From Tistrella mobilis KA081020-065 (GTDB lineage Bacteria; Pseudomonadota; Alphaproteobacteria; Tistrellales; Tistrellaceae), in NCBI RefSeq assembly GCF_000264455.2, contig NC_017956.1, forward strand, positions 3,268,001-3,332,000: a stretch of DNA of 64,000 bases. Direction: 5' to 3'. Numbering within the stretch: position 1 is the stretch's first letter; each line of letters starts with the position of its first letter. The notes under the pieces were generated by a model. The model saw only the letters and a list, made by a program, of their open reading frames with translations. It was not told the origin of the DNA and made no database searches. Both the position numbers and the translations under genes were made by a program. Positions 1 to 64,000 of this stretch are shown in pieces.

Positions 1-697
1 CGATCATCGAGGCGACCACCACCATCGACAGGGCCATCATGATCGTCTGATTGAGGCCGGCCATGATGGTCGGCGTGGCCAGCGGCAGTTCCACCCCGAA
101 CAGGATCTGGCGCGGGCTGCCGCCGAAGGCCTGCGCCGCCTCGATCACCTCGCGGTCGACCTGACGGATGCCCAGATCGGTGAGGCGGATCAGCGGCGGC
201 ACGGCATAGATGATCGTGGCCAGCACGGCCGGCACCTTGCCCAGGCCGAAGAGCATGATCGCCGGGATCAGATAGACGAAGCTCGGCATGGTCTGCATCA
301 CGTCGAGCACCGGCAGGGTGATGCCGCGCATGATCCGGCTTTTGGCGACCCAGATACCGACGGGGATGCCGATGACCACCGAGACCAGGGTCGCCATCAG
401 CATCAGGGCCAGCGTCTGCATGGTCAGATCCCAGAGCCCGAGCACGCCCACGACCAGCAGCATCGCGGCGATCATCACCGTCGGTGCGATCCGGCGGGTC
501 GCCTGCCAGGCGAGCCCCGTGAACACCAGGAACACCACCCACCAGGGCAGGCCGCGCAGGATCTGCTCGATGACCAGGATGCCCTGGAGGATGACGTTCG
601 ACACGGCCTTGAACACGAAGCCGTAATCGACCACCAGCATCCGGACGAAGTCGTTGATCGGCCCGCGAATGGAGATGTGCAGGGACTCAGGGAACAT
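1..697 (-). CDS. Quaternary-amine/amino-acid ABC transporter permease (ProW/HutW-like), partial
   Basis: The reading frame is open to the window edge, so the 3' part of the gene is missing. It starts MFPESLHISIRGPIND, the usual amphipathic N-terminus of ProW-type permeases, and near the edge reads NQTIMMALSMVVVA, a family hallmark. Hydrophobic segments dominate. It would form the membrane channel of a binding-protein-dependent importer of the betaine/proline/histidine class. It lies downstream of the binding-protein gene (815-1858) on the same strand, with a hairpin in the 117-base gap. An ATPase gene is expected beyond the edge. Substrate is not determinable from the permease; the adjacent HutC-like regulator makes histidine or a related compound possible. 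Confidence 0.88.
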   Translation of the reverse strand, partial: MFPESLHISIRGPINDFVRMLVVDYGFVFKAVSNVILQGILVIEQILRGLPWWVVFLVFTGLAWQATRRIAPTVMIAAMLLVVGVLGLWDLTMQTLALMLMATLVSVVIGIPVGIWVAKSRIMRGITLPVLDVMQTMPSFVYLIPAIMLFGLGKVPAVLATIIYAVPPLIRLTDLGIRQVDREVIEAAQAFGGSPRQILFGVELPLATPTIMAGLNQTIMMALSMVVVASMI

Positions 698-737
698 GGG
701 CTGGCTTCCTTGCCGCGGGTGAAGCGGAGGATGGCGC

Positions 738-760
738 GGCCCCGCCGCCGGGCGGGGGCC
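738..760 (-). promoter_or_regulatory. GC-rich intercistronic hairpin
   Basis: Bases 738-746 pair with 751-760, with one bulged G and a four-base loop, between the binding-protein and permease genes. No T-run follows on the minus strand, so it is unlikely to be a full terminator. Similar hairpins after periplasmic binding-protein genes often protect the upstream mRNA or attenuate downstream expression; that role is inferred here. Confidence 0.4.
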
Positions 761-814
761 GGCGGCGGACCGTGCGAGAGGCAGGGATGGAGGCTGCGGG
801 CGAGGCGCGGCCCC

Positions 815-1858
815 TTACTTCACCGCCGCCTCGATCTTCGCCCGGGCCTCGGCCGGAACCCAGCCGCCCCAGACATCGCCCTTGGTCGCCAGGAAGCGCT
901 TCGCGGCAGCCTCGGCATCGGCCTTTTCGTCGACCATGTAGGCGAGGCTGGCATTCACCTCGGCCAGCGGGAAGGTCGCCTTCTCCAGCATCTCGACGAT
1001 CTCGGGCGCCGCCTTGGCGAAATCGGCGTTCAGGCCATAGGCGACCTCGACCGCCGGGAAGGCGCAGCCGCGGTCGCGCTTGCCGGTGGCGCTGGTCAGC
1101 TCGGTCCAGCAGGCCTCGTCATAGGCCGGTTCCTTCAGCTGGACCAGATCGTACTTGCCCATGATCGCGGTCGGCGTCCAGTAGTAGAACAGGATCGGCT
1201 CGCCGCGCAGATAGGCGGCCGAGATCGCCGCATCCAGCGCGGTGCCGGTGCCGGGGCGGAAATTCACATAGTCGTCGGTGAGCTTGTAAGCCTGGAGCTT
1301 GGCGGTGTTGACGCCCTCGCAGGTCCAGCCCGAGGGGCAGTTCAGGAAGCGGCCCTTGGACGGCTCCTCCGGGTCGGTGAACAGCTTCACGATCGCCGGA
1401 TCCTTGAGCTGCTCCACCGTCTCCAGCTTGGGCGCGGTGGGGGCGATGCCGCGGGTGGTGTCGCCCTTGACCATATAGGCCGGGACATACCAGCCCTCGC
1501 TGGCGCCGACGAAGGTCTTGCCGACCGACACCACCTGGCCGGCGGCGGCAGCGTTGTTCCAGACGTCGCTGCGGCCGATCCATTCCTCGGCGAAGATCTG
1601 GACGTCGTTATTGGCGGTCGCCTGTTCCAGCGTCACCGAATTGCCGGGGATCGCATCCACGGCGCAGCCATAGCCTTCGGACAGGATGGTCTTCATCACC
1701 TCGGTGATGAAGGCACCGCTTTCCCAGTCGATGCCGGCAAAGGTGACGGTCTTGCCGTCCCCGCAATACGAGGCCTGGGCGCTGCCGGTGGAGACCGCGA
1801 ACACGGCGGCCGTGGTGGCGAGCGCGAGCTTGAGCGTGGTGAAGGTGAAATTCGACAC
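815..1858 (-). CDS. Periplasmic substrate-binding protein, glycine betaine/proline/histidine ABC transporter
   Basis: A 347-residue OpuAC-type (ProX/HutX-like) solute-binding protein. A Sec signal peptide covers about residues 1-29 (hydrophobic core, cleavage after SAQA). The mature protein begins YCGDGKTVTFAGIDWESG, and motifs such as FAEEWIGRSDVW and FYYWTPTAIMGKYDL are typical of the type-III binding fold with aromatic ligand cages. It would capture substrate in the periplasm for the permease encoded just downstream (1-697). Cysteine pairs (for example LNCPSGWTCEG) suggest disulfides. The divergent HutC-like gene at 2101 and an operator-like palindrome upstream suggest substrate-responsive control. 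Betaine, proline or histidine are all possible substrates. Confidence 0.9.
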   Translation of the reverse strand: MSNFTFTTLKLALATTAAVFAVSTGSAQASYCGDGKTVTFAGIDWESGAFITEVMKTILSEGYGCAVDAIPGNSVTLEQATANNDVQIFAEEWIGRSDVWNNAAAAGQVVSVGKTFVGASEGWYVPAYMVKGDTTRGIAPTAPKLETVEQLKDPAIVKLFTDPEEPSKGRFLNCPSGWTCEGVNTAKLQAYKLTDDYVNFRPGTGTALDAAISAAYLRGEPILFYYWTPTAIMGKYDLVQLKEPAYDEACWTELTSATGKRDRGCAFPAVEVAYGLNADFAKAAPEIVEMLEKATFPLAEVNASLAYMVDEKADAEAAAKRFLATKGDVWGGWVPAEARAKIEAAVK

Positions 1859-2003
1859 CGTGCGTTCCCTTTATTGCTTGGCGTACCCGGTCAGGATCTT
1901 CGGTCGTCGCCTCCTCGCCGGGCCGCACGGACAGGGGCCGCCGGGCCGGGGGTGCGCTTTGGCCCGCGCGCCCCCCGTCGTTCCCCGGAGCGCCACAGGC
2001 AAG

Positions 2004-2015
2004 TTGTATATGCAA
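2004..2015. promoter_or_regulatory. HutC-like operator candidate
   Basis: The 12-mer TTGTATATGCAA is palindromic except for one position and closely resembles the TGTATATACA-type core reported for HutC regulators. It lies between the divergent binding-protein gene and the GntR/HutC-like gene, where a repressor could act on both. Binding by the neighbouring regulator is inferred. Confidence 0.5.
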
Positions 2016-2043
2016 GATGACCCATTTCCCGAAGGGACGCAAT

Positions 2044-2091
2044 CCTGTATGGTCGAAAAACATGCAACTTCGCGCATGCCCACCATACAGG
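2044..2091. promoter_or_regulatory. Nested inverted repeat upstream of the GntR regulator
   Basis: A perfect 10-base inverted repeat (CCTGTATGGT at 2044-2053, its complement at 2082-2091) encloses a second perfect 5-base repeat (CATGC at 2061-2065, GCATG at 2074-2078). The outer arm shares the TGTAT core with the palindrome at 2004. It ends 9 bases before the chosen start codon, so it could be an autoregulatory operator or a leader hairpin that hides the ribosome-binding site. Confidence 0.5.
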
Positions 2092-2100
2092 CAGCCCCCC

Positions 2101-2859
2101 ATGACCCAGATCGGCGTCCAGATCGAGGCGACCCGGCCGACCCCGGCCGGCGAAGACGGGCTGCGCGAGCTGCCGCTTTACGAGCAGCTGAAGGCGCGGA
2201 TCAAATCGCGCATCGCCAGCGGCGACTGGCCGGCCAATCACCGGGTGCCGTCGGAAAACGAGCTGGTCGAGGAGATGGGGGTGAGCCGGATGACCGCGCA
2301 TCGCGCCCTCCGTGAGCTGGCGGCGGAAGGTGTGATCCTGCGCATTCAGGGCAAGGGATCCTTCGTGGCGCCTGCGAAGCGCAGCGCGCCCTTTCTGGGC
2401 GTGCGCAACATCGCCGATGAAATCGCCGAGCGCGGCGCGGCCCACACGGTCGCCATCACCTTGAGCCAGGCGGAAAATTGCGGCCCCGACCTTGCCGACG
2501 CGCTGGAGGTGGCGATGGGGGCCGAGGTCTTCCACACCGTGATCGTCCATCGCGAGGACGATGTGCCGATCCAGATCGAGGACCGCTTCGTCAACCCGGC
2601 GGTGGCGCCGGATTATCTTGGCCAGGATTTCCGGAGCACCACGCCCAATGCCTATCTGACGGCGCTCGCCCCGATCACGCGCACCGAACAGTCGGTGGAG
2701 GCGATCCTGCCCAAAGCCTGGGAATGCCGGCTGCTCGCCATCGCCCGGACCGAACCGTGCCTGATGGTCCGCAGGCGGACCTGGTCGGGCGCGCGGGTGG
2801 TGACGGCGGTGCGCCTGCTCTACCCCGGCACCCGCTACCGGCTGGAGAGCAGCTACTGA
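2101..2859 (+). CDS. GntR-family regulator, HutC subfamily
   Basis: 252 residues from the ATG at 2101; an in-frame upstream ATG at 2017 would put the inverted repeat inside the coding region and is less likely. The N-terminal winged helix-turn-helix (about residues 20-90) has the GntR pattern LPLYEQLKARIKSRIASG, VPSENELVEEMGVSRMTAHR and a GKGSFV wing. The C-terminal UTRA-type effector domain ends LLYPGTRYRLESSY, very like HutC repressors. HutC proteins classically repress histidine utilisation and bind urocanate; no hut enzyme genes are visible here. It is divergent from the ABC uptake operon and probably controls it. Confidence 0.85.
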   Translation: MTQIGVQIEATRPTPAGEDGLRELPLYEQLKARIKSRIASGDWPANHRVPSENELVEEMGVSRMTAHRALRELAAEGVILRIQGKGSFVAPAKRSAPFLGVRNIADEIAERGAAHTVAITLSQAENCGPDLADALEVAMGAEVFHTVIVHREDDVPIQIEDRFVNPAVAPDYLGQDFRSTTPNAYLTALAPITRTEQSVEAILPKAWECRLLAIARTEPCLMVRRRTWSGARVVTAVRLLYPGTRYRLESSY

Positions 2860-2860
2860 C

Positions 2861-2892
2861 AAAAACAGCCGGCGGCCCCCGGAGGAGCCGCC
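2861..2892 (-). terminator. Intrinsic terminator after methionine gamma-lyase
   Basis: Read on the minus strand, a stem formed by GGCGGC and GCCGCC (complements at 2887-2892 and 2871-2876) is followed by a five-T run (AAAAA at 2861-2865 on the plus strand). It lies 33 bases past the stop of the lyase gene. Confidence 0.6.
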
Positions 2893-2925
2893 AGCTTACC
2901 TATACAACCTGAGTGATCCGCAGCC

Positions 2926-4131
2926 TCAGGCGCTCTGCCGCCGCAGCGCCGGCCGCGGCAGGGCCTGCTCCAGATCCTCCAGCAGGTCCTCAGGATCCTC
3001 CAGGCCGACCGAAAGCCGGATCAGCCCGTCGGAAATGCCATAGGCGGCGCGCTCCTCGGGCGTGTAGGTCGAATGGGTCATGGACGCCGGATGCTGGATC
3101 AGGCTTTCGGCATCGCCCAGCGACACGGCCCGGCCGATCAACCCCAGCCGGTTCATGGTCTCGCGCCCGGCCGCAAGCCCGCCGGTCAGTTCGAAGGCGA
3201 TCATCCCGCCCGGCAGCGCCATCTGGCGCCGGGCCAGATCGTGCTGCGGGAAATCCGCCAGTCCCGGATACCAGACCGACGCCACGGCCGGATGGGTATT
3301 CAGCATCTGCGCCACCGCAAGCGCGCTCGCCGAATGACGCTCCATGCGCAGCGACAGGGTCTTGAGCCCGCGCAGGATCAGCATGGCGTTGAACGGCGCC
3401 ATCACCGCGCCGGTCATGTCCTTCAGCCCCTCCAGCCGGATCCGGCCAACGGTTTCGGCATCACCGACCACCAGCCCCGCCACCAGATCGCCATGGCCGC
3501 CCAGATATTTGGTCGCCGAATGCACCACCAGATCGGCGCCAAGCTCGATCGGCCGGGTAAGACGGGGCGTGGCATAGGTGTTGTCGACCACGGTCACGGC
3601 ACCCGCGGCACGGGCGATCTCCGACACGCGGCGGATGTCGACCAGCCGCATATTCGGATTGGCCGGGGTTTCGAAATACACCACCCGGGTGCGCGGGCCG
3701 ATGGCGGCGGCAAGGTTTTCGGGGTCGGTCAGGTCGACATGGGTGATGGTCACCCCGAAACGCGCCAGGCCGTGGCGCATGAAGGCGAAGGTGCAGCCAT
3801 AGAGCGTGCGGTCGACGATCACCTCGTCCCCCGGCGAGACCAGCGTCCAGAGCGTTGCGGTGATCGCCCCCATGCCCGACGCCAGCGCCAGCCCCGCCTC
3901 CGCTCCTTCCAGATCGGCCATGCGGCGCTCCAGCAGGTCGAGGGTGGGGTTGGAGATGCGGGAATAAACATGGCCGGGGCGGGTGCCGGCGAACATCTCG
4001 CCACCTGCCTCGGCGGTCTCGAACACGAAGGTGGAGGTGAGATGAAGCGGCGGGGTCAACGCCCCGTCATTGGCGGCCGGATCATAGCCTGAATGGATGG
4101 CACGGGTCGAAAAGCTGCGCGAGGTGGTCAT
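2926..4131 (-). CDS. mdeA: Methionine gamma-lyase (PLP-dependent)
   Basis: A 401-residue Cys/Met-metabolism PLP enzyme. The PLP lysine is K208 in SATKYLGGHGD; Y56 and R58 (YSRISNPT) contact cofactor phosphate from the partner subunit; Y111 and C113 in LYGCTFAF match the tyrosine and the special cysteine that distinguish methionine gamma-lyases from cystathionine enzymes. The C-terminal SLGDAESLIQHPASMTHS is also near-identical to the Pseudomonas putida enzyme as I recall it. It cleaves L-methionine to methanethiol, 2-oxobutyrate and ammonia in the cytoplasm. It is divergent from an Lrp-type gene at 4249, the mdeR-mdeA arrangement, so induction by methionine through that regulator is likely. 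Confidence 0.93.
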   Translation of the reverse strand: MTTSRSFSTRAIHSGYDPAANDGALTPPLHLTSTFVFETAEAGGEMFAGTRPGHVYSRISNPTLDLLERRMADLEGAEAGLALASGMGAITATLWTLVSPGDEVIVDRTLYGCTFAFMRHGLARFGVTITHVDLTDPENLAAAIGPRTRVVYFETPANPNMRLVDIRRVSEIARAAGAVTVVDNTYATPRLTRPIELGADLVVHSATKYLGGHGDLVAGLVVGDAETVGRIRLEGLKDMTGAVMAPFNAMLILRGLKTLSLRMERHSASALAVAQMLNTHPAVASVWYPGLADFPQHDLARRQMALPGGMIAFELTGGLAAGRETMNRLGLIGRAVSLGDAESLIQHPASMTHSTYTPEERAAYGISDGLIRLSVGLEDPEDLLEDLEQALPRPALRRQSA

Positions 4132-4191
4132 GGGGCGTCTCCCTCTGTCTCTTGAGGCATGATACGCCCTCGCTCAGGGCATTTGATTGCC

Positions 4192-4215
4192 ATCTTCGCC
4201 CTAAATCGGCAAGAT
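4192..4215. promoter_or_regulatory. Inverted repeat in the lyase/Lrp divergent promoter region
   Basis: ATCTTCGCC (4192-4200) faces GGCAAGAT (4208-4215), forming an imperfect dyad with one extra base and an AT-containing centre. It is centred about 45 bases before the Lrp-type start codon. It is a plausible binding site for that regulator, but no consensus is firm enough to assert this. Confidence 0.35.
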
Positions 4216-4248
4216 CGGGGTCATATATGCCAGGGAAGAGGCAGCGCC

Positions 4249-4707
4249 ATGGACGACAAGGACCGGCAGATCGTCCGCATCCTCCAGACCGAGGGGCGGA
4301 TTACCAATCTGGAGCTGGCCGACCGGGTGGCATTGTCGCCCTCGCCCTGCCTGCGCCGGGTGCGCGCCCTGGAAGAGACCGGCGTCATCCGCGGCTATGG
4401 CGCCCGGGTCGATGCCAAGGCCTTCGGGCTCGGCCTCACCGCCTTCGTCCATATCCGCCTGGACCGGCACAACCGGGCGGTGGTGGACGGCTTCGAACGC
4501 CGGATCGGCGTGATCGACGAGGTGGTCGAATGCCATCTGGTCACCGGCAAGTCGGATTATCTGCTGCGGGTGATGGTGGCCGACCTCGCGGCCTATGAGG
4601 ATTTCGTCCGCAACCGCCTGCACGATATCGAGGGGATCACCTCGATCGAATCGATCTTCGTCTACAGCTCGGTCAAGGATGCGGGGGCCTGGCCCGATCC
4701 GGCGTGA
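4249..4707 (+). CDS. Lrp/AsnC-family regulator of methionine catabolism (MdeR-like)
   Basis: 152 residues from the ATG at 4249, preceded by a purine-rich GGGAAGAGG; an upstream in-frame ATG at 4159 would add a non-conserved stretch. The N-terminal helix-turn-helix reads DKDRQIVRILQTEGRITNLELADRVALSPSPCLRRVR, and the C-terminal RAM/Lrp ligand domain contains CHLVTGKSDYLLRVMVADLAAYEDF. These regulators form octamers or other multimers and sense amino acids. Divergence from methionine gamma-lyase strongly suggests it is the local activator responding to methionine or a product. Confidence 0.9.
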   Translation: MDDKDRQIVRILQTEGRITNLELADRVALSPSPCLRRVRALEETGVIRGYGARVDAKAFGLGLTAFVHIRLDRHNRAVVDGFERRIGVIDEVVECHLVTGKSDYLLRVMVADLAAYEDFVRNRLHDIEGITSIESIFVYSSVKDAGAWPDPA

Positions 4708-4718
4708 CGCCGGCCTTT
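4699..4718 (+). terminator. Hairpin terminator with the stop codon in its loop
   Basis: CCGGCG (4699-4704) and CGCCGG (4708-4713) form a perfect 6-base stem whose three-base loop is the TGA stop of the Lrp-type gene, followed by CCTTTCG. The tail is T-poor, so termination may be weak. Confidence 0.4.
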
Positions 4719-4806
4719 CGCCAAGATGACGGCTATCCGGGCCGGATCCCTGCGGTAAGGTGCTTGCGAGACACCGACCCGCCTGAAGACGCGAGGAGCA
4801 GAATTC

Positions 4807-5718
4807 ATGGCCGAAGGAAGCGACCGTCGACAGGCCGCCGCCGCGGGCCCGGACCAGCGGGTCAGAATTACGCATATGACGTCCTATCAGTACGACCGTG
4901 CCGTCACGCTGGGGCCCCACAGGCTGATGCTCCGGCCGCGCGAGAGCCGGGAGCACAGGCTGCTTGCCTTCGATCTCGACATTTCTCCGACAGCCCGCGT
5001 GGACTGGTCGCACGACGTCGCGGGGAATGCCGTGGCATCCACCACGTTCGAGACCCCGTCCGACACGCTGACGATCCAGGCCCGGACGGTCATGGAACTG
5101 TGCGCGCCGGCCTGGCCGGTCTTTCCGATCGCAGCCTCCGCGATCAGCTATCCGTTCCTCTATGCCGCAGACGACTGGACGGATCTGGGCGCACTTGCGG
5201 TGCCCCAATATGTCGATGCGACGGGACGGCTGTCCGACTGGGTCGAAGGTTTCGTGATGAGCAGGCCGACCGACACCCTGTCGTTGCTGAAAGACCTCAG
5301 CAACGGCGTTGCCGCCCGGATCGCCTATGAAAGCCGCGAAACCGAGGGCACGCAGGGGCCGCTCGAAACCCTGGACAGGGGGCGGGGATCCTGCCGCGAT
5401 TTTGCCGTGCTGTTCACCGAAGCGGCAAGAACGCTGGGATTCGGGGCGCGGCTCGTCTCGGGTTATCTCTACGATCCGGCCGGTGATCAGCTGGGATCGG
5501 CGGCGGCCGGATCCACGCATGCCTGGGCCGAGGTCTTCGTGCCCGGCGCCGGCTGGATCCCGTTCGACCCGACCAATCGCGCGGTCGGCTCTGCCAATCT
5601 GATCCCGGTCGCGGTGGCCCGCAATATCCAGCAGATCCTGCCGATCGCGGGAAGTTTCGCCGGCGCGGATGTCGACCGGCCGGTCATGGACGTCGTCGTG
5701 AAGGTCGAAGATCTGTAG
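4807..5718 (+). CDS. Transglutaminase-like cysteine protease family protein
   Basis: 303 residues; the start follows a GAGGAGC ribosome-binding site. An N-terminal beta-rich domain (about 18-100, RITHMTSYQYDRAVTLGPHRLMLRPRE) is the bacterial transglutaminase-like N-terminal region, followed by the transglutaminase core. The catalytic triad is visible: C196 in GRGSCRDFA, H238 in STHAWAEVF and D254 in IPFDPTN. No signal peptide is seen, so it is probably cytoplasmic. Members are thought to act as proteases or amidases, with no known substrate for this type. It stands alone, between the Lrp-type and dehydrogenase genes. Confidence 0.87.
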   Translation: MAEGSDRRQAAAAGPDQRVRITHMTSYQYDRAVTLGPHRLMLRPRESREHRLLAFDLDISPTARVDWSHDVAGNAVASTTFETPSDTLTIQARTVMELCAPAWPVFPIAASAISYPFLYAADDWTDLGALAVPQYVDATGRLSDWVEGFVMSRPTDTLSLLKDLSNGVAARIAYESRETEGTQGPLETLDRGRGSCRDFAVLFTEAARTLGFGARLVSGYLYDPAGDQLGSAAAGSTHAWAEVFVPGAGWIPFDPTNRAVGSANLIPVAVARNIQQILPIAGSFAGADVDRPVMDVVVKVEDL

Positions 5719-5869
5719 ACGGCGGGCCCGGGAGAGCGGCTGGCGCCGCCTGCACCCGGTCTCGGCAGGTGATGTCACAACCGTTCAAGACGCCGGCCCC
5801 TGACCTCCCCTAGCCTCCTCACGACTGGCGGCCCCGGCATCGAAGGCCGCCCCGGATCGGGAGGACGAG

Positions 5870-6793
5870 ATGACCGAAACCGTCGGATTCATCGGGCTCG
5901 GCGTGATGGGCCAGCCGATGGCGCTCAACCTGGCGCGCGCCGGCACGCCGCTGGTGGTGTGGAACCGCACGCGGGAGAAATGCGACGCCCTGGCCGCGGC
6001 CGGTGCCCAAGTGGCGGCAAGCCCGGACGAGGTCTTTCGCCGCGCCGATGTCGTCATTCTGATGATGATCGACGAGGCCTCGACCGATCTGGTTCTGGGC
6101 CGCAGCGTCGCGCATTTCCGGACCAATGTCGCAGGCCATGTGATCGTCAACATGGGCACCCTGCCGGCCGATTATTCCAGCGCCCTTGCGGCCGAAATCC
6201 GCACCGCCGGCGGGCGCTATGTCGAGGCGCCGGTCTCCGGCTCTCGCGCGCCGGCCGAGGCCGGGCAACTGGTCGCCATGCTGGCCGGTGCGCCCGAAGA
6301 CGTGGCGCGGGTCGAGCCGCTGCTGGCGCCGATGTGCCGCCAGACCGTCGCCTGCGGCGCCGTGCCCCAGGCGCTGCAGATGAAGCTGGCGGTCAACCTG
6401 TTCCTGATCACCATGGTCACCGGGCTCGCCGAAGCCTTCCATTTCGCCGAAGGCCATGGGCTCGATCTCGACCGCTTCGTCGAGGTGCTGGATGCAGGTC
6501 CGATGGCAAGTGCGGTGTCGCGGATGAAGCTCGCCAAGCTGCGGGCCGGCGACTACGGCGTCCAGGCATCGATTCCGGATGTGTTCAAGAATGCGCGACT
6601 GGTGGCCGAAGCGGCCCGGGCGGCTGAGATCGCCTCGCCGGTTCTCGACATCTGCCACAGCCTGTTCGGCGAGACGCTCGCCGCCGGCCATGACGGCCTC
6701 GACATGGCGGCGGTGGTGAAGGCGATCCAGGCCCGGACGGCGGCTCAGCGCGCCGCGACCGCCCCGGCCCAGCGGGCAGGGGTCAGGCCGTAG
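5870..6793 (+). CDS. NAD(P)-dependent oxidoreductase, 3-hydroxyisobutyrate dehydrogenase family
   Basis: 307 residues. The Rossmann dinucleotide motif [16 protein letters not shown] begins at residue 6. The substrate-binding segment [15 protein letters not shown] and the catalytic-lysine helix [12 protein letters not shown] follow, as in beta-hydroxyacid dehydrogenases (3-hydroxyisobutyrate, tartronate semialdehyde, 6-phosphogluconate-like). The start follows GGGAGGACGAG. The exact substrate is not apparent; no valine-catabolic or glyoxylate genes are adjacent. The last 49 bases overlap, tail to tail, the end of the AraC-type gene on the other strand, and both reading frames look genuine. Confidence 0.87.
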
Positions 6794-7620
6794 CCGCGCT
6801 TGAAGGCGCGGCTCATATGGCTCTGATCCGCGAAACCCGCGTCCAGCGCGGCTTCCGACAGCGCCATGCCCCGCCTCATCGCCGCCCGGGCGAGGTCCAG
6901 CTGGCGCATGGTGCGATAGCGGCTGGGGCTGGTGCCGAAGGCGCGCCGGAACTGACGGGCCAGCGTCCAGCGATCCAGGCCCGAAACGGCTTCCAGGGCA
7001 GCGGCGGTGTGGCGAGTGGCGGGATCGTCGGCGATCAGCCGGCGCACCCGCTCCAGCGCCGCGACCGGCAGCCGGCCGCCCGGGGCCGCTTGCGGGATGG
7101 AACCATCCAGCCGGCCCAGCATATCCGCCAGACCGCCGACCAGTTCGGCGCTCTCTATGTCTCCCAGCGGCGCATCCAGATCGGCCAGCCCCTGCAACAG
7201 GACCGGATCGATCGCCGTCGCGCCCACCACCGGATCGGCGATGAAAGGCAGCGGCCGACCGTCCAGCGCCGCCAGGATCAGCGCCGGGTCGACATAGAGG
7301 ATGCGATAGCCGAAGCCACCGGGCGCACCGGCGGCCCCGTCATGCATCTCGTCGGGATGGAGCACATGCATCTGCCCGGCAAGACAGGCCCTGCGGGCAC
7401 CGCGATAGCGGAAGCTCTGCACGCCATGGGTGGTGATGCCGATCGCATAGGTGTCGTGGCGATGGGGCGCGAAGGCCCGGCCGTCGAAGGCCGCGGCCAG
7501 CCGCTCGACGCCCGGCGCCCCTGCGCCCATGCGCAGCCGCACCCCCGCCTCGGCGGCGGGAGCCGCATCCAGCCCCGGCAGCGGGGCCTCTGGTCCAGGG
7601 TTGGCAGATAGGTCAGTCAT
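6745..7620 (-). CDS. AraC-family transcriptional regulator
   Basis: 291 residues. The N-terminal cupin-like AraC sensing domain has the pattern [25 protein letters not shown] and LHPDEMHDG. The C-terminal two-HTH DNA-binding domain (about 190-290) shows [19 protein letters not shown] and [23 protein letters not shown]. It is divergent from the LysE-type exporter gene with only 47 bases between the start codons, a common pairing in which the regulator senses the amino acid or analogue to be exported. Its 3' end overlaps the dehydrogenase gene. Confidence 0.92.
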
Positions 7621-7667
7621 ACTGCCATACTACCCCCGTCTTCGTTCAGCGTACAGGAGCCGGATCG

Positions 7668-8291
7668 ATGGCCGCTCTCTCCAGCCTCGCCCTGCCCGGG
7701 CCTGCCGCCCTGCCCGAGCTTGCCGGATTTGCCGCCGCAAGCCTCGCGATCACCTTCAGCCCGGGCCCCAGCACCATCGCCATGACGGCAACCGGCAGCG
7801 CCTTCGGTCTGGCCCGGGCCGTGCCCTATGCCCTGGGCAGCGCGCTCGGGACGATCTCGGTTATGGCGGCAGTCGCCGCCGGCCTCGCCTCGCTGCTGCT
7901 GGCGGAGCCGGCCGTGGCGACCATCCTGCTGATCATATCGGCCGGCTACATCCTGTACCTGGCCCTGCGCATCGCCACCGCCCCGCCCCCGGGCGTACCC
8001 GAGGCCGGCAGCCGCCCGCCGGGGCCGGCCGGCGGCGTGGTGCTGGCGGTCACCAACCCCAAGGCCTGGCTCGCCTTCGCTGCCCTCTTCGCGGGCACCG
8101 GCACCACACCGGGCGAGATCGGGCCGCGGATCCTGATCCTGGCGGCCTCGATCTTCGCCAGCCATGTCGTCTGGCTGCTGCTCGGCGCCGGCTTCGCCCG
8201 CCTGCTCCGCCGGCCGCGGGTGTCGCGGGCGGTCAATCTGGTGCTGGCGGTTCTGCTGGTGGGATCGATGGTGGTGGCGGTCAGGGGGTGA
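7668..8291 (+). CDS. LysE/RhtB-family amino-acid exporter
   Basis: 207 residues and highly hydrophobic, with about five or six membrane spans. The N-terminal segment SLAITFSPGPSTIAMTATGSAFGLARAVPYALGSALG carries the LysE-family PGP signature, and VTNPKAWLAFAALFAGTG matches the second conserved NPK-W motif. It exports amino acids or similar small molecules by proton antiport across the inner membrane. Control by the divergent AraC-type regulator is likely. The substrate cannot be read from sequence. Confidence 0.9.
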   Translation: MAALSSLALPGPAALPELAGFAAASLAITFSPGPSTIAMTATGSAFGLARAVPYALGSALGTISVMAAVAAGLASLLLAEPAVATILLIISAGYILYLALRIATAPPPGVPEAGSRPPGPAGGVVLAVTNPKAWLAFAALFAGTGTTPGEIGPRILILAASIFASHVVWLLLGAGFARLLRRPRVSRAVNLVLAVLLVGSMVVAVRG

Positions 8292-8301
8292 GGGTGGGGA
8301 C

Positions 8302-8601
8302 TCAGAGGTCTGCGAGAAGACGCTCGATATCCTGCCGCCCGTGGAGGAGGCGCAGAACGAACACGTTCCCGTCCGGCCGTCGCGTATAGACGATCACGTG
8401 ACGGCGATACCCCAGCATACGGACCGGCGGCCTGAACTCGGGGCGGACCCGCCCCATTTCCGGATGCTCCCCGATCAAAAGCAGAAGGCGCGAAAGGCCC
8501 GCCTGATAGTCTTCCGCCTGACGGACGCCGAATTGAGCCATTCCGTAGGCGTAAGCGGCGAGGATATCTTCTACCGCAGCACGCGAAAGCTCATAGCCCA
8601 T
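8302..8601 (-). CDS. parE: ParE-type toxin of a type II toxin-antitoxin pair
   Basis: 99 residues with the RelE/ParE fold pattern: an N-terminal helical hairpin (SRAAVEDILAAYAYGMAQFG, then a second helix), a central PEMGRVRPEFRPPVRML and the C-terminal strands RRHVIVYTRRPDGNVFVLRLLHGRQD. ParE toxins poison DNA gyrase. Its start codon overlaps the end of the antitoxin gene by 11 bases, indicating translational coupling. Confidence 0.9.
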   Translation of the reverse strand: MGYELSRAAVEDILAAYAYGMAQFGVRQAEDYQAGLSRLLLLIGEHPEMGRVRPEFRPPVRMLGYRRHVIVYTRRPDGNVFVLRLLHGRQDIERLLADL

Positions 8602-8848
8602 TGTCTGCCGACAGAGCAGCCCGCCGCCGAGCTTCCGTCAGCACGTCCTGCATGGACAGGCCGCTGCTGCCGCTCGCCAATCCCTCGTCTATCAGGCGCT
8701 GGATGTCGGCAAGTGCGGCCCTGCGTTCCTGATCCCGTCGGATGAGGTCTCTTATATAGTCGCTGGCGTTTCCGTACCGCCCGCTCTCGACCTGTCCTTC
8801 CACCCAGATCTTCATCTGGTCGGTGACCGACACATTCATCGTCGCCAT
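8591..8848 (-). CDS. parD: ParD-type antitoxin
   Basis: About 85 residues. The N-terminal ribbon-helix-helix reads MNVSVTDQMKIWVEGQVESG, followed by RYGNASDYIRDLIRRDQER, standard ParD/CopG features; the C-terminal part should wrap the toxin. The start at 8848 is preferred because AGGGGG sits 7 bases upstream, whereas the in-frame ATG at 8854 is only one base from it. The gene precedes the toxin gene and overlaps it. Autoregulation at the palindrome 8876-8894 is expected. Confidence 0.9.
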   Translation of the reverse strand: MATMNVSVTDQMKIWVEGQVESGRYGNASDYIRDLIRRDQERRAALADIQRLIDEGLASGSSGLSMQDVLTEARRRAALSADNGL

Positions 8849-8875
8849 GGCCATACCCCCTCAGTTCGGGAAGAT

Positions 8876-8894
8876 TTTGGCATAAATTGCCAAA
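8876..8894. promoter_or_regulatory. Palindromic operator candidate for parDE
   Basis: A perfect inverted repeat, TTTGGCA-TAAAT-TGCCAAA, lies 28 bases upstream of the chosen parD start. It is AT-rich in a high-GC context, as expected for a promoter overlapped by a ribbon-helix-helix operator. ParD binding is inferred. Confidence 0.65.
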
Positions 8895-8930
8895 GACTGC
8901 CACTGACCAAGGGGGACGGACCGGCTTCGG

Positions 8931-9476
8931 TCAGTCTGCCAGCTCGCCGGTCGCCACGACATTGGCATAGGCAAAACCCAACGCCGCCATGAAGGCCGCA
9001 TGGACCTGGGCGGCCGGGACCGTCACGCCACCGAATTCCTGGTCGCGGGTGGCGCAGGCATCGTGGGCGACGGTGACCTCGAAGCCCAGATCGCGGGCGG
9101 CGCGGGCACCGGCATCGATGCACATATGGCTCATGGCGCCGGCGATCACGACCTGATCCACGCCCATCTCGCGCAGCAGCGCATCGAGCCCGGTCTCGCG
9201 GAAGGCATTGGGGAAGTGCTTCAGCACCACCGGCTCGCCCTCTGCCGGGCTGACGCTGTCATGGATGCGGGCACCGTCGGAGCCTGCCGCGAAGAAGGGG
9301 GCGCCCTCACCGGCAAATTCGTGGCGGACATGGATCACCGGCTCGCCCGCCGCGCGGAAGGTGGCGATCAGCCGGGCGACATTGGCCGCCGCGGCCTCGA
9401 TGCCGACCAGCGGCCAGCGGCCGCCCGGGAAATAGTCGTTCTGGACGTCGATCACGACGAGGGCGCGCTTGCCCAT
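8931..9476 (-). CDS. Isochorismatase-fold cysteine hydrolase
   Basis: 181 residues of the isochorismatase-like superfamily. The triad is D10 in VVIDVQNDYF, K86 in VLKHFPNAF and C119 in AGAMSHMCIDAGAR, with the usual non-proline cis-peptide region just before the cysteine. Such enzymes hydrolyse amides such as nicotinamide, ureidoacrylate or biuret, and the family signature alone does not give the substrate. It is divergent from a GlxA-type AraC regulator at 9598, a frequent pairing in Proteobacteria, so it is probably controlled by it. Confidence 0.9.
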   Translation of the reverse strand: MGKRALVVIDVQNDYFPGGRWPLVGIEAAAANVARLIATFRAAGEPVIHVRHEFAGEGAPFFAAGSDGARIHDSVSPAEGEPVVLKHFPNAFRETGLDALLREMGVDQVVIAGAMSHMCIDAGARAARDLGFEVTVAHDACATRDQEFGGVTVPAAQVHAAFMAALGFAYANVVATGELAD

Positions 9477-9597
9477 GATGGCTGCCTCCTGACAGGGGAT
9501 TCCGCCCGGACGCGCCCGGGCAGTGATGGACAGGCTAGCGGGATGCAGGCAGGCTGTGGATTGGCGGAACCGACATTCAGAGAGGCAAAACCGACAA

Positions 9598-10584
9598 ATG
9601 GCCGAGGCCCTGCCGGAGCTGATCGAAATCGGCCTCCTGCTCTATCCCGAGGTCCAGCAGGCAGCGATCCACGGGCTCGGCGATCTGATCCTGATCGCCG
9701 ACCGGCTGCGCGCGGAAGATCAGCCTGCGGGGCCGGCGCTCCGCCTCAGCCACTGGCAGGCCGATGCGGCCGGTGCGGTACGGCGGGTCTTCGACAGCCA
9801 TCCCGGCCGCCCCGGCCGGCCGGCGGCCCTGATCCTGCCGCCCAGCCTGGCGGCGCCGATCTCGCCCGAAGCCGCCGCACCGCTGGCCCGCTGGCTGACC
9901 GCCCGCCATGGTGACGGCGCCGTGCTGTGCTCGGTCTGCGCCGGCGCCTTCCTGCTGGCCGAAACCGGGCTGCTCGACGGCCGCCCGGCCACCACCCACT
10001 GGAATTATCACGACCACTTCGCCAGCCGCTTCCCGGCCATCCGGGTCGATACCGCCCGGCTGCTGATCGACGACGGCGATCTGATGACCGCGGGCGGGGT
10101 GATGTCGTGGACCGATCTGGGCCTGGCGCTGATCGCCCGCCTGCTGGGGCCGGCGCTGATGGTGCGCACCGCCCGCTTCCTGCTGATCGACCCGCCCGGC
10201 CGCGAACAGCGCGCCTACAGCCTGTTCGTACCCAGGCTGGACCATGGCGATGCGGCGATCCTGAAGGTCCAGCACTGGCTGCAGGCAACGGGGGCGCGCG
10301 AGGTGCGGCTGCCCGATCTGGCGGCACGGGCAGGGCTGGAGGAACGCACCTTCCTGCGCCGCTTCCGCAAGGCCACGGGCCTCAGGCCCGTCGAGTACTG
10401 CCAGCATCTGCGCATCACCCGCGCCCGCGAACGGCTGGAACGAAGCGCCGACACCGTCGACCGCATCGCCTGGGAGGCCGGTTACGAAGACCCGGCATCC
10501 TTCCGCAAACTGTTCCAGCGGATCACCGGACTGACGCCGGCGGCGTATCGGGAGAGGTTCGGGGTGGGCGCCGGCCCCGCCTGA
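9598..10584 (+). CDS. GlxA-type regulator (DJ-1/PfpI domain plus AraC HTH)
   Basis: 328 residues from the ATG at 9598; the upstream ATG at 9523 gives a non-conserved extension. Residues 1-185 form a class-I amidotransferase-like DJ-1/PfpI domain, with the nucleophile-elbow cysteine C114 in CSVCAGAFLLAETGLLDGR and TTHWNYHDHFASRFP. Residues 225-325 are an AraC two-HTH domain (LEERTFLRRFRKATGLRPVEY, YEDPASFRKLFQRITGLTPAAYR). In this family the first domain usually acts as a ligand sensor. It probably regulates the divergent hydrolase gene. Confidence 0.92.
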   Translation: MAEALPELIEIGLLLYPEVQQAAIHGLGDLILIADRLRAEDQPAGPALRLSHWQADAAGAVRRVFDSHPGRPGRPAALILPPSLAAPISPEAAAPLARWLTARHGDGAVLCSVCAGAFLLAETGLLDGRPATTHWNYHDHFASRFPAIRVDTARLLIDDGDLMTAGGVMSWTDLGLALIARLLGPALMVRTARFLLIDPPGREQRAYSLFVPRLDHGDAAILKVQHWLQATGAREVRLPDLAARAGLEERTFLRRFRKATGLRPVEYCQHLRITRARERLERSADTVDRIAWEAGYEDPASFRKLFQRITGLTPAAYRERFGVGAGPA

Positions 10585-10620
10585 CCGGGGCCGCCCGACC
10601 CGCGGGCGGCGGCAAATTCG

Positions 10621-10705
10621 TGGTGCGAGAGGGGGGACTCGAACCCCCATACCTTTCGGTGGTCGATTTTGAGTCGACTGCGTCTACCGATTCCGCCACT
10701 CTCGC
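10621..10705 (-). tRNA. tRNA-Leu (anticodon CAA)
   Basis: The minus strand folds as an 85-nucleotide cloverleaf with acceptor arms GCGAGAG/CTCTCGC, an encoded 3' CCA, a T-arm with GGTTCGAGTCC, a long variable arm and an anticodon stem GTCGA/TCGAC closing the loop CTCAAAA. The anticodon is CAA, reading UUG leucine codons. The long variable arm fits a class II tRNA. Confidence 0.96.
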
Positions 10706-10730
10706 GCGCCGGTGCAGCTCGTGCCGCATG

Positions 10731-10758
10731 AGCATAGCCAAGTGCTGCGGCAATGCAA
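10731..10758 (-). promoter_or_regulatory. Promoter of tRNA-Leu
   Basis: On the minus strand TTGCAT (10753-10758) and TATGCT (10731-10736) are separated by 16 bases, placing the expected start of transcription about 20 bases before the mature tRNA 5' end. Confidence 0.55.
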
Positions 10759-10840
10759 CAGATCCCGAGGATCCGTCGTCTCGACGTGCCAACGGAGGTT
10801 GCAGGGCGGTTCCGGCGGGTCGGTTATCTGCCCGTCGCTG

Positions 10841-10868
10841 TTGACAAAGGACGCGCGACACATATAGT
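10841..10868 (+). promoter_or_regulatory. Sigma-70 promoter of the rplU operon
   Basis: A perfect -35 hexamer TTGACA (10841-10846) and TATAGT (10863-10868) with a 16-base spacer lie about 250 bases upstream of rplU. It is the best housekeeping promoter visible in the window. Confidence 0.7.
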
Positions 10869-11121
10869 CGCGGGGTCCCGGGCAGCGGCGGCGATCTCAC
10901 AGTCGGCGCCGACCCGGTCGCTTTCGTCCGCAACCCGAGGCGGGACACCCGATGATCGCAGACGGCAGGTCACTGCCCGAGCGGTGCCGGGGAAACCGAT
11001 CGGCGGGTGACCCGCGGGTGTAACCACTCCAACTGTTCCGCGCCGCGAGCCGGCCGGGCGGACCGCCTGACGGCGGACCACCGGATGGGCGGCGTGATGA
11101 CGACTATCGGGAAGATCGATC
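10869..11121 (+). other. Long untranslated leader of rplU
   Basis: About 250 bases between the promoter and the L21 start codon contain no convincing coding frame. Several short GC-rich repeats could fold, but I recognise no known riboswitch or ribosomal-protein leader. Such a length before a ribosomal-protein gene is compatible with autogenous control. Confidence 0.4.
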
Positions 11122-11430
11122 ATGTTCGCGGTCATCAAGACGGGCGGCAAGCAGTACAAGGTCGCGGAGAACGACGTCATCGCCGTGGAGACGCTGGGCG
11201 TCGAGCCGGGCGCGACGGTCGAGTTCGAGCCGCTGATGGTCGGCACCGCCGATGGCGTGAAGATCGGCGCCCCGGTCGTTGCCGGCGCGAAGGTCACGGC
11301 CGAGGTCGTCGACCTGGTCCGCACCCGTCGGGTGCTGATCTTCAAGAAGACCCGGCGCAAGGGCTATCGTCGCCTGAACGGTCATCGTCAGAGCCTGGCG
11401 AAGATCCGCGTCACCTCGATTTCGGCCTGA
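11122..11430 (+). CDS. rplU: 50S ribosomal protein L21
   Basis: 102 residues beginning MFAVIKTGGKQYKVAENDVIAVE, the L21 signature, and ending with the basic RRKGYRRLNGHRQSLAKIRV segment that contacts 23S rRNA. Length is normal for the family. It is the first gene of the rplU-rpmA pair, which precedes obgE as in many bacteria. Confidence 0.98.
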   Translation: MFAVIKTGGKQYKVAENDVIAVETLGVEPGATVEFEPLMVGTADGVKIGAPVVAGAKVTAEVVDLVRTRRVLIFKKTRRKGYRRLNGHRQSLAKIRVTSISA

Positions 11431-11544
11431 TCCCGTCACCGCGGCGTTGACGTCCGCGACGGGTTCCAGACCTGACAGCTCTCCCAGCAACTTTCCCCGT
11501 TCGCGGCAATCCGGCCCCGGACGGGCATCACGGAGGTCTCCGAG

Positions 11545-14717
<3,173 letters not shown>

Positions 14718-14721
<4 letters not shown>

Positions 14722-16061
14722 CCGACACCCTGAGCACCGCCGCCCGGACCGTTTCGGCCGCTCCGGTCGCCACCCCGGCCGAACCGGCAGGCACCCATGC
14801 TCCGGTGGACGCCGCCGCCCTGATCGCCGATATGGGCCGCCGCGCCCGTGCGGCGCAGCGTGCGCTCGCCCAGGCGACGCCCGAGGCCAAGACCGCCGGG
14901 TTGATGGCTGCGGCCGCGGCGATCCGCAACGCCGTGCCCGCCATCCTTGCCGCCAACGCCGAGGACATGGCCGCCGGTCGTGCCCGCGGCCTGACCGGTG
15001 CGCTGCTCGATCGGCTGGCGCTGGACGAGGGCCGCATCGCGGGCATCGCCAAGGGTGTCGAGGATGTCGCCCGCCTGGCCGATCCGGTCGGCCATGTCAT
15101 GGAGGAATGGGATCGGCCGACGGGGCTGCATATCGCCCGCGTCCGGGTGCCGCTCGGCGTGGTCGGCGTGATCTATGAAAGCCGACCCAATGTCACCGCC
15201 GATGCCGGCGCGCTCTGCCTGAAGGCCGGCAACGCCGTGATCCTGCGCGGCGGCTCTGAGAGCTTCCGCTCGTCCCGCGCCATCCATGCCGCCATGGTCG
15301 AGGGCCTGACGTCGGCCGGCCTGCCCGCCGATGCGGTGCAGCTGGTGCCGGTCACCGACCGGGCGGCGGTGGGCGCCATGCTCGCCGCCTCGGGGCTGAT
15401 CGACGTCATCGTGCCGCGCGGCGGCCGTTCGCTGATCGAGCGGGTCCAGACCGAGGCCCGGATGCCGGTCTTCGCCCATCTCGAAGGTCTCTGCCACGTC
15501 TATGTGGACGGCGCCGCGGATCCCGAGATGGCCAGGGCGATCGTGATGAACGCCAAGCTGCGCCGGACCGGCATCTGCGGCTCGGCCGAGACGCTGCTGA
15601 TCGATCGGGACGCCGCCCCCCGGATGCTGGCGCCGATCGTGACGGCGCTGCTCGACGCCGGCTGCGAGGTCCGCGGTGACGAGGCAGTCCAGGCGGTCGA
15701 CCCCCGTGTGGTGCCGGCCACCGAAGAGGACTGGCGGACGGAGTATCTGGACGCCATCATCTCGGCCCGGGTCGTCGACGGGGTCAGCGGGGCGATCGAT
15801 CATATCGAGGCCTATGGCTCTCACCACACCGACAGCATCGTGACCGACGACCAGGCGACCGCCGACCGGTTCCTGGCCGAGGTCGACAGCGCCATCGTGA
15901 TGCACAACGCCTCCACCCAGTTCGCCGATGGCGGCGAATTCGGCATGGGGGCCGAAATCGGCATTTCCACCGGCCGCATGCATGCCCGCGGCCCGGTGGG
16001 CGTCGAACAGCTGACCACGTTCAAATATGTCGTTCGCGGCCAGGGCACGCTTCGCGCCTGA
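14718..16061 (+). CDS. proA: Gamma-glutamyl phosphate reductase
   Basis: 447 residues of the aldehyde dehydrogenase superfamily. Motifs include [35 protein letters not shown] and, around the catalytic cysteine, [18 protein letters not shown]. It reduces gamma-glutamyl phosphate to glutamate semialdehyde in proline synthesis. The start overlaps the proB stop (ATGA). The N-terminus carries an extra alanine-rich stretch of about 30 residues. Confidence 0.97.
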
Positions 16062-16737
16062 GCGGGCGGTCCCCGATGCGGCCCTGGGCGACCCGCTGTG
16101 GCGGGCCGCGGGCCGCCGCCGGGGCATGACGGTGGGCCTCTATGGCGGATCCTTCGATCCGGCGCATGAGGGCCATGTCCATGTCGCGCTGCGGGCCCTG
16201 AGGCGGCTCGGCCTCGACGAGGTCTGGTGGCTGGTGAGCCCGGGCAACCCGCTGAAGCTGAAGGCGGGGCGGGTGAGCGCGCCGCTCGCCGACCGGGTTG
16301 CCGGTGCCCGGTCCCTCGCCCGGCATCCGCGGCTCAGGGTAACCACGATCGAAAGCCGGCTCGGCACCCGTTTCACTCTCGACACGGTGCGTGCCCTCAA
16401 GGCCCGCCGCCCCCATATCAGATTCGTCTGGATCATGGGGGCCGATGGCCTGGCGGAGCTGCACCGCTGGCGCGGCTGGCGGGAGCTGATGGCAGAGCTG
16501 CCGCTGCTGGTGATCGATCGTCCCGGCTATGGCGCCCGGGCAGCGGCCGCCCCCGCCGCCCGGCGCTTCGCCCGCCACCGCCTGCCCGAGGCCAGGGCCC
16601 GCGCCCTGCCCCGGACGGCACCGCCGGCCTGGGTTCTGCTGCATGGCAGGCTGGACCCACGTTCGGCCACCGAAATCCGCGAGGGCAGGCGGCCGCGGCC
16701 AGCGGCTGCCCCACCTCGCCGGCCCCCACCTCGCTAG
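16027..16737 (+). CDS. nadD: Nicotinate-nucleotide adenylyltransferase
   Basis: 236 residues from the ATG at 16027, which overlaps proA by 35 bases; the ATG at 16126 is an alternative start just before [16 protein letters not shown] keep the longer form because alphaproteobacterial NadD proteins often have such a preceding segment. The nucleotidyltransferase motif [11 protein letters not shown] and the C-terminal SATEIREG (equivalent to the SSTxIR motif) are present. It makes deamido-NAD from nicotinate mononucleotide and ATP. The C-terminus is proline/arginine-rich and short after the motif. Confidence 0.92.
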
Positions 16738-16849
16738 ACCATCGCGAAAAGCCGCGATGCCTGTTATGGTTACACCATGGCGCCTGCGGGGTTCGCGGTC
16801 GGCCGCTCCGGCGACCCGCCGCTCCTGACCCCGCCCCCGCCAACGCTTG

Positions 16850-17269
16850 ATGAGGTTCGCTCTGTTGCAGACCGACAGTCCCATCACGGTGCCCGCGACG
16901 CCGCCGGCACCGCTCAGCGCAGACCAGGTGCTCGATCTGGTCCGCGCGTCGCTCGACGACGACAAGGCCGAGGACGTCGTGATCATCGACCTGGCCGGCA
17001 AGACCGATTTCGCCGACTACATGGTGGTCGCGAGCGGCCGATCGAGCCGTCACGTCGCCTCGATCGCCGAAAAGCTCGAGATGCGCATCAAGGCCTCCGG
17101 CGATCAGCTGCCGGTGACCGAGGGCCTGCCCCTGGCCGACTGGGTTCTGGTCGATGCCGGCCCGGTGGTGGTGCATCTTTTCCGGCCGGAAGTGCGCGCC
17201 TTCTACAATCTGGAGAAGATGTGGGGCGCCAGCCTGCCGGGCGACGGCGCCCAGCGCGTCGCCGAGTGA
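16850..17269 (+). CDS. rsfS: Ribosomal silencing factor RsfS
   Basis: 139 residues from the ATG at 16850 (a TTG precedes it in frame). The RsfS/Iojap domain covers about 22-130: VLDLVRASLDDDKAEDVVIIDLAGKTDFADYMVVASGRSSRHV and LADWVLVDAGPVVVHLFRPEVRAFYNLEKMW. It binds uL14 on the 50S subunit and blocks subunit joining in starvation. The nadD-rsfS-rlmH order is conserved. Confidence 0.96.
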   Translation: MRFALLQTDSPITVPATPPAPLSADQVLDLVRASLDDDKAEDVVIIDLAGKTDFADYMVVASGRSSRHVASIAEKLEMRIKASGDQLPVTEGLPLADWVLVDAGPVVVHLFRPEVRAFYNLEKMWGASLPGDGAQRVAE

Positions 17270-17396
17270 CGGGCGCCATCCGGCGCGGTGTCACCGCGCG
17301 GTCCGGGCCGGGCCGCGCGGGGCTGCACCTTGCGCCCCTTGACCTTCTCCCCCGCAGGCCGGAACAGAACCCGGCCCGCACGGCCAGGCCTGCGCC

Positions 17397-17870
17397 ATGA
17401 GCCTGATGCTGAAGGTGACGCTGGTCGCGGTCGGCCGCGCCCGCGGCGGCCCGGAAGCGGCCCTGGTCGAGGATTACGTCCGGCGCCTGCGCTGGCCCTT
17501 CACCCTGGTGGAAGTCCAGGCCCGCAAGGCCACCCTGCAGGGTGAGGCGCTGAAGGCCGAAGAGGCGGCGGCGATCCGCGCAAAACTGCCCCAGGGCGCC
17601 GCCCTGGTGGCGCTGGATGAACGCGGCCGTCTGCTCGACAGCCGCGGCTTCGCGGCAGCGCTCGGCGGTTTTGCCGAAAGCGGCCGGCGCGAGGTCGCCC
17701 TGGTCATCGGCGGTGCCGACGGGCTGGACGCCTCGCTCCGCGACCAGGCGGATCTCGTCCTCGCGCTCGGCCGCCTCACCTTCCCCCACATGCTGGTACG
17801 TGCACTGATCGCCGAACAGATCTATCGTGCGCAGACCATCCTCGACGGCCATCCCTATCATCGGGACTAG
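17397..17870 (+). CDS. rlmH: 23S rRNA (pseudouridine1915-N3)-methyltransferase
   Basis: 157 residues, the usual SPOUT-class length. VALVIGGADGLDASLRDQADLVLALGRLTFPHMLVRALIAEQIYRAQTI and the terminal HPYHRD are diagnostic, including the knotted SAM-binding loop. It methylates pseudouridine 1915 of 23S rRNA in assembled 70S ribosomes. It lies 127 bases downstream of rsfS. Confidence 0.96.
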   Translation: MSLMLKVTLVAVGRARGGPEAALVEDYVRRLRWPFTLVEVQARKATLQGEALKAEEAAAIRAKLPQGAALVALDERGRLLDSRGFAAALGGFAESGRREVALVIGGADGLDASLRDQADLVLALGRLTFPHMLVRALIAEQIYRAQTILDGHPYHRD

Positions 17871-17904
17871 GCCGCCGAGCCAGCGCCAGAGACCCGGGGG
17901 ATCC

Positions 17905-18588
17905 ATGGAATTCGACATGCGCCGCATGGCGGCACCCGACCGCTACAAGATTCTGGGATCGACCATCACTCCCCGCCCGATCGCCTGGATCACCTCGCTG
18001 TCGACCGAAGGCCGGGTGAACGCCGCCCCCTACAGCTTCTTCAACTGCATGGGCCACGAGCCGCCGATCCTGGCGATCGGCATGCTCCGCCACCCCGAAG
18101 ACCGGTTCAAGGACACGCCCGCCAACATTCTGGCGACGGGCGAGTTCGTTGTGCATCTGGTCTCGGAAGCTGTGGCGCCGCAGATGAACGTCACCTGCAT
18201 CGATGCCCCGCCCGGCGTGGACGAGCTGGCGCTGGCCGGGCTCGACACCCTGCCCTCCACGGCCGTGCGCCCGCCGCGGATCGCGACCGCCCCGGTCGCC
18301 TTCGAGTGCCGCCTGCACACCGCCGTCACCACCGGCCCCCGCCAGGCCATCATCCTGGGCGAGGTGCTGGTCGCCCATGTTCGCGATGATGCGATCCTGG
18401 ATGCCGCCCGCCACCATGTCGACACCCCCGCCCTTGGTCTGATCGGCCGTATGCATGGCGGCGGCTGGTACGCCCGCACCACCGACCTGTTCTCGATCGA
18501 CCGTCCGCAATGGTCGAGCTGGGCGCCGGAGCATCCCGAGGCGGTGGCCCGGGCGACGCCCGACGGCGCGGCTGTACGGGACGATTGA
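17905..18588 (+). CDS. Flavin reductase-like FMN-binding protein
   Basis: 227 residues from the ATG at 17905, with GGGGG upstream. The flavin-reductase-like split-barrel domain reads PDRYKILGSTITPRPIAWITSLSTEGRVNAAPYSFFNCMGHEPP and LATGEFVVHLVSEAVAPQMNVTC. Proteins of this subgroup bind FMN and may act as flavin reductases or oxygenase partners, though many have no assigned reaction. It starts only 34 bases after rlmH and could be read from the same transcript. Confidence 0.85.
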   Translation: MEFDMRRMAAPDRYKILGSTITPRPIAWITSLSTEGRVNAAPYSFFNCMGHEPPILAIGMLRHPEDRFKDTPANILATGEFVVHLVSEAVAPQMNVTCIDAPPGVDELALAGLDTLPSTAVRPPRIATAPVAFECRLHTAVTTGPRQAIILGEVLVAHVRDDAILDAARHHVDTPALGLIGRMHGGGWYARTTDLFSIDRPQWSSWAPEHPEAVARATPDGAAVRDD

Positions 18589-18622
18589 AAGGGCACATTC
18601 CCGGATCAGACCGTCGTGACAA

Positions 18623-18643
18623 GCCGGGGGCATGTCCCCCCGG
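18623..18643. promoter_or_regulatory. Hairpin upstream of gpmI
   Basis: GCCGGGGG (18623-18630) pairs with CCCCCGGC (18636-18643) across CATGT. It lies in the 160-base gap between the flavin-reductase gene and gpmI. No T-run follows, so it is a weak terminator at best. Confidence 0.35.
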
Positions 18644-18748
18644 CCTGTGATCCGGGCCCCCAACCCCCTATATGTAGAGCGGAAAACCTGATAGAAGCAG
18701 GACCGTTCACGACCGCCTGCGCCGATGTTGCCCGAGGATCCGAGCCCC

Positions 18749-20329
18749 ATGACCACCGCCCATACGCAGCCGCCGCGCCCCGTCGTTCTGTGCATTCTGG
18801 ATGGTTGGGGTTATCGCGCGCCCGCCGACGACAATGCCATCGCGCTCGCCAACACCCCAAATTGGGACCGGCTGACCTCGGAACAGCCGATGGCCTTCCT
18901 GAACACCTCGGCCGAAGAGGTCGGGCTGCCCGCCGGCCAGATGGGCAATTCCGAAGTCGGTCACCTGAACATCGGTGCCGGCCGGGTGGTGATGCAGGAA
19001 CTGCCCAAGATCGATACCGCGCTTGCTGACGGCAGCCTGGCAACCAATCCGCGGATGACCGGGTTCATCGCGGCGCTCAAGGCATCGGGCGGCACCGCCC
19101 ATATTCTGGGGCTGGTGTCCGATGGCGGCGTGCACAGCCATCAGGACCATATCGCCGGCATGGCGAAGATCATCGCGGGTGCGGGTGTTCCGGTCCGCAT
19201 CCATGCCCTGCTCGACGGCCGCGATACCCCGCCGAAGAGCGCGCCTGAGTTCATCCGCCGGCTGGAAGCCGCGGTTGCAGGCGCGGGTGACATCGCCATC
19301 GCCACCGTCGGCGGCCGCTATTGGGGCATGGATCGCGACAAGCGCTGGGAACGGGTGGTCCGCGCCTATGACGTGATCGTGAAGGCCGAGGGCGACCGTT
19401 TCGCCACGGCGGAGGAAGCGGTCGCCGCGGCCCATGCCGCCGGCACCACCGACGAATTCGTCGATCCGGCGGCGATCGGCGACTATGCCGGCGTGAAGCC
19501 GGGCGACGGGCTGCTGATGGCGAATTTCCGCGCCGACCGCGCCCGCGAGATCCTGCATGCCCTGATCGACCCCGCCTTCGACGGCTTCGAACGGACCATC
19601 CGCCCCGATTTCACCGCCGTGCTGGGCATGGTGGAGTATTCCTCGGCGCTGGCGAAGATGATCCCGGCCCTGTTTCCGCCCACCCAGCTGAAGAACATTC
19701 TGGGCGAGGTGGTGGCCAAGGCCGGGCGCAAGCAGCTGCGCATCGCCGAGACCGAGAAATACGCCCATGTCACCTTCTTCCTGAACGGCGGCGAAGAGCA
19801 GCTTTACGAGGGCGAGGAGCGTATCCTGGTCCCGAGCCCGAAGGTTGCGACCTATGATCTCCAGCCGGAGATGTCGGCGCCGGAAGTGACCGCGAAGCTG
19901 GCCGAGGCGATCCGCTCGAAGCGTTTCGACCTGATCGTGGTCAACTTCGCCAATGGCGACATGGTCGGCCATAGCGGCGTTCTGGCCGCGGCGATCAAGG
20001 CCGCCGAGGCGGTCGACGCAGCGCTGGGCGAGGTGGTCGCGGCCCTGGACGAGGTCGGCGGCTGCATCCTGATCACCGCCGATCACGGCAATGCCGAGCA
20101 GATGTTCGACCCCGAGACCAACGGCCCCCACACCGCCCACACCACCAATGTGGTGCCGCTGGTGCTGGCCGGGGCCGGTGCGCCCAAGGGGGTGAGCCTG
20201 GATGACGGCCGGCTGGCCGATCTTGCCCCCACCGTGCTGAAGCTGATGGGGCTGGCCCAGCCCGCGGAGATGACCGGGCGGGTGCTGATCCACGACGCCG
20301 CCCCGGCCCGCCGCGCGGCCGGCGCCTGA
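18749..20329 (+). CDS. gpmI: 2,3-bisphosphoglycerate-independent phosphoglycerate mutase
   Basis: 526 residues from the ATG at 18749; the ATG 24 bases upstream adds a short non-conserved stretch. VVLCILDGWGYR is the alkaline-phosphatase-fold metal site, and S68 in QMGNSEVGHLNIGAGR is the phosphorylated nucleophile. Further metal and substrate motifs are SDGGVHSHQDH, LLDGRDTPPKSA, NFRADRAREI, NFANGDMVGHSG and ADHGNAE. It interconverts 3- and 2-phosphoglycerate using Mn ions. It is followed after 4 bases by the envC gene. Confidence 0.97.
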   Translation: MTTAHTQPPRPVVLCILDGWGYRAPADDNAIALANTPNWDRLTSEQPMAFLNTSAEEVGLPAGQMGNSEVGHLNIGAGRVVMQELPKIDTALADGSLATNPRMTGFIAALKASGGTAHILGLVSDGGVHSHQDHIAGMAKIIAGAGVPVRIHALLDGRDTPPKSAPEFIRRLEAAVAGAGDIAIATVGGRYWGMDRDKRWERVVRAYDVIVKAEGDRFATAEEAVAAAHAAGTTDEFVDPAAIGDYAGVKPGDGLLMANFRADRAREILHALIDPAFDGFERTIRPDFTAVLGMVEYSSALAKMIPALFPPTQLKNILGEVVAKAGRKQLRIAETEKYAHVTFFLNGGEEQLYEGEERILVPSPKVATYDLQPEMSAPEVTAKLAEAIRSKRFDLIVVNFANGDMVGHSGVLAAAIKAAEAVDAALGEVVAALDEVGGCILITADHGNAEQMFDPETNGPHTAHTTNVVPLVLAGAGAPKGVSLDDGRLADLAPTVLKLMGLAQPAEMTGRVLIHDAAPARRAAGA

Positions 20330-20333
20330 TCCC

Positions 20334-21740
20334 ATGTCCCGACGCGACCGTCGCCGCCGCGCGGCCGCGGTCGCGCTTTCCCTGTCCCTGATCCTGCCCG
20401 GCCCGGTCTGGCCGGGCTGGGTGCGGACGGCGCGTGCCGAGGATCCGCCGAGCGGCCGAGACCTTCAGGCCACCGAGCGCGCCCGCGACGAAGCCCGCGC
20501 CCGGCGGGCCGAGCTGGAGCGCCGCGCCGCGGATGCCCGCGCCGAAGCCGAAGCCCTGGGGCTGCAGGCACGGGAAGCGGCCGCCGCTGTTCAGCGCCAG
20601 GAAGCGGCCCTTGCCGAACAGCGCGATGCCCTTGCCCGGCTGGAGGCCGAAATCTCGGCCCGCGAGACCGAACTTCAGGTTGAACGCGCCCATCTGGGCC
20701 GGCTGACCGAAGCCCTGATCCGGCTGCGCCGCCAGCCGCCCGAAGCGATGATCGCCCGCGACGGCCCGGCGACCGCCCCCATCCATGCCGGCATCCTGAT
20801 GGGTGCCACCCTGCCCGAGATCGAGGCGGAGGCACAGGCGCTGCGGAGCAAGCTTGCCGACCTCGCCAGTGCCAAGGCCGAGGCCGAGCGCCAGCGCGAG
20901 CGTATCGCCGCCACCCGCACCATGCTGGAGGGGGAACGGGTCCGGCTTGCAAAACTGATCGAAGACCGCCAGGGCCGCGCCAGCGCGCTGGACAGCGAGG
21001 CGACCCAGGAGGCAAGCCGTGCCCGCCAGCTGGCCGAACGGGCCGACGGCATCCGCGACCTGCTGGTCGCCCTGGAAGCCGAGCGCATGCAGAACGGCCC
21101 GGTGGTCAAGCCGGCAAGCCCCGAGGCCCGGGCCGGGGTGATCCCGCGGGCGAAGCCGAAACCGCCCCCACCGCCGCCGCCTCCCCCACCGCCGCCTCCC
21201 CCGCGGCAGGTTGCGGTCGCCACGCCCCCGCCACCGCCTCCCCCACCGACAGCGGCCCCGGCCACCAACCCTGGGGCACCGCCGCGCGATCCGGTGATGC
21301 CGCGCGTCGCCGGCACCCCGCCCGAACGCCAGGTGGCCGCCATCCCCGCCCCCGGTGCCGGCATCGCCCGGCGGCTGCCGGTGTCGGGGCGGATCGTCTC
21401 GCGCTTCGGCGATGTGCATGAAGGCCAGGAGCGGCCGGGCATCACCTATGCAACGCCCCCCGGTGCCACCGTCCTCACGCCCTTTGCCGGGCGGGTGGCC
21501 TTCGCCGGGCCGTTCCGCCATTATGGGCTGCTCTTGATCGTGGAACACGGCGACGGATATCATACCCTTCTCGCCGGCCTCGGCCGGCTCGACGCCCGTG
21601 TCGGCGATCGCGTCACCGCCGGCGATCCGATCGGCGCCATGGCCGACGGGGGCGGAACCGCCTATCTTTATCTCGAGGTTCGCCGTGGCGGCGATCCGGT
21701 CGATCCGGCGCCGCTTCTCGCCCGCGCCAACGGAGGCTGA
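20334..21740 (+). CDS. envC: EnvC-type murein hydrolase activator (degenerate LytM domain)
   Basis: 468 residues. An arginine-rich start and hydrophobic core form an export signal (cleavage near ARAED, about residue 37). A long coiled coil (about 40-255) is rich in Ala, Glu and Arg. A linker has a run of 14 prolines and then one of 8. A C-terminal LytM/M23 domain (about 345-465) lacks the zinc ligands: ERPGITY replaces the HxxxD motif and LYLEVRR the HxH motif, as in EnvC proteins that activate amidases instead of cutting peptidoglycan. It probably recruits division amidases at the septum. The envC-ctpA-yibQ order is conserved. Confidence 0.93.
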   Translation: MSRRDRRRRAAAVALSLSLILPGPVWPGWVRTARAEDPPSGRDLQATERARDEARARRAELERRAADARAEAEALGLQAREAAAAVQRQEAALAEQRDALARLEAEISARETELQVERAHLGRLTEALIRLRRQPPEAMIARDGPATAPIHAGILMGATLPEIEAEAQALRSKLADLASAKAEAERQRERIAATRTMLEGERVRLAKLIEDRQGRASALDSEATQEASRARQLAERADGIRDLLVALEAERMQNGPVVKPASPEARAGVIPRAKPKPPPPPPPPPPPPPPRQVAVATPPPPPPPPTAAPATNPGAPPRDPVMPRVAGTPPERQVAAIPAPGAGIARRLPVSGRIVSRFGDVHEGQERPGITYATPPGATVLTPFAGRVAFAGPFRHYGLLLIVEHGDGYHTLLAGLGRLDARVGDRVTAGDPIGAMADGGGTAYLYLEVRRGGDPVDPAPLLARANGG

Positions 21741-21833
21741 AGCCGCATGACGGCAGGGACGACAGGTCGAACCAGGAATGAGGCCGGAACACCGGCAGGC
21801 GGCAGACGGTCGACAGGAAAGGTCGGGACGACG

Positions 21834-23231
<1,398 letters not shown>

Positions 23232-23268
23232 TCATCGGACGGCCGGGCGCGACGGACGGGGACGGATC

Positions 23269-24579
23269 ATGGCCGCAGGATCCAAACGCAGGCGCGACCA
23301 GCCGACCGCCGCAAGCGGCCGGGGTGATGGTGCGCGCACGATCTGGACCATCACCGGCCTGCTTGCGCTTGCCGGTGTTGCGGCGGCCGGGCTGATCGCG
23401 CTTGCCGCCGCCCGGCCCGATCCGGAAACCGAGGCGCAGAAGCAGGCAGAGCGGAATCTGCCGCAGATCGTGCTGCCGATGCCGGCCTTCACCGACCCGG
23501 CCCCGCGCGGCAACCCGATCCAGGCCAGCCGCGAGGAACCGCTGGCCCGCGATACGCTGGCGACGGTGCGCGAGGCGGCGAACCAGCCGCCCGCAACCCC
23601 GCCGCCACCGCCGCCGCCCACCGCACCGGATGCGGCGGTGACCATGACGCCGGCCCCCGCCCCCGGCCTGACCCAGGAAAGCACCCAGGGCCCGCTGCCG
23701 GTGCGCGGCTCCGACGGAGAGGCGCCCTGGCAGGTTTATGCCCGCCCCTTCGATCGCAGCGATGCCCGCCCCCGGGTCGGGCTGGTGATCGGCGGGCTGG
23801 GCTTTTCCGAGACGGCGACCAAGGCGGCCATCGATCTGCCGGGTGCGGTGACGCTGGCCTTCTCCCCCTATGCGCCGGAACTCGGCCGCTGGATCGGCCT
23901 TGCCCGTCAGGCCGGCCACGAGGTGATGATCGAACTGCCGATGGAGCCCGACGGCTATCCGCGCAACGACGCCGGCCCTGCTGCCCTGCTGACGACGCTG
24001 GAGCCCGCCCGCAACCGCGAGCGACTGCAATGGACGCTGAGCCGGGTGACCGGCTATGTCGGGGTGAAGCCGCTGATGGGCGACCGGTTCATGCGCTCCC
24101 CCCAGCATCTCCGGCCCGTGCTCGACGAGCTGCAGGAGCGGGGCGTGATGATGGTGGTGCAGGAAGAAAGCGACACCGATGTCGGCGCGGCACTCGCCCG
24201 CGAGATCGGCGTGCCGCGGGCGACCGCGCGGCTGACGGTCGACGCCGTGGCGACGCCTCAAGCGATCGATCAGCGGCTGAATGCGCTGGAAAGCCTGGCC
24301 CGGCGCGAGGGCAAGGCGCTGGCCGTGGCCGATGCCTGGCCGGTCACCCTGGAACGGGTGGCCAACTGGATCCGCACCATCGAAAGCCGCGGCGTGGCCT
24401 TCGCGCCGGCAACGGCCCTTGCCGAGGCGCCGGGCCTTGCCCCCGATGGCGGTGCGGCCCCGCCGGCCGTGTCGGGCCCTGCCTCGACACCGGCCACCAC
24501 GGCGCCGGCCGAAAGCACCCCGGCCCCGGCCAGCGACGCCCATGCCCCTGGCGGCGCGGCCCATGGTGGCGGGCATTGA
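23269..24579 (+). CDS. Divergent polysaccharide deacetylase family protein (YibQ-like)
   Basis: 436 residues. One N-terminal membrane span (about 27-49, [23 protein letters not shown]) anchors a periplasmic domain after a proline-rich linker. The domain (about 160-395) begins [36 protein letters not shown] and includes [22 protein letters not shown] and GRRSL-like equivalents (GDRFMRSPQ), matching divergent polysaccharide deacetylases. It sits between ctpA and rppH, its conserved place with envC-ctpA, suggesting a peptidoglycan-related role. Its activity is not established. The C-terminus is Ala/Pro-rich and ends with a Gly/His cluster. Confidence 0.88.
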
Positions 24580-24661
24580 GCAAGTGACTGCGCCGCGCAC
24601 AGGCATGTGGCGCGCCCTCCCCAAGATCACCCCCCAAGATACAGTCGTCCCGGAGAACATC

Positions 24662-25138
24662 ATGGCCGCGGATCCCGCCGATCTTCCCTATCGTCCCTGC
24701 GTCGGCATCATGCTGCTCAACCCCACCCGCGAGGTTTTCGTGGGCCAGCGCATCGACACCACGGCCGAGGCCTGGCAGATGCCCCAAGGCGGCATCGATC
24801 CCGGGGAAAGCCCCGAGGTCACCGCTCTGCGCGAGCTGAAGGAAGAGATCGGCACCGACAAGGCCCGGATCCTCGCCGAAACCGCCGACTGGCTGACCTA
24901 TGACCTGCCGGCGGAGCTGATCGGCAAGGTCTGGGGCGGCAGGTATCGTGGCCAGCGCCAGAAATGGTTCGCCATGGACTTCCTCGGCACCGATGCCGAT
25001 ATCGATCTTGCCACCGAACACCCCGAATTCGACCGCTGGCGCTGGCTGCCGGCGCAGGATCTTCCGCGGATGATCGTGCCGTTCAAGCGCGCCCTTTATG
25101 AACAGGTGCTGGCCGAATTCGACCATCTGCTGCGCTGA
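24662..25138 (+). CDS. rppH: RNA pyrophosphohydrolase (Nudix)
   Basis: 158 residues from the ATG at 24662, the normal RppH length. The Nudix box [22 protein letters not shown] is complete apart from the split shown here ([10 protein letters not shown], then REL-KEEIG). [21 protein letters not shown] and WQMPQGG precede it, and [19 protein letters not shown] follows, all typical. It removes pyrophosphate from 5'-triphosphorylated mRNA to start RNase E decay, or hydrolyses dinucleoside polyphosphates. It is the last gene of the gpmI-envC-ctpA-yibQ-rppH run. Confidence 0.95.
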
Positions 25139-25212
25139 GCGGCGGCAGGCGGCGGGCATGTTCACCACCTTCAGGTGACGTGCCCATTGACGCGGGGGGC
25201 CGGCTCGTTCAC

Positions 25213-25236
25213 CGTTATATCTGCCCAGATATAGCG
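25213..25236. promoter_or_regulatory. Mo-box (ModE binding site) upstream of modA
   Basis: CGTTATATCT-GCCC-AGATATAGCG is a palindrome with 9 of 10 matching arm positions and resembles the ModE operator core (CGTTATAT and its complement). It ends 9 bases before the modA start, where bound regulator with molybdate would block transcription or translation start-up. The likely ligand protein is encoded at 27932-28390. Confidence 0.85.
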
Positions 25237-25245
25237 GAGCCCCCC

Positions 25246-26043
25246 ATGAAAGCCTTTCTGACCGGCCTGCTGCTTGCCGCCCTTGCCGTCACCACCAGCC
25301 AGAGCCGGGCAGAGGCCGCGGACCGGCCATTGCTGGTTTTTGCCGCCGCCAGCCTTGCCGAGGTGATGGATGAAGCCGGCAAGGGTTTCGTGGCCAAAGG
25401 CGGAGAGGCGCCGCAGGTCTCCCTTGCCGGATCGGGCACGCTGGCCCGGCAGATCATCGCCGGGGCGCCGGCGACGCTGTTCATCTCCGCCCATCCCAAA
25501 TGGGTCGACGAGGTCGAAAAGGCCGGGCTGACCCGCGAGATCCGCCCCTATGCCGCCAACCGGGTCGTGCTGGTGGTGGCGAAGGACAGTGCGGCCACCC
25601 CGCCCGCCGATGACGGCGATGCCGCCTTGTCCGCCGCCATCGATGCGGTGATCGGCGCCGACGGCCGGCTGGCGATCGGCGATCCGGCAAGTGTGCCGGC
25701 CGGGCAATATGCCCGCGACGCCCTCACCTCGCTCGGCATCTGGTCGAAGATCGAGCCGCGTACCGCGCCGGTCGAGAATGTCCGGGTCGCGCTGTCGCTG
25801 GTGGCCCGTGGCGAGGCGCCGGCCGGGATCGTCTATGCCTCGGATGCCGCAGCCGAACCCGATGTGAAGGTTCTGGCGGTGCTGCCGGAACGGCTGCACC
25901 AGCCGGTGCGCTATCCGGCGGCCCTGCTGGGCGGCGCCGATGAAGAGGCAGCACCGTCGGCGGTCGCCTTCCTTGACTACCTGACAGGTCCCGAAGGGGC
26001 GGATATCCTGCGCAGGCACGGATTGGAGCCGATCGCGAAGTGA
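25246..26043 (+). CDS. modA: Molybdate ABC transporter substrate-binding protein
   Basis: 265 residues from the ATG at 25246. The signal peptide is MKAFLTGLLLAALAVTTSQSRA (cleavage near AEA). The mature protein starts with LLVFAAASLAEVMDEAGKGF and has VSLAGSGTLARQIIAGAPATLFISAHPKWVDE, the ModA anion-binding motifs. It captures molybdate or tungstate in the periplasm. It heads the modABC operon behind a Mo-box, so molybdate repression is expected. Confidence 0.96.
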   Translation: MKAFLTGLLLAALAVTTSQSRAEAADRPLLVFAAASLAEVMDEAGKGFVAKGGEAPQVSLAGSGTLARQIIAGAPATLFISAHPKWVDEVEKAGLTREIRPYAANRVVLVVAKDSAATPPADDGDAALSAAIDAVIGADGRLAIGDPASVPAGQYARDALTSLGIWSKIEPRTAPVENVRVALSLVARGEAPAGIVYASDAAAEPDVKVLAVLPERLHQPVRYPAALLGGADEEAAPSAVAFLDYLTGPEGADILRRHGLEPIAK

Positions 26044-26077
26044 CCTGCACGCCCCGGAACATCGGCAGGACGACGGC

Positions 26078-26839
26078 ATGACCGGCTGGCCCGGCCTGGA
26101 CTGGATGGGCCTGGACTGGATGGGTCCCGCCGAACGCGATGCCATCCTGCTCAGCCTGCAGGTGGCCTCGGTGGCGCTCGCCTGTCTGCTGCCCGTGGCG
26201 GTGATGCTGGGCTGGATCCTGGCCCGCTGGAAATCCGAGGCACGGGTGGTGCTGGACGTCATCGTCCACCTGCCGCTGGTCATGCCGCCGGTGGTGACCG
26301 GCTTCCTGCTGCTGCTGGCCTTCGGGCGCAAGGGGCCGATCGGCGCCGTACTGGACCAGGTCTTCGGTCTGGTCTTCGCCTTTCGCTGGACCGGCGCCGC
26401 CCTTGCCGCGGCGGTGATGGCCCTGCCCCTGGTGGTCCGCCCGATCCGGCTGGCTTTCGAAGCGGCGGATCCGCGGCTGACCGAGGCGGCCTCCAGCCTG
26501 GGCGTCCCGCCCTGGCGGTCGTTTCTCACCATCACCCTGCCTCTCGCCCTGCCGGGGATTCTGGCCGGCATGATCCTGGGCTTCGCAAAATGCCTCGGCG
26601 AATTCGGGGCGACCGTCACTTTCGTGTCGAACATCCCCGGTGAGACCCGCACATTGTCGCTGGCGATCCAGACCCTGCTGTCCGCCCCGGGCGGCGACGG
26701 GCCGGCGCTGCGCCTGGCGCTGGTCGGGATCGTGATCGCCGTCGCCGCCCTGATCCTGGCCGAGATCGTGACCCGGATCATGCGCCGCCGGCTCGGCCTC
26801 GACCTGCCGCGGTCGCGACGGTCGCGAGGCCCGGCATGA
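26078..26839 (+). CDS. modB: Molybdate ABC transporter permease
   Basis: 253 residues with about five membrane spans. The coupling-helix EAA motif reads EAASSLGVPPWRSFLTITLPLALPGILAG, followed by FAKCLGEFGATVTFVSNIPGETRTL, typical of ModB. N-terminal repeats of GLDWMG before the first span are unusual. It overlaps modC by 4 bases (ATGA). Confidence 0.95.
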   Translation: MTGWPGLDWMGLDWMGPAERDAILLSLQVASVALACLLPVAVMLGWILARWKSEARVVLDVIVHLPLVMPPVVTGFLLLLAFGRKGPIGAVLDQVFGLVFAFRWTGAALAAAVMALPLVVRPIRLAFEAADPRLTEAASSLGVPPWRSFLTITLPLALPGILAGMILGFAKCLGEFGATVTFVSNIPGETRTLSLAIQTLLSAPGGDGPALRLALVGIVIAVAALILAEIVTRIMRRRLGLDLPRSRRSRGPA

Positions 26840-27957
26840 CGATCGCCATCCGCATCGCCCATCGGCTGACCGCCGGCTTCGCGCTCGATATCGACCTCGC
26901 TTTGCCGGCCCATGGCGTCACCGCGATCTTCGGCCGCTCCGGTGCCGGCAAATCGACGCTGCTTTCGGCCGTCGCGGGCTTCCTGTCTCCCGAAGACGGC
27001 CGCATCAGCATCGACGGCACAACCCTGTTCGATCGCGCCAGCGGTACCAACCTTGCCCCGCACAGGCGGCGGGTGGCGGTGGTGTTTCAGGATGCCCGCC
27101 TGTTCCCGCATCTCTCCGTCCGGCGCAATCTGGATTATGCCCGCCGCCATGGCCCGGCGCGGCCGGCCATCGGGCGGTTCGATGCGGTGGTCGATCTTCT
27201 GGGACTGGAGGCGCTGCTGGAACGCAAGCCGCGCACGCTCTCGGGCGGGGAGGCGCAGCGTGTGGCGCTGGGCCGGGCGCTGCTGGCGGAGCCCCGGCTT
27301 CTGCTGCTCGACGAGCCGCTTGCGGCGCTGGACGGCGCCCGCAAGGACGAGATCCTGCCCTTCCTCGACCGTCTGGCGCGCGAGGGAGAGGTTCCCATGC
27401 TCTATGTCAGCCACGCCCTCGACGAGGTCATGCGGCTGGCCGACCATCTGGTGCTGATGGAAGACGGGCGCGTGATCGCGAGCGGCGGCACAACCCGGGT
27501 GACCGCCGATCCGGCCCTGGCGCGGATCGCAGGCGAGGCTGCGCGGGGCGGCGTGCTCGATCTGCTGGTCACCGGCCTGCCGGATGGCGACGGACTGCTG
27601 GAACTGGCCGTCGGCCAGGGCCGGTTGCGGCTCGCCGCCGGTCCGACGCCACCGCCGCCAGGCAACATGATGCGCCTCAGGGTGGCGGCACGCGACGTCG
27701 CCCTCGCATTGGATGGTGCGGCACTCGATGCCGCCGGGCTCAGCATCCGCAACCGCCTGCCCTGCCGGGTGACCGCGGTGACGCAGGAAGCGGACGGGCT
27801 GGTGGCGGTGGCCCTGGAGATCGAGGGCACAGACACTGATGGAGGGGAGAGCGGCCGTCTGCTCGCGCGGATCACACCTGCCGCGGCGCGGGATCTGAGG
27901 CTGGAGCCCGGGCGACCCGTGCTGGCCCTGATCAAGACCCTGGCTCTGGGGACGTAG
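26836..27957 (+). CDS. modC: Molybdate ABC transporter ATP-binding protein
   Basis: 373 residues. Walker A is GRSGAGKST (about 34-42), the signature motif LSGGEAQRVALGRAL, Walker B RLLLLDEPLAALD and the switch histidine in YVSHALDEV. The C-terminal part (about 290-373) is a Mop/TOBE domain (SIRNRLPCRVTAVTQE) that binds oxyanion and can inhibit transport. Its last 26 bases overlap the convergent ModE-type gene. Confidence 0.96.
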   Translation: MTIAIRIAHRLTAGFALDIDLALPAHGVTAIFGRSGAGKSTLLSAVAGFLSPEDGRISIDGTTLFDRASGTNLAPHRRRVAVVFQDARLFPHLSVRRNLDYARRHGPARPAIGRFDAVVDLLGLEALLERKPRTLSGGEAQRVALGRALLAEPRLLLLDEPLAALDGARKDEILPFLDRLAREGEVPMLYVSHALDEVMRLADHLVLMEDGRVIASGGTTRVTADPALARIAGEAARGGVLDLLVTGLPDGDGLLELAVGQGRLRLAAGPTPPPPGNMMRLRVAARDVALALDGAALDAAGLSIRNRLPCRVTAVTQEADGLVAVALEIEGTDTDGGESGRLLARITPAAARDLRLEPGRPVLALIKTLALGT

Positions 27958-28390
27958 GGCCTGGGGGTACAGGGTCCGGGGATACAGGGTCCGGGGAGAT
28001 AGGGTCTGAGGATACCGGGCTGACCGGCCCCGCCAGATCCGCGAAGCGGGCAAGAGGCGCCTCGGCGGCCGCCGAGGCTGCCTCCAGCGCGGCCCGATAG
28101 GCCGCCAGCACGGCATGTCCGGTCTCTGTCAGCAGGGCACCGCCGCCGCCGGCGCCGCCGGCCTGACGCTGGACCAGCGGCGCGGCGAACTCGGCATTCA
28201 TGGCCTCGATCAGCCGCCAGGCGCGCGCATAGGACATGCCCATCTCGCGGCCGGCCGCCGCGATCGATCCCAGAGCCTCGACATGGGCAAGCAGGGCGGC
28301 CTTGCCAGGTCCGAACCGGCGGCCGCCCGGCAGATCGATGCGCAGGGACAGGGTGCCAGAGGGCAGGTTGGCAGGCGCCGCCTCGGCCAT
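27932..28390 (-). CDS. ModE-type molybdate regulator lacking the molybdate-binding domain
   Basis: 152 residues. The winged-helix LysR-like domain of ModE (about 12-115) is clear: GPGKAALLAHVEALGSIAAAGREMGMSYARAWRLIEAMN and a glycine-rich segment GGAGGGGALLTETG. The two C-terminal Mop/TOBE domains of full ModE are absent; instead there is a Ser/Asp/Pro repeat tail encoded by a 15-base tandem repeat. It is convergent with modC (26-base overlap) and its start overlaps the stop of the ferritin-like gene by one base, so the two are coupled. It probably binds the Mo-box; how it would sense molybdate is unclear. Confidence 0.87.
   Translation of the reverse strand: MAEAAPANLPSGTLSLRIDLPGGRRFGPGKAALLAHVEALGSIAAAGREMGMSYARAWRLIEAMNAEFAAPLVQRQAGGAGGGGALLTETGHAVLAAYRAALEAASAAAEAPLARFADLAGPVSPVSSDPISPDPVSPDPVPPGPTSPEPGS
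27956..28015. repeat. Four 15-base tandem repeats at the modC/modE-type junction
   Basis: Imperfect units related to AGGGTCCGGGGATAC start at 27956, 27971, 27986 and 28001. On the minus strand they encode the pentapeptides VSSDP, ISPDP, VSPDP and VPPGP at the end of the ModE-type protein. The unit length preserves that frame. Confidence 0.85.
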
Positions 28391-29205
28391 CAGGCGGCGC
28401 GCCGCTCCAGCCAGCCGACCTTCTTACGCATCAGCCACCAGGATGCATCGCCCAGCAGCCGGGCCACCCGGCTCTGCGGATCCAGCCCGGCCGCCTTGCA
28501 GGTCATCATGACCGCGCGCTCGACATGCGGGCGCTTGTACATGCCATAGGCACGCCGGCTGTAGGCGGCGATGCAGGCGGAGCGGTCATAGGGTCCGGCA
28601 AGCCCGTTGGCGCAGTGATAGGCATAGGCCAGTTCGTCATCCTCGGTCTCGCGGATGCGGCTGAGCGCGATCATCAGCCGGCGGGTCGGGCCCAGCTGCT
28701 CCCGCTCCAGATAGCGGTTCAGGTGGTTGTAGAACAGCTTGTAATGGCGCAGCTCGTCCGCCCGGATGCGCATGGCGATGGATTTCAGGACCGGTTCTTC
28801 GGTCGCGGCCGCCATGGCGCCATAGAAGGACGAGGTGCCGACCTCGACGATGCAGCGGGCGACCAGCTCCCCCGAACGTGACCCGCGAATCGACTGCTTG
28901 GCGTCGAGCGGCAGGGTGATGTCACGCGTGAAGCGGGCGAAGGCGTCATCGAAGTCGAAGGTCGGATCGGCGTATTCGGCCCAGCGGCGGAGGGCGCGGC
29001 CGTGCTGCACCTCCTCTTCCGCCCAGTCCTTCGCGGCCTGGCAGAAGTCGGGATCATCGGCGAACACGCTGCACAGATAGGCCGCGTAGTCGTAGCCGTT
29101 ATGCTCAACCAGCGCGGCCGCCTTCACGGCCTTCAGGATCTCGGGGTCGACCTTCGAGGGGTCGAAGTGCTCCCAGGCGATGTCGTCGATCGTCCAATGT
29201 TTCAT
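28390..29205 (-). CDS. Ferritin-like diiron protein
   Basis: 271 residues from the ATG at 29205 (an earlier ATG at 29223 adds six residues). A four-helix ferritin-like fold is suggested by repeated carboxylate/histidine motifs: AALVEHNGYDYAAYL, WAEEEVQHGRALRRW, CIVEVGTSSFYGAM and IRADELRHYKLFYNHL. These supply Glu, ExxxH-type and ExxH ligands for two metals, as in rubrerythrins and related proteins. No signal peptide and no rubredoxin domain are present. Function is unassigned. It is the promoter-proximal gene of a pair with the short ModE regulator, which suggests a link to molybdate or metal balance. Confidence 0.75.
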   Translation of the reverse strand: MKHWTIDDIAWEHFDPSKVDPEILKAVKAAALVEHNGYDYAAYLCSVFADDPDFCQAAKDWAEEEVQHGRALRRWAEYADPTFDFDDAFARFTRDITLPLDAKQSIRGSRSGELVARCIVEVGTSSFYGAMAAATEEPVLKSIAMRIRADELRHYKLFYNHLNRYLEREQLGPTRRLMIALSRIRETEDDELAYAYHCANGLAGPYDRSACIAAYSRRAYGMYKRPHVERAVMMTCKAAGLDPQSRVARLLGDASWWLMRKKVGWLERRAA

Positions 29206-29386
29206 AGGGCTTACCCGCGTCAATCCGGTTCACGCAAGGCAGGGACAGGGGGCCATATTTCCCTCCCCACCGCTCGTATGCGGAGCGTTGGCGGCGCATC
29301 TCTTAACAAGTGGTGAACGCTTCACCAAGGTCAAGGCCACATCATCTATTGCCATCCTGACCGAAAAGGCACCGGTTGCGGGTGAC

Positions 29387-29428
29387 AAAAAAAGAGCGAC
29401 CGCCCCCACGGGACGGTCGCTCTTTTTT
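29387..29428. terminator. Strong bidirectional intrinsic terminator
   Basis: A 14-base perfect stem (29389-29402 against 29414-29427) has an A-run on one side and a T-run on the other, so it can end transcription from both directions. It closes the atp operon on the minus strand. Confidence 0.92.
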
Positions 29429-29489
29429 CACGGAACCCGCACGGCATCGCGTGATGCCGGCAGCCCCTATGTCGTCATGCGCCGGACGG

Positions 29490-29891
29490 TCAGGCGACCG
29501 CCTGGAGCAGGGCCTCGGCCTCGGCGATCTTCCGCTCGGCGGAGAGGCGCTCGGCCTCGTCGCGCGCCAGCGAGAGATCCTCACGAGCCGCCTTGGCACG
29601 GGCCTCGGCGTCGCCGCGGTTGACGTCCTTGAGGTTGAGGGCGTCCTCGGCGAGCACGATGCAGCTCGCTTCGGTGACCTCGACCATGCCGCCGGCGACG
29701 AACAGACGATCGACGACCGTCTGGCCCTCATAGACCTCGATCACCCCCGGACGCATGGTCGCGATCAGGGGTGCGTGGCCGGGCAGGACACCGAAATGTC
29801 CCTCCGACCCGGGGACGACGACCATGTCGACATCCCGGGCCAGGAGCAGACGCTCCGGCGACACCAGCTCGAACCTGACCTTGTCCGACAT
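29490..29891 (-). CDS. atpC: ATP synthase F1 subunit epsilon
   Basis: 133 residues. The N-terminal beta-sandwich begins KVRFELVSPERLLLARDVDMVVVPGSEGHFGVLPGHAPLIATMRPG and is followed by two C-terminal helices (EARAKAAREDLSLARDEAERLSAERKIAEAEALLQAV). It is part of the rotor stalk with gamma. It is the last gene of atpHAGDC, upstream of the bidirectional terminator. Confidence 0.97.
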   Translation of the reverse strand: MSDKVRFELVSPERLLLARDVDMVVVPGSEGHFGVLPGHAPLIATMRPGVIEVYEGQTVVDRLFVAGGMVEVTEASCIVLAEDALNLKDVNRGDAEARAKAAREDLSLARDEAERLSAERKIAEAEALLQAVA

Positions 29892-29948
29892 CGGTCAGCG
29901 CCTTTCTCGTAGGTGGGCGGGCCGTTAAGCGTGACGAAAGGCTGCGGC

Positions 29949-31448
<1,500 letters not shown>

Positions 31449-32342
31449 TTACAGCGCCTCGGCGCCGGAAATGATTTCGATCAGCTCGCGCGTGATGACC
31501 GCCTGACGCGTGCGGTTGTATTCCAGCGTCAGCTTGCCGATCATCTCGCCGGCATTGCGGGTGGCGTTGTCCATCGCCGTCATCCGCGCGCCCTGCTCGC
31601 TGGCCGCATTCTCGAGCAGACCCTTGAAGATCTGGACCGAGATGTTGCGCGGCAGAAGGTCGGCGAGGATCGCCTCCTCCTCGGGCTCGTACTCGTAGAC
31701 AGCGCCGCTGCCCGCCGCAGTCGCCTGCGTATCGTTCGCGGCCTCGGGGGTCGCGAACGGCACCAGCTGCTGCAGGGTCACCACCTGATTGATCGCCGAC
31801 TTGAAGTGGCTGAAAATCAGGGTGGCGACGTCGAACTCACCGGCTTCGTAGAGCGCGATCACCTTGTCGCCGATGGCCTGAGCCTCGGAGAAGGCCAGAC
31901 GCTTGCGGCCGATGCCCTCGACGGTATCGATGATCAGGCTGCCGTATTCGCGGCGCAGCTGGTCGCGGCCCTTGCGGCCCACGCACAGCACCTTCACCGT
32001 CTTGCCCTGGGCGGTCAGGATCTGGATCTGACGCTTCGCGGCACGCACGAGGCTGGTGTTGAAGCCGCCGCACAGGCCGCGATCCGCCGTCGCCAGGATC
32101 AGCAGATGCACCTGATCGCTGCCCGAACCGGCGAGCAGCTTCGGCGTGGTGTCGGTCACGATCACACGCGAAGCGAGCGAGCGGAGCACACGCTCCATAC
32201 GCTCGGCATAGGGACGCGAAGCCTCGACCTGCTCGGTGGCACGGCGCAGCTTCGACGCCGCGACCATCTGCATGGCCTTGGTGATCTTCTGCGTCGCCTT
32301 GACGCTGTTGATGCGGACTTTGAGGTTCTTCAGGTTAGGCAT
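31449..32342 (-). CDS. atpG: ATP synthase F1 subunit gamma
   Basis: 297 residues starting [20 protein letters not shown] and ending [24 protein letters not shown], the two coiled-coil ends of the central stalk. [22 protein letters not shown] is the conserved middle motif. A hypervariable insert ([23 protein letters not shown]) is present around residue 200. It is preceded by a structured 172-base gap after atpA. Confidence 0.98.
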
Positions 32343-32423
32343 TCGGCTGACCCTTGATCGACCCCGGAGGTGGATCCTGTCCGTCGCGGCCCGGAACCCC
32401 GGACCTGATATGCCCGGCCGCGG

Positions 32424-32494
32424 CCGGTCCGCCCGGACCGGGTCCGGACGACGCCGCCCGCATCAGCCGGGATGTCCCGGCGATACGGGCGGCG
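32424..32494 (-). promoter_or_regulatory. Tandem stem-loops in the atpA-atpG gap
   Basis: Two strong structures lie here. First, 32424-32431 pairs with 32434-32441 (CCGGTCCG arms). Second, 32452-32460 pairs with 32486-32494 (CGCCGCCCG arms) and encloses an inner perfect hairpin, 32467-32472 with 32475-32480. No T-run follows. A role in RNA stability or relative subunit expression is plausible. Confidence 0.6.
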
Positions 32495-32514
32495 CCCTTC
32501 AGGCATCCGCCGGA

Positions 32515-34047
32515 TCAGGCGGCGAAGGTCTTGGCGGTGCGGTCGACGACCGCCACCAGCTTCGCTTCCACCTCGTCCGAGAGCTTGCCCTCGGTCGCGA
32601 TGGCGTCGAGGATCGCCTTGTTCTCGCCGCGCAGGTCGGCGAGCAGCGCCTGCTCGAACTTGCCGATCGAATTGACCGGGATCGCGTCGAGATAGCCGCG
32701 CACGCCCGCGAAGATCACGCAGACCTGCTCTTCCATCTTGAGCGGCGAGAACTGGGGCTGCTTCAGCAGCTCGGTCAGGCGCGCACCACGGGCCAGAAGC
32801 TTCTGGGTCGCGGCATCGAGGTCCGAACCGAACTGGGCGAAGGCCTCCATCTCGCGGAACTGCGCGAGGTCGAGCTTGATGCGGCCCGCGACCTGCTTCA
32901 TCGCCTTGGTCTGCGCGGCCGAACCCACGCGGGACACCGACAGACCGACGTTAATGGCCGGGCGGATACCGCGATAGAACAGCTCGGTCTCGAGGAAGAT
33001 CTGGCCGTCGGTGATCGAGATCACGTTGGTCGGGATATAGGCCGACACGTCACCGGCCTGGGTCTCGATGACCGGCAGCGCGGTGAGCGAGCCCGAGCCC
33101 CGCTCCTTGCTCATCTTCGCAGCGCGCTCCAGCAGGCGGCTGTGGAGATAGAACACGTCGCCGGGATAGGCCTCGCGTCCCGGAGGACGACGGAGCAGCA
33201 GCGACATCTGGCGGTAGGCGACGGCCTGCTTCGACAGATCATCATAGATGATCAGGGCGTGCATGCCGTTGTCGCGGAAGAACTCGCCGATCGCGCAGCC
33301 CGAATAGGGGGCCAGGAACTGCAGCGGCGCCGGCTCCGAGGCGGTGGCGGCCACCACGACGGTGTATTCCAGCGCGCCGTTGTCTTCCAGCGTCTTCACG
33401 ATCTGGGCGACCGTCGAACGCTTCTGGCCGACCGCGACGTAGATGCAATACAGCTTCTTCGTCTCGTCCGAACCGGCGTGGGCGGCCTTCTGGTTCAGGA
33501 TCGCGTCGATCGCCACGGCGGTCTTGCCGGTCTGGCGGTCGCCGATGACCAGCTCGCGCTGGCCACGTCCGATCGGCACCAGGGCGTCGATCGCCTTGAG
33601 ACCGGTCTGCATCGGCTCGTGCACCGACTGGCGCGGGATGATGCCCGGGGCCTTGCTCTCGACCAGCGAGCGCTCGGTCGCCTGGATCGGGCCCTTGCCG
33701 TCGAGCGGGTTGCCCAGCGGGTCGATGACGCGGCCGAGCAGGCCACGGCCGACGGGCACATCCACGATCGCCTTGGTCCGCTTGACCAGCGAGCCCTCGG
33801 TGATGTTGCGGTCTTCGCCGAAGATCACGATACCGACATTGTCGGCCTCGAGGTTCAGCGCCATGCCCTTGGTACCGTCGGCGAACTCGACCATCTCGCC
33901 CGCCTGGACCTGGTCGAGGCCGTAGACGCGGGCAATGCCGTCACCGACCGACAGCACCCGCCCGACCTCGGCAACCTCGGCCTCGGTGCCGAAGCTGGCG
34001 ATCTGCTCCTTGATGATCGCCGATATCTCAGCGGCGCGGATGTCCAT
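32515..34047 (-). CDS. atpA: ATP synthase F1 subunit alpha
   Basis: 510 residues, starting [16 protein letters not shown] from the second of two adjacent ATGs, 7 bases after AAGGGG. P-loop [39 protein letters not shown] and [10 protein letters not shown] are canonical. It bears the non-catalytic nucleotide sites. Its start overlaps the atpH stop by one base. Confidence 0.98.
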
Positions 34048-34607
34048 CATCCAACCCCTTTCATGGCGAGTTTCAGACTGTGCAGCTTGGTGCGGATCGA
34101 GCCGTCGATCATGCGCGAACCGACACGCACGACGAGACCTCCGATGAGGGAGGGATCGACGTCGGTCCGGATCGCGACCGCACCGCCGACCGCCTGCTTG
34201 AGCGCGGCTTCGAGCGCGCTCTTCTGCTCATCGGTGAGGGCATGGGCGGAGGTCACCTCCGCGATCACTTCACCGCGCGCCCGGGCGACGAGCGCCTCGA
34301 AGGAGCGGATCATGGCCGCGAGAGAGAAGAGCCGCCGCTGGCTCGCCACATAGCCGACGAAGTTCCGGGTGAGCTCGTTCATGCCGAGCTTGTCGGCAAC
34401 CGCCGTCACCGCCTTGACCTGGTCGTCTCGCGACACGATCGGGCTGCGCACCAGCCGAGCGAACTCTGCGCTCTCGTCCAGCAGCTGCCTGAATCGGGCG
34501 AGATCGCCGGTCACCGCATCGAGCGCTTCACGCTCCTGCGCCAAATCGAACAAGGCGGTCGCATAACGCCCCGCCAGTCCGGTCGCATCCGCTTGCGCAC
34601 CTGCCAC
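34047..34607 (-). CDS. atpH: ATP synthase F1 subunit delta
   Basis: 186 residues from a GTG at 34607, chosen because the protein then begins [23 protein letters not shown], as in relatives, and CAGGGA lies just upstream. Upstream in-frame starts give a non-conserved, Cys/Arg-rich extension. It links the stator stalk to the top of F1. It is the first gene of the atp operon; the F0 genes are elsewhere, as usual in alphaproteobacteria. Confidence 0.95.
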
Positions 34608-34915
34608 TGGGACCGTCCCTGAAGCCTGTCGTGAAAAGAAAAGCGACGAGGCCCTGCGGTCACGTAATGGAACGCGTGAGCAGGACCAAGGCCACGACAC
34701 ACGCCGTCCGTGGACGCCGTCATGCCGAGGGCAGGCGATACCTAACACAAGGACCCGGGAGGTGCAACCCGCGTTGCGACAGCGAAAATCGCCGTTGTGC
34801 CTGTGACGCGCATCCGGGGCTCGCGGCCGCCCGGTACCGGTTACCACCCCGGAGGATCAACCGGCGGATCAACCGCCCGCGCGGCAATAGGTCGCAACCG
34901 GATCCTCGGAGACCG
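34608..34915. other. Intergenic region before the atp operon
   Basis: This 308-base gap holds no convincing gene. On the minus strand TTGCAC followed 17 bases later by TAGGTA (plus-strand positions about 34746-34774) is a weak promoter candidate for atpHAGDC. A short direct repeat GGATCAACCG occurs near 34853-34874. No clear terminator for the priA end was seen. Confidence 0.35.
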
Positions 34916-37195
34916 TCAGAGAAAACTCTGCGGATCGACGTCGATCTGCACACGAACCGCACCGCGCACCGGCACGAGATCGCGGGCGCGGGCCATGGCG
35001 GCGGGCAGGTCCGCGGCACGATCGGCCATCACCAGCAGCCGCACCCGATGGCGGCCCCGCAACAGGCTGATCGGCGCCGGTGCCGGGCCCAGCAGCCGGG
35101 CACCGGGCGGCAGTGTCCGGCGGAGCGCGCGTGCGAAGACATCGGCCGTGGAGCGGGCATCGCCCGGATCGGGTGCCGAGACCACCACCGCCGCCCATCG
35201 GCCGTAAGGGGGCGCGCCCGCGGCCCGTCGCTCCGAGGCTTCCGCGTCGAGGAAACCGTCCCGATCACCGGCGATGAGCGCGCGGATCACCGGATGGCCG
35301 GGATCATAGGTCTGCAGCAGCACCCGCCCCGGATGTTCGGCCCGCCCCGCCCGGCCGGCGACCTGGGCGAGCAGCTGATAGGTCCGCTCGGCCGCCCGCA
35401 GATCGCCGCCGGCAAGCCCCAGATCGGCATCCACCACCCCCACCACCGTCAGCCGGGGAAAGTGATAGCCCTTGGCCATCATCTGGGTGCCGATCAGCAC
35501 ATCGATCTCGCCCGCCTCCATACGCGCGATCAGATCGGCGGCCTCGACCGGGCTGGCGATGGTGTCGCTGGTCATCACCGCCACCCGCAATTCGGGCATC
35601 AGGCTGCCGACCTCCTCGGCCAGACGTTCCACGCCCGGCCCGCAGGGGGCGAATTTGTGTTCGGCCCCGCAGGCGGGGCAGGTGTCGGGTTCGGGCTCCT
35701 CGTGGCCGCAATGATGACAAACCAGGCGCGGGCCGCCGGCACGGAAGCGATGCTCGACCAGCCAGGCCTCGCAGGACGGGCAGCGCATCCGGTGCCCGCA
35801 GGCACGGCACAAAGTGAGCGGCGCATAGCCCCGGCGATTGATGAACAGCATCGACTGCTCGCCGCGTTCCTTTGCGGCAAGCATGGCGTCTTTCAGCGGT
35901 TCCGAAACGAAGCGGGTGGCGGGCAGGCGCTCGGCACGCATATCGATCGCCTCCACCGCCGGCAGCACGGCGGCGCCGTGGCGGGCCGCCAGGCGACGGC
36001 GGCGATAGCGGCCGCGCTCGACATTGGCGAGCGTTTCCAGGGCCGGCGTCGCCGAGGCCAGAACCACCGGCACGCCTTCCAGCGCGCCGCGCATCACCGC
36101 CATGTCGCGGGCGTGATAGACGACGCCGTCCTCCTGCTTGAAAGCGGCATCGTGTTCCTCGTCGACCACGATCACGCCCAGCGCCGGAAAGGGCAGGAAC
36201 AGCGCCGAACGCGCCCCCACCACCACCGGAGCGGTCCCCTCCGCCACCGCCCGCCAGGCGCGGCGGCGATGGGCCTGCCCCAGATTGGAATGCCACACCA
36301 CCGGCGGCGCGCCGAAGCGGCCGCGAAAGCGTTCCAGCCACTGGCTGGTCAGCGCGATTTCGGGCACCAGAACCAGGGCCTGGCGCCCCTGACGGAGGGC
36401 GGCGGCGATCGCCTCGAAATAGACCTCGGTCTTGCCGGAGCCGGTGACCCCGTCCAGCACTTCGACCGCGAACCCCGCCCCCACCGCCGCAACCAGGGCC
36501 GCGGCGGCCGCAGCCTGGTCGGGGCCGAATGCGGGGCCAGGCAGGTCGGGGTCCGGCAGATCGAAGGCCCGCGGCACCGGCCGGTCGACCGGCACCAGCG
36601 CCCCGCCATCGATCAGCCCGCGAACCACGCCATCGGACACGCCTGCCGCAGCGGCGAGCGCCGCCACCGTCGGCGGGCTGCCGCCCTCTTCCGCCGTCAC
36701 ATGCTCCAGCGTCTCCAGCACCGCCCGCCGCTGGGGCGTCAGCCGGCCCGCGGGCGCGGCACCGGTCGCCACCAGCCCGGTCTCTGGCCGCGGCGGATCC
36801 AGCGCGTCGTCGACCGGCAGCACCATGCGCAGCACGGCCGCGGGCGGCGAGACGGTATAGGCCGCAACTGCATCCACCAGCCGGCGCAGCGCCTCGGGCA
36901 CCGGCGGGCAGTCGCGCCGCGCCGTCACCGGTTTCAGCCGCCCGGCCGCAAGGTCGCCCTCACCGGGGCCCCAGACCACCCCGGTGATCGTGCGCGGCCC
37001 GAGCGGTACCTGCACCACATCGCCGGGGGCGAGCGTCGTGCCGGGCGGGACAAGATAGTCCAGCCGGTCCAGCCGGCGCCCCGCCGGGCCGCCCATCGTC
37101 TGCAGCGGCAGAACGGCCACGCGAGACGCATCGGCAGGGGCACGGTCGGGAAACAACCCGGCGGACGGGTTCGGACTTGTATCCGGGGCGGTCAT
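34916..37195 (-). CDS. priA: Primosomal protein N' (replication restart helicase PriA)
   Basis: 759 residues from the ATG at 37195; a longer in-frame start at 37285 lacks similarity. An N-terminal 3'-DNA-binding domain (VAVLPLQTMGG, PLGPRTITGVVWG) is followed by the helicase core with Walker A GVTGSGKTEVYF, VIVDEEHDAAFKQEDG and a C-terminal lobe with IGTQMMAKGYHFPRLTVVGVVDAD. The eight zinc-binding cysteines lie in LCRACGHRMRCPSCEAW, CHHCGHEE and CPACGAEH. It reloads the replisome at stalled forks. It is convergent with nothing and divergent from the transaldolase-type gene. Confidence 0.97.
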   Translation of the reverse strand: MTAPDTSPNPSAGLFPDRAPADASRVAVLPLQTMGGPAGRRLDRLDYLVPPGTTLAPGDVVQVPLGPRTITGVVWGPGEGDLAAGRLKPVTARRDCPPVPEALRRLVDAVAAYTVSPPAAVLRMVLPVDDALDPPRPETGLVATGAAPAGRLTPQRRAVLETLEHVTAEEGGSPPTVAALAAAAGVSDGVVRGLIDGGALVPVDRPVPRAFDLPDPDLPGPAFGPDQAAAAAALVAAVGAGFAVEVLDGVTGSGKTEVYFEAIAAALRQGRQALVLVPEIALTSQWLERFRGRFGAPPVVWHSNLGQAHRRRAWRAVAEGTAPVVVGARSALFLPFPALGVIVVDEEHDAAFKQEDGVVYHARDMAVMRGALEGVPVVLASATPALETLANVERGRYRRRRLAARHGAAVLPAVEAIDMRAERLPATRFVSEPLKDAMLAAKERGEQSMLFINRRGYAPLTLCRACGHRMRCPSCEAWLVEHRFRAGGPRLVCHHCGHEEPEPDTCPACGAEHKFAPCGPGVERLAEEVGSLMPELRVAVMTSDTIASPVEAADLIARMEAGEIDVLIGTQMMAKGYHFPRLTVVGVVDADLGLAGGDLRAAERTYQLLAQVAGRAGRAEHPGRVLLQTYDPGHPVIRALIAGDRDGFLDAEASERRAAGAPPYGRWAAVVVSAPDPGDARSTADVFARALRRTLPPGARLLGPAPAPISLLRGRHRVRLLVMADRAADLPAAMARARDLVPVRGAVRVQIDVDPQSFL

Positions 37196-37465
37196 CGCAT
37201 AAGCAGCAGTCGGGTGCGGACGGGTCGGGCGGATGGCATCATGCAACTGGCGGCGGCGCAAGGCTTTCGTTAAACTCCGCGCCAAACCGGCGGCCCCACC
37301 ATCCCTTGCCGGAAGACCCGGACCGGGTTTTCAGGCATCACCGACCGCCACGGAAGTGTCCGCCCGAACGCCGGCTTCCCCTGTCTTCGCCCGGTCAGGA
37401 CGGTCCGTCACTTCCATCGGACCGTCACCCGACCGCCGATACCCTGGTTTCCAGAGGCCCGCATC

Positions 37466-38122
37466 ATGAAGTTCTTCGTCGATACCGCCGACGTTGCCGA
37501 AATCCGCGATCTCGCCGCCACCGGCCTGGTCGACGGCGTCACCACCAACCCGACGCTGATCGCCAAGAGCGGCCGCAAGTTCGTCGAAGTGATCGAAGAG
37601 ATCTGCGCCGTGGTCGCCGGCCCCGTCTCGGCCGAAGTCACCGCCCTCGATCACGAGAAGATGCTGGCCGAGGGCCGGTATCTGGCCCGCATCGCCCCCA
37701 ACGTCACCATCAAGGTGCCGCTGACCATCGACGGGCTGAAGACCTGCAAGGCGCTCTCGGACGAGGGCACCCCGGTCAACGTCACGCTGTGCTTCTCGCC
37801 CGCCCAGGCGATCCTGGCCGCCAAGGCCGGTGCCCGCTTCATCTCCCCCTTCGTCGGCCGCTATGACGATATCGGCGCGCGCGGCATGGAGCTGATCGAG
37901 CAGATCGTCGAGATCTACGCCAACTACCCGACCTTCCAGACCGAAGTGCTGGTCGCCTCGGTGCGCAATCCGCTGCATGTGGTCGAAGCCGGCCGCATCG
38001 GAGCGGATGTCGTGACCGTGCCGCCCTCGGTCCTGCGCCAGATGTACCAGCATCCGCTGACCGACAAGGGCCTGGCCGCGTTCATGGCCGACTGGGAGAA
38101 GACCGGCCAGACGGTTCTTTGA
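37466..38122 (+). CDS. Transaldolase, fructose-6-phosphate aldolase-like
   Basis: 218 residues, the short (about 215-residue) transaldolase subfamily. [36 protein letters not shown] is the family start and the Schiff-base lysine is in [25 protein letters not shown] and [20 protein letters not shown] are typical. It transfers dihydroxyacetone units or cleaves fructose 6-phosphate. Phylogeny would be needed to separate Tal from Fsa; the length favours the MipB/TalC group. Confidence 0.94.
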
Positions 38123-38269
38123 ACCACGGCCATCTGAACCCGGCGCATCATCCGATGCCGAGCGGCGCGGTCTGCAGCGATGACCCTGAGGGTCGACCCC
38201 GCAGCCGCGCCGTTCCATATTGAAGGGCAACCCCCTTCCCGCCACCCCGAGGCAGACCGACCCGCCAAG

Positions 38270-38977
38270 ATGACCAGCAGCTCCGACACCGCCGCCCCCG
38301 CCGCCGGCCGCCCGATCCAGGACGCCGACGTGCTGGCGCATCTCGCCCGCCACCCGGATTTCTTCCAGCGCCACCCCGAAGCCCTGGAAGCCCTGGTTCT
38401 GCCGGGCCGTCGCCACGGCGACGGCGTCGTCGACATGCAGCGCTTCCAGATCGACCGGCTGGCACGGACGGTGGACGACATGCGCAGCAACCAGAAGCGC
38501 CTGATCGGCACGGTTCAGGCCAATGCCGAGATCGACCAGCGGGTCCGCCAGTCGGTCCTGGCCCTGGTCGAGGCGCAGACCGTCGATGCCGTGGTCGACC
38601 GGCTGGTCCAGGCTGTCCCCCAGGCGCTGGGCATCGAATGCGCGCTGGTTGCGGCCGAAGGCGATGCCGGCCGGATGCCGGCGGGTGTCACCGCCCTTCC
38701 CCCCGGCACGATCGATCGCCTGCTGGGCGCCGGTCGGCCGCTTCGGCTGCGCGGCCGGATCGAGGCCGATGCCCGGGCACCGCTCTGGACCGGGAACGAT
38801 ACCGTCCGGTCCGACGCCGTCGTCCGCCTGGAGACCCGCGCCGACATGCCGCCGATGGTGATGGTGCTGGGCAATGGCCGCGAAGCCACCTGGCATGACG
38901 GTCAGGCGAGCGATCTGCTCGATTTCCTGGCGGCCGTGGCCGCCCGCTGCCTGGCCCGGTCGTGGCCCGGCGCCTGA
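38270..38977 (+). CDS. DUF484 family protein
   Basis: 235 residues from the ATG at 38270 (an upstream ATG at 38180 adds a poorly conserved stretch). The pattern DADVLAHLARHPDFFQRHPEALEALVLP followed by MQRFQIDRLARTVDDMRSNQKRLIGTVQANAEI is the DUF484 start; the rest resembles a GAF-like domain. No function is established for the family. It overlaps xerC by 16 bases, and DUF484-xerC adjacency is widely conserved, suggesting a shared role in chromosome maintenance. Confidence 0.92.
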   Translation: MTSSSDTAAPAAGRPIQDADVLAHLARHPDFFQRHPEALEALVLPGRRHGDGVVDMQRFQIDRLARTVDDMRSNQKRLIGTVQANAEIDQRVRQSVLALVEAQTVDAVVDRLVQAVPQALGIECALVAAEGDAGRMPAGVTALPPGTIDRLLGAGRPLRLRGRIEADARAPLWTGNDTVRSDAVVRLETRADMPPMVMVLGNGREATWHDGQASDLLDFLAAVAARCLARSWPGA

Positions 38978-39984
38978 CGCAGGATCCGGCCGCCCCCCTG
39001 CCGGCGGATATCGCGGCGGCCGTCGAAGACTGGCGGCGCTGGCTGGTGGCCGAGCGGCGCGCCTCGGCCAATACGGTCGCCGCCTATGACCGCGATCTGA
39101 CGCAGTTTCTGCGCTTCATCACCGACTGGGCCGGTGGGATCGGTGATCTTTCCGCACTGGCCGCCATCGACATCCAGGGGTTTCGCGCCTGGATGGCCCG
39201 GCGGCGCGCCGACGGCCTGAAACCCGCCTCCACCGCCCGGGCGCTGGCAGTGGTGCGCGGGTTCTATCGACGGCTCGATCGGGTGCACGGCCTGCCGGCG
39301 CCGGGGCTCGCCGGTCTTTCGGCACCGAAACACGTCCGCCCGGCACCTCGCCCCGTGGCGGCGGCCGATGCCCGCCGGCTGATCGCCGCAGCCGCCGATA
39401 TCGGCGCCGAAACCGGCCGCGACTGGGTGGCGCTGCGCGAACGCGCCCTCTTCGCCCTGCTCTGGGGAGCGGGGCTGCGCATCGGTGAGGCGCTGTCGCT
39501 GGACGGGCGCGACTGGCCGGCGCCGGGCAGCCGCCAGCCGGCCCTGGTGGTGCGCGGCAAGGGCGGCAAGCAGCGCCGGGTGCCACTGATCCCGGCGGTG
39601 GTCGGCGCGGTCGAGGCCTACCGTGCCGCCTGCCCGCATCCGCAGACCTCCGACCGGCCGGTCTTCACCGGCGTGCGCGGCGGCCGGCTGGACCGGGCGG
39701 TGGCGGAACGGCACATGGCGGCGGCGCGGCGCGCGCTGGGGCTGGATGCGACCGCCACCCCCCATGCGCTGCGCCACGCCTTCGCCACCCATCTTCTGGA
39801 TGGCGGCGCCGATCTTCGGATCATCCAGGATCTGCTGGGCCATGAGAGCCTGGCGACCACCCAGCGCTACACGGCAGTTGCGACCGAACGGATGATCGCC
39901 GCCTATGCCGCGGCGCACCCCCGGGCACGGCTGCGCAGCGGCGAGGACGAGACGGACGGCACGGACCGCCCCCCTCAGACATAG
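38962..39984 (+). CDS. xerC: Tyrosine recombinase XerC
   Basis: 340 residues with a GTG start inside the end of the DUF484 gene. The N-terminal SAM-like core-binding domain (about 15-110) precedes the catalytic domain, with residues R173 in GAGLRIGEALSL, K200/K203 in GKGGKQRR, H268 and R271 in HALRHAFATH, H294 in LGHESL and nucleophile Y303 in TQRYTAV. The DUF484 neighbour supports the housekeeping XerC that resolves chromosome dimers at dif with XerD, and not a mobile-element integrase. It overlaps the convergent multicopper oxidase gene by 10 bases. Confidence 0.95.
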   Translation: MARRLTQDPAAPLPADIAAAVEDWRRWLVAERRASANTVAAYDRDLTQFLRFITDWAGGIGDLSALAAIDIQGFRAWMARRRADGLKPASTARALAVVRGFYRRLDRVHGLPAPGLAGLSAPKHVRPAPRPVAAADARRLIAAAADIGAETGRDWVALRERALFALLWGAGLRIGEALSLDGRDWPAPGSRQPALVVRGKGGKQRRVPLIPAVVGAVEAYRAACPHPQTSDRPVFTGVRGGRLDRAVAERHMAAARRALGLDATATPHALRHAFATHLLDGGADLRIIQDLLGHESLATTQRYTAVATERMIAAYAAAHPRARLRSGEDETDGTDRPPQT

Positions 39985-41420
39985 ACCAGTTCGGTCATCA
40001 TGCCGGTGGCCATATGGTAGAGGCTGTGACAGTGGAACAGCCAGCGGCCGGGATTGTCGGCGGTGACCGCAATGGTGACCGCACTGCCCGGCACCACCTG
40101 CACCGTGTCGCGCAGGATGCCACCCACCGGCCGGCCATCGATCGCCGTCACCCGGAAATGATGGCCGTGAAGGTGCATGGGATGCGCCATGGCGGAGCGG
40201 TTGACCATGGTCACCGCCAGCACCTCGCCGGCGCGGACCTGCACCGGGCGGCGATCGGCCCAGCTCCGGCCGTCGATGGTCCAGCGATAGGGCATCATCC
40301 CGCCATCCAGCACCATCTCCACCCGCCGTGCAGGCCGGACCACCGCGGCATCGGCGGGCATCAGGATCCGGTCCAGCATCGCATCGACCGGTGCGGCCGG
40401 TCGTGCCGCCCGCTCGGATAGTCTGGCGACCGCCGCCCCCGGCGTGGCGAGCAGAATGCCGGTGCGGATGGTATCGCCCTCACGCGTCGCCAGCAGCGGC
40501 ACCACCCCGCCTTCGGCCGGCATGTCGACCAGCAGATCGACCCGCTGCCCCTGGGCAAGCGGGACGTCCGCGACCTCCTGCACCGGCACCTCGTTGCCGT
40601 CCACCGCCGCCACGCGGAGGGGATGGCCGCCCAGATCGAGCCGGAAGGCGGTGGCCGTCGCCGCATTGATCACCCTGAGCCGGACCCGCCCGCGCCGCTC
40701 GGTCCGCACCACCAGCGGATCGTCGAGCGTGCGGTCCTCGGCCAGGAAGGCGTCGTAATCGACATCGTTGAGATCGGGGCCCGCCGCAGCCTGGCCCATA
40801 TTCCCGTGGTTCATGGCACCGTGGGTCATCGTGCCGTGGTTCATGCCTCCATGACCCGCCGCCGCCATGCCCGTCAGGCCGGCCAGGATCTCGTCCGGCG
40901 TCCGGAAGCTGAAGTCATGGAGCATGACCACCACCTCCTGCCGGTCGGCGGCGAGGTCGGCGGCACTGCGCACGATCAGGGGCGCCGCCAGCAGAAGCTG
41001 TTCCTGAAGGCCGGCATGGGAATGCATCCAATGGGTTCCGGGCCGGGCCGCGAAATCATAGACCGCTTGCCCATCGGGTGGAATCAGCCCGGCATAGCCG
41101 GTATCGGTCACGCCGTCCTGATCCGGCGGCGGGGTCAGGCCGTGCCAGTGGATGATGGTCGACTCGTCCATCCGATTGTGGAGGGCCAGGTGAAACCGCT
41201 CGCCGGGCATCAGTTCCAGCCCGTTGCCGCCGTCGGGACGGCGGAGGCCCCAGACCGTGGCGGCACGGCCGCGGATGTCGATGACCCGGCTTGCGGCCGA
41301 AAGATGGTGACGCGGCGCATCGGCATAGGCCGATGGCAGCAGGCCGCGCCCGGCCGCGGCCAGGGCCGCAGCGGCGCCCGCCGCACCAAGCAGGCGGCGG
41401 CGGGTGATGTTCATGGACAT
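39975..41420 (-). CDS. Multicopper oxidase (CopA-type, Tat-exported)
   Basis: 481 residues from the ATG at 41420 (AAAGGGA upstream). A twin-arginine signal (NITRRRLLGAAGAAAALAAAG) directs folded export. All copper sites are present: HWHG (91-94) and HSH (133-135), then HPMHLHGHH and the terminal HCHSLYHMATGM, where C464 is the type-1 cysteine and M474 the axial ligand. A Met/His-rich segment (about 190-208, GHGGMNHGTMTHGAMNHG) fits copper(I) binding or oxidation. It likely protects the periplasm from copper. It lies downstream of a Cys/His-rich small gene and a Crp/Fnr gene. Confidence 0.94.
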   Translation of the reverse strand: MSMNITRRRLLGAAGAAAALAAAGRGLLPSAYADAPRHHLSAASRVIDIRGRAATVWGLRRPDGGNGLELMPGERFHLALHNRMDESTIIHWHGLTPPPDQDGVTDTGYAGLIPPDGQAVYDFAARPGTHWMHSHAGLQEQLLLAAPLIVRSAADLAADRQEVVVMLHDFSFRTPDEILAGLTGMAAAGHGGMNHGTMTHGAMNHGNMGQAAAGPDLNDVDYDAFLAEDRTLDDPLVVRTERRGRVRLRVINAATATAFRLDLGGHPLRVAAVDGNEVPVQEVADVPLAQGQRVDLLVDMPAEGGVVPLLATREGDTIRTGILLATPGAAVARLSERAARPAAPVDAMLDRILMPADAAVVRPARRVEMVLDGGMMPYRWTIDGRSWADRRPVQVRAGEVLAVTMVNRSAMAHPMHLHGHHFRVTAIDGRPVGGILRDTVQVVPGSAVTIAVTADNPGRWLFHCHSLYHMATGMMTELVYV

Positions 41421-41481
41421 GGAAAATCCCTTTCCGTCCGGATATCCGATATCTGAAGAGAGGCCCCGTGGCGGGGCGCCG

Positions 41482-41811
41482 TCAGACGATCGGCGGACGG
41501 AACGGGCCTGCCGGGTTGCGGCCGTCGGGCAGGAAGATGGCCGGCAGCGATGGCCGGCCCGCATGGCCGAAGCCGACCGGGATCAGCAGGGCCGGCAGGG
41601 CTGCCGGCGCACACAGCATCGCGCAGGCGGCCATGCAGGCGCGATGCTGACGATCGGGCGCCCCGCCATGATGGTCGGGGCAGGGGCTGGCGGCCATGAC
41701 CACCATCGCCGGCATCGCCTCTGCCGCATGCGATGCCGCCATGTCCCCACCCGACCAGGCGGTCAGGACCAGGGCAAAAACGGCAAGGATGATGAGGGCG
41801 ATGCGGCGCAT
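41482..41811 (-). CDS. Small exported Cys/His-rich protein
   Basis: 109 residues from the ATG at 41811. An N-terminal hydrophobic segment (5-20, ALIILAVFALVLTAWS) looks like a signal peptide or anchor. A cluster CPDHHGGAPDRQHRACMAACAMLC (shown in parts: CPDHHGG, then RQHRACMAACAMLC) gives four cysteines (44, 59, 63, 67) and three nearby histidines. I do not recognise a family with certainty; it resembles small metal-linked proteins found before copper oxidase genes. It is 61 bases upstream of the oxidase and 22 bases downstream of the Crp/Fnr gene. Confidence 0.65.
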   Translation of the reverse strand: MRRIALIILAVFALVLTAWSGGDMAASHAAEAMPAMVVMAASPCPDHHGGAPDRQHRACMAACAMLCAPAALPALLIPVGFGHAGRPSLPAIFLPDGRNPAGPFRPPIV

Positions 41812-41833
41812 GGGCGTGTGCCTGCGGGGTGTA

Positions 41834-42559
41834 TCAGCGGGCGAGCAGCGCTTCGGGGCGGTCGCCGGCCGCCACCCGCAGCAGGCGCATGCGATCCGGC
41901 ACCACCAGCATGCGGCCCCGGCGTTCCACCACCCCGTCCTCTTGGAGCTGAGAAAGCACGCGGGCCACCGTCTCGCGCGCCGTGCCGACCCGCGCCGCAA
42001 TGTCGCGCTGGGCCGGAAGACGGTCCACCACCCAGCGGCCCGGGGCCCCGGCATTGCCGTCAGAGGGCTTGGCCAGACGCAGGATCTCCACCGCCACCCG
42101 CTCGACCGCACGCAGCGTGCTCAGATCCATGATCCGTTCGTCGCAGGCGCGGATGATCCGGGCCAGACGCAACATCACCTTGCGCGCCACCGTCGGCTCC
42201 TCGGTCACCAGCCGGTCGAAGAGCTGGGGAGAGAGTGCGGCCAGCCGGCAATCGGTGGCCGCGACCACCCGCGCCGAGCGCGGCAGGCCGTCGATCGCCG
42301 ACAGCTCGCCGAAATAGCCCCCGGCCTCAATGCGGGCAAACGAGACTTCGCGGCCGGTCAGGGCGTAGTTGATGACGTCCACCACGCCTTCCAGCACCAG
42401 AAAGACGTCGCGATTGCTGCTGCCGTCATCGGCATCCAGCACCACCGCACCGGCGCCGTGACGCATGGTGCGCACCTGCGCCGCCACGGCGGCCAGGCTG
42501 TTGCGCGGCAGATCGGCGAGCAGATCGACACGGGCCAGCTCTATGGCGAGAGTCGTCAT
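41834..42559 (-). CDS. Crp/Fnr-family transcriptional regulator
   Basis: 241 residues from the ATG at 42559, with AGGAG 12 bases upstream. The cyclic-nucleotide-binding fold (about 15-130) retains GGYFGELSAIDGLPRSARVVA, including the Gly-Glu and Arg-Ser pair used to hold cyclic nucleotide in Crp. The Cys cluster of iron-sulfur Fnr proteins is missing. The C-terminal winged HTH is DIAARVGTARETVARVLSQLQEDGVVERRGRMLVV. It is the first gene of a likely operon with the small Cys/His-rich gene and the copper oxidase. Confidence 0.9.
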   Translation of the reverse strand: MTTLAIELARVDLLADLPRNSLAAVAAQVRTMRHGAGAVVLDADDGSSNRDVFLVLEGVVDVINYALTGREVSFARIEAGGYFGELSAIDGLPRSARVVAATDCRLAALSPQLFDRLVTEEPTVARKVMLRLARIIRACDERIMDLSTLRAVERVAVEILRLAKPSDGNAGAPGRWVVDRLPAQRDIAARVGTARETVARVLSQLQEDGVVERRGRMLVVPDRMRLLRVAAGDRPEALLAR

Positions 42560-42824
42560 CGGCAACAGGGCTCCTGGCGGTATGCGATGCGGCGGCGAAC
42601 GGACCCCGGAGCCGGCGTGGAAATGCCCCGGGCGACGCCTCGGGGACAGCCGTGCGGGGGCGGACGGCGGTCTGCACCGCCCGGCCACTCTGCCGTTACT
42701 CCGAGACGTTAACCGTGGCCGGAAGGCCTGTCCACCTCGTCTCTGCGGCGATGCGAAAGTAATCGTCGCGTCGCGGCAAGTTATTGAGACATCCGTCACA
42801 TCGCGTCTCGCGATGCCTGGGACC

Positions 42825-44135
42825 TCAGGGCCCGGGCGCGAATTCCGGCAGCATCAGCTCCACCGCCCGGCGTCCCTCCGGAGCCGTGCCCTCGACCAGG
42901 AGCTTCTCGGGAATGCGCCCCTGCAGCCGCCCCTCGACCGGGCCGAGCAGATCGCCGAACAGCCCGTCGCAGAGCATCGACCAGTAGCCGGAGAGGGGGA
43001 TCGGGTCCACCGGATCGTCGATCCATTCCGACCCGATATTCGGCGGCTCGTAGGCGATCGAGTCCAGCTCCCACTGCCCGCGGCAGATGGTGGGGCGTGC
43101 GCCATCCCGCTCGGCGTCCGGGCCGGCGAACAGCATCAGCATCTGCCCCTTCGCCCCGGCGCGCATGCCGAGCCCGATGCCGTCGACATAAGCCACACCA
43201 CGCCAGAGACCGAGCGGCGGGCCGTCATCCGCCGCCGCATCGGCTGATCCGGTATCGGGCAGGGCCCTGACGGCCAGATCGACCACCACCGGGCGGCCGA
43301 GGGGGCTGCGCGGCGGTACCGCCTCACCCACGACGCCGATCGACCCCACGGCCAGGGCGGCGAGATCGGCATCATAGCGCCGGCCCGGTTCCAGGCAGTG
43401 GAAGCCCGCAACCACCGCGGTGGGCGGCATAGGCACCGGGGCGGCTTCGGCGGTCGGCACAGGCGGCAGGGCGGGCTCAGGCGCCGCCGCCGGGGGCGGG
43501 TCGTCCGCGACGACCGGTGGGGCTGCGTAGCCATAGGCGCCCGGCGCCATCGGTGCCAGAAAGCCGATACAGTCCCGCTCCGTCACCCGGAAGCGCTCGA
43601 CCGGCAGCGGCCCGAACCGGCTCGGGATCACGGCCAGAGGCTCGACCGACAGGCGGATCGGCCCCTCATCATCCTTGAAGGCGAAGAGATCGTCGAAGCG
43701 CGGGGAGCGGGTCTGCGCGCCCGAGGCGGCGAGCGCCCCGACATAAAGCCCGGCCATGGGTTCTGCCTCGTCGGCCGGTGCCCAGAACGCGCCTTCGGCA
43801 TCGACCTCGCCATCCGCACGCTGATGATGACGCGCGATGTCGGGCGCATTGTTCACGCCATAGCGCGCCGCCCGGAAGATCAGGCGGCCATCGGCCACGG
43901 GAATCCGCATCCACCGCCCGGACGGAGCCGGCGGTTCGGCCTGATCATCGGTGTCGGCATCCGGGACGGCTTGCATCTCTTCTGCCGGGTGAGCCGGGGC
44001 CTGGGGCGTTGCAGCCTGGGGGGCCGCAGCCTCTTCCGCAAGGGCGGCAGGCGCCAGCATCAGGGCAAGCAGCAGCAGAGAGGCTGCCCGCAGCCGGCGG
44101 CCATCGGTTGTCTGATCCCGGGAGGCGGTTCTCAT
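42825..44135 (-). CDS. Secreted protein of unknown function
   Basis: 436 residues from the ATG at 44135. A signal peptide (about 1-33, RRLRAASLLLLALMLAPAALA) is followed by an Ala/Pro/Glu-rich linker. The body has two regions, about 60-215 (RWMRIPVADGRLIFRAARYGV, GLYVGALAASGAQ) and 290-430 (GQWELDSIAYEPPNIGSEW, PLSGYWSMLCDGLFGDLLG), separated by a Pro-rich hinge. There are four cysteines, one or two per region. I recognise no family. The upstream ABC ATPase gene overlaps its 5' flank in position only slightly beyond 44135, so it is probably the last gene of the adaptor-permease-ATPase unit. Confidence 0.7.
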   Translation of the reverse strand: MRTASRDQTTDGRRLRAASLLLLALMLAPAALAEEAAAPQAATPQAPAHPAEEMQAVPDADTDDQAEPPAPSGRWMRIPVADGRLIFRAARYGVNNAPDIARHHQRADGEVDAEGAFWAPADEAEPMAGLYVGALAASGAQTRSPRFDDLFAFKDDEGPIRLSVEPLAVIPSRFGPLPVERFRVTERDCIGFLAPMAPGAYGYAAPPVVADDPPPAAAPEPALPPVPTAEAAPVPMPPTAVVAGFHCLEPGRRYDADLAALAVGSIGVVGEAVPPRSPLGRPVVVDLAVRALPDTGSADAAADDGPPLGLWRGVAYVDGIGLGMRAGAKGQMLMLFAGPDAERDGARPTICRGQWELDSIAYEPPNIGSEWIDDPVDPIPLSGYWSMLCDGLFGDLLGPVEGRLQGRIPEKLLVEGTAPEGRRAVELMLPEFAPGP

Positions 44136-44217
44136 GCCGTCGATCCCATGTCTCCACACGCGCGGCCATGTCGCCGGAGCGGCATGGCCGAAGGACGATA
44201 CCCGGCTTCGCGCCGAA

Positions 44218-44949
44218 TCAGAAGGCTTTCGCCACGGAACCGACGTCATCGCCTCGTCCGGCCTCCCCCAACCGACCGTCCTGCATCACAAGCCGGCGAT
44301 GGAACATGTCCAATGCCCGGTGATCATGGGTCACAACCAGCACCGCTGCACCACGATCTTCGGCAATGCGGCGGAACAATCCCATCACCCGGGCCGCGCG
44401 ATCCGCATCAAGCGCCGCCGTCGGTTCGTCGGCCAGCAGGAGAACCGGCTGATTGGCGATCGCCCTGGCGATCGCCACCCGCTGCTGCTCTCCGCCCGAG
44501 AGATGCACCGGCAGGGCTGCGGCCCGGCGACGCAGATCCAGCCAGTCGAGCAGTTCGGCTGCCCGCATCCGGGCCGGACGCCCTGTCATCCCGGCCACCT
44601 CCAGCGCAATGCGCACATTCTCTTCAGCCGTCAGGAAGGGAATCAGATTGGCTTTCTGGAACACGAAGCCGATATGGTCGCGGCGAAACCTGCGGCGCTC
44701 GGCGGCGGTCATCCCGCAGTCGGAGCCGGCGGCATCGCGGCCGGCAATCCGCACCCGACCCCGGTCCGGCGGCTCCAGCAGACCGGCGGTGAGCAGCAGG
44801 GTCGATTTACCCGAGCCGCTGGGCCCAAGCAGCGCCGCCATCTCGCCGGGTGCAAGCGCCAGGTCGATGTCATCCAACGCCCGCACCACCTCGTCGCCAC
44901 TGCGGAAATCGCGACCGACTCCCCGCATCTCAAGCACCGGCGCCGCCAT
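44218..44949 (-). CDS. ABC transporter ATP-binding protein (MacB/LolD/DevA type)
   Basis: 243 residues. Walker A LLGPSGSGKSTLL, Q-loop FVFQKANLIPFLTAEENV, signature LSGGEQQRVAIARAI, Walker B LLLADEPTAALD and switch VVTHDH are complete. The short spacing and the sequence around FQKANLIPF place it in the mechanotransmission class that pairs with FtsX-type permeases. Its start overlaps the end of the permease gene by one base. It drives the exporter built with 44949-46076 and 46073-47356. Confidence 0.93.
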   Translation of the reverse strand: MAAPVLEMRGVGRDFRSGDEVVRALDDIDLALAPGEMAALLGPSGSGKSTLLLTAGLLEPPDRGRVRIAGRDAAGSDCGMTAAERRRFRRDHIGFVFQKANLIPFLTAEENVRIALEVAGMTGRPARMRAAELLDWLDLRRRAAALPVHLSGGEQQRVAIARAIANQPVLLLADEPTAALDADRAARVMGLFRRIAEDRGAAVLVVTHDHRALDMFHRRLVMQDGRLGEAGRGDDVGSVAKAF

Positions 44950-46076
44950 CAGGCCAGCACCTCCTGCGCACGAACCCGCATCGCCTTCACAATGCCCGCG
45001 GCACTGCCGGCCAGGCAGGTCGCCAGTACCATCGCTCCGATCAGGGCGATATCGGCATCCAGCAGCAGCACCCGTCGCGGGAACATCGGAAACAGCAGCC
45101 GCCCGGCCGCAAGACCGACCCCAAGCCCGGTCACACCAAGGGCCAGGGCCTGGGTCGCGATCATGGCGACGATCAGCCGGTCGGCGGCCCCGATCAGCTT
45201 CAGCATGGCGATGGTGTGCAGCTTCTCGATCGTGCCGGTATAGAGGATCAGCGACACCACCACCGCGGTGATGGTCATCAGCAGCAGGCTGAACAGCAGG
45301 ATCTGCATGCGAAGCCGTTCAAGCCGGGCATTGAGCAACAGATCGCGCTGGTCCCGGGTGGTGAGCACCGCGACATCGCCCCATCCGGCGATCTCGGCCG
45401 CCACCGATATGGCGGCACCGGGCCGCACATCGACCGCCAGAGCCTGGACGTCGCCGTGATCGCCGGCGCTCCCCGCGGCCCGGCGCAGCAAAATGGCTTC
45501 CGAGGGGCGCGCCGCCCTCAGCTCGATCAGGTCGGGAATGGTCAGAGCCAGAACCGGATCACCATTGATGTCGACCATGTCGCGCGTCAGCCCGGTGACC
45601 CGGAGATGCTGATGCCCCACCACCAGCACGTCGCCGATCGCGAGACCCAGGCTGCGATCGGCGATGGCCACGTCATGCCGCTGGCCGAGCGGCAGTCCTT
45701 CCGCCAGGGGCAGCCAGCCGCCGTCGTCGTCCGGCCAGTCGAGCCCAAGCAGGCTCACCTGCCGCACCTGCCCGTCGATGCGCAGGCTGCGGGTCAGCGA
45801 CAGGAAGGGGCGCACCCTGATCACCCCGTCCACACCCTCGACCCGCCGTTCGGTCGCGAGCGGCACCGCCGATGTCTCGGCAAAGGGGCCACGGGTATCG
45901 CCCTGCACCACCCAGAGATCGGCGCCGATCCGGTCGATGACCATCAGGGCGTCGGCGACGATGCCTCGATAGATCCCGGTCATGCCGAAAGCGCCCATCG
46001 CCAGCAGGCCGATGCCGATCGCGGTCAGAACGAAGCGCAGCAGGTCGTGGCGGATATCGGCCAGAGCCAGCATCAT
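44949..46076 (-). CDS. FtsX-like ABC permease (DevC/MacB type)
   Basis: 375 residues. One membrane span near the N-terminus, a long periplasmic domain (about 40-250) and three C-terminal spans (QILLFSLLLMTITAVVVSLILYTGTIEKLHTIAMLKLIGAADR is the FtsX hallmark region) give the DevC layout. It would couple ATP hydrolysis to conformational change in the periplasm, expelling or extracting a substrate. It overlaps the adaptor gene by 4 bases. Confidence 0.9.
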   Translation of the reverse strand: MMLALADIRHDLLRFVLTAIGIGLLAMGAFGMTGIYRGIVADALMVIDRIGADLWVVQGDTRGPFAETSAVPLATERRVEGVDGVIRVRPFLSLTRSLRIDGQVRQVSLLGLDWPDDDGGWLPLAEGLPLGQRHDVAIADRSLGLAIGDVLVVGHQHLRVTGLTRDMVDINGDPVLALTIPDLIELRAARPSEAILLRRAAGSAGDHGDVQALAVDVRPGAAISVAAEIAGWGDVAVLTTRDQRDLLLNARLERLRMQILLFSLLLMTITAVVVSLILYTGTIEKLHTIAMLKLIGAADRLIVAMIATQALALGVTGLGVGLAAGRLLFPMFPRRVLLLDADIALIGAMVLATCLAGSAAGIVKAMRVRAQEVLA

Positions 46077-47356
46077 CGGGCGTCCTCCACCAGCCGCACC
46101 CGGCGCAGCGGATACAGGTCATCCGGCGCCAGAACCACTTCGCCGGGTATCAGGCCGTCGGTCACCTCCACCCGTCCGGCACTCACCAGCCCCAGGGTTA
46201 TCCGCCGCCAGCGGGCCCGACCGTCCTGGCCCAGCAGCCACACGCCGCTGTCGCCTGCCGGCTGCCCCGGTCGCGGGGCCAGCATCGCCCCCGGCACCCA
46301 GGTGACCCCCATGCGCTCACCGGTCAGGATCTGGACATCGACCCGCTGGCCCAGTGCCCAATGCCCCGGCAGGTTCTCAGGGACCAGATCGACCATCACC
46401 TCACGCGTTTCGGCATCGACCGCGCGGCCGACGCGGGCCACAGCCGCCCGCCACACTTGATCAGGGTCCGAGCGGAAGATCAGCGTCGCCGGCTGACCGG
46501 GTGCCAGACCGCTCATCCGGCTCTCATCAATGCGTGCGGTCACGATCAGGCTGCGGGGATCAACCAGATCCATCAGCGGCGCACCGGCACCGACCAGTGA
46601 TCCCAGATCGGCGGCACGGTCGGTGACGACGCCATCGAACGGCGCCGGAATCGCCGTATCGGCCAGCCGGGCGCGGACAGCATCAACCGCGGCGGCCGCG
46701 GCGATGACCGCGGCATCGCGCTCACGGATCATCGCATCCGCCTGGGCGATGGCCGCCACCCCACTCTCGGCCGCGGTGCGGTCGGCATCGAGGGTTGCGG
46801 GTGACACGGCACCACGGGCGCTCAAGGTCCGGCTGCGCCGATAGCGGCGGTCGGCCTCGGTTGCAGATGCCACCGCCTCCCGGCGCGCCGCCCGCGCCTG
46901 ATCGGCAGCCTGACGCGCGCCGGCATGGTCTGCTTCGGCGGCGGCAAGGCTGCCCGTCAGGTCATAGGCATCGAGCCTGATCAGCAGATGGCCGGCCTCG
47001 ACCCACTCCCCCCGCTCGGCGCCCAGGGCCAGAACCCGACCGGATACCCGGCTGGCCAGAGTGGCGCGGATCGTCGCGTCCAGCGTGCCCGGCCCCGATA
47101 CCACCAGCGGCATGACCCGGATCGCCGCGGTGAAGCCCGTCCGATCGATCGGCACGACATAGCGGCGATGGATCAGGGTCGCCGCCATCAACACCATGCC
47201 GGCGGCAAGAAGCCACGGCACCATCCGCCGGAGCAGGCGGCCGGGCCTGCGATCGAGAGGATGGGGATGGGGAGGATGGGGATCAGCAGCACGGGGATGG
47301 GTGGGTTCGGGATCGATGATCGGCATCAGGCGGGCTTTCGCGATGAACACAGGCAT
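46073..47356 (-). CDS. HlyD/RND-type periplasmic adaptor subunit
   Basis: 427 residues from the ATG at 47356 (a weaker start lies at residue 11). The cytosolic N-terminus is Pro/His-rich (PHPPHPHPLDRR). One membrane span (about 45-62) precedes a lipoyl-like half motif, a coiled-coil hairpin (AAAEADHAGARQAADQARAARREAVASATEADRRYR), then DTAIPAPFDGVVTDRAADLGSLVGAGAPLMDLVD. It joins the inner-membrane permease to an outer-membrane channel. No TolC gene is nearby. It is the first gene of the export unit and divergent from the EF-hand gene. Confidence 0.92.
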   Translation of the reverse strand: MPVFIAKARLMPIIDPEPTHPRAADPHPPHPHPLDRRPGRLLRRMVPWLLAAGMVLMAATLIHRRYVVPIDRTGFTAAIRVMPLVVSGPGTLDATIRATLASRVSGRVLALGAERGEWVEAGHLLIRLDAYDLTGSLAAAEADHAGARQAADQARAARREAVASATEADRRYRRSRTLSARGAVSPATLDADRTAAESGVAAIAQADAMIRERDAAVIAAAAAVDAVRARLADTAIPAPFDGVVTDRAADLGSLVGAGAPLMDLVDPRSLIVTARIDESRMSGLAPGQPATLIFRSDPDQVWRAAVARVGRAVDAETREVMVDLVPENLPGHWALGQRVDVQILTGERMGVTWVPGAMLAPRPGQPAGDSGVWLLGQDGRARWRRITLGLVSAGRVEVTDGLIPGEVVLAPDDLYPLRRVRLVEDAR

Positions 47357-47440
47357 CAGCCCTTACGCGCCCGCAGGCCGCGCTCCGTCGGCTCACGGCT
47401 GAGATTTCCGATGACGGCCCTGTTTTAGCGGCGTCGACAG

Positions 47441-47467
47441 CTTTCCTTCACTTTTCGCGACGGAAAG
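47441..47467. promoter_or_regulatory. Inverted repeat between the exporter and EF-hand genes
   Basis: CTTTCC (47441-47446) and GGAAAG (47462-47467) form a dyad around a 15-base AT-richer centre within the 201-base divergent intergenic region. It may be an operator for one or both directions, but the arms are short. Confidence 0.3.
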
Positions 47468-47557
47468 GTCGAGGACCATCCGTAAGCCCTCTTGACCGTC
47501 GCAGCCGGCGCCGCCGGCCGGCCGTCATACCTGATATCCAGATCCGGAGACCCCGTG

Positions 47558-47881
47558 ATGACCACATCCATCCATCTGCGGCTTGCCGCGCTGCTGTCCG
47601 GCGGCTGCCTGCTGATTGGAACCGCCGGCGCCGCCATCGCCGCCGAGCCGCCAACTTTCCAATCGATCGATACCGATGGCAATGGCACGCTCAGCCGCAC
47701 GGAATGGGGCAAGATGGTCGAGGAACAGATGGCCGTCGCCGAAGGCCGGGCGGCGAAGCGTCTGGCCGAGATGCCCGAGGATCGGCGGACCGAGGCGCTC
47801 GACCGACGATTCCGCAGCATAGACAGCGATAGCGACGGCAGCTTGTCCCAGGCGGAATGGGATGCGCGCCGGCGCAACTGA
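47558..47881 (+). CDS. Exported two-EF-hand protein
   Basis: 107 residues from the ATG at 47558 (GGAGA upstream). The signal peptide ends near AAIAAEPP. Two full calcium-binding loops are visible: D38-D40-N42-T44-E49 in DTDGNGTLSRTE and D89-D91-D93-S95-E100 in DSDSDGSLSQAE. The link between them is an Arg/Glu-rich helix. It probably binds calcium in the periplasm, as a sensor or buffer. It is 112 bases upstream of the ECF sigma gene on the same strand, so it may share its promoter or be its target. Confidence 0.87.
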   Translation: MTTSIHLRLAALLSGGCLLIGTAGAAIAAEPPTFQSIDTDGNGTLSRTEWGKMVEEQMAVAEGRAAKRLAEMPEDRRTEALDRRFRSIDSDSDGSLSQAEWDARRRN

Positions 47882-47993
47882 GCCATGGCCACCGGCTCCA
47901 GCCCGTCTCCTCCGTCCGCCTTTACAATCTGCTCCGACCGGGGGCCGTTGATATGATCCCGCTCATCACCGGCCGTGACAGCCCGGCTGCGCC

Positions 47994-48557
47994 ATGACCG
48001 AGCCCAGCGACGACAGTCTGGTCGTTCGGGTGGCGGCCGGCGATCACGCCGCATTCGCCCTGCTGATGACGCGCCATATGCGGCGCGCCATCAGCATCGC
48101 CCGTGGTGTTGCCCGCAACACCGCCGATGCCGACGAGATCGCCCAGGATGCCTTCCTCCGGCTCTGGACCCATGCCGGTCGCTTCGATCGCACGCGTGGC
48201 GGCTTCACCGCCTGGTTCGGCCGCATCGTGCTCAACCTGACGCTCGATCGACGGCGCCGGCCGGTGACCGAGCTGCTGGATGACCGGATCGCGGTCGCCG
48301 ACGACCGGCCGGATGCGTTGGACCGGCTGATCGGGGCCGAACGCGATGCCAGCCTGCACGCCGGGCTCGATCAGCTGGGTGACCGGCAGCGCGCCGCGAT
48401 CGTCCTGTTTCATGTCGAGGGGATCAGCGGGCATGACTGCGCGCAGATCCTGGATCTGAGCGACGATGCATTCGAAAGCCTGCTGTCGCGGGCACGCCGC
48501 AGCCTGCGCCGGGCGATCGACCGGCAAACCAGCCGGAAGGAGAGGTGTACACCATGA
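47994..48557 (+). CDS. ECF-type RNA polymerase sigma factor
   Basis: 187 residues. Region 2 (about 20-85) contains ADADEIAQDAFLRLWTHAGRFD, and region 4 (about 125-178) reads LDQLGDRQRAAIVLFHVEGISGHDCAQILDLSDDAFESLLSRARRSLRRA. There is no region 1 or 3, as expected for ECF factors. Its stop overlaps the start of the anti-sigma candidate (ATGA), the classic coupling for sigma/anti-sigma pairs. Confidence 0.95.
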   Translation: MTEPSDDSLVVRVAAGDHAAFALLMTRHMRRAISIARGVARNTADADEIAQDAFLRLWTHAGRFDRTRGGFTAWFGRIVLNLTLDRRRRPVTELLDDRIAVADDRPDALDRLIGAERDASLHAGLDQLGDRQRAAIVLFHVEGISGHDCAQILDLSDDAFESLLSRARRSLRRAIDRQTSRKERCTP

Positions 48558-49003
48558 CCCCCGACAGATTCCGCCGTCTCCTGGATGCCTATGGCGCCGA
48601 CATCGACCGCTGGCCCGCGCCCGACCGCCAGGCGGCCAGGACATGCCTGGCCCACCATCCCGATCTGCTCGTGCCGATGGGCCGGGCAGCCGCCCTTGAT
48701 GCATCGATCCGCCGCATCGCGCCCGCCGTGTCGCCGGACGCGGTCGCGGCAGCCATCGATGCGGTTAACCGGCGCCTTGAAGCCCCCCCTGCAAACACCC
48801 GGCGGCCTGCCGACCACGGCGGTGTCGGTCGGGCCCCACATCAGGCCGTGGCATTGGGCTGGCCGCTGGCCGCCCTGGCCGGCGCCGCGGCCATCCTGCT
48901 CGCCATCGGCCTGCACGGCCTGCCCGGCACGGCGGATGGTGCGGCCATGATGACCCTGCTGTTCGACAGCGATCTTATTCTGCTTGATGGAGCCGTCCGG
49001 TGA
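48554..49003 (+). CDS. One-TM anti-sigma factor candidate
   Basis: 149 residues from the ATG at 48554, 9 bases after an AAGGAGAGG-like site. The cytoplasmic part holds RFRRLLDAYGADIDRWPAPDRQAAR, a recurrent motif of proteins encoded after ECF sigma genes in alphaproteobacteria. One membrane span (about 101-122, PLAALAGAAAILLAIGL) is followed by a short periplasmic tail. It lacks the zinc HxxxCxxC motif. By position and topology it should hold the sigma factor inactive. It overlaps the next gene by 4 bases. Confidence 0.8.
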   Translation: MTPDRFRRLLDAYGADIDRWPAPDRQAARTCLAHHPDLLVPMGRAAALDASIRRIAPAVSPDAVAAAIDAVNRRLEAPPANTRRPADHGGVGRAPHQAVALGWPLAALAGAAAILLAIGLHGLPGTADGAAMMTLLFDSDLILLDGAVR

Positions 49004-49461
49004 TCCGTCCGCTCATCCACCGCCTGCGGCGCCCGCGTGCAGAGCGGCTGGCCCTCATCCTGTCGGTCGCGGCCAACCTCGCGGTTGCGGCGTATCTGCT
49101 CCTCGCCGAGCCTGCCCGGCCCTTCGGCCGGGATATGGCGCCGCGCGCCGCGCGCCTGGTGGAGATGATTTCAAACCGCCTGCCGCCGGCGGACGGCGCC
49201 AGATTGACGGCCCTCTATGCAGCGCGGCAGCCCGCGATGGCGGCGGAGGACATGGCGTTCCGCCGGGCGATGATCACCGTCATGGCCGAGATCGACAAAC
49301 CCGAGGTGGACCGTGCCGCCCTGCATGCGGCTTTCAACGAGGCGCGATCCATCCGCAGCCGCTCCGCCGATCTCATGATCGACATCTTCGTCGAGACGCT
49401 GGCCGATGCCTCCCTCGAGGCCAGGCAGCAGATCGTCGCGGAAATCCGCGAGGCGCGCTGA
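49000..49461 (+). CDS. CnrX/ZraP-like membrane-anchored periplasmic sensor
   Basis: 153 residues with a GTG start overlapping the anti-sigma stop. One span (about 17-36, LALILSVAANLAVAAYLLLA) anchors a helical periplasmic domain of the heavy-metal-sensor (Metal_resist) type: DMAPRAARLVEMISNRLPPADGARLTALY and LMIDIFVETLADASLEARQQIVAEI. In CnrX, His, Met and Glu residues bind nickel or cobalt; here the periplasmic part has one His, no Cys, and several Met. So it probably senses something other than the classical metals, or binds metal only weakly. Confidence 0.82.
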   Translation: MIRPLIHRLRRPRAERLALILSVAANLAVAAYLLLAEPARPFGRDMAPRAARLVEMISNRLPPADGARLTALYAARQPAMAAEDMAFRRAMITVMAEIDKPEVDRAALHAAFNEARSIRSRSADLMIDIFVETLADASLEARQQIVAEIREAR

Positions 49462-49486
49462 CAGCGCGCCGAAGCCGGCCCCCTAC

Positions 49487-49526
49487 GCAAAACGCCCGGC
49501 AGCGCAGACCGCTGCCGGGCGTTTGT
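49487..49526. terminator. Bidirectional terminator between the sigma operon and lpd
   Basis: A perfect 15-base stem (49490-49504 against 49510-49524) with a five-base loop lies between the convergent sensor and lpd genes. Short A- and T-runs close the two sides. Confidence 0.88.
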
Positions 49527-49568
49527 GCGAAAATATTCCCGCGACTATATAGTCACGAGATCTTTTCT

Positions 49569-50981
49569 TTACATGTTGAGCGTGCGGCCGTCCACCGCCA
49601 GCGCCGCTTCCTTCACCGCCTCTTCGAGGGTCGGATGGGCATGGCTGGTGCGGGCGATATCCTCGGCGCTGGCCTTGAACTCCATGGCGAGCACCAGCTC
49701 GGAGATCAGGGTGCCGGCATCGGGGCCGATGATGTGGGCGCCCAGAATCCGGTCGGTCTCGGCATCGGCCAGGATCTTCACGAAGCCATCGGTCTCGCCC
49801 ACCGCGCGGGCGCGGCTGTTGGCCGAGAAGGGGAACTTGCCGGGCTTGTAGGCGATGCCGTCGGCCTTGAGCTGTTCCTCGGTCCGGCCGACGCTGGCGA
49901 CTTCCGGCCAGGTGTAGATCACACCCGGGATCAGGTTGTAGTCGATATGACCCGACTGACCGGCGATCATCTCGGCCACGATCACGCCCTCTTCCTCGGC
50001 CTTGTGGGCGAGCATGGGGCCCTTGATCACGTCGCCGATGGCGCGGATGTTCGGCACATTGGTGCGGAAATGATCGTCGACCTCGATCCGGCCGCGCGGG
50101 CCGGTCTCGATGCCCACCGCCTCAAGCCCCAGGCCCTCGGTATAGGGCTTGCGGCCGATGGCGACCAGCACGGCATCCGCCTCGATGGTCTCGGCATCGC
50201 CGCCCTTGGCCGGCTCGACCGTCAGCCTGATCGCCTCACCCGAGGTATCGGCGCCGGTGACCTTGGTCGACAGGCGGAACTTCAGGCCCTGGCGGCCCAG
50301 GATGCGCTGGAACTGCTTGGAAACCTCGCCATCCATCTCGGGCGTGATCCGGTCCATGAACTCGACGACGGTCACGGCCGAGCCGAGGCGGCTCCAGACC
50401 GAGCCGAGTTCCAGACCGATGACGCCGCCGCCGATCACGACCAGACGGCCCGGCACCTTCTCAAACTCGAGCGCGCCGGTCGAACTGACGATCCGCTTCT
50501 CGTCGATCTCAACACCCGGCAGGTCGACATGGGTCGACCCGGTGGCGATGATCGTCTCGCGGGCCTTGATCGTCTCGGTGCCGCCGTCGTTCAGCGCCAC
50601 CTCGATGGTGGTCGCGTCGACGAAACGGCCGGCGCCCTTGAAGTAGGTGACCTTGTTCTTCTTGAACAGGCCTTCGATACCGCCGGTCAGCTGGGAGACG
50701 ACCTTGCCCTTGCGGGTCATCATCGCGGCGAGGTCGAGTTCGACACCCGACAGCTTCACGCCATGCTCTTCCAGCCCATGCTTCGTCTCGGCATAAAGCT
50801 CCGACGACTGCAGCAGCGCCTTCGACGGAATGCAGCCGACATTCAGGCAGGTGCCGCCCAGCGCGCCGCGCTTCTCGACGCAGGCGGTCTTGAGCCCCAG
50901 CTGGGCCGCGCGGATCGCCGCAATGTAACCGCCGGGGCCGCCGCCGATGATGACGACGTCGAAGGATTGGGTATCGCTCAT
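49569..50981 (-). CDS. lpd: Dihydrolipoyl dehydrogenase (E3)
   Basis: 470 residues from the ATG at 50981, 9 bases after GAGG (another ATG at 50990 has no room for a ribosome site). The FAD motif [21 protein letters not shown], redox disulfide [16 protein letters not shown] motif [15 protein letters not shown] and the dimer-interface histidine in [17 protein letters not shown] are complete. It reoxidises dihydrolipoamide for the 2-oxoglutarate dehydrogenase encoded upstream. It is the last gene of the TCA operon. Confidence 0.98.
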
Positions 50982-51006
50982 CTCATGCATCCTCGAAAAG
51001 TCGGAA

Positions 51007-51035
51007 CGCCCGCCGCCGGATGATGGCGGCGGGCG
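51007..51035 (-). promoter_or_regulatory. Intercistronic hairpin sucB-lpd
   Basis: CGCCCGCCGCC (51007-51017) and GGCGGCGGGCG (51025-51035) form a perfect 11-base stem with a seven-base loop, filling much of the 75-base gap. No T-run follows. Confidence 0.7.
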
Positions 51036-51056
51036 CGGGAGGGATCTGCGTGCCGA

Positions 51057-52286
51057 TCAGAGATCGAACAGCAGCCGCTCCGGGTTCTCGATGCATTCCT
51101 TGACGCGCACCAGGAAGCTCACCGCTTCCTTGCCGTCGATGATGCGGTGGTCGTAGGACAGCGCCAGATACATCATCGGACGGATCACGACCTGGCCCTT
51201 CTCGGCCATCGGACGCTCCTGGATCTTGTGCATGCCCAGGATGCCCGACTGCGGCGGGTTCAGGATCGGCGACGACATCAGCGAGCCGTACACCCCACCG
51301 TTCGAGATGGTGAAGGTGCCGCCGGTCAGCTCTTCCATGGTGAGCTTGCCGTCGCGGGCCTTCACGCCGAGCGCGTTGATGGTCGCCTCGACGCCGGCGA
51401 AGGACAGCTGGTCGGCGTCGCGCACCACCGGAACCACCAGGCCCTGCTCGGTGCCGACGGCGACGCCGATGTCGTAGTGGTTCTTGTAGATCAGCTCGTC
51501 GCCGTCGATCTGGGCGTTGACCGCCGGATACTCCTTCAGGCCCGCGATCGCGGCCTTCACGAAGAACGACATGAAGCCCAGCTTCACACCGTGCTTCTTC
51601 TCGAAGCCGTCCTTGTAGCGGTTGCGCAGCGCCATCACCTGCGACATGTCCACCTCGTTATAGGTGGTCAGGATCGCGGCGGTGTTCTGGGCATCCTTCA
51701 GGCGCTCGGCGATGCGGCGGCGCAGCTTGGTCATGCGCACGCGGGTCTCGCGCTCGCCGGCCGGCTGGGCGACCTTGGGCGCCGGGGCGGCGGCGGGCTG
51801 GGCCGGGGCGGCAGCAGACTGGGCCGCAGCGGCGCGCTGCACGTCGTCCTTCATGACCCGGCCGTCACGGCCGGTGCCCTCGACCGAACCCGCATCGATA
51901 CCGGCATCGCCGGCCGCCTTGCGGGCCGCGGGCGACAGGATCTTCTCGGCGGCGGGGGCCGCAGCCGGTGCAGGCTCGGCCTTCGGTGCAGGCTTGGGGG
52001 CCTCGGCCTTCTTCGGCGCCTCGGCGGGCTTCGCGGCAGCGGCACCCTGGCCCTCGCCGATCACCCCCAGCAGCGCACCGACTTCGACGTCGGCACCTTC
52101 CTCGGCCAGGATATCGGTCAGCACGCCCGAGGCGGGGGCATTGACTTCGAGGGTGACCTTGTCGGTCTCCAGCTCCACCAGTGGCTCATCGGCCTCGACA
52201 CGGTCACCGACCTTCTTGAACCACTGGCCGATGGTGGCCTCGGTAACCGATTCGCCCAGGCTCGGAACTTTGATCTCGACGCTCAT
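51057..52286 (-). CDS. sucB: 2-oxoglutarate dehydrogenase E2 (dihydrolipoyl succinyltransferase)
   Basis: 409 residues from the ATG at 52286. The lipoyl domain (1-77) has the lipoylated lysine in [10 protein letters not shown]. An Ala/Pro/Lys linker leads to the E3-binding domain (about 115-150, [31 protein letters not shown]) and the catalytic domain, with [13 protein letters not shown] bearing the active His and Asp. It transfers succinyl groups to CoA. Confidence 0.98.
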
Positions 52287-52393
52287 CACGATCCCGATTT
52301 CGTTCATGTCCCGGCATCGACGGCCGGGAAGCTACAACACGTGGCTTAGGTGGCGTATCCACGCACGGATGACAAGGCATTAACGCACGAGAA

Positions 52394-52418
52394 GGGCCGC
52401 ATGCGACGCATGCGGCCC
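52394..52418 (-). promoter_or_regulatory. Near-perfect palindrome in the sucA-sucB gap
   Basis: GGGCCGCATGCG (52394-52405) and CGCATGCGGCCC (52407-52418) form a 12-base stem around a single base. It is the strongest structure in the 145-base gap; no T-run follows. Confidence 0.7.
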
Positions 52419-52431
52419 ATGTTCCCGGCGA

Positions 52432-55323
52432 TCAGCCCGCCAGTGCGTCGTCGATCAGCGCCTTTTGTTCTGCGACATGCTTGTGGTGCGAGCCGGTGGC
52501 AGGTGCCGCCGCCTCGGGCCGGCCGGCATAGCGCACGCGCTTGCCGGAAGCCCCCATGCTGTCGATCAGGTCGTCCAGGCGCGGGCTCATGAAGAACCAG
52601 TAGCCCTGGTTCTTCGGCTCTTCCTGCACCCAGAGCACCTCAGCATTCGGATAGCGCCGCAGCTCTTCCGCGATCGAGGTCGCCGGGAACGGCGCCAGCT
52701 GCTCGACGCGGATGATGGCGACATCCTCGATGCCGCGGGCACGGCGCTCTTCCAGCAGGTCATAGTAGACCTTGCCGGTGCAGAGCAGCACCCGGCGGAT
52801 CTTGTCGGCATGGCGCAGCTGATCCACTTCGCCCAGCACCCGATGGAAGCTGGAGCCCGGGCCCATATCCGACAGTTTCGACACCGCCAGCTTGTGACGC
52901 AGAAGCGACTTCGGCGTCATCATGATCAGCGGCTTGCGGAACTTGCGGTGGATCTGCCGGCGCAGGATGTGGAAGTAGTTCGACGGCGTCGTGCAGTTGG
53001 CGACCTGGATGTTGTCCTCGCCATAGAGCTGCAGGAACCGCTCGGGCCGCGCCGAGGAATGCTCAGGACCCTGGCCTTCATAGCCATGGGGCAGCAGCAT
53101 CACCAGGCCCGACATGCGCAGCCACTTCGATTCGGCCGAGCTGATGAACTGGTCGATCATCACCTGTGCGCCGTTCACGAAATCGCCGAACTGGGCTTCC
53201 CAGACCACCAGCGCATTGGGCTCTGCCAGCGAATAGCCGTATTCGAAGCCCAGCACCGCATATTCCGACAGCAGGCTGTCCACCACCTCGTAGCCCACCG
53301 AGGCACCGAGGTTGTTCAGCGGCACATAGCGCTCTTCGGTCTTCTGGTCGACCAGGACCGAATGGCGGTGCGAGAAGGTGCCGCGGCCGACATCCTGGCC
53401 CGACAGGCGGACGGGGTAGCCCTCGGTCAGCAGGGTGCCGAAGGCCAGCGCCTCGCCGAGCGCCCAATCCAGGCCCTCGCCGTTCGCGATCGCTTCGCGC
53501 TTCTGGCCCAGCTGACGCTGGATCTTGCGGTGGACGTTCACGCCCTCGGGCACGTCGGTCAGCTTGAAGCCGATCTCGCGCAGACGCTCCAGCGACACGG
53601 CGGTAGAGCCGCGGCGGTCGTCGTTCGGCGCCCGCTCATAGCCCTTCCACACGCCCTCGAACCAGTCGGCCTTGTTCGGCTTGTAGGTCTTGGACTGCTC
53701 CAGATCCTGCTCGAGGCGCTGATGGAAACTCTTGAGTGCGCCATCGACCTCGTCGCGGGTCATGACGCCGTCATTCACCATCCGGTCGCCATAGATCTGC
53801 AGCAGGGTGGGGTGCTGCGCGATCTTGCGGTACATCAGCGGCTGGGTGAACGAGGGCTCGTCGGCCTCGTTATGGCCGTGGCGGCGATAGCAGAAGATGT
53901 CGAGGACGACGTCCTTGTGGAAGATCTGACGGAACTCGGCCGCCAGACGCGCCACCCAGACCACCGCCTCCGGATCGTCGCCATTCACATGGAAGACCGG
54001 CGCATCGACCATCTTCGCCACATCCGACGGATAGGGCGAGGAGCGCGAGTATTTCGGGCTGGTGGTGAAACCGATCTGGTTGTTCACGATCACGTGGACC
54101 GTGCCGCCGGTGCGGTAGCCCTTCAGCTCCGACAGCGCGAAGCATTCGGCCACGACACCCTGGCCGGCAAAGGCCGCATCGCCGTGCAGCAGAATGCTCA
54201 GCACCTTCACCCGGTCGGTGTCGCCGCGCTGACCCTGCTTCGCCCGGGTCTTGCCGACGACCACCGGGTTCACCGCCTCGAGATGCGAGGGGTTGGCGGT
54301 CAACGACAGATGCACCGTCTTGCCGTTGGCGAGCGTGCGATCGGTCGACGTCCCCAGATGGTACTTCACGTCGCCCGAGCCCTGGACGTCCTCAGGGGTC
54401 GCCGATCCGCCGTTGAACTCGTTGAACACCGCCGTGAAGGACTTGCCCATCACCGCGGTCAGCACGTTCAGGCGGCCGCGATGCGGCATGCCCAGCACGA
54501 CTTCTTCGCAGCCCAGATCCGACGAACTCTCGAGGATCGCCTCGAGCGCCGGAACCAGGGCCTCGCCGCCTTCCAGCGAGAAACGCTTCGTGCCGGTGTA
54601 CTTGATGTTCAGGAAGCGCTCGAAGCCTTCCGCAATCACCACCTGGCCGAAGATCCGCTTGCGGGTCTCGGCATCAAAGGCCTGCTCGGGGCGGTCGGCT
54701 TCGATGCGCGACTGCAGCCAGGCCTTCTGCTCGGGCGACTGGATGTGCATGAATTCGACGCCGACCTTGCCGCAATAGGTCGACTGCAGCTTGTGCAGGA
54801 TCTCGCGGAGGGTCGCGTTCTCAAGGCCGAGCACGCCGTCGACATAGAAGGTGCGGTCGAGGTCGTCCTCGGTGAAACCGTAGGAAGCCGGATCCAGCTC
54901 GGGATGGCCCGACGGGGTTTCAAGCCCGAGCGGATCCAGATTGGCCACCAGATGGCCGCGCACGCGATAGGCGCGGATCAGCATCAGCAGGCGGATGCTG
55001 TCCACCGTTGCGGAACGTTCCGTCGGAAGCTCGCCGGTCTTGCCGTTGACCGGGCCGACCCGCAGCCCGGTCGCGCCGTCGGCCTTGAAGGCCAGGGTGT
55101 CGGCATGACCGTTGGTCGCAGTGCCGGGCACGATGCCGGGCGCCCAGGGGGCACCGCGGACTTCGGCCAGCACCGACGCGGCTTCGTCGCCCAGATCGGC
55201 GAAGAACCCCTGCCAGCTCTCATCGACCGACATGGGGTTCTGGACGAAACGCGCGTAGAGATCGGCGATAAAGGCGCCGTTGCTCCCGAACAGGAACGAA
55301 AGTTGCTCGCTTTGCGCAGCCAT
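52432..55323 (-). CDS. sucA: 2-oxoglutarate dehydrogenase E1
   Basis: 963 residues from the ATG at 55323. It starts MAAQSEQLSFLFGSNGAFIADLY, the N-terminal E2-binding segment. The thiamine diphosphate region contains VLGMPHRGRLNVL, ILLHGDAAFAGQGVVAE, VNNQIGFTTSP and YRRHGHNEADEPSFTQPLMY. The C-terminal half includes HRHSVLVDQ and LMLLPHGYEGQGPEHSSARPERFLQ in slightly varied form. It decarboxylates 2-oxoglutarate. Confidence 0.98.
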   Translation of the reverse strand: MAAQSEQLSFLFGSNGAFIADLYARFVQNPMSVDESWQGFFADLGDEAASVLAEVRGAPWAPGIVPGTATNGHADTLAFKADGATGLRVGPVNGKTGELPTERSATVDSIRLLMLIRAYRVRGHLVANLDPLGLETPSGHPELDPASYGFTEDDLDRTFYVDGVLGLENATLREILHKLQSTYCGKVGVEFMHIQSPEQKAWLQSRIEADRPEQAFDAETRKRIFGQVVIAEGFERFLNIKYTGTKRFSLEGGEALVPALEAILESSSDLGCEEVVLGMPHRGRLNVLTAVMGKSFTAVFNEFNGGSATPEDVQGSGDVKYHLGTSTDRTLANGKTVHLSLTANPSHLEAVNPVVVGKTRAKQGQRGDTDRVKVLSILLHGDAAFAGQGVVAECFALSELKGYRTGGTVHVIVNNQIGFTTSPKYSRSSPYPSDVAKMVDAPVFHVNGDDPEAVVWVARLAAEFRQIFHKDVVLDIFCYRRHGHNEADEPSFTQPLMYRKIAQHPTLLQIYGDRMVNDGVMTRDEVDGALKSFHQRLEQDLEQSKTYKPNKADWFEGVWKGYERAPNDDRRGSTAVSLERLREIGFKLTDVPEGVNVHRKIQRQLGQKREAIANGEGLDWALGEALAFGTLLTEGYPVRLSGQDVGRGTFSHRHSVLVDQKTEERYVPLNNLGASVGYEVVDSLLSEYAVLGFEYGYSLAEPNALVVWEAQFGDFVNGAQVMIDQFISSAESKWLRMSGLVMLLPHGYEGQGPEHSSARPERFLQLYGEDNIQVANCTTPSNYFHILRRQIHRKFRKPLIMMTPKSLLRHKLAVSKLSDMGPGSSFHRVLGEVDQLRHADKIRRVLLCTGKVYYDLLEERRARGIEDVAIIRVEQLAPFPATSIAEELRRYPNAEVLWVQEEPKNQGYWFFMSPRLDDLIDSMGASGKRVRYAGRPEAAAPATGSHHKHVAEQKALIDDALAG

Positions 55324-55337
55324 CTTGAGCAATGGGA

Positions 55338-55355
55338 GCGCCGCTTACGCGGCGC
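55338..55355 (-). promoter_or_regulatory. Intercistronic hairpin sucD-sucA
   Basis: GCGCCGC (55338-55344) and GCGGCGC (55349-55355) form a perfect 7-base stem with a four-base loop just upstream of sucA on the minus strand. Confidence 0.55.
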
Positions 55356-55388
55356 CCTCTCCAGGTTTGGGTCTGGTTCGTGGATCCG

Positions 55389-56264
<876 letters not shown>

Positions 56265-56266
56265 GG

Positions 56267-57436
56267 TCAGGCGGCCTCCTTCACGGCTTTCACGATCTTC
56301 TCGGCAGCGTCGGCCAGATCGTCGGCGGACATGATCGGCAGGCCGGAATTGGCCAGGATCGCCTTGCCCTTCTCGACGTTCGTGCCCTCGAGACGCACCA
56401 CCAGCGGAACCTGGAGGCTGATCTCGCGGGCCGCAGCCACGACACCCTCGGCGATCACGTCGCAACGCATGATACCGCCAAAGATGTTAACGAGAATCCC
56501 CTCGACATTGGGGTCCGAGAGAATCAGCTTGAAGGCCGTGGTCACGCGCTCGCGGGTCGCACCGCCACCGACGTCCAGGAAGTTCGCCGGCTCGCCGCCA
56601 TACAGCTTGATGATGTCCATGGTCGCCATCGCGAGACCCGCGCCGTTGACCATGCAGCCGATGTTGCCGTCGAGCTTGATGTAGTTGAGGGCGTGACGCG
56701 AGGCTTCCAGCTCGGAGGGATCCTCCTCGCTCTCGTCGCGCAGGTCCTCGATGTCCTTGTGACGGAACAGGGCGTTGTCGTCGAAATTCATCTTCGCGTC
56801 GAGCGCGATGACGTCGCCCGCGCCGGTCACGACCAGCGGGTTGATCTCGACGATGCTCGCATCGGTCCCGATCACGGCCTGGTACATGGCGAGCATGAAC
56901 TTGGTCGCAACCGACACCTGCTTGCCTTCCAGGCCGAGACCGTAGGCGATCTTGCGGGCGTGGAAGGGCTGCATGCCGGTGATGACGTCGACCGGCACCT
57001 TGATGATCTTCTCAGGGGTCTCTTTCGCGACCTCTTCGATCTCCATGCCGCCTTCGGTCGAGGCCATGAAGGTCACCGACGAGGTCTCGCGGTCGATGAC
57101 GACGCCGAGATACAGCTCACGACGGATGTCGCAGCCTTCCTCGATGTAGACCCGCTTGACTTCCTTGCCCTCGGGACCGGTCTGGTGCGTGACCAGGGTC
57201 ATGCCGAGCATGTTCTTCGCGGTCGCAGCGACGTCGTCGAGCGACTTCACGACCTTGACGCCGCCGGCCTTGCCGCGGCCGCCGGCGTGGATCTGGGCCT
57301 TCACGACCCAGACCGGGCCACCCAGGCTCTTGGCGACCTCGACCGCCTCTTCCGGCGTGTAGGCGACGCCGCCGCGGGGCACCGCGACGCCGTACTTCGC
57401 GAGGAGCGCCTTCGCTTGGTATTCGTGGATGTTCAT
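56267..57436 (-). CDS. sucC: Succinyl-CoA synthetase subunit beta
   Basis: 389 residues, the usual length. It begins [26 protein letters not shown], an ATP-grasp start, and contains [37 protein letters not shown] and [20 protein letters not shown]. It provides the nucleotide site. It lies between mdh and sucD in the operon. Confidence 0.98.
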
Positions 57437-57566
57437 TGAGCCTCTTCCCTAGACCGCTCGATCAGCCGCGGAGGTGCCGGCGCCTGCAGTTATAGCACCC
57501 GTCTCCCGGTGCGCAACCGCCGTCCCCCGCGAAATCAAGCGCTTGAAGCCCGTTTGCGGACCTTTT

Positions 57567-57581
57567 CCGAGACCGTCTCGG
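57567..57581 (-). promoter_or_regulatory. Palindrome in the mdh-sucC gap
   Basis: CCGAGAC-C-GTCTCGG is a 7-base-arm palindrome within the 179-base gap between mdh and sucC. On the plus strand AAGGTCC-type context precedes it; on the minus strand it is followed by AAAAGG. It may be a weak hairpin or an operator for a promoter internal to the operon. Confidence 0.45.
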
Positions 57582-57615
57582 CAAGGCTGCAACAGGGTTT
57601 CGCGCGCGGTGCCGA

Positions 57616-60140
<2,525 letters not shown>

Positions 60141-60350
60141 TCGTCGACGGTTGGAGGACGGCCGGCGAGAGGGCGGCCAGCCGGGGCGATGGGGCGGTGT
60201 CGGCCCTGAAGATGGGGCATTCTGCCGCATTGCACAACCCGCAGAGGACGGTTGGCGGCCATGCAGCCGGTGCCGGTCGGCACCGCCCCTCGCGCAGGGC
60301 GCGCATTCGTGTCACAATCGACAGCGCTTCACGATCTTTTCGGAAGGACC

Positions 60351-60380
60351 CCCGCCAGATGCGTGCCCGCCAGATGCGTG
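60351..60380 (+). repeat. 15-base tandem duplication over the ggt-type start codon
   Basis: Two perfect copies of CCCGCCAGATGCGTG (60351-60365 and 60366-60380) each contain an in-frame ATG. The first ATG (60359) is 10 bases from GGAAGGA; the second is 15 bases further on. Confidence 0.9.
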
Positions 60381-61972
60381 ACTTCCAGCGCCCCGGTCGC
60401 TCCGCCGTCTATGCCAACGAGGCAATGGCGGCCACGTCGCACCCACTCGCCACTCTCACTGCGGTCGAAACTCTCCGCGCCGGCGGCAATGCCGTCGATG
60501 CAGCCATTGCCGCGGTGGCGGTGCTCGGGCTGCTGGAACCGCACATGACCGGTATCGGCGGCGATTGCTGGATGCTGATCCAGCGCGCCGGCGATGTGGC
60601 CCCGCTCTGCTACAATGGCACCGGTCGTGCCGCTGCCGGCGCCGGACCTGCCGTACAGCGGCTCCTCGATAGCGGGGCGGCGACCGTGCCGCAATCGCAC
60701 CCCCTGGCGGTGACAGTTCCGGGTGCCGTGGAAGCCTGGGACCGTCTGTCCACCGATCACGGCCGGCTGGGTCTGGACCGAATTCTGGCCCCCGCCATCG
60801 ACCTTGCCCGGGCGGGAGCCCCGGTCGCTCCGCGGGTGGCCGCCGACTGGGCACGCCATGTCGATCTTCTGCAGGCGAACGATGTCACGGCACAAAGCTT
60901 CCTTGCCGGCGCACGCGCACCCGCAGCCGGCACCCGCATGCCCCAGACCCAGATGTGCAGAACCCTCTCTGCGATCGCCAAGGACGGTGCCCGCGGTTTC
61001 TACGAGGGCTGGGTGGCTGAAGACATGGTCGCCACACTCAAGGGCCTGGGTGGACCGCATGATCTTCAGGACTTGGCCGGGCATGCCGGCAGCTATGTCT
61101 CCCCCTCCACCGCCACCTATCGGGGCACGACGGTCTTCGAAAACCCTCCCAACAGCCAGGGGATCATTGCACTTGCCATGCTGGCGATGATGGAGCCGGC
61201 CGATGTCGCCGCCCTCGGTCCGGACAGTGCCGCCTTCCACGACCTGATCGCGCGGGCATCGGAGGCCGGCATCGCCCTGCGCGACCGCTTCCTTGCCGAC
61301 CCGGCCGATGATCACGGCGCCCCTGATGGCGGGCTCGCGCAGATCATGGATGGCGCACGCCTCGCTTCCGCCAGCATTGCCGCAGGAGGCAGGGCAGAGG
61401 CAACACCCGGCCGGCCGGGAGGAAGCGGTGATACGGTCTATGTCAGCGTCGTCGATCGCGACCAGACGGCGGTGTCGATGGTCAACTCGATCTTCCATGC
61501 CTTCGGCAGCGGTATCACCTGCCCCCGATCGGGCGTGCTGTTCAACAGTCGGGGCACCGGATTCCGCCTGGCGCCGGGGATGCCCGGGCACTACCGTCCG
61601 GGTCTGCGGCCGCCGCACACCCTGGTCGCCGGCATGACCGGCGATGGCCGCCGGCCGGTCATGAGTTTCGGGGTGATGGGCGGGCACTACCAGGCCATCG
61701 GCCATGCCACCCTGCTCTCCCGGATCATCGATCATGGCCTGGATCCGCAGGCCGCGATCGATCTGCCCCGCTCCATGGCAATGAATGGGGTACTGGAGGT
61801 GGAAACCGGCGCCGATTCCGCGCTGATGCCGCGGTTGATCGGTCTGGGTCACCGGGTAAGGGCGGCAGAACAGCCTTTGGGCGGCGCCCAGGCGATCCTG
61901 ATCGATTGGGACCGGGGCGTGCTGATCGCCGGCTCGGACTCCCGCAAGGACGGTTGCGCGCTCGGCTACTGA
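60359..61972 (+). CDS. Gamma-glutamyltransferase family protein
   Basis: 537 residues from the ATG at 60359 (alternative start 60374). The Ntn-hydrolase fold begins [36 protein letters not shown] and [14 protein letters not shown]. The self-processing nucleophile is T359 in [38 protein letters not shown] and [14 protein letters not shown] follow. No signal peptide is seen, so it is likely cytoplasmic, like many glutathione- or cephalosporin-acylase-type relatives; a true periplasmic GGT role is less likely. It stands alone, between zapE and asd. Confidence 0.9.
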
Positions 61973-62014
61973 ACCTGCGGCCGAGGGGCAGGCGCCCGAG
62001 AAGTTTTCAACCGA

Positions 62015-62036
62015 GCCCGCCGGTATGCCGGCGGGC
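62015..62036 (+). terminator. Hairpin after the gamma-glutamyltransferase gene
   Basis: GCCCGCCGG (62015-62023) and CCGGCGGGC (62028-62036) form a perfect 9-base stem with a four-base loop, 42 bases past the stop. The tail is ATTGCG with no T-run, so termination may need Rho or be partial. Confidence 0.5.
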
Positions 62037-62148
62037 ATTGCGTGTGGCCATCCAAGCTGTTAGCGTGCGCCGCGCTTGCAGACGGGGGACTCTGTGCCAT
62101 ATCTCCGTCCTGCGCTCATCAACCTCTCTGCCTCCAAGGAACAGCCCC

Positions 62149-63141
62149 ATGCGGATCGGTATCGTCGGCGCCACCGGCGCGGTCGGTCAGGAGACGATCC
62201 AGGTCCTGAAGGACCGTGGTTTCCCCGTGACCGAGCTTCATCTCTTCGCCTCCGAGCGGAGCGCCGGCAAAACCACCGAAACCGCGTTCGGCACCATCAC
62301 CATCGAGCCGTTCTCGGTGGATGCGGCGCGGGGCATGGACATCGTGTTCCTGGCGGTTTCGGGTGATTTCGCCAAGGAATATGCGCCGCAGATCGCCGCC
62401 GAAGGCGGTGCGGTGGTGATCGACAACTCCTCGGCCTTCCGCTACGACGATGCGGTGCCGCTGGTGGTGCCCGAGATCAACGGCCGCCGCGCGCTGGGGC
62501 AGAAGCTGATCGCCAATCCGAACTGCACCACGGCGATCCTGCTGATGGCGCTCGCCCCCCTGCACGAGGCTTTCGGCGTGAAGCGCGCCATCGTCTCGAC
62601 CTATCAGGCGGCGAGCGGCGCCGGCGCCGAGGGCATGACCGAGCTGGAACAGGGCGCGCGCCAGTATCTGGCGGGTGAGCCGGTGACGGCGTCGAAGTTC
62701 GCCCATCCGCTGGCCTTCAACCTGATCCCGCATATCGACAGCTTCCAGGACAATGGCTACACCCGCGAGGAGATGAAGGTCCTCTGGGAGACGCGGAAGA
62801 TCATGGAAGCGCCCGAGGTGCTGCTGAGCTGCACGGCCGTGCGCGTGCCGACCATGCGCGCCCATGCCGAAGCGGTGACCATCGAGACGCGGCACCCGGT
62901 CACCCCGGCGGCGGCGCGCGAGGTTCTGGCCAAGGCCCAGGGCGTCACGCTGGCCGATGATCCGGCGAACAAGCTCTACCCGATGCCGCTGACCGCCTCG
63001 TCGAAGTATGACGTGGAAGTCGGCCGGATCCGCGAGAGCCTGGTCTTCGGCGAAACCGGTCTCGACTTCTTCGTCTGCGGCGACCAGCTGCTGAAGGGCG
63101 CCGCCCTCAACACGGTGCAGATCGCCGAACTGCTGGTCTGA
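62149..63141 (+). CDS. asd: Aspartate-semialdehyde dehydrogenase
   Basis: 330 residues from the ATG at 62149 (AAGGA upstream). The NADP motif is [19 protein letters not shown], catalytic C126 lies in [15 protein letters not shown], and [30 protein letters not shown] and [25 protein letters not shown] are typical. It makes aspartate semialdehyde for lysine, threonine and methionine synthesis and for diaminopimelate in the wall. A terminator follows. Confidence 0.98.
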
Positions 63142-63182
63142 CCGGCTGCTGGTCTGACTGGCCGCACCGGACACTCTGCCGG

Positions 63183-63217
63183 AAGGCCGGCCTCCCATTG
63201 GTGAGGCCGGCCTTTTT
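63183..63217 (+). terminator. Intrinsic terminator of asd
   Basis: AAGGCCGGCCTC (63183-63194) and GAGGCCGGCCTT (63203-63214) form a perfect 12-base stem with an eight-base loop, followed by a T-run to 63217. Confidence 0.93.
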
Positions 63218-63315
63218 CGTGCGGATCGCGCGGGCTCGTGCTACCCAGGAAGGACAGCCCCCGCCCGGCCCGAAACCGGCCGCAGAAGCAGACGGGGCAC
63301 GAGGGAGTGGAGATC

Positions 63316-63975
63316 ATGCACATCCTGCGTCCGCCCTTCCGCATGGAGGATGATGCCGCCCTGGACTTCGCCGCCCGGCGCGGCTTCGGTCTGGCGGTCG
63401 CGGCCGATGGCGGCGATCCGCTGGGGTCGCACATCCCCTTCATCATCCGGCGCGACCCCGATCAGACCGTGGTGCAGTTCCACCTGACCGCCGGCAATCC
63501 GCTGGTGGCGCAGGCGGCGGCCGGCGCCCGTTTCCTGATCGCGGTTGCCGGGCCGGACGCCTATGTCTCCAACGACTGGTATGTCTCGGAAGACCAGGTC
63601 TCGACCTGGCTCTACGAGGCGGTGCATCTGTCGGGCCGGGCGCGGCTGCAGCCGGTGGACGACAATCGCGGCCATGGCGATGCCCTTCTCGCCGTAGCCG
63701 AAGCACGACTGCCCAAACCGGCCTGGAGCCTGGAGACGATGGAGCCGCAGAAGCGCCAGGCCATGCTCGACGGTATCCGGGTCGTCGAGGTGATCGTCGA
63801 TCGGATCGAGGGGCAGTCCAAGCTCAACCAGCACAAGACCGACGCCGACCATGTGGCAGTGGCCAACCGGCTGGCATGGGCCGGAACGACGCCGGCGCAG
63901 GAGCTTGCCCGCCGCATGCGGGAGCTGCGCCCGGATCTCGTCTATGATTTTCCGGACGCCGACGACATGCCCTGA
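63316..63975 (+). CDS. PaiB-type FMN-binding negative regulator family protein
   Basis: 219 residues from the ATG at 63316. MHILRPPFRMEDDAALDFAARRGFGLAV, LGSHIPFIIRRD, YVSNDWYVSEDQVSTWLYEAVHLSGRAR and the terminal VEVIVDRIEGQSKLNQHKTDADHVAVA match the PaiB/FMN-binding split-barrel family. Bacillus PaiB was linked to repression of sporulation and protease genes, but the biochemical role is unclear. No partner PaiA gene is present. Confidence 0.9.
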   Translation: MHILRPPFRMEDDAALDFAARRGFGLAVAADGGDPLGSHIPFIIRRDPDQTVVQFHLTAGNPLVAQAAAGARFLIAVAGPDAYVSNDWYVSEDQVSTWLYEAVHLSGRARLQPVDDNRGHGDALLAVAEARLPKPAWSLETMEPQKRQAMLDGIRVVEVIVDRIEGQSKLNQHKTDADHVAVANRLAWAGTTPAQELARRMRELRPDLVYDFPDADDMP

Positions 63976-64000
63976 TCAGCCGAATCGGGTGACGGCCAGT

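Follow-up and report, generated by a model that had tools for sequence, protein, structure and literature searches.

The association of an ECF sigma factor with an anti-sigma factor and a CnrX-type sensor is an already known arrangement. In Cupriavidus metallidurans, the genes are ordered cnrY-cnrX-cnrH and are followed by an RND efflux operon (PMC4803752); signaling by CnrX requires Met123 (PMC7689651). In Caulobacter vibrioides, a Ca2+- and acid-responsive circuit formed by cabp and sigV (CCNA_02838/CCNA_02837) was published in 2026: cabp expression is SigV-dependent and induced by EGTA (Ca2+ limitation) and at pH 4, and the membrane component of the circuit was reported as unidentified (PMC13171946). 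In Azospirillum brasilense, RpoE8 activates the promoter of its own operon, which encodes the sigma factor, a hypothetical protein and a 'periplasmic heavy metal sensor', and for which the function was stated as unknown and no EF-hand gene was reported (PMC12826043).

We analyzed a locus that resembles each of these systems in a 64,000-nucleotide stretch of the Tistrella mobilis KA081020-065 genome (hereafter the window). On the + strand, an exported protein of 107 aa with two canonical EF-hand loops (47558..47881; Pfam EF-hand_7, 5e-11, two stretches) is followed by a 112-nt spacer (47882..47993), an ECF sigma factor of 187 aa (47994..48557), an anti-sigma candidate of 149 aa (48554..49003) and a periplasmic sensor of 153 aa with a GTG start and a predicted CnrX/Spy fold (49000..49461). 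The initial annotation had described an operon of a sigma factor, a one-TM inhibitor candidate and a periplasmic helical sensor with 4-base overlaps, following the logic of CnrH, CnrY and CnrX. This operon is real: the sigma/anti-sigma and anti-sigma/sensor pairs overlap in frame by 4 bases (ATGA, GTGA) between 47994 and 49461, and the CnrH/CnrY/CnrX-like logic holds, with the sensor fold being a prediction. The EF-hand gene does lie just upstream, as had been proposed, but it is separated from the sigma gene by the spacer rather than overlapping it. We consider that the operon probably encodes an autoregulated, membrane-gated ECF sigma switch, in which a metal-blind sensor controls the anti-sigma.

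Similar to CnrYXH (and to NccX), the locus thus combines in one operon an ECF sigma factor, a single-TM anti-sigma candidate and a TM-anchored helical periplasmic sensor; autoregulation and the sensor fold would be common to both, as predicted for the window operon. In contrast to the cnr order, the sigma gene comes first, and an RND efflux target is missing alongside: neither the gene list of the window nor a profile scan revealed a metal efflux RND permease adjoining the operon. Operons of the window type also differ from CnrYXH in often carrying an EF-hand gene. On the 3' side of the sensor gene lies a dihydrolipoamide-dehydrogenase-like gene on the opposite strand (recognized by eye). On the other side, a divergent ABC-type exporter (44218-47356, - strand) consists of an ATPase, a MacB/FtsX permease and an HlyD-type adaptor; it was dropped as a partner of the operon, being absent beside it in both sister genomes.

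The sigma factor has the composition of an ECF protein, with only regions 2 and 4 in about 190 aa (Sigma70_r2, 7.1e-16, and Sigma70_r4_2, 8e-9, both above Pfam cut-offs). It also matches NCBIfam PRK05602 at 3.8e-55, under that model's curated cut-off, and its solved relatives include CnrH (4cxf, 5e-13). ECF33 proved to be a wrong lead as its ECF group. In a quick tree of sigma factors, the branch separating the operon family from 14 other ECFs received an SH-aLRT support of 96%.

For the middle gene, we infer an anti-sigma role from its position, its topology and weak matches to an NCBIfam anti-sigma model, seen for 14/42 relatives (5.6e-6 at best). The modeled protein comprises a helical N-terminal domain (pLDDT 97-98 over residues 1-50), one TM near residues 102-120 and a short C-terminal tail; across 107 sequences, G14, W20 and P21 are invariant and each Gly of a G-x-x-x-G in the TM is 97% conserved. 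It belongs to no Pfam family and has no solved relative: against the PDB, neither profile nor fold matched a known anti-sigma, with a fold list that leaves known anti-sigma folds possible, and the candidate could not be aligned to CnrY with the tools used. The HxxxCxxC motif of zinc-binding anti-sigmas (ZAS, ChrR/RsrA type) was found in 0 of 106 relatives. The sensor family conserves S22 (96%) and N26 (100%) in its TM helix which, together with the G-x-x-x-G of the anti-sigma, form a pattern as expected for a TM-TM contact.

The sensor matches Pfam Metal_resist (PF13801) at 1.2e-12 (48.5 bits for a cut-off of 29.2), as do all 27 sensor relatives scanned (E up to 0.1). Its AlphaFold model, built from 27 sequences, shows a confident four-helix domain (pLDDT 88.5) arranged as a hooked hairpin behind one TM helix (~17-36). 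When this model was compared to solved structures by VIA-align, Z reached 9.6 for ZraP, 9.1 for both CnrX (rmsd 3.1 over 104) and NccX (over 112), 8.7 for CpxP and 7.9 for Spy, values to be read with the caution that middling scores are easily reached and that Z below ~13 can be commonplace among helical bundles. In Foldseek, CnrX and NccX led and ZraP, Spy and CpxP ranked lower, each match being weak when taken singly (E ~0.5 or weaker, prob 0.97). The fold assignment is nevertheless firm because sequence-profile and structural matches agree and CnrX-type relatives lead the list; judged from profiles and model, the sensor is a true member of the CnrX/NccX/ZraP/CpxP/Spy superfamily.

With Spy, CpxP and ZraP, the sensor shares the helical hairpin and an L-(S/T)xx(Q/R)-like motif; these proteins are soluble, whereas the window sensor is anchored by a TM and its gene accompanies those of a sigma factor and an anti-sigma. 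A misfolded periplasmic protein could bind the sensor in the manner of a Spy/CpxP client and free the anti-sigma. Such client binding would be a specific form of the autoregulated switch, so that the chances given to the two overlap, and we hold it to be a serious possibility that nonetheless falls short of an even chance. In its favor, among solved structures the sensor-family profile matched Spy best (1.2e-4), then NccX (0.0038) and CnrX (0.02), the C-terminal motif L-(S/T)-P-E-x-R is reminiscent of LTXXQ (two relatives match the LTXXQ Pfam family), and a separate Spy-like exported protein precedes the sigma gene in one related locus (L015). The structural scores, however, leave Spy and CnrX undistinguished, and for Caulobacter the published inducers are acid and Ca2+ limitation. 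An Arg-rich client-binding face was considered and dropped, Arg (14% of family residues) possibly reflecting G+C content; the sensor domain of the window has a net charge of -1. The family also conserves D104, R88, R116, L137 (a column occupied by Ala in the window sensor) and R142.

We next turned to the metal site. When NccX was aligned to 108 sensors, the CnrX ligands H42, H46, E63, H119 and M123 corresponded to R52, M56, Y73, I129 and T133 of the window sensor; His occupies the five ligand columns in at most 2 of the 108 sequences and the E63 column is mostly Leu or Phe. The lack of a classical site, proposed earlier for this protein, thus extends to its relatives: by profile alignment, no ligands superposing on the CnrX site were found in any of the 108, and the four-helix domain is predicted to be free of metal ligands. 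The composition reported for the periplasmic part (one His, no Cys, several Met) was also confirmed, with H109 as the single His, no Cys and 7 Met. Among the 108 sensors, no periplasmic column has 15% His or more, none has a conserved Cys, and the best Met column reaches 22%, a figure that speaks against the earlier suggestion of copper sensing via methionine. As judged by this alignment, the CnrX-type site is missing from the whole family, beyond this one protein; since conserved His, Cys or Met residues are missing from the periplasmic part, sensing of Ni, Co or Zn, or of copper through Met, appears unlikely. A conventional transition-metal sensor, for instance of copper, might still operate with scattered His, Met, carboxylates or N-terminal groups, and the CnrX-type fold, the Pfam name 'heavy-metal resistance' and the 7 Met and 1 His of the window protein are in line with it. 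We regard it as very improbable, given that 96% of the sensors lack Cys and 22% lack His, that the CnrX ligand columns are replaced and that no RND permease adjoins the operon.

The initial annotation had treated the operon as a single odd case; instead, it belongs to a widespread family. We first searched the class with only the anti-sigma as query, which gave matches in 49/289 alphaproteobacterial genomes; the anti-sigma gene was preceded by a sigma gene and followed by a sensor gene at nearly all of the loci fetched. With a profile of 42 anti-sigmas, the counts rose to 100/289 genomes of the class and 239/299 genomes of the Phenylobacterium/Caulobacter family. The order sigma-anti-sigma-sensor is kept in nearly all loci examined; because the three genes are found again in this order across Alphaproteobacteria, a chance arrangement is excluded. 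Among 80 named loci collected with a sigma profile, the ones closest to the query have the sensor and, in most cases, the anti-sigma as well, and distant ECF sigmas of other phyla carry neither, save three weak sensor-profile matches. From its gene order (sigma, hypothetical protein, heavy metal sensor, with a promoter activated by its own sigma), the rpoE8 operon likely belongs to the same family. The operon also seems to lie immediately downstream of glnE (adenylyltransferase, by eye) in Caulobacteraceae, Hyphomonadaceae and Hyphomicrobium (L042, L044, L046, L054, L140, L144, L147, L164; L168), with an EF-hand gene inserted between them in some. Operons of the family found in records titled Caballeronia, Paraburkholderia, Gammaproteobacteria and Myxococcales (L056, L059, L049, L053, L055) suggest either transfer beyond Alphaproteobacteria or mislabeling of MAGs.

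The EF-hand protein starts with a signal-peptide-like N-terminus, and its loops span residues 38-49 (DTDGNGTLSRTE) and 89-100 (DSDSDGSLSQAE). Its gene is kept upstream of the sigma gene in the sister genomes and in many relatives, at 112 nt in the window genome and at 3-4 nt in two sister genomes. Comparison of the upstream sequences (L176, L177, L178) showed that the spacer of the window (47882-47993) is ~110 nt longer than in these two; it holds a TTTACA...GATATGAT stretch resembling a sigma70-type promoter. The window genome carries a second four-gene set on another contig (L179; G000:C4:141781-143958). In it, the EF-hand gene shares 4 nt with the sigma gene, neighboring genes likewise overlap by 4 nt and the EF-hand protein has several EF-hand-like loops. 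Immediately upstream, an EF-hand gene was present in 12/24 operons across the class (including two from the genus of the window) and in 46/50 of those fetched from the Phenylobacterium/Caulobacter family. In the named set, a strict count gave an EF-hand gene at 10/27 operons vs 3/49 other ECF loci (p 0.001), and an adjusted count, in which L050 (it has an anti-sigma) and L098 and L103 (their contigs end near the sigma gene) are shifted into the family, gave 13/30 vs 0/46 (p 8e-7). By these counts, the EF-hand gene is linked to the operon but dispensable, because its presence on the sigma tree is patchy (~16 changes, at least 5 of them forced).

Alternatively, calcium could be sensed primarily by the EF-hand protein itself, which in its Ca2+-loaded or apo form would bind the sensor/anti-sigma complex and directly gate sigma release. 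The high frequency of the gene upstream of the operons and its overlap with sigma in the second operon are compatible with this role, as are the properties of Caulobacter CaBP, a periplasmic protein whose mobility shifts in a Ca2+-dependent manner and whose overexpression increases sigV expression (PMC13171946). We nevertheless find this rather unlikely: the trio persists without an EF-hand gene in many lineages, with repeated label changes on the sigma tree, and other exported proteins occupy the slot. In Caulobacter, loss of CaBP lowers sigV expression only slightly and leaves the induction of the cabp promoter in place (PMC13171946), which argues against the EF-hand protein as sole sensor. 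That about half of the class-wide operons are devoid of an EF-hand gene also counts against the autoregulated switch. The slot before sigma is filled otherwise at L015:2409-2900 (-), L056:4503-4847 and L059:4385-4858, the alternative exported proteins being Spy-like (L015) or carrying W-x-x-GHW-type repeats.

A candidate ECF-type promoter, GGAA-N15-CGTA, is present on the + strand before the EF-hand gene (47462..47484, 74 nt before its start codon), and CGACGGAAA-N14-CGTA is found at the corresponding position in the window genome and the two sister genomes. Because this box precedes it, the EF-hand gene appears to be the first gene transcribed from the operon's own candidate promoter. Among two-box motifs, GGAA-N13-17-CGTT showed the strongest enrichment ahead of the operons of the family (24/116 vs 2.0 in shuffles, an enrichment inflated by related rows), and the candidate promoter type matches the mapped cabp promoter (GGAA-CGTT type). 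Genome-wide, CGACGGAA-N14-15-CGT had 7 matches, as many as a reversed-pattern control. This counts against the autoregulated switch and, as there is no excess over the control, only the operon's own promoter site is taken into account. The report that cabp and sigV are monocistronic and also under SigT (PMC13171946) counts in the same direction.

We then read the cabp-sigV locus in four close relatives of NA1000. These genomes were recognized as members of the C. vibrioides group by several primers of the published study (PMC13171946), which match at the expected positions (0-1 mismatches in the best case); each locus encodes a three-EF-hand protein, a sigma factor 27 nt later, then an anti-sigma and a sensor that overlap by 4 bases, all belonging to the same family as those of the window. 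The Metal_resist profile also matches in the named C. vibrioides control genome. The sole exact match of a cabp primer in the Phenylobacterium family (L118) was a chance match inside a peptidase-like gene. Like cabp-sigV, the window locus has the gene of an exported EF-hand protein placed immediately before an ECF sigma gene of the same type, along with a candidate promoter of the GGAA-CGTT type, and the relatives of cabp-sigV carry the same anti-sigma and sensor downstream; the Caulobacter loci differ by three EF-hands (two in the window) and by a long Pro/Ala linker in the sensors. The anti-sigma and the sensor were not described in the cabp-sigV study (PMC13171946). Because the C. vibrioides-group genomes carry both genes after cabp-sigV, their products are, on gene content, strong candidates for the missing membrane component.

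Altogether, we propose the following working of the autoregulated switch, in which the binding of sigma by the anti-sigma, the contact between sensor and anti-sigma and the nature of the signal are what we infer. At rest, the anti-sigma, with its cytoplasmic N-terminal domain and one TM, would keep sigma at the membrane and would itself be kept inhibitory by the TM-anchored sensor. The sensor may respond to an envelope condition (acid, low Ca2+ or misfolded or displaced envelope material) instead of Ni, Co or Zn; an envelope condition is the most likely signal because the CnrX/CpxP/Spy fold is here devoid of the metal site. A change in the periplasmic domain would then be passed through the membrane to the anti-sigma and sigma would be released, to transcribe its own operon from the GGAA-CGT(T/A) promoter, EF-hand gene included. 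The EF-hand protein would thus be a target that probably also modulates the switch through Ca2+-dependent feedback, rather than an obligatory sensor. Calcium as the signal has indirect support, by analogy, from Caulobacter cabp-sigV at the same locus type, and Ca2+ limitation and acid as natural cues are carried over from Caulobacter.

A broad branch without the metal site and coupled to an EF-hand gene is new, and partly anticipated by the Caulobacter paper (PMC13171946). The automatic name 'periplasmic heavy metal sensor', given to many sensors of this kind, is probably misleading in this sensor family. We advance only tentatively the idea of a calcium/acid ECF branch, in which, across Alphaproteobacteria, a CnrX-fold sensor that has lost the metal site and an exported EF-hand protein would together link sigma release to the Ca2+ state of the periplasm; if true, a calcium-gated anti-sigma would be of a kind not described so far. 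Candidate genes for the membrane component of cabp-sigV are now at hand in a genetically tractable strain, and how the periplasmic calcium/acid state is passed to transcription in bacteria becomes a directly testable question.
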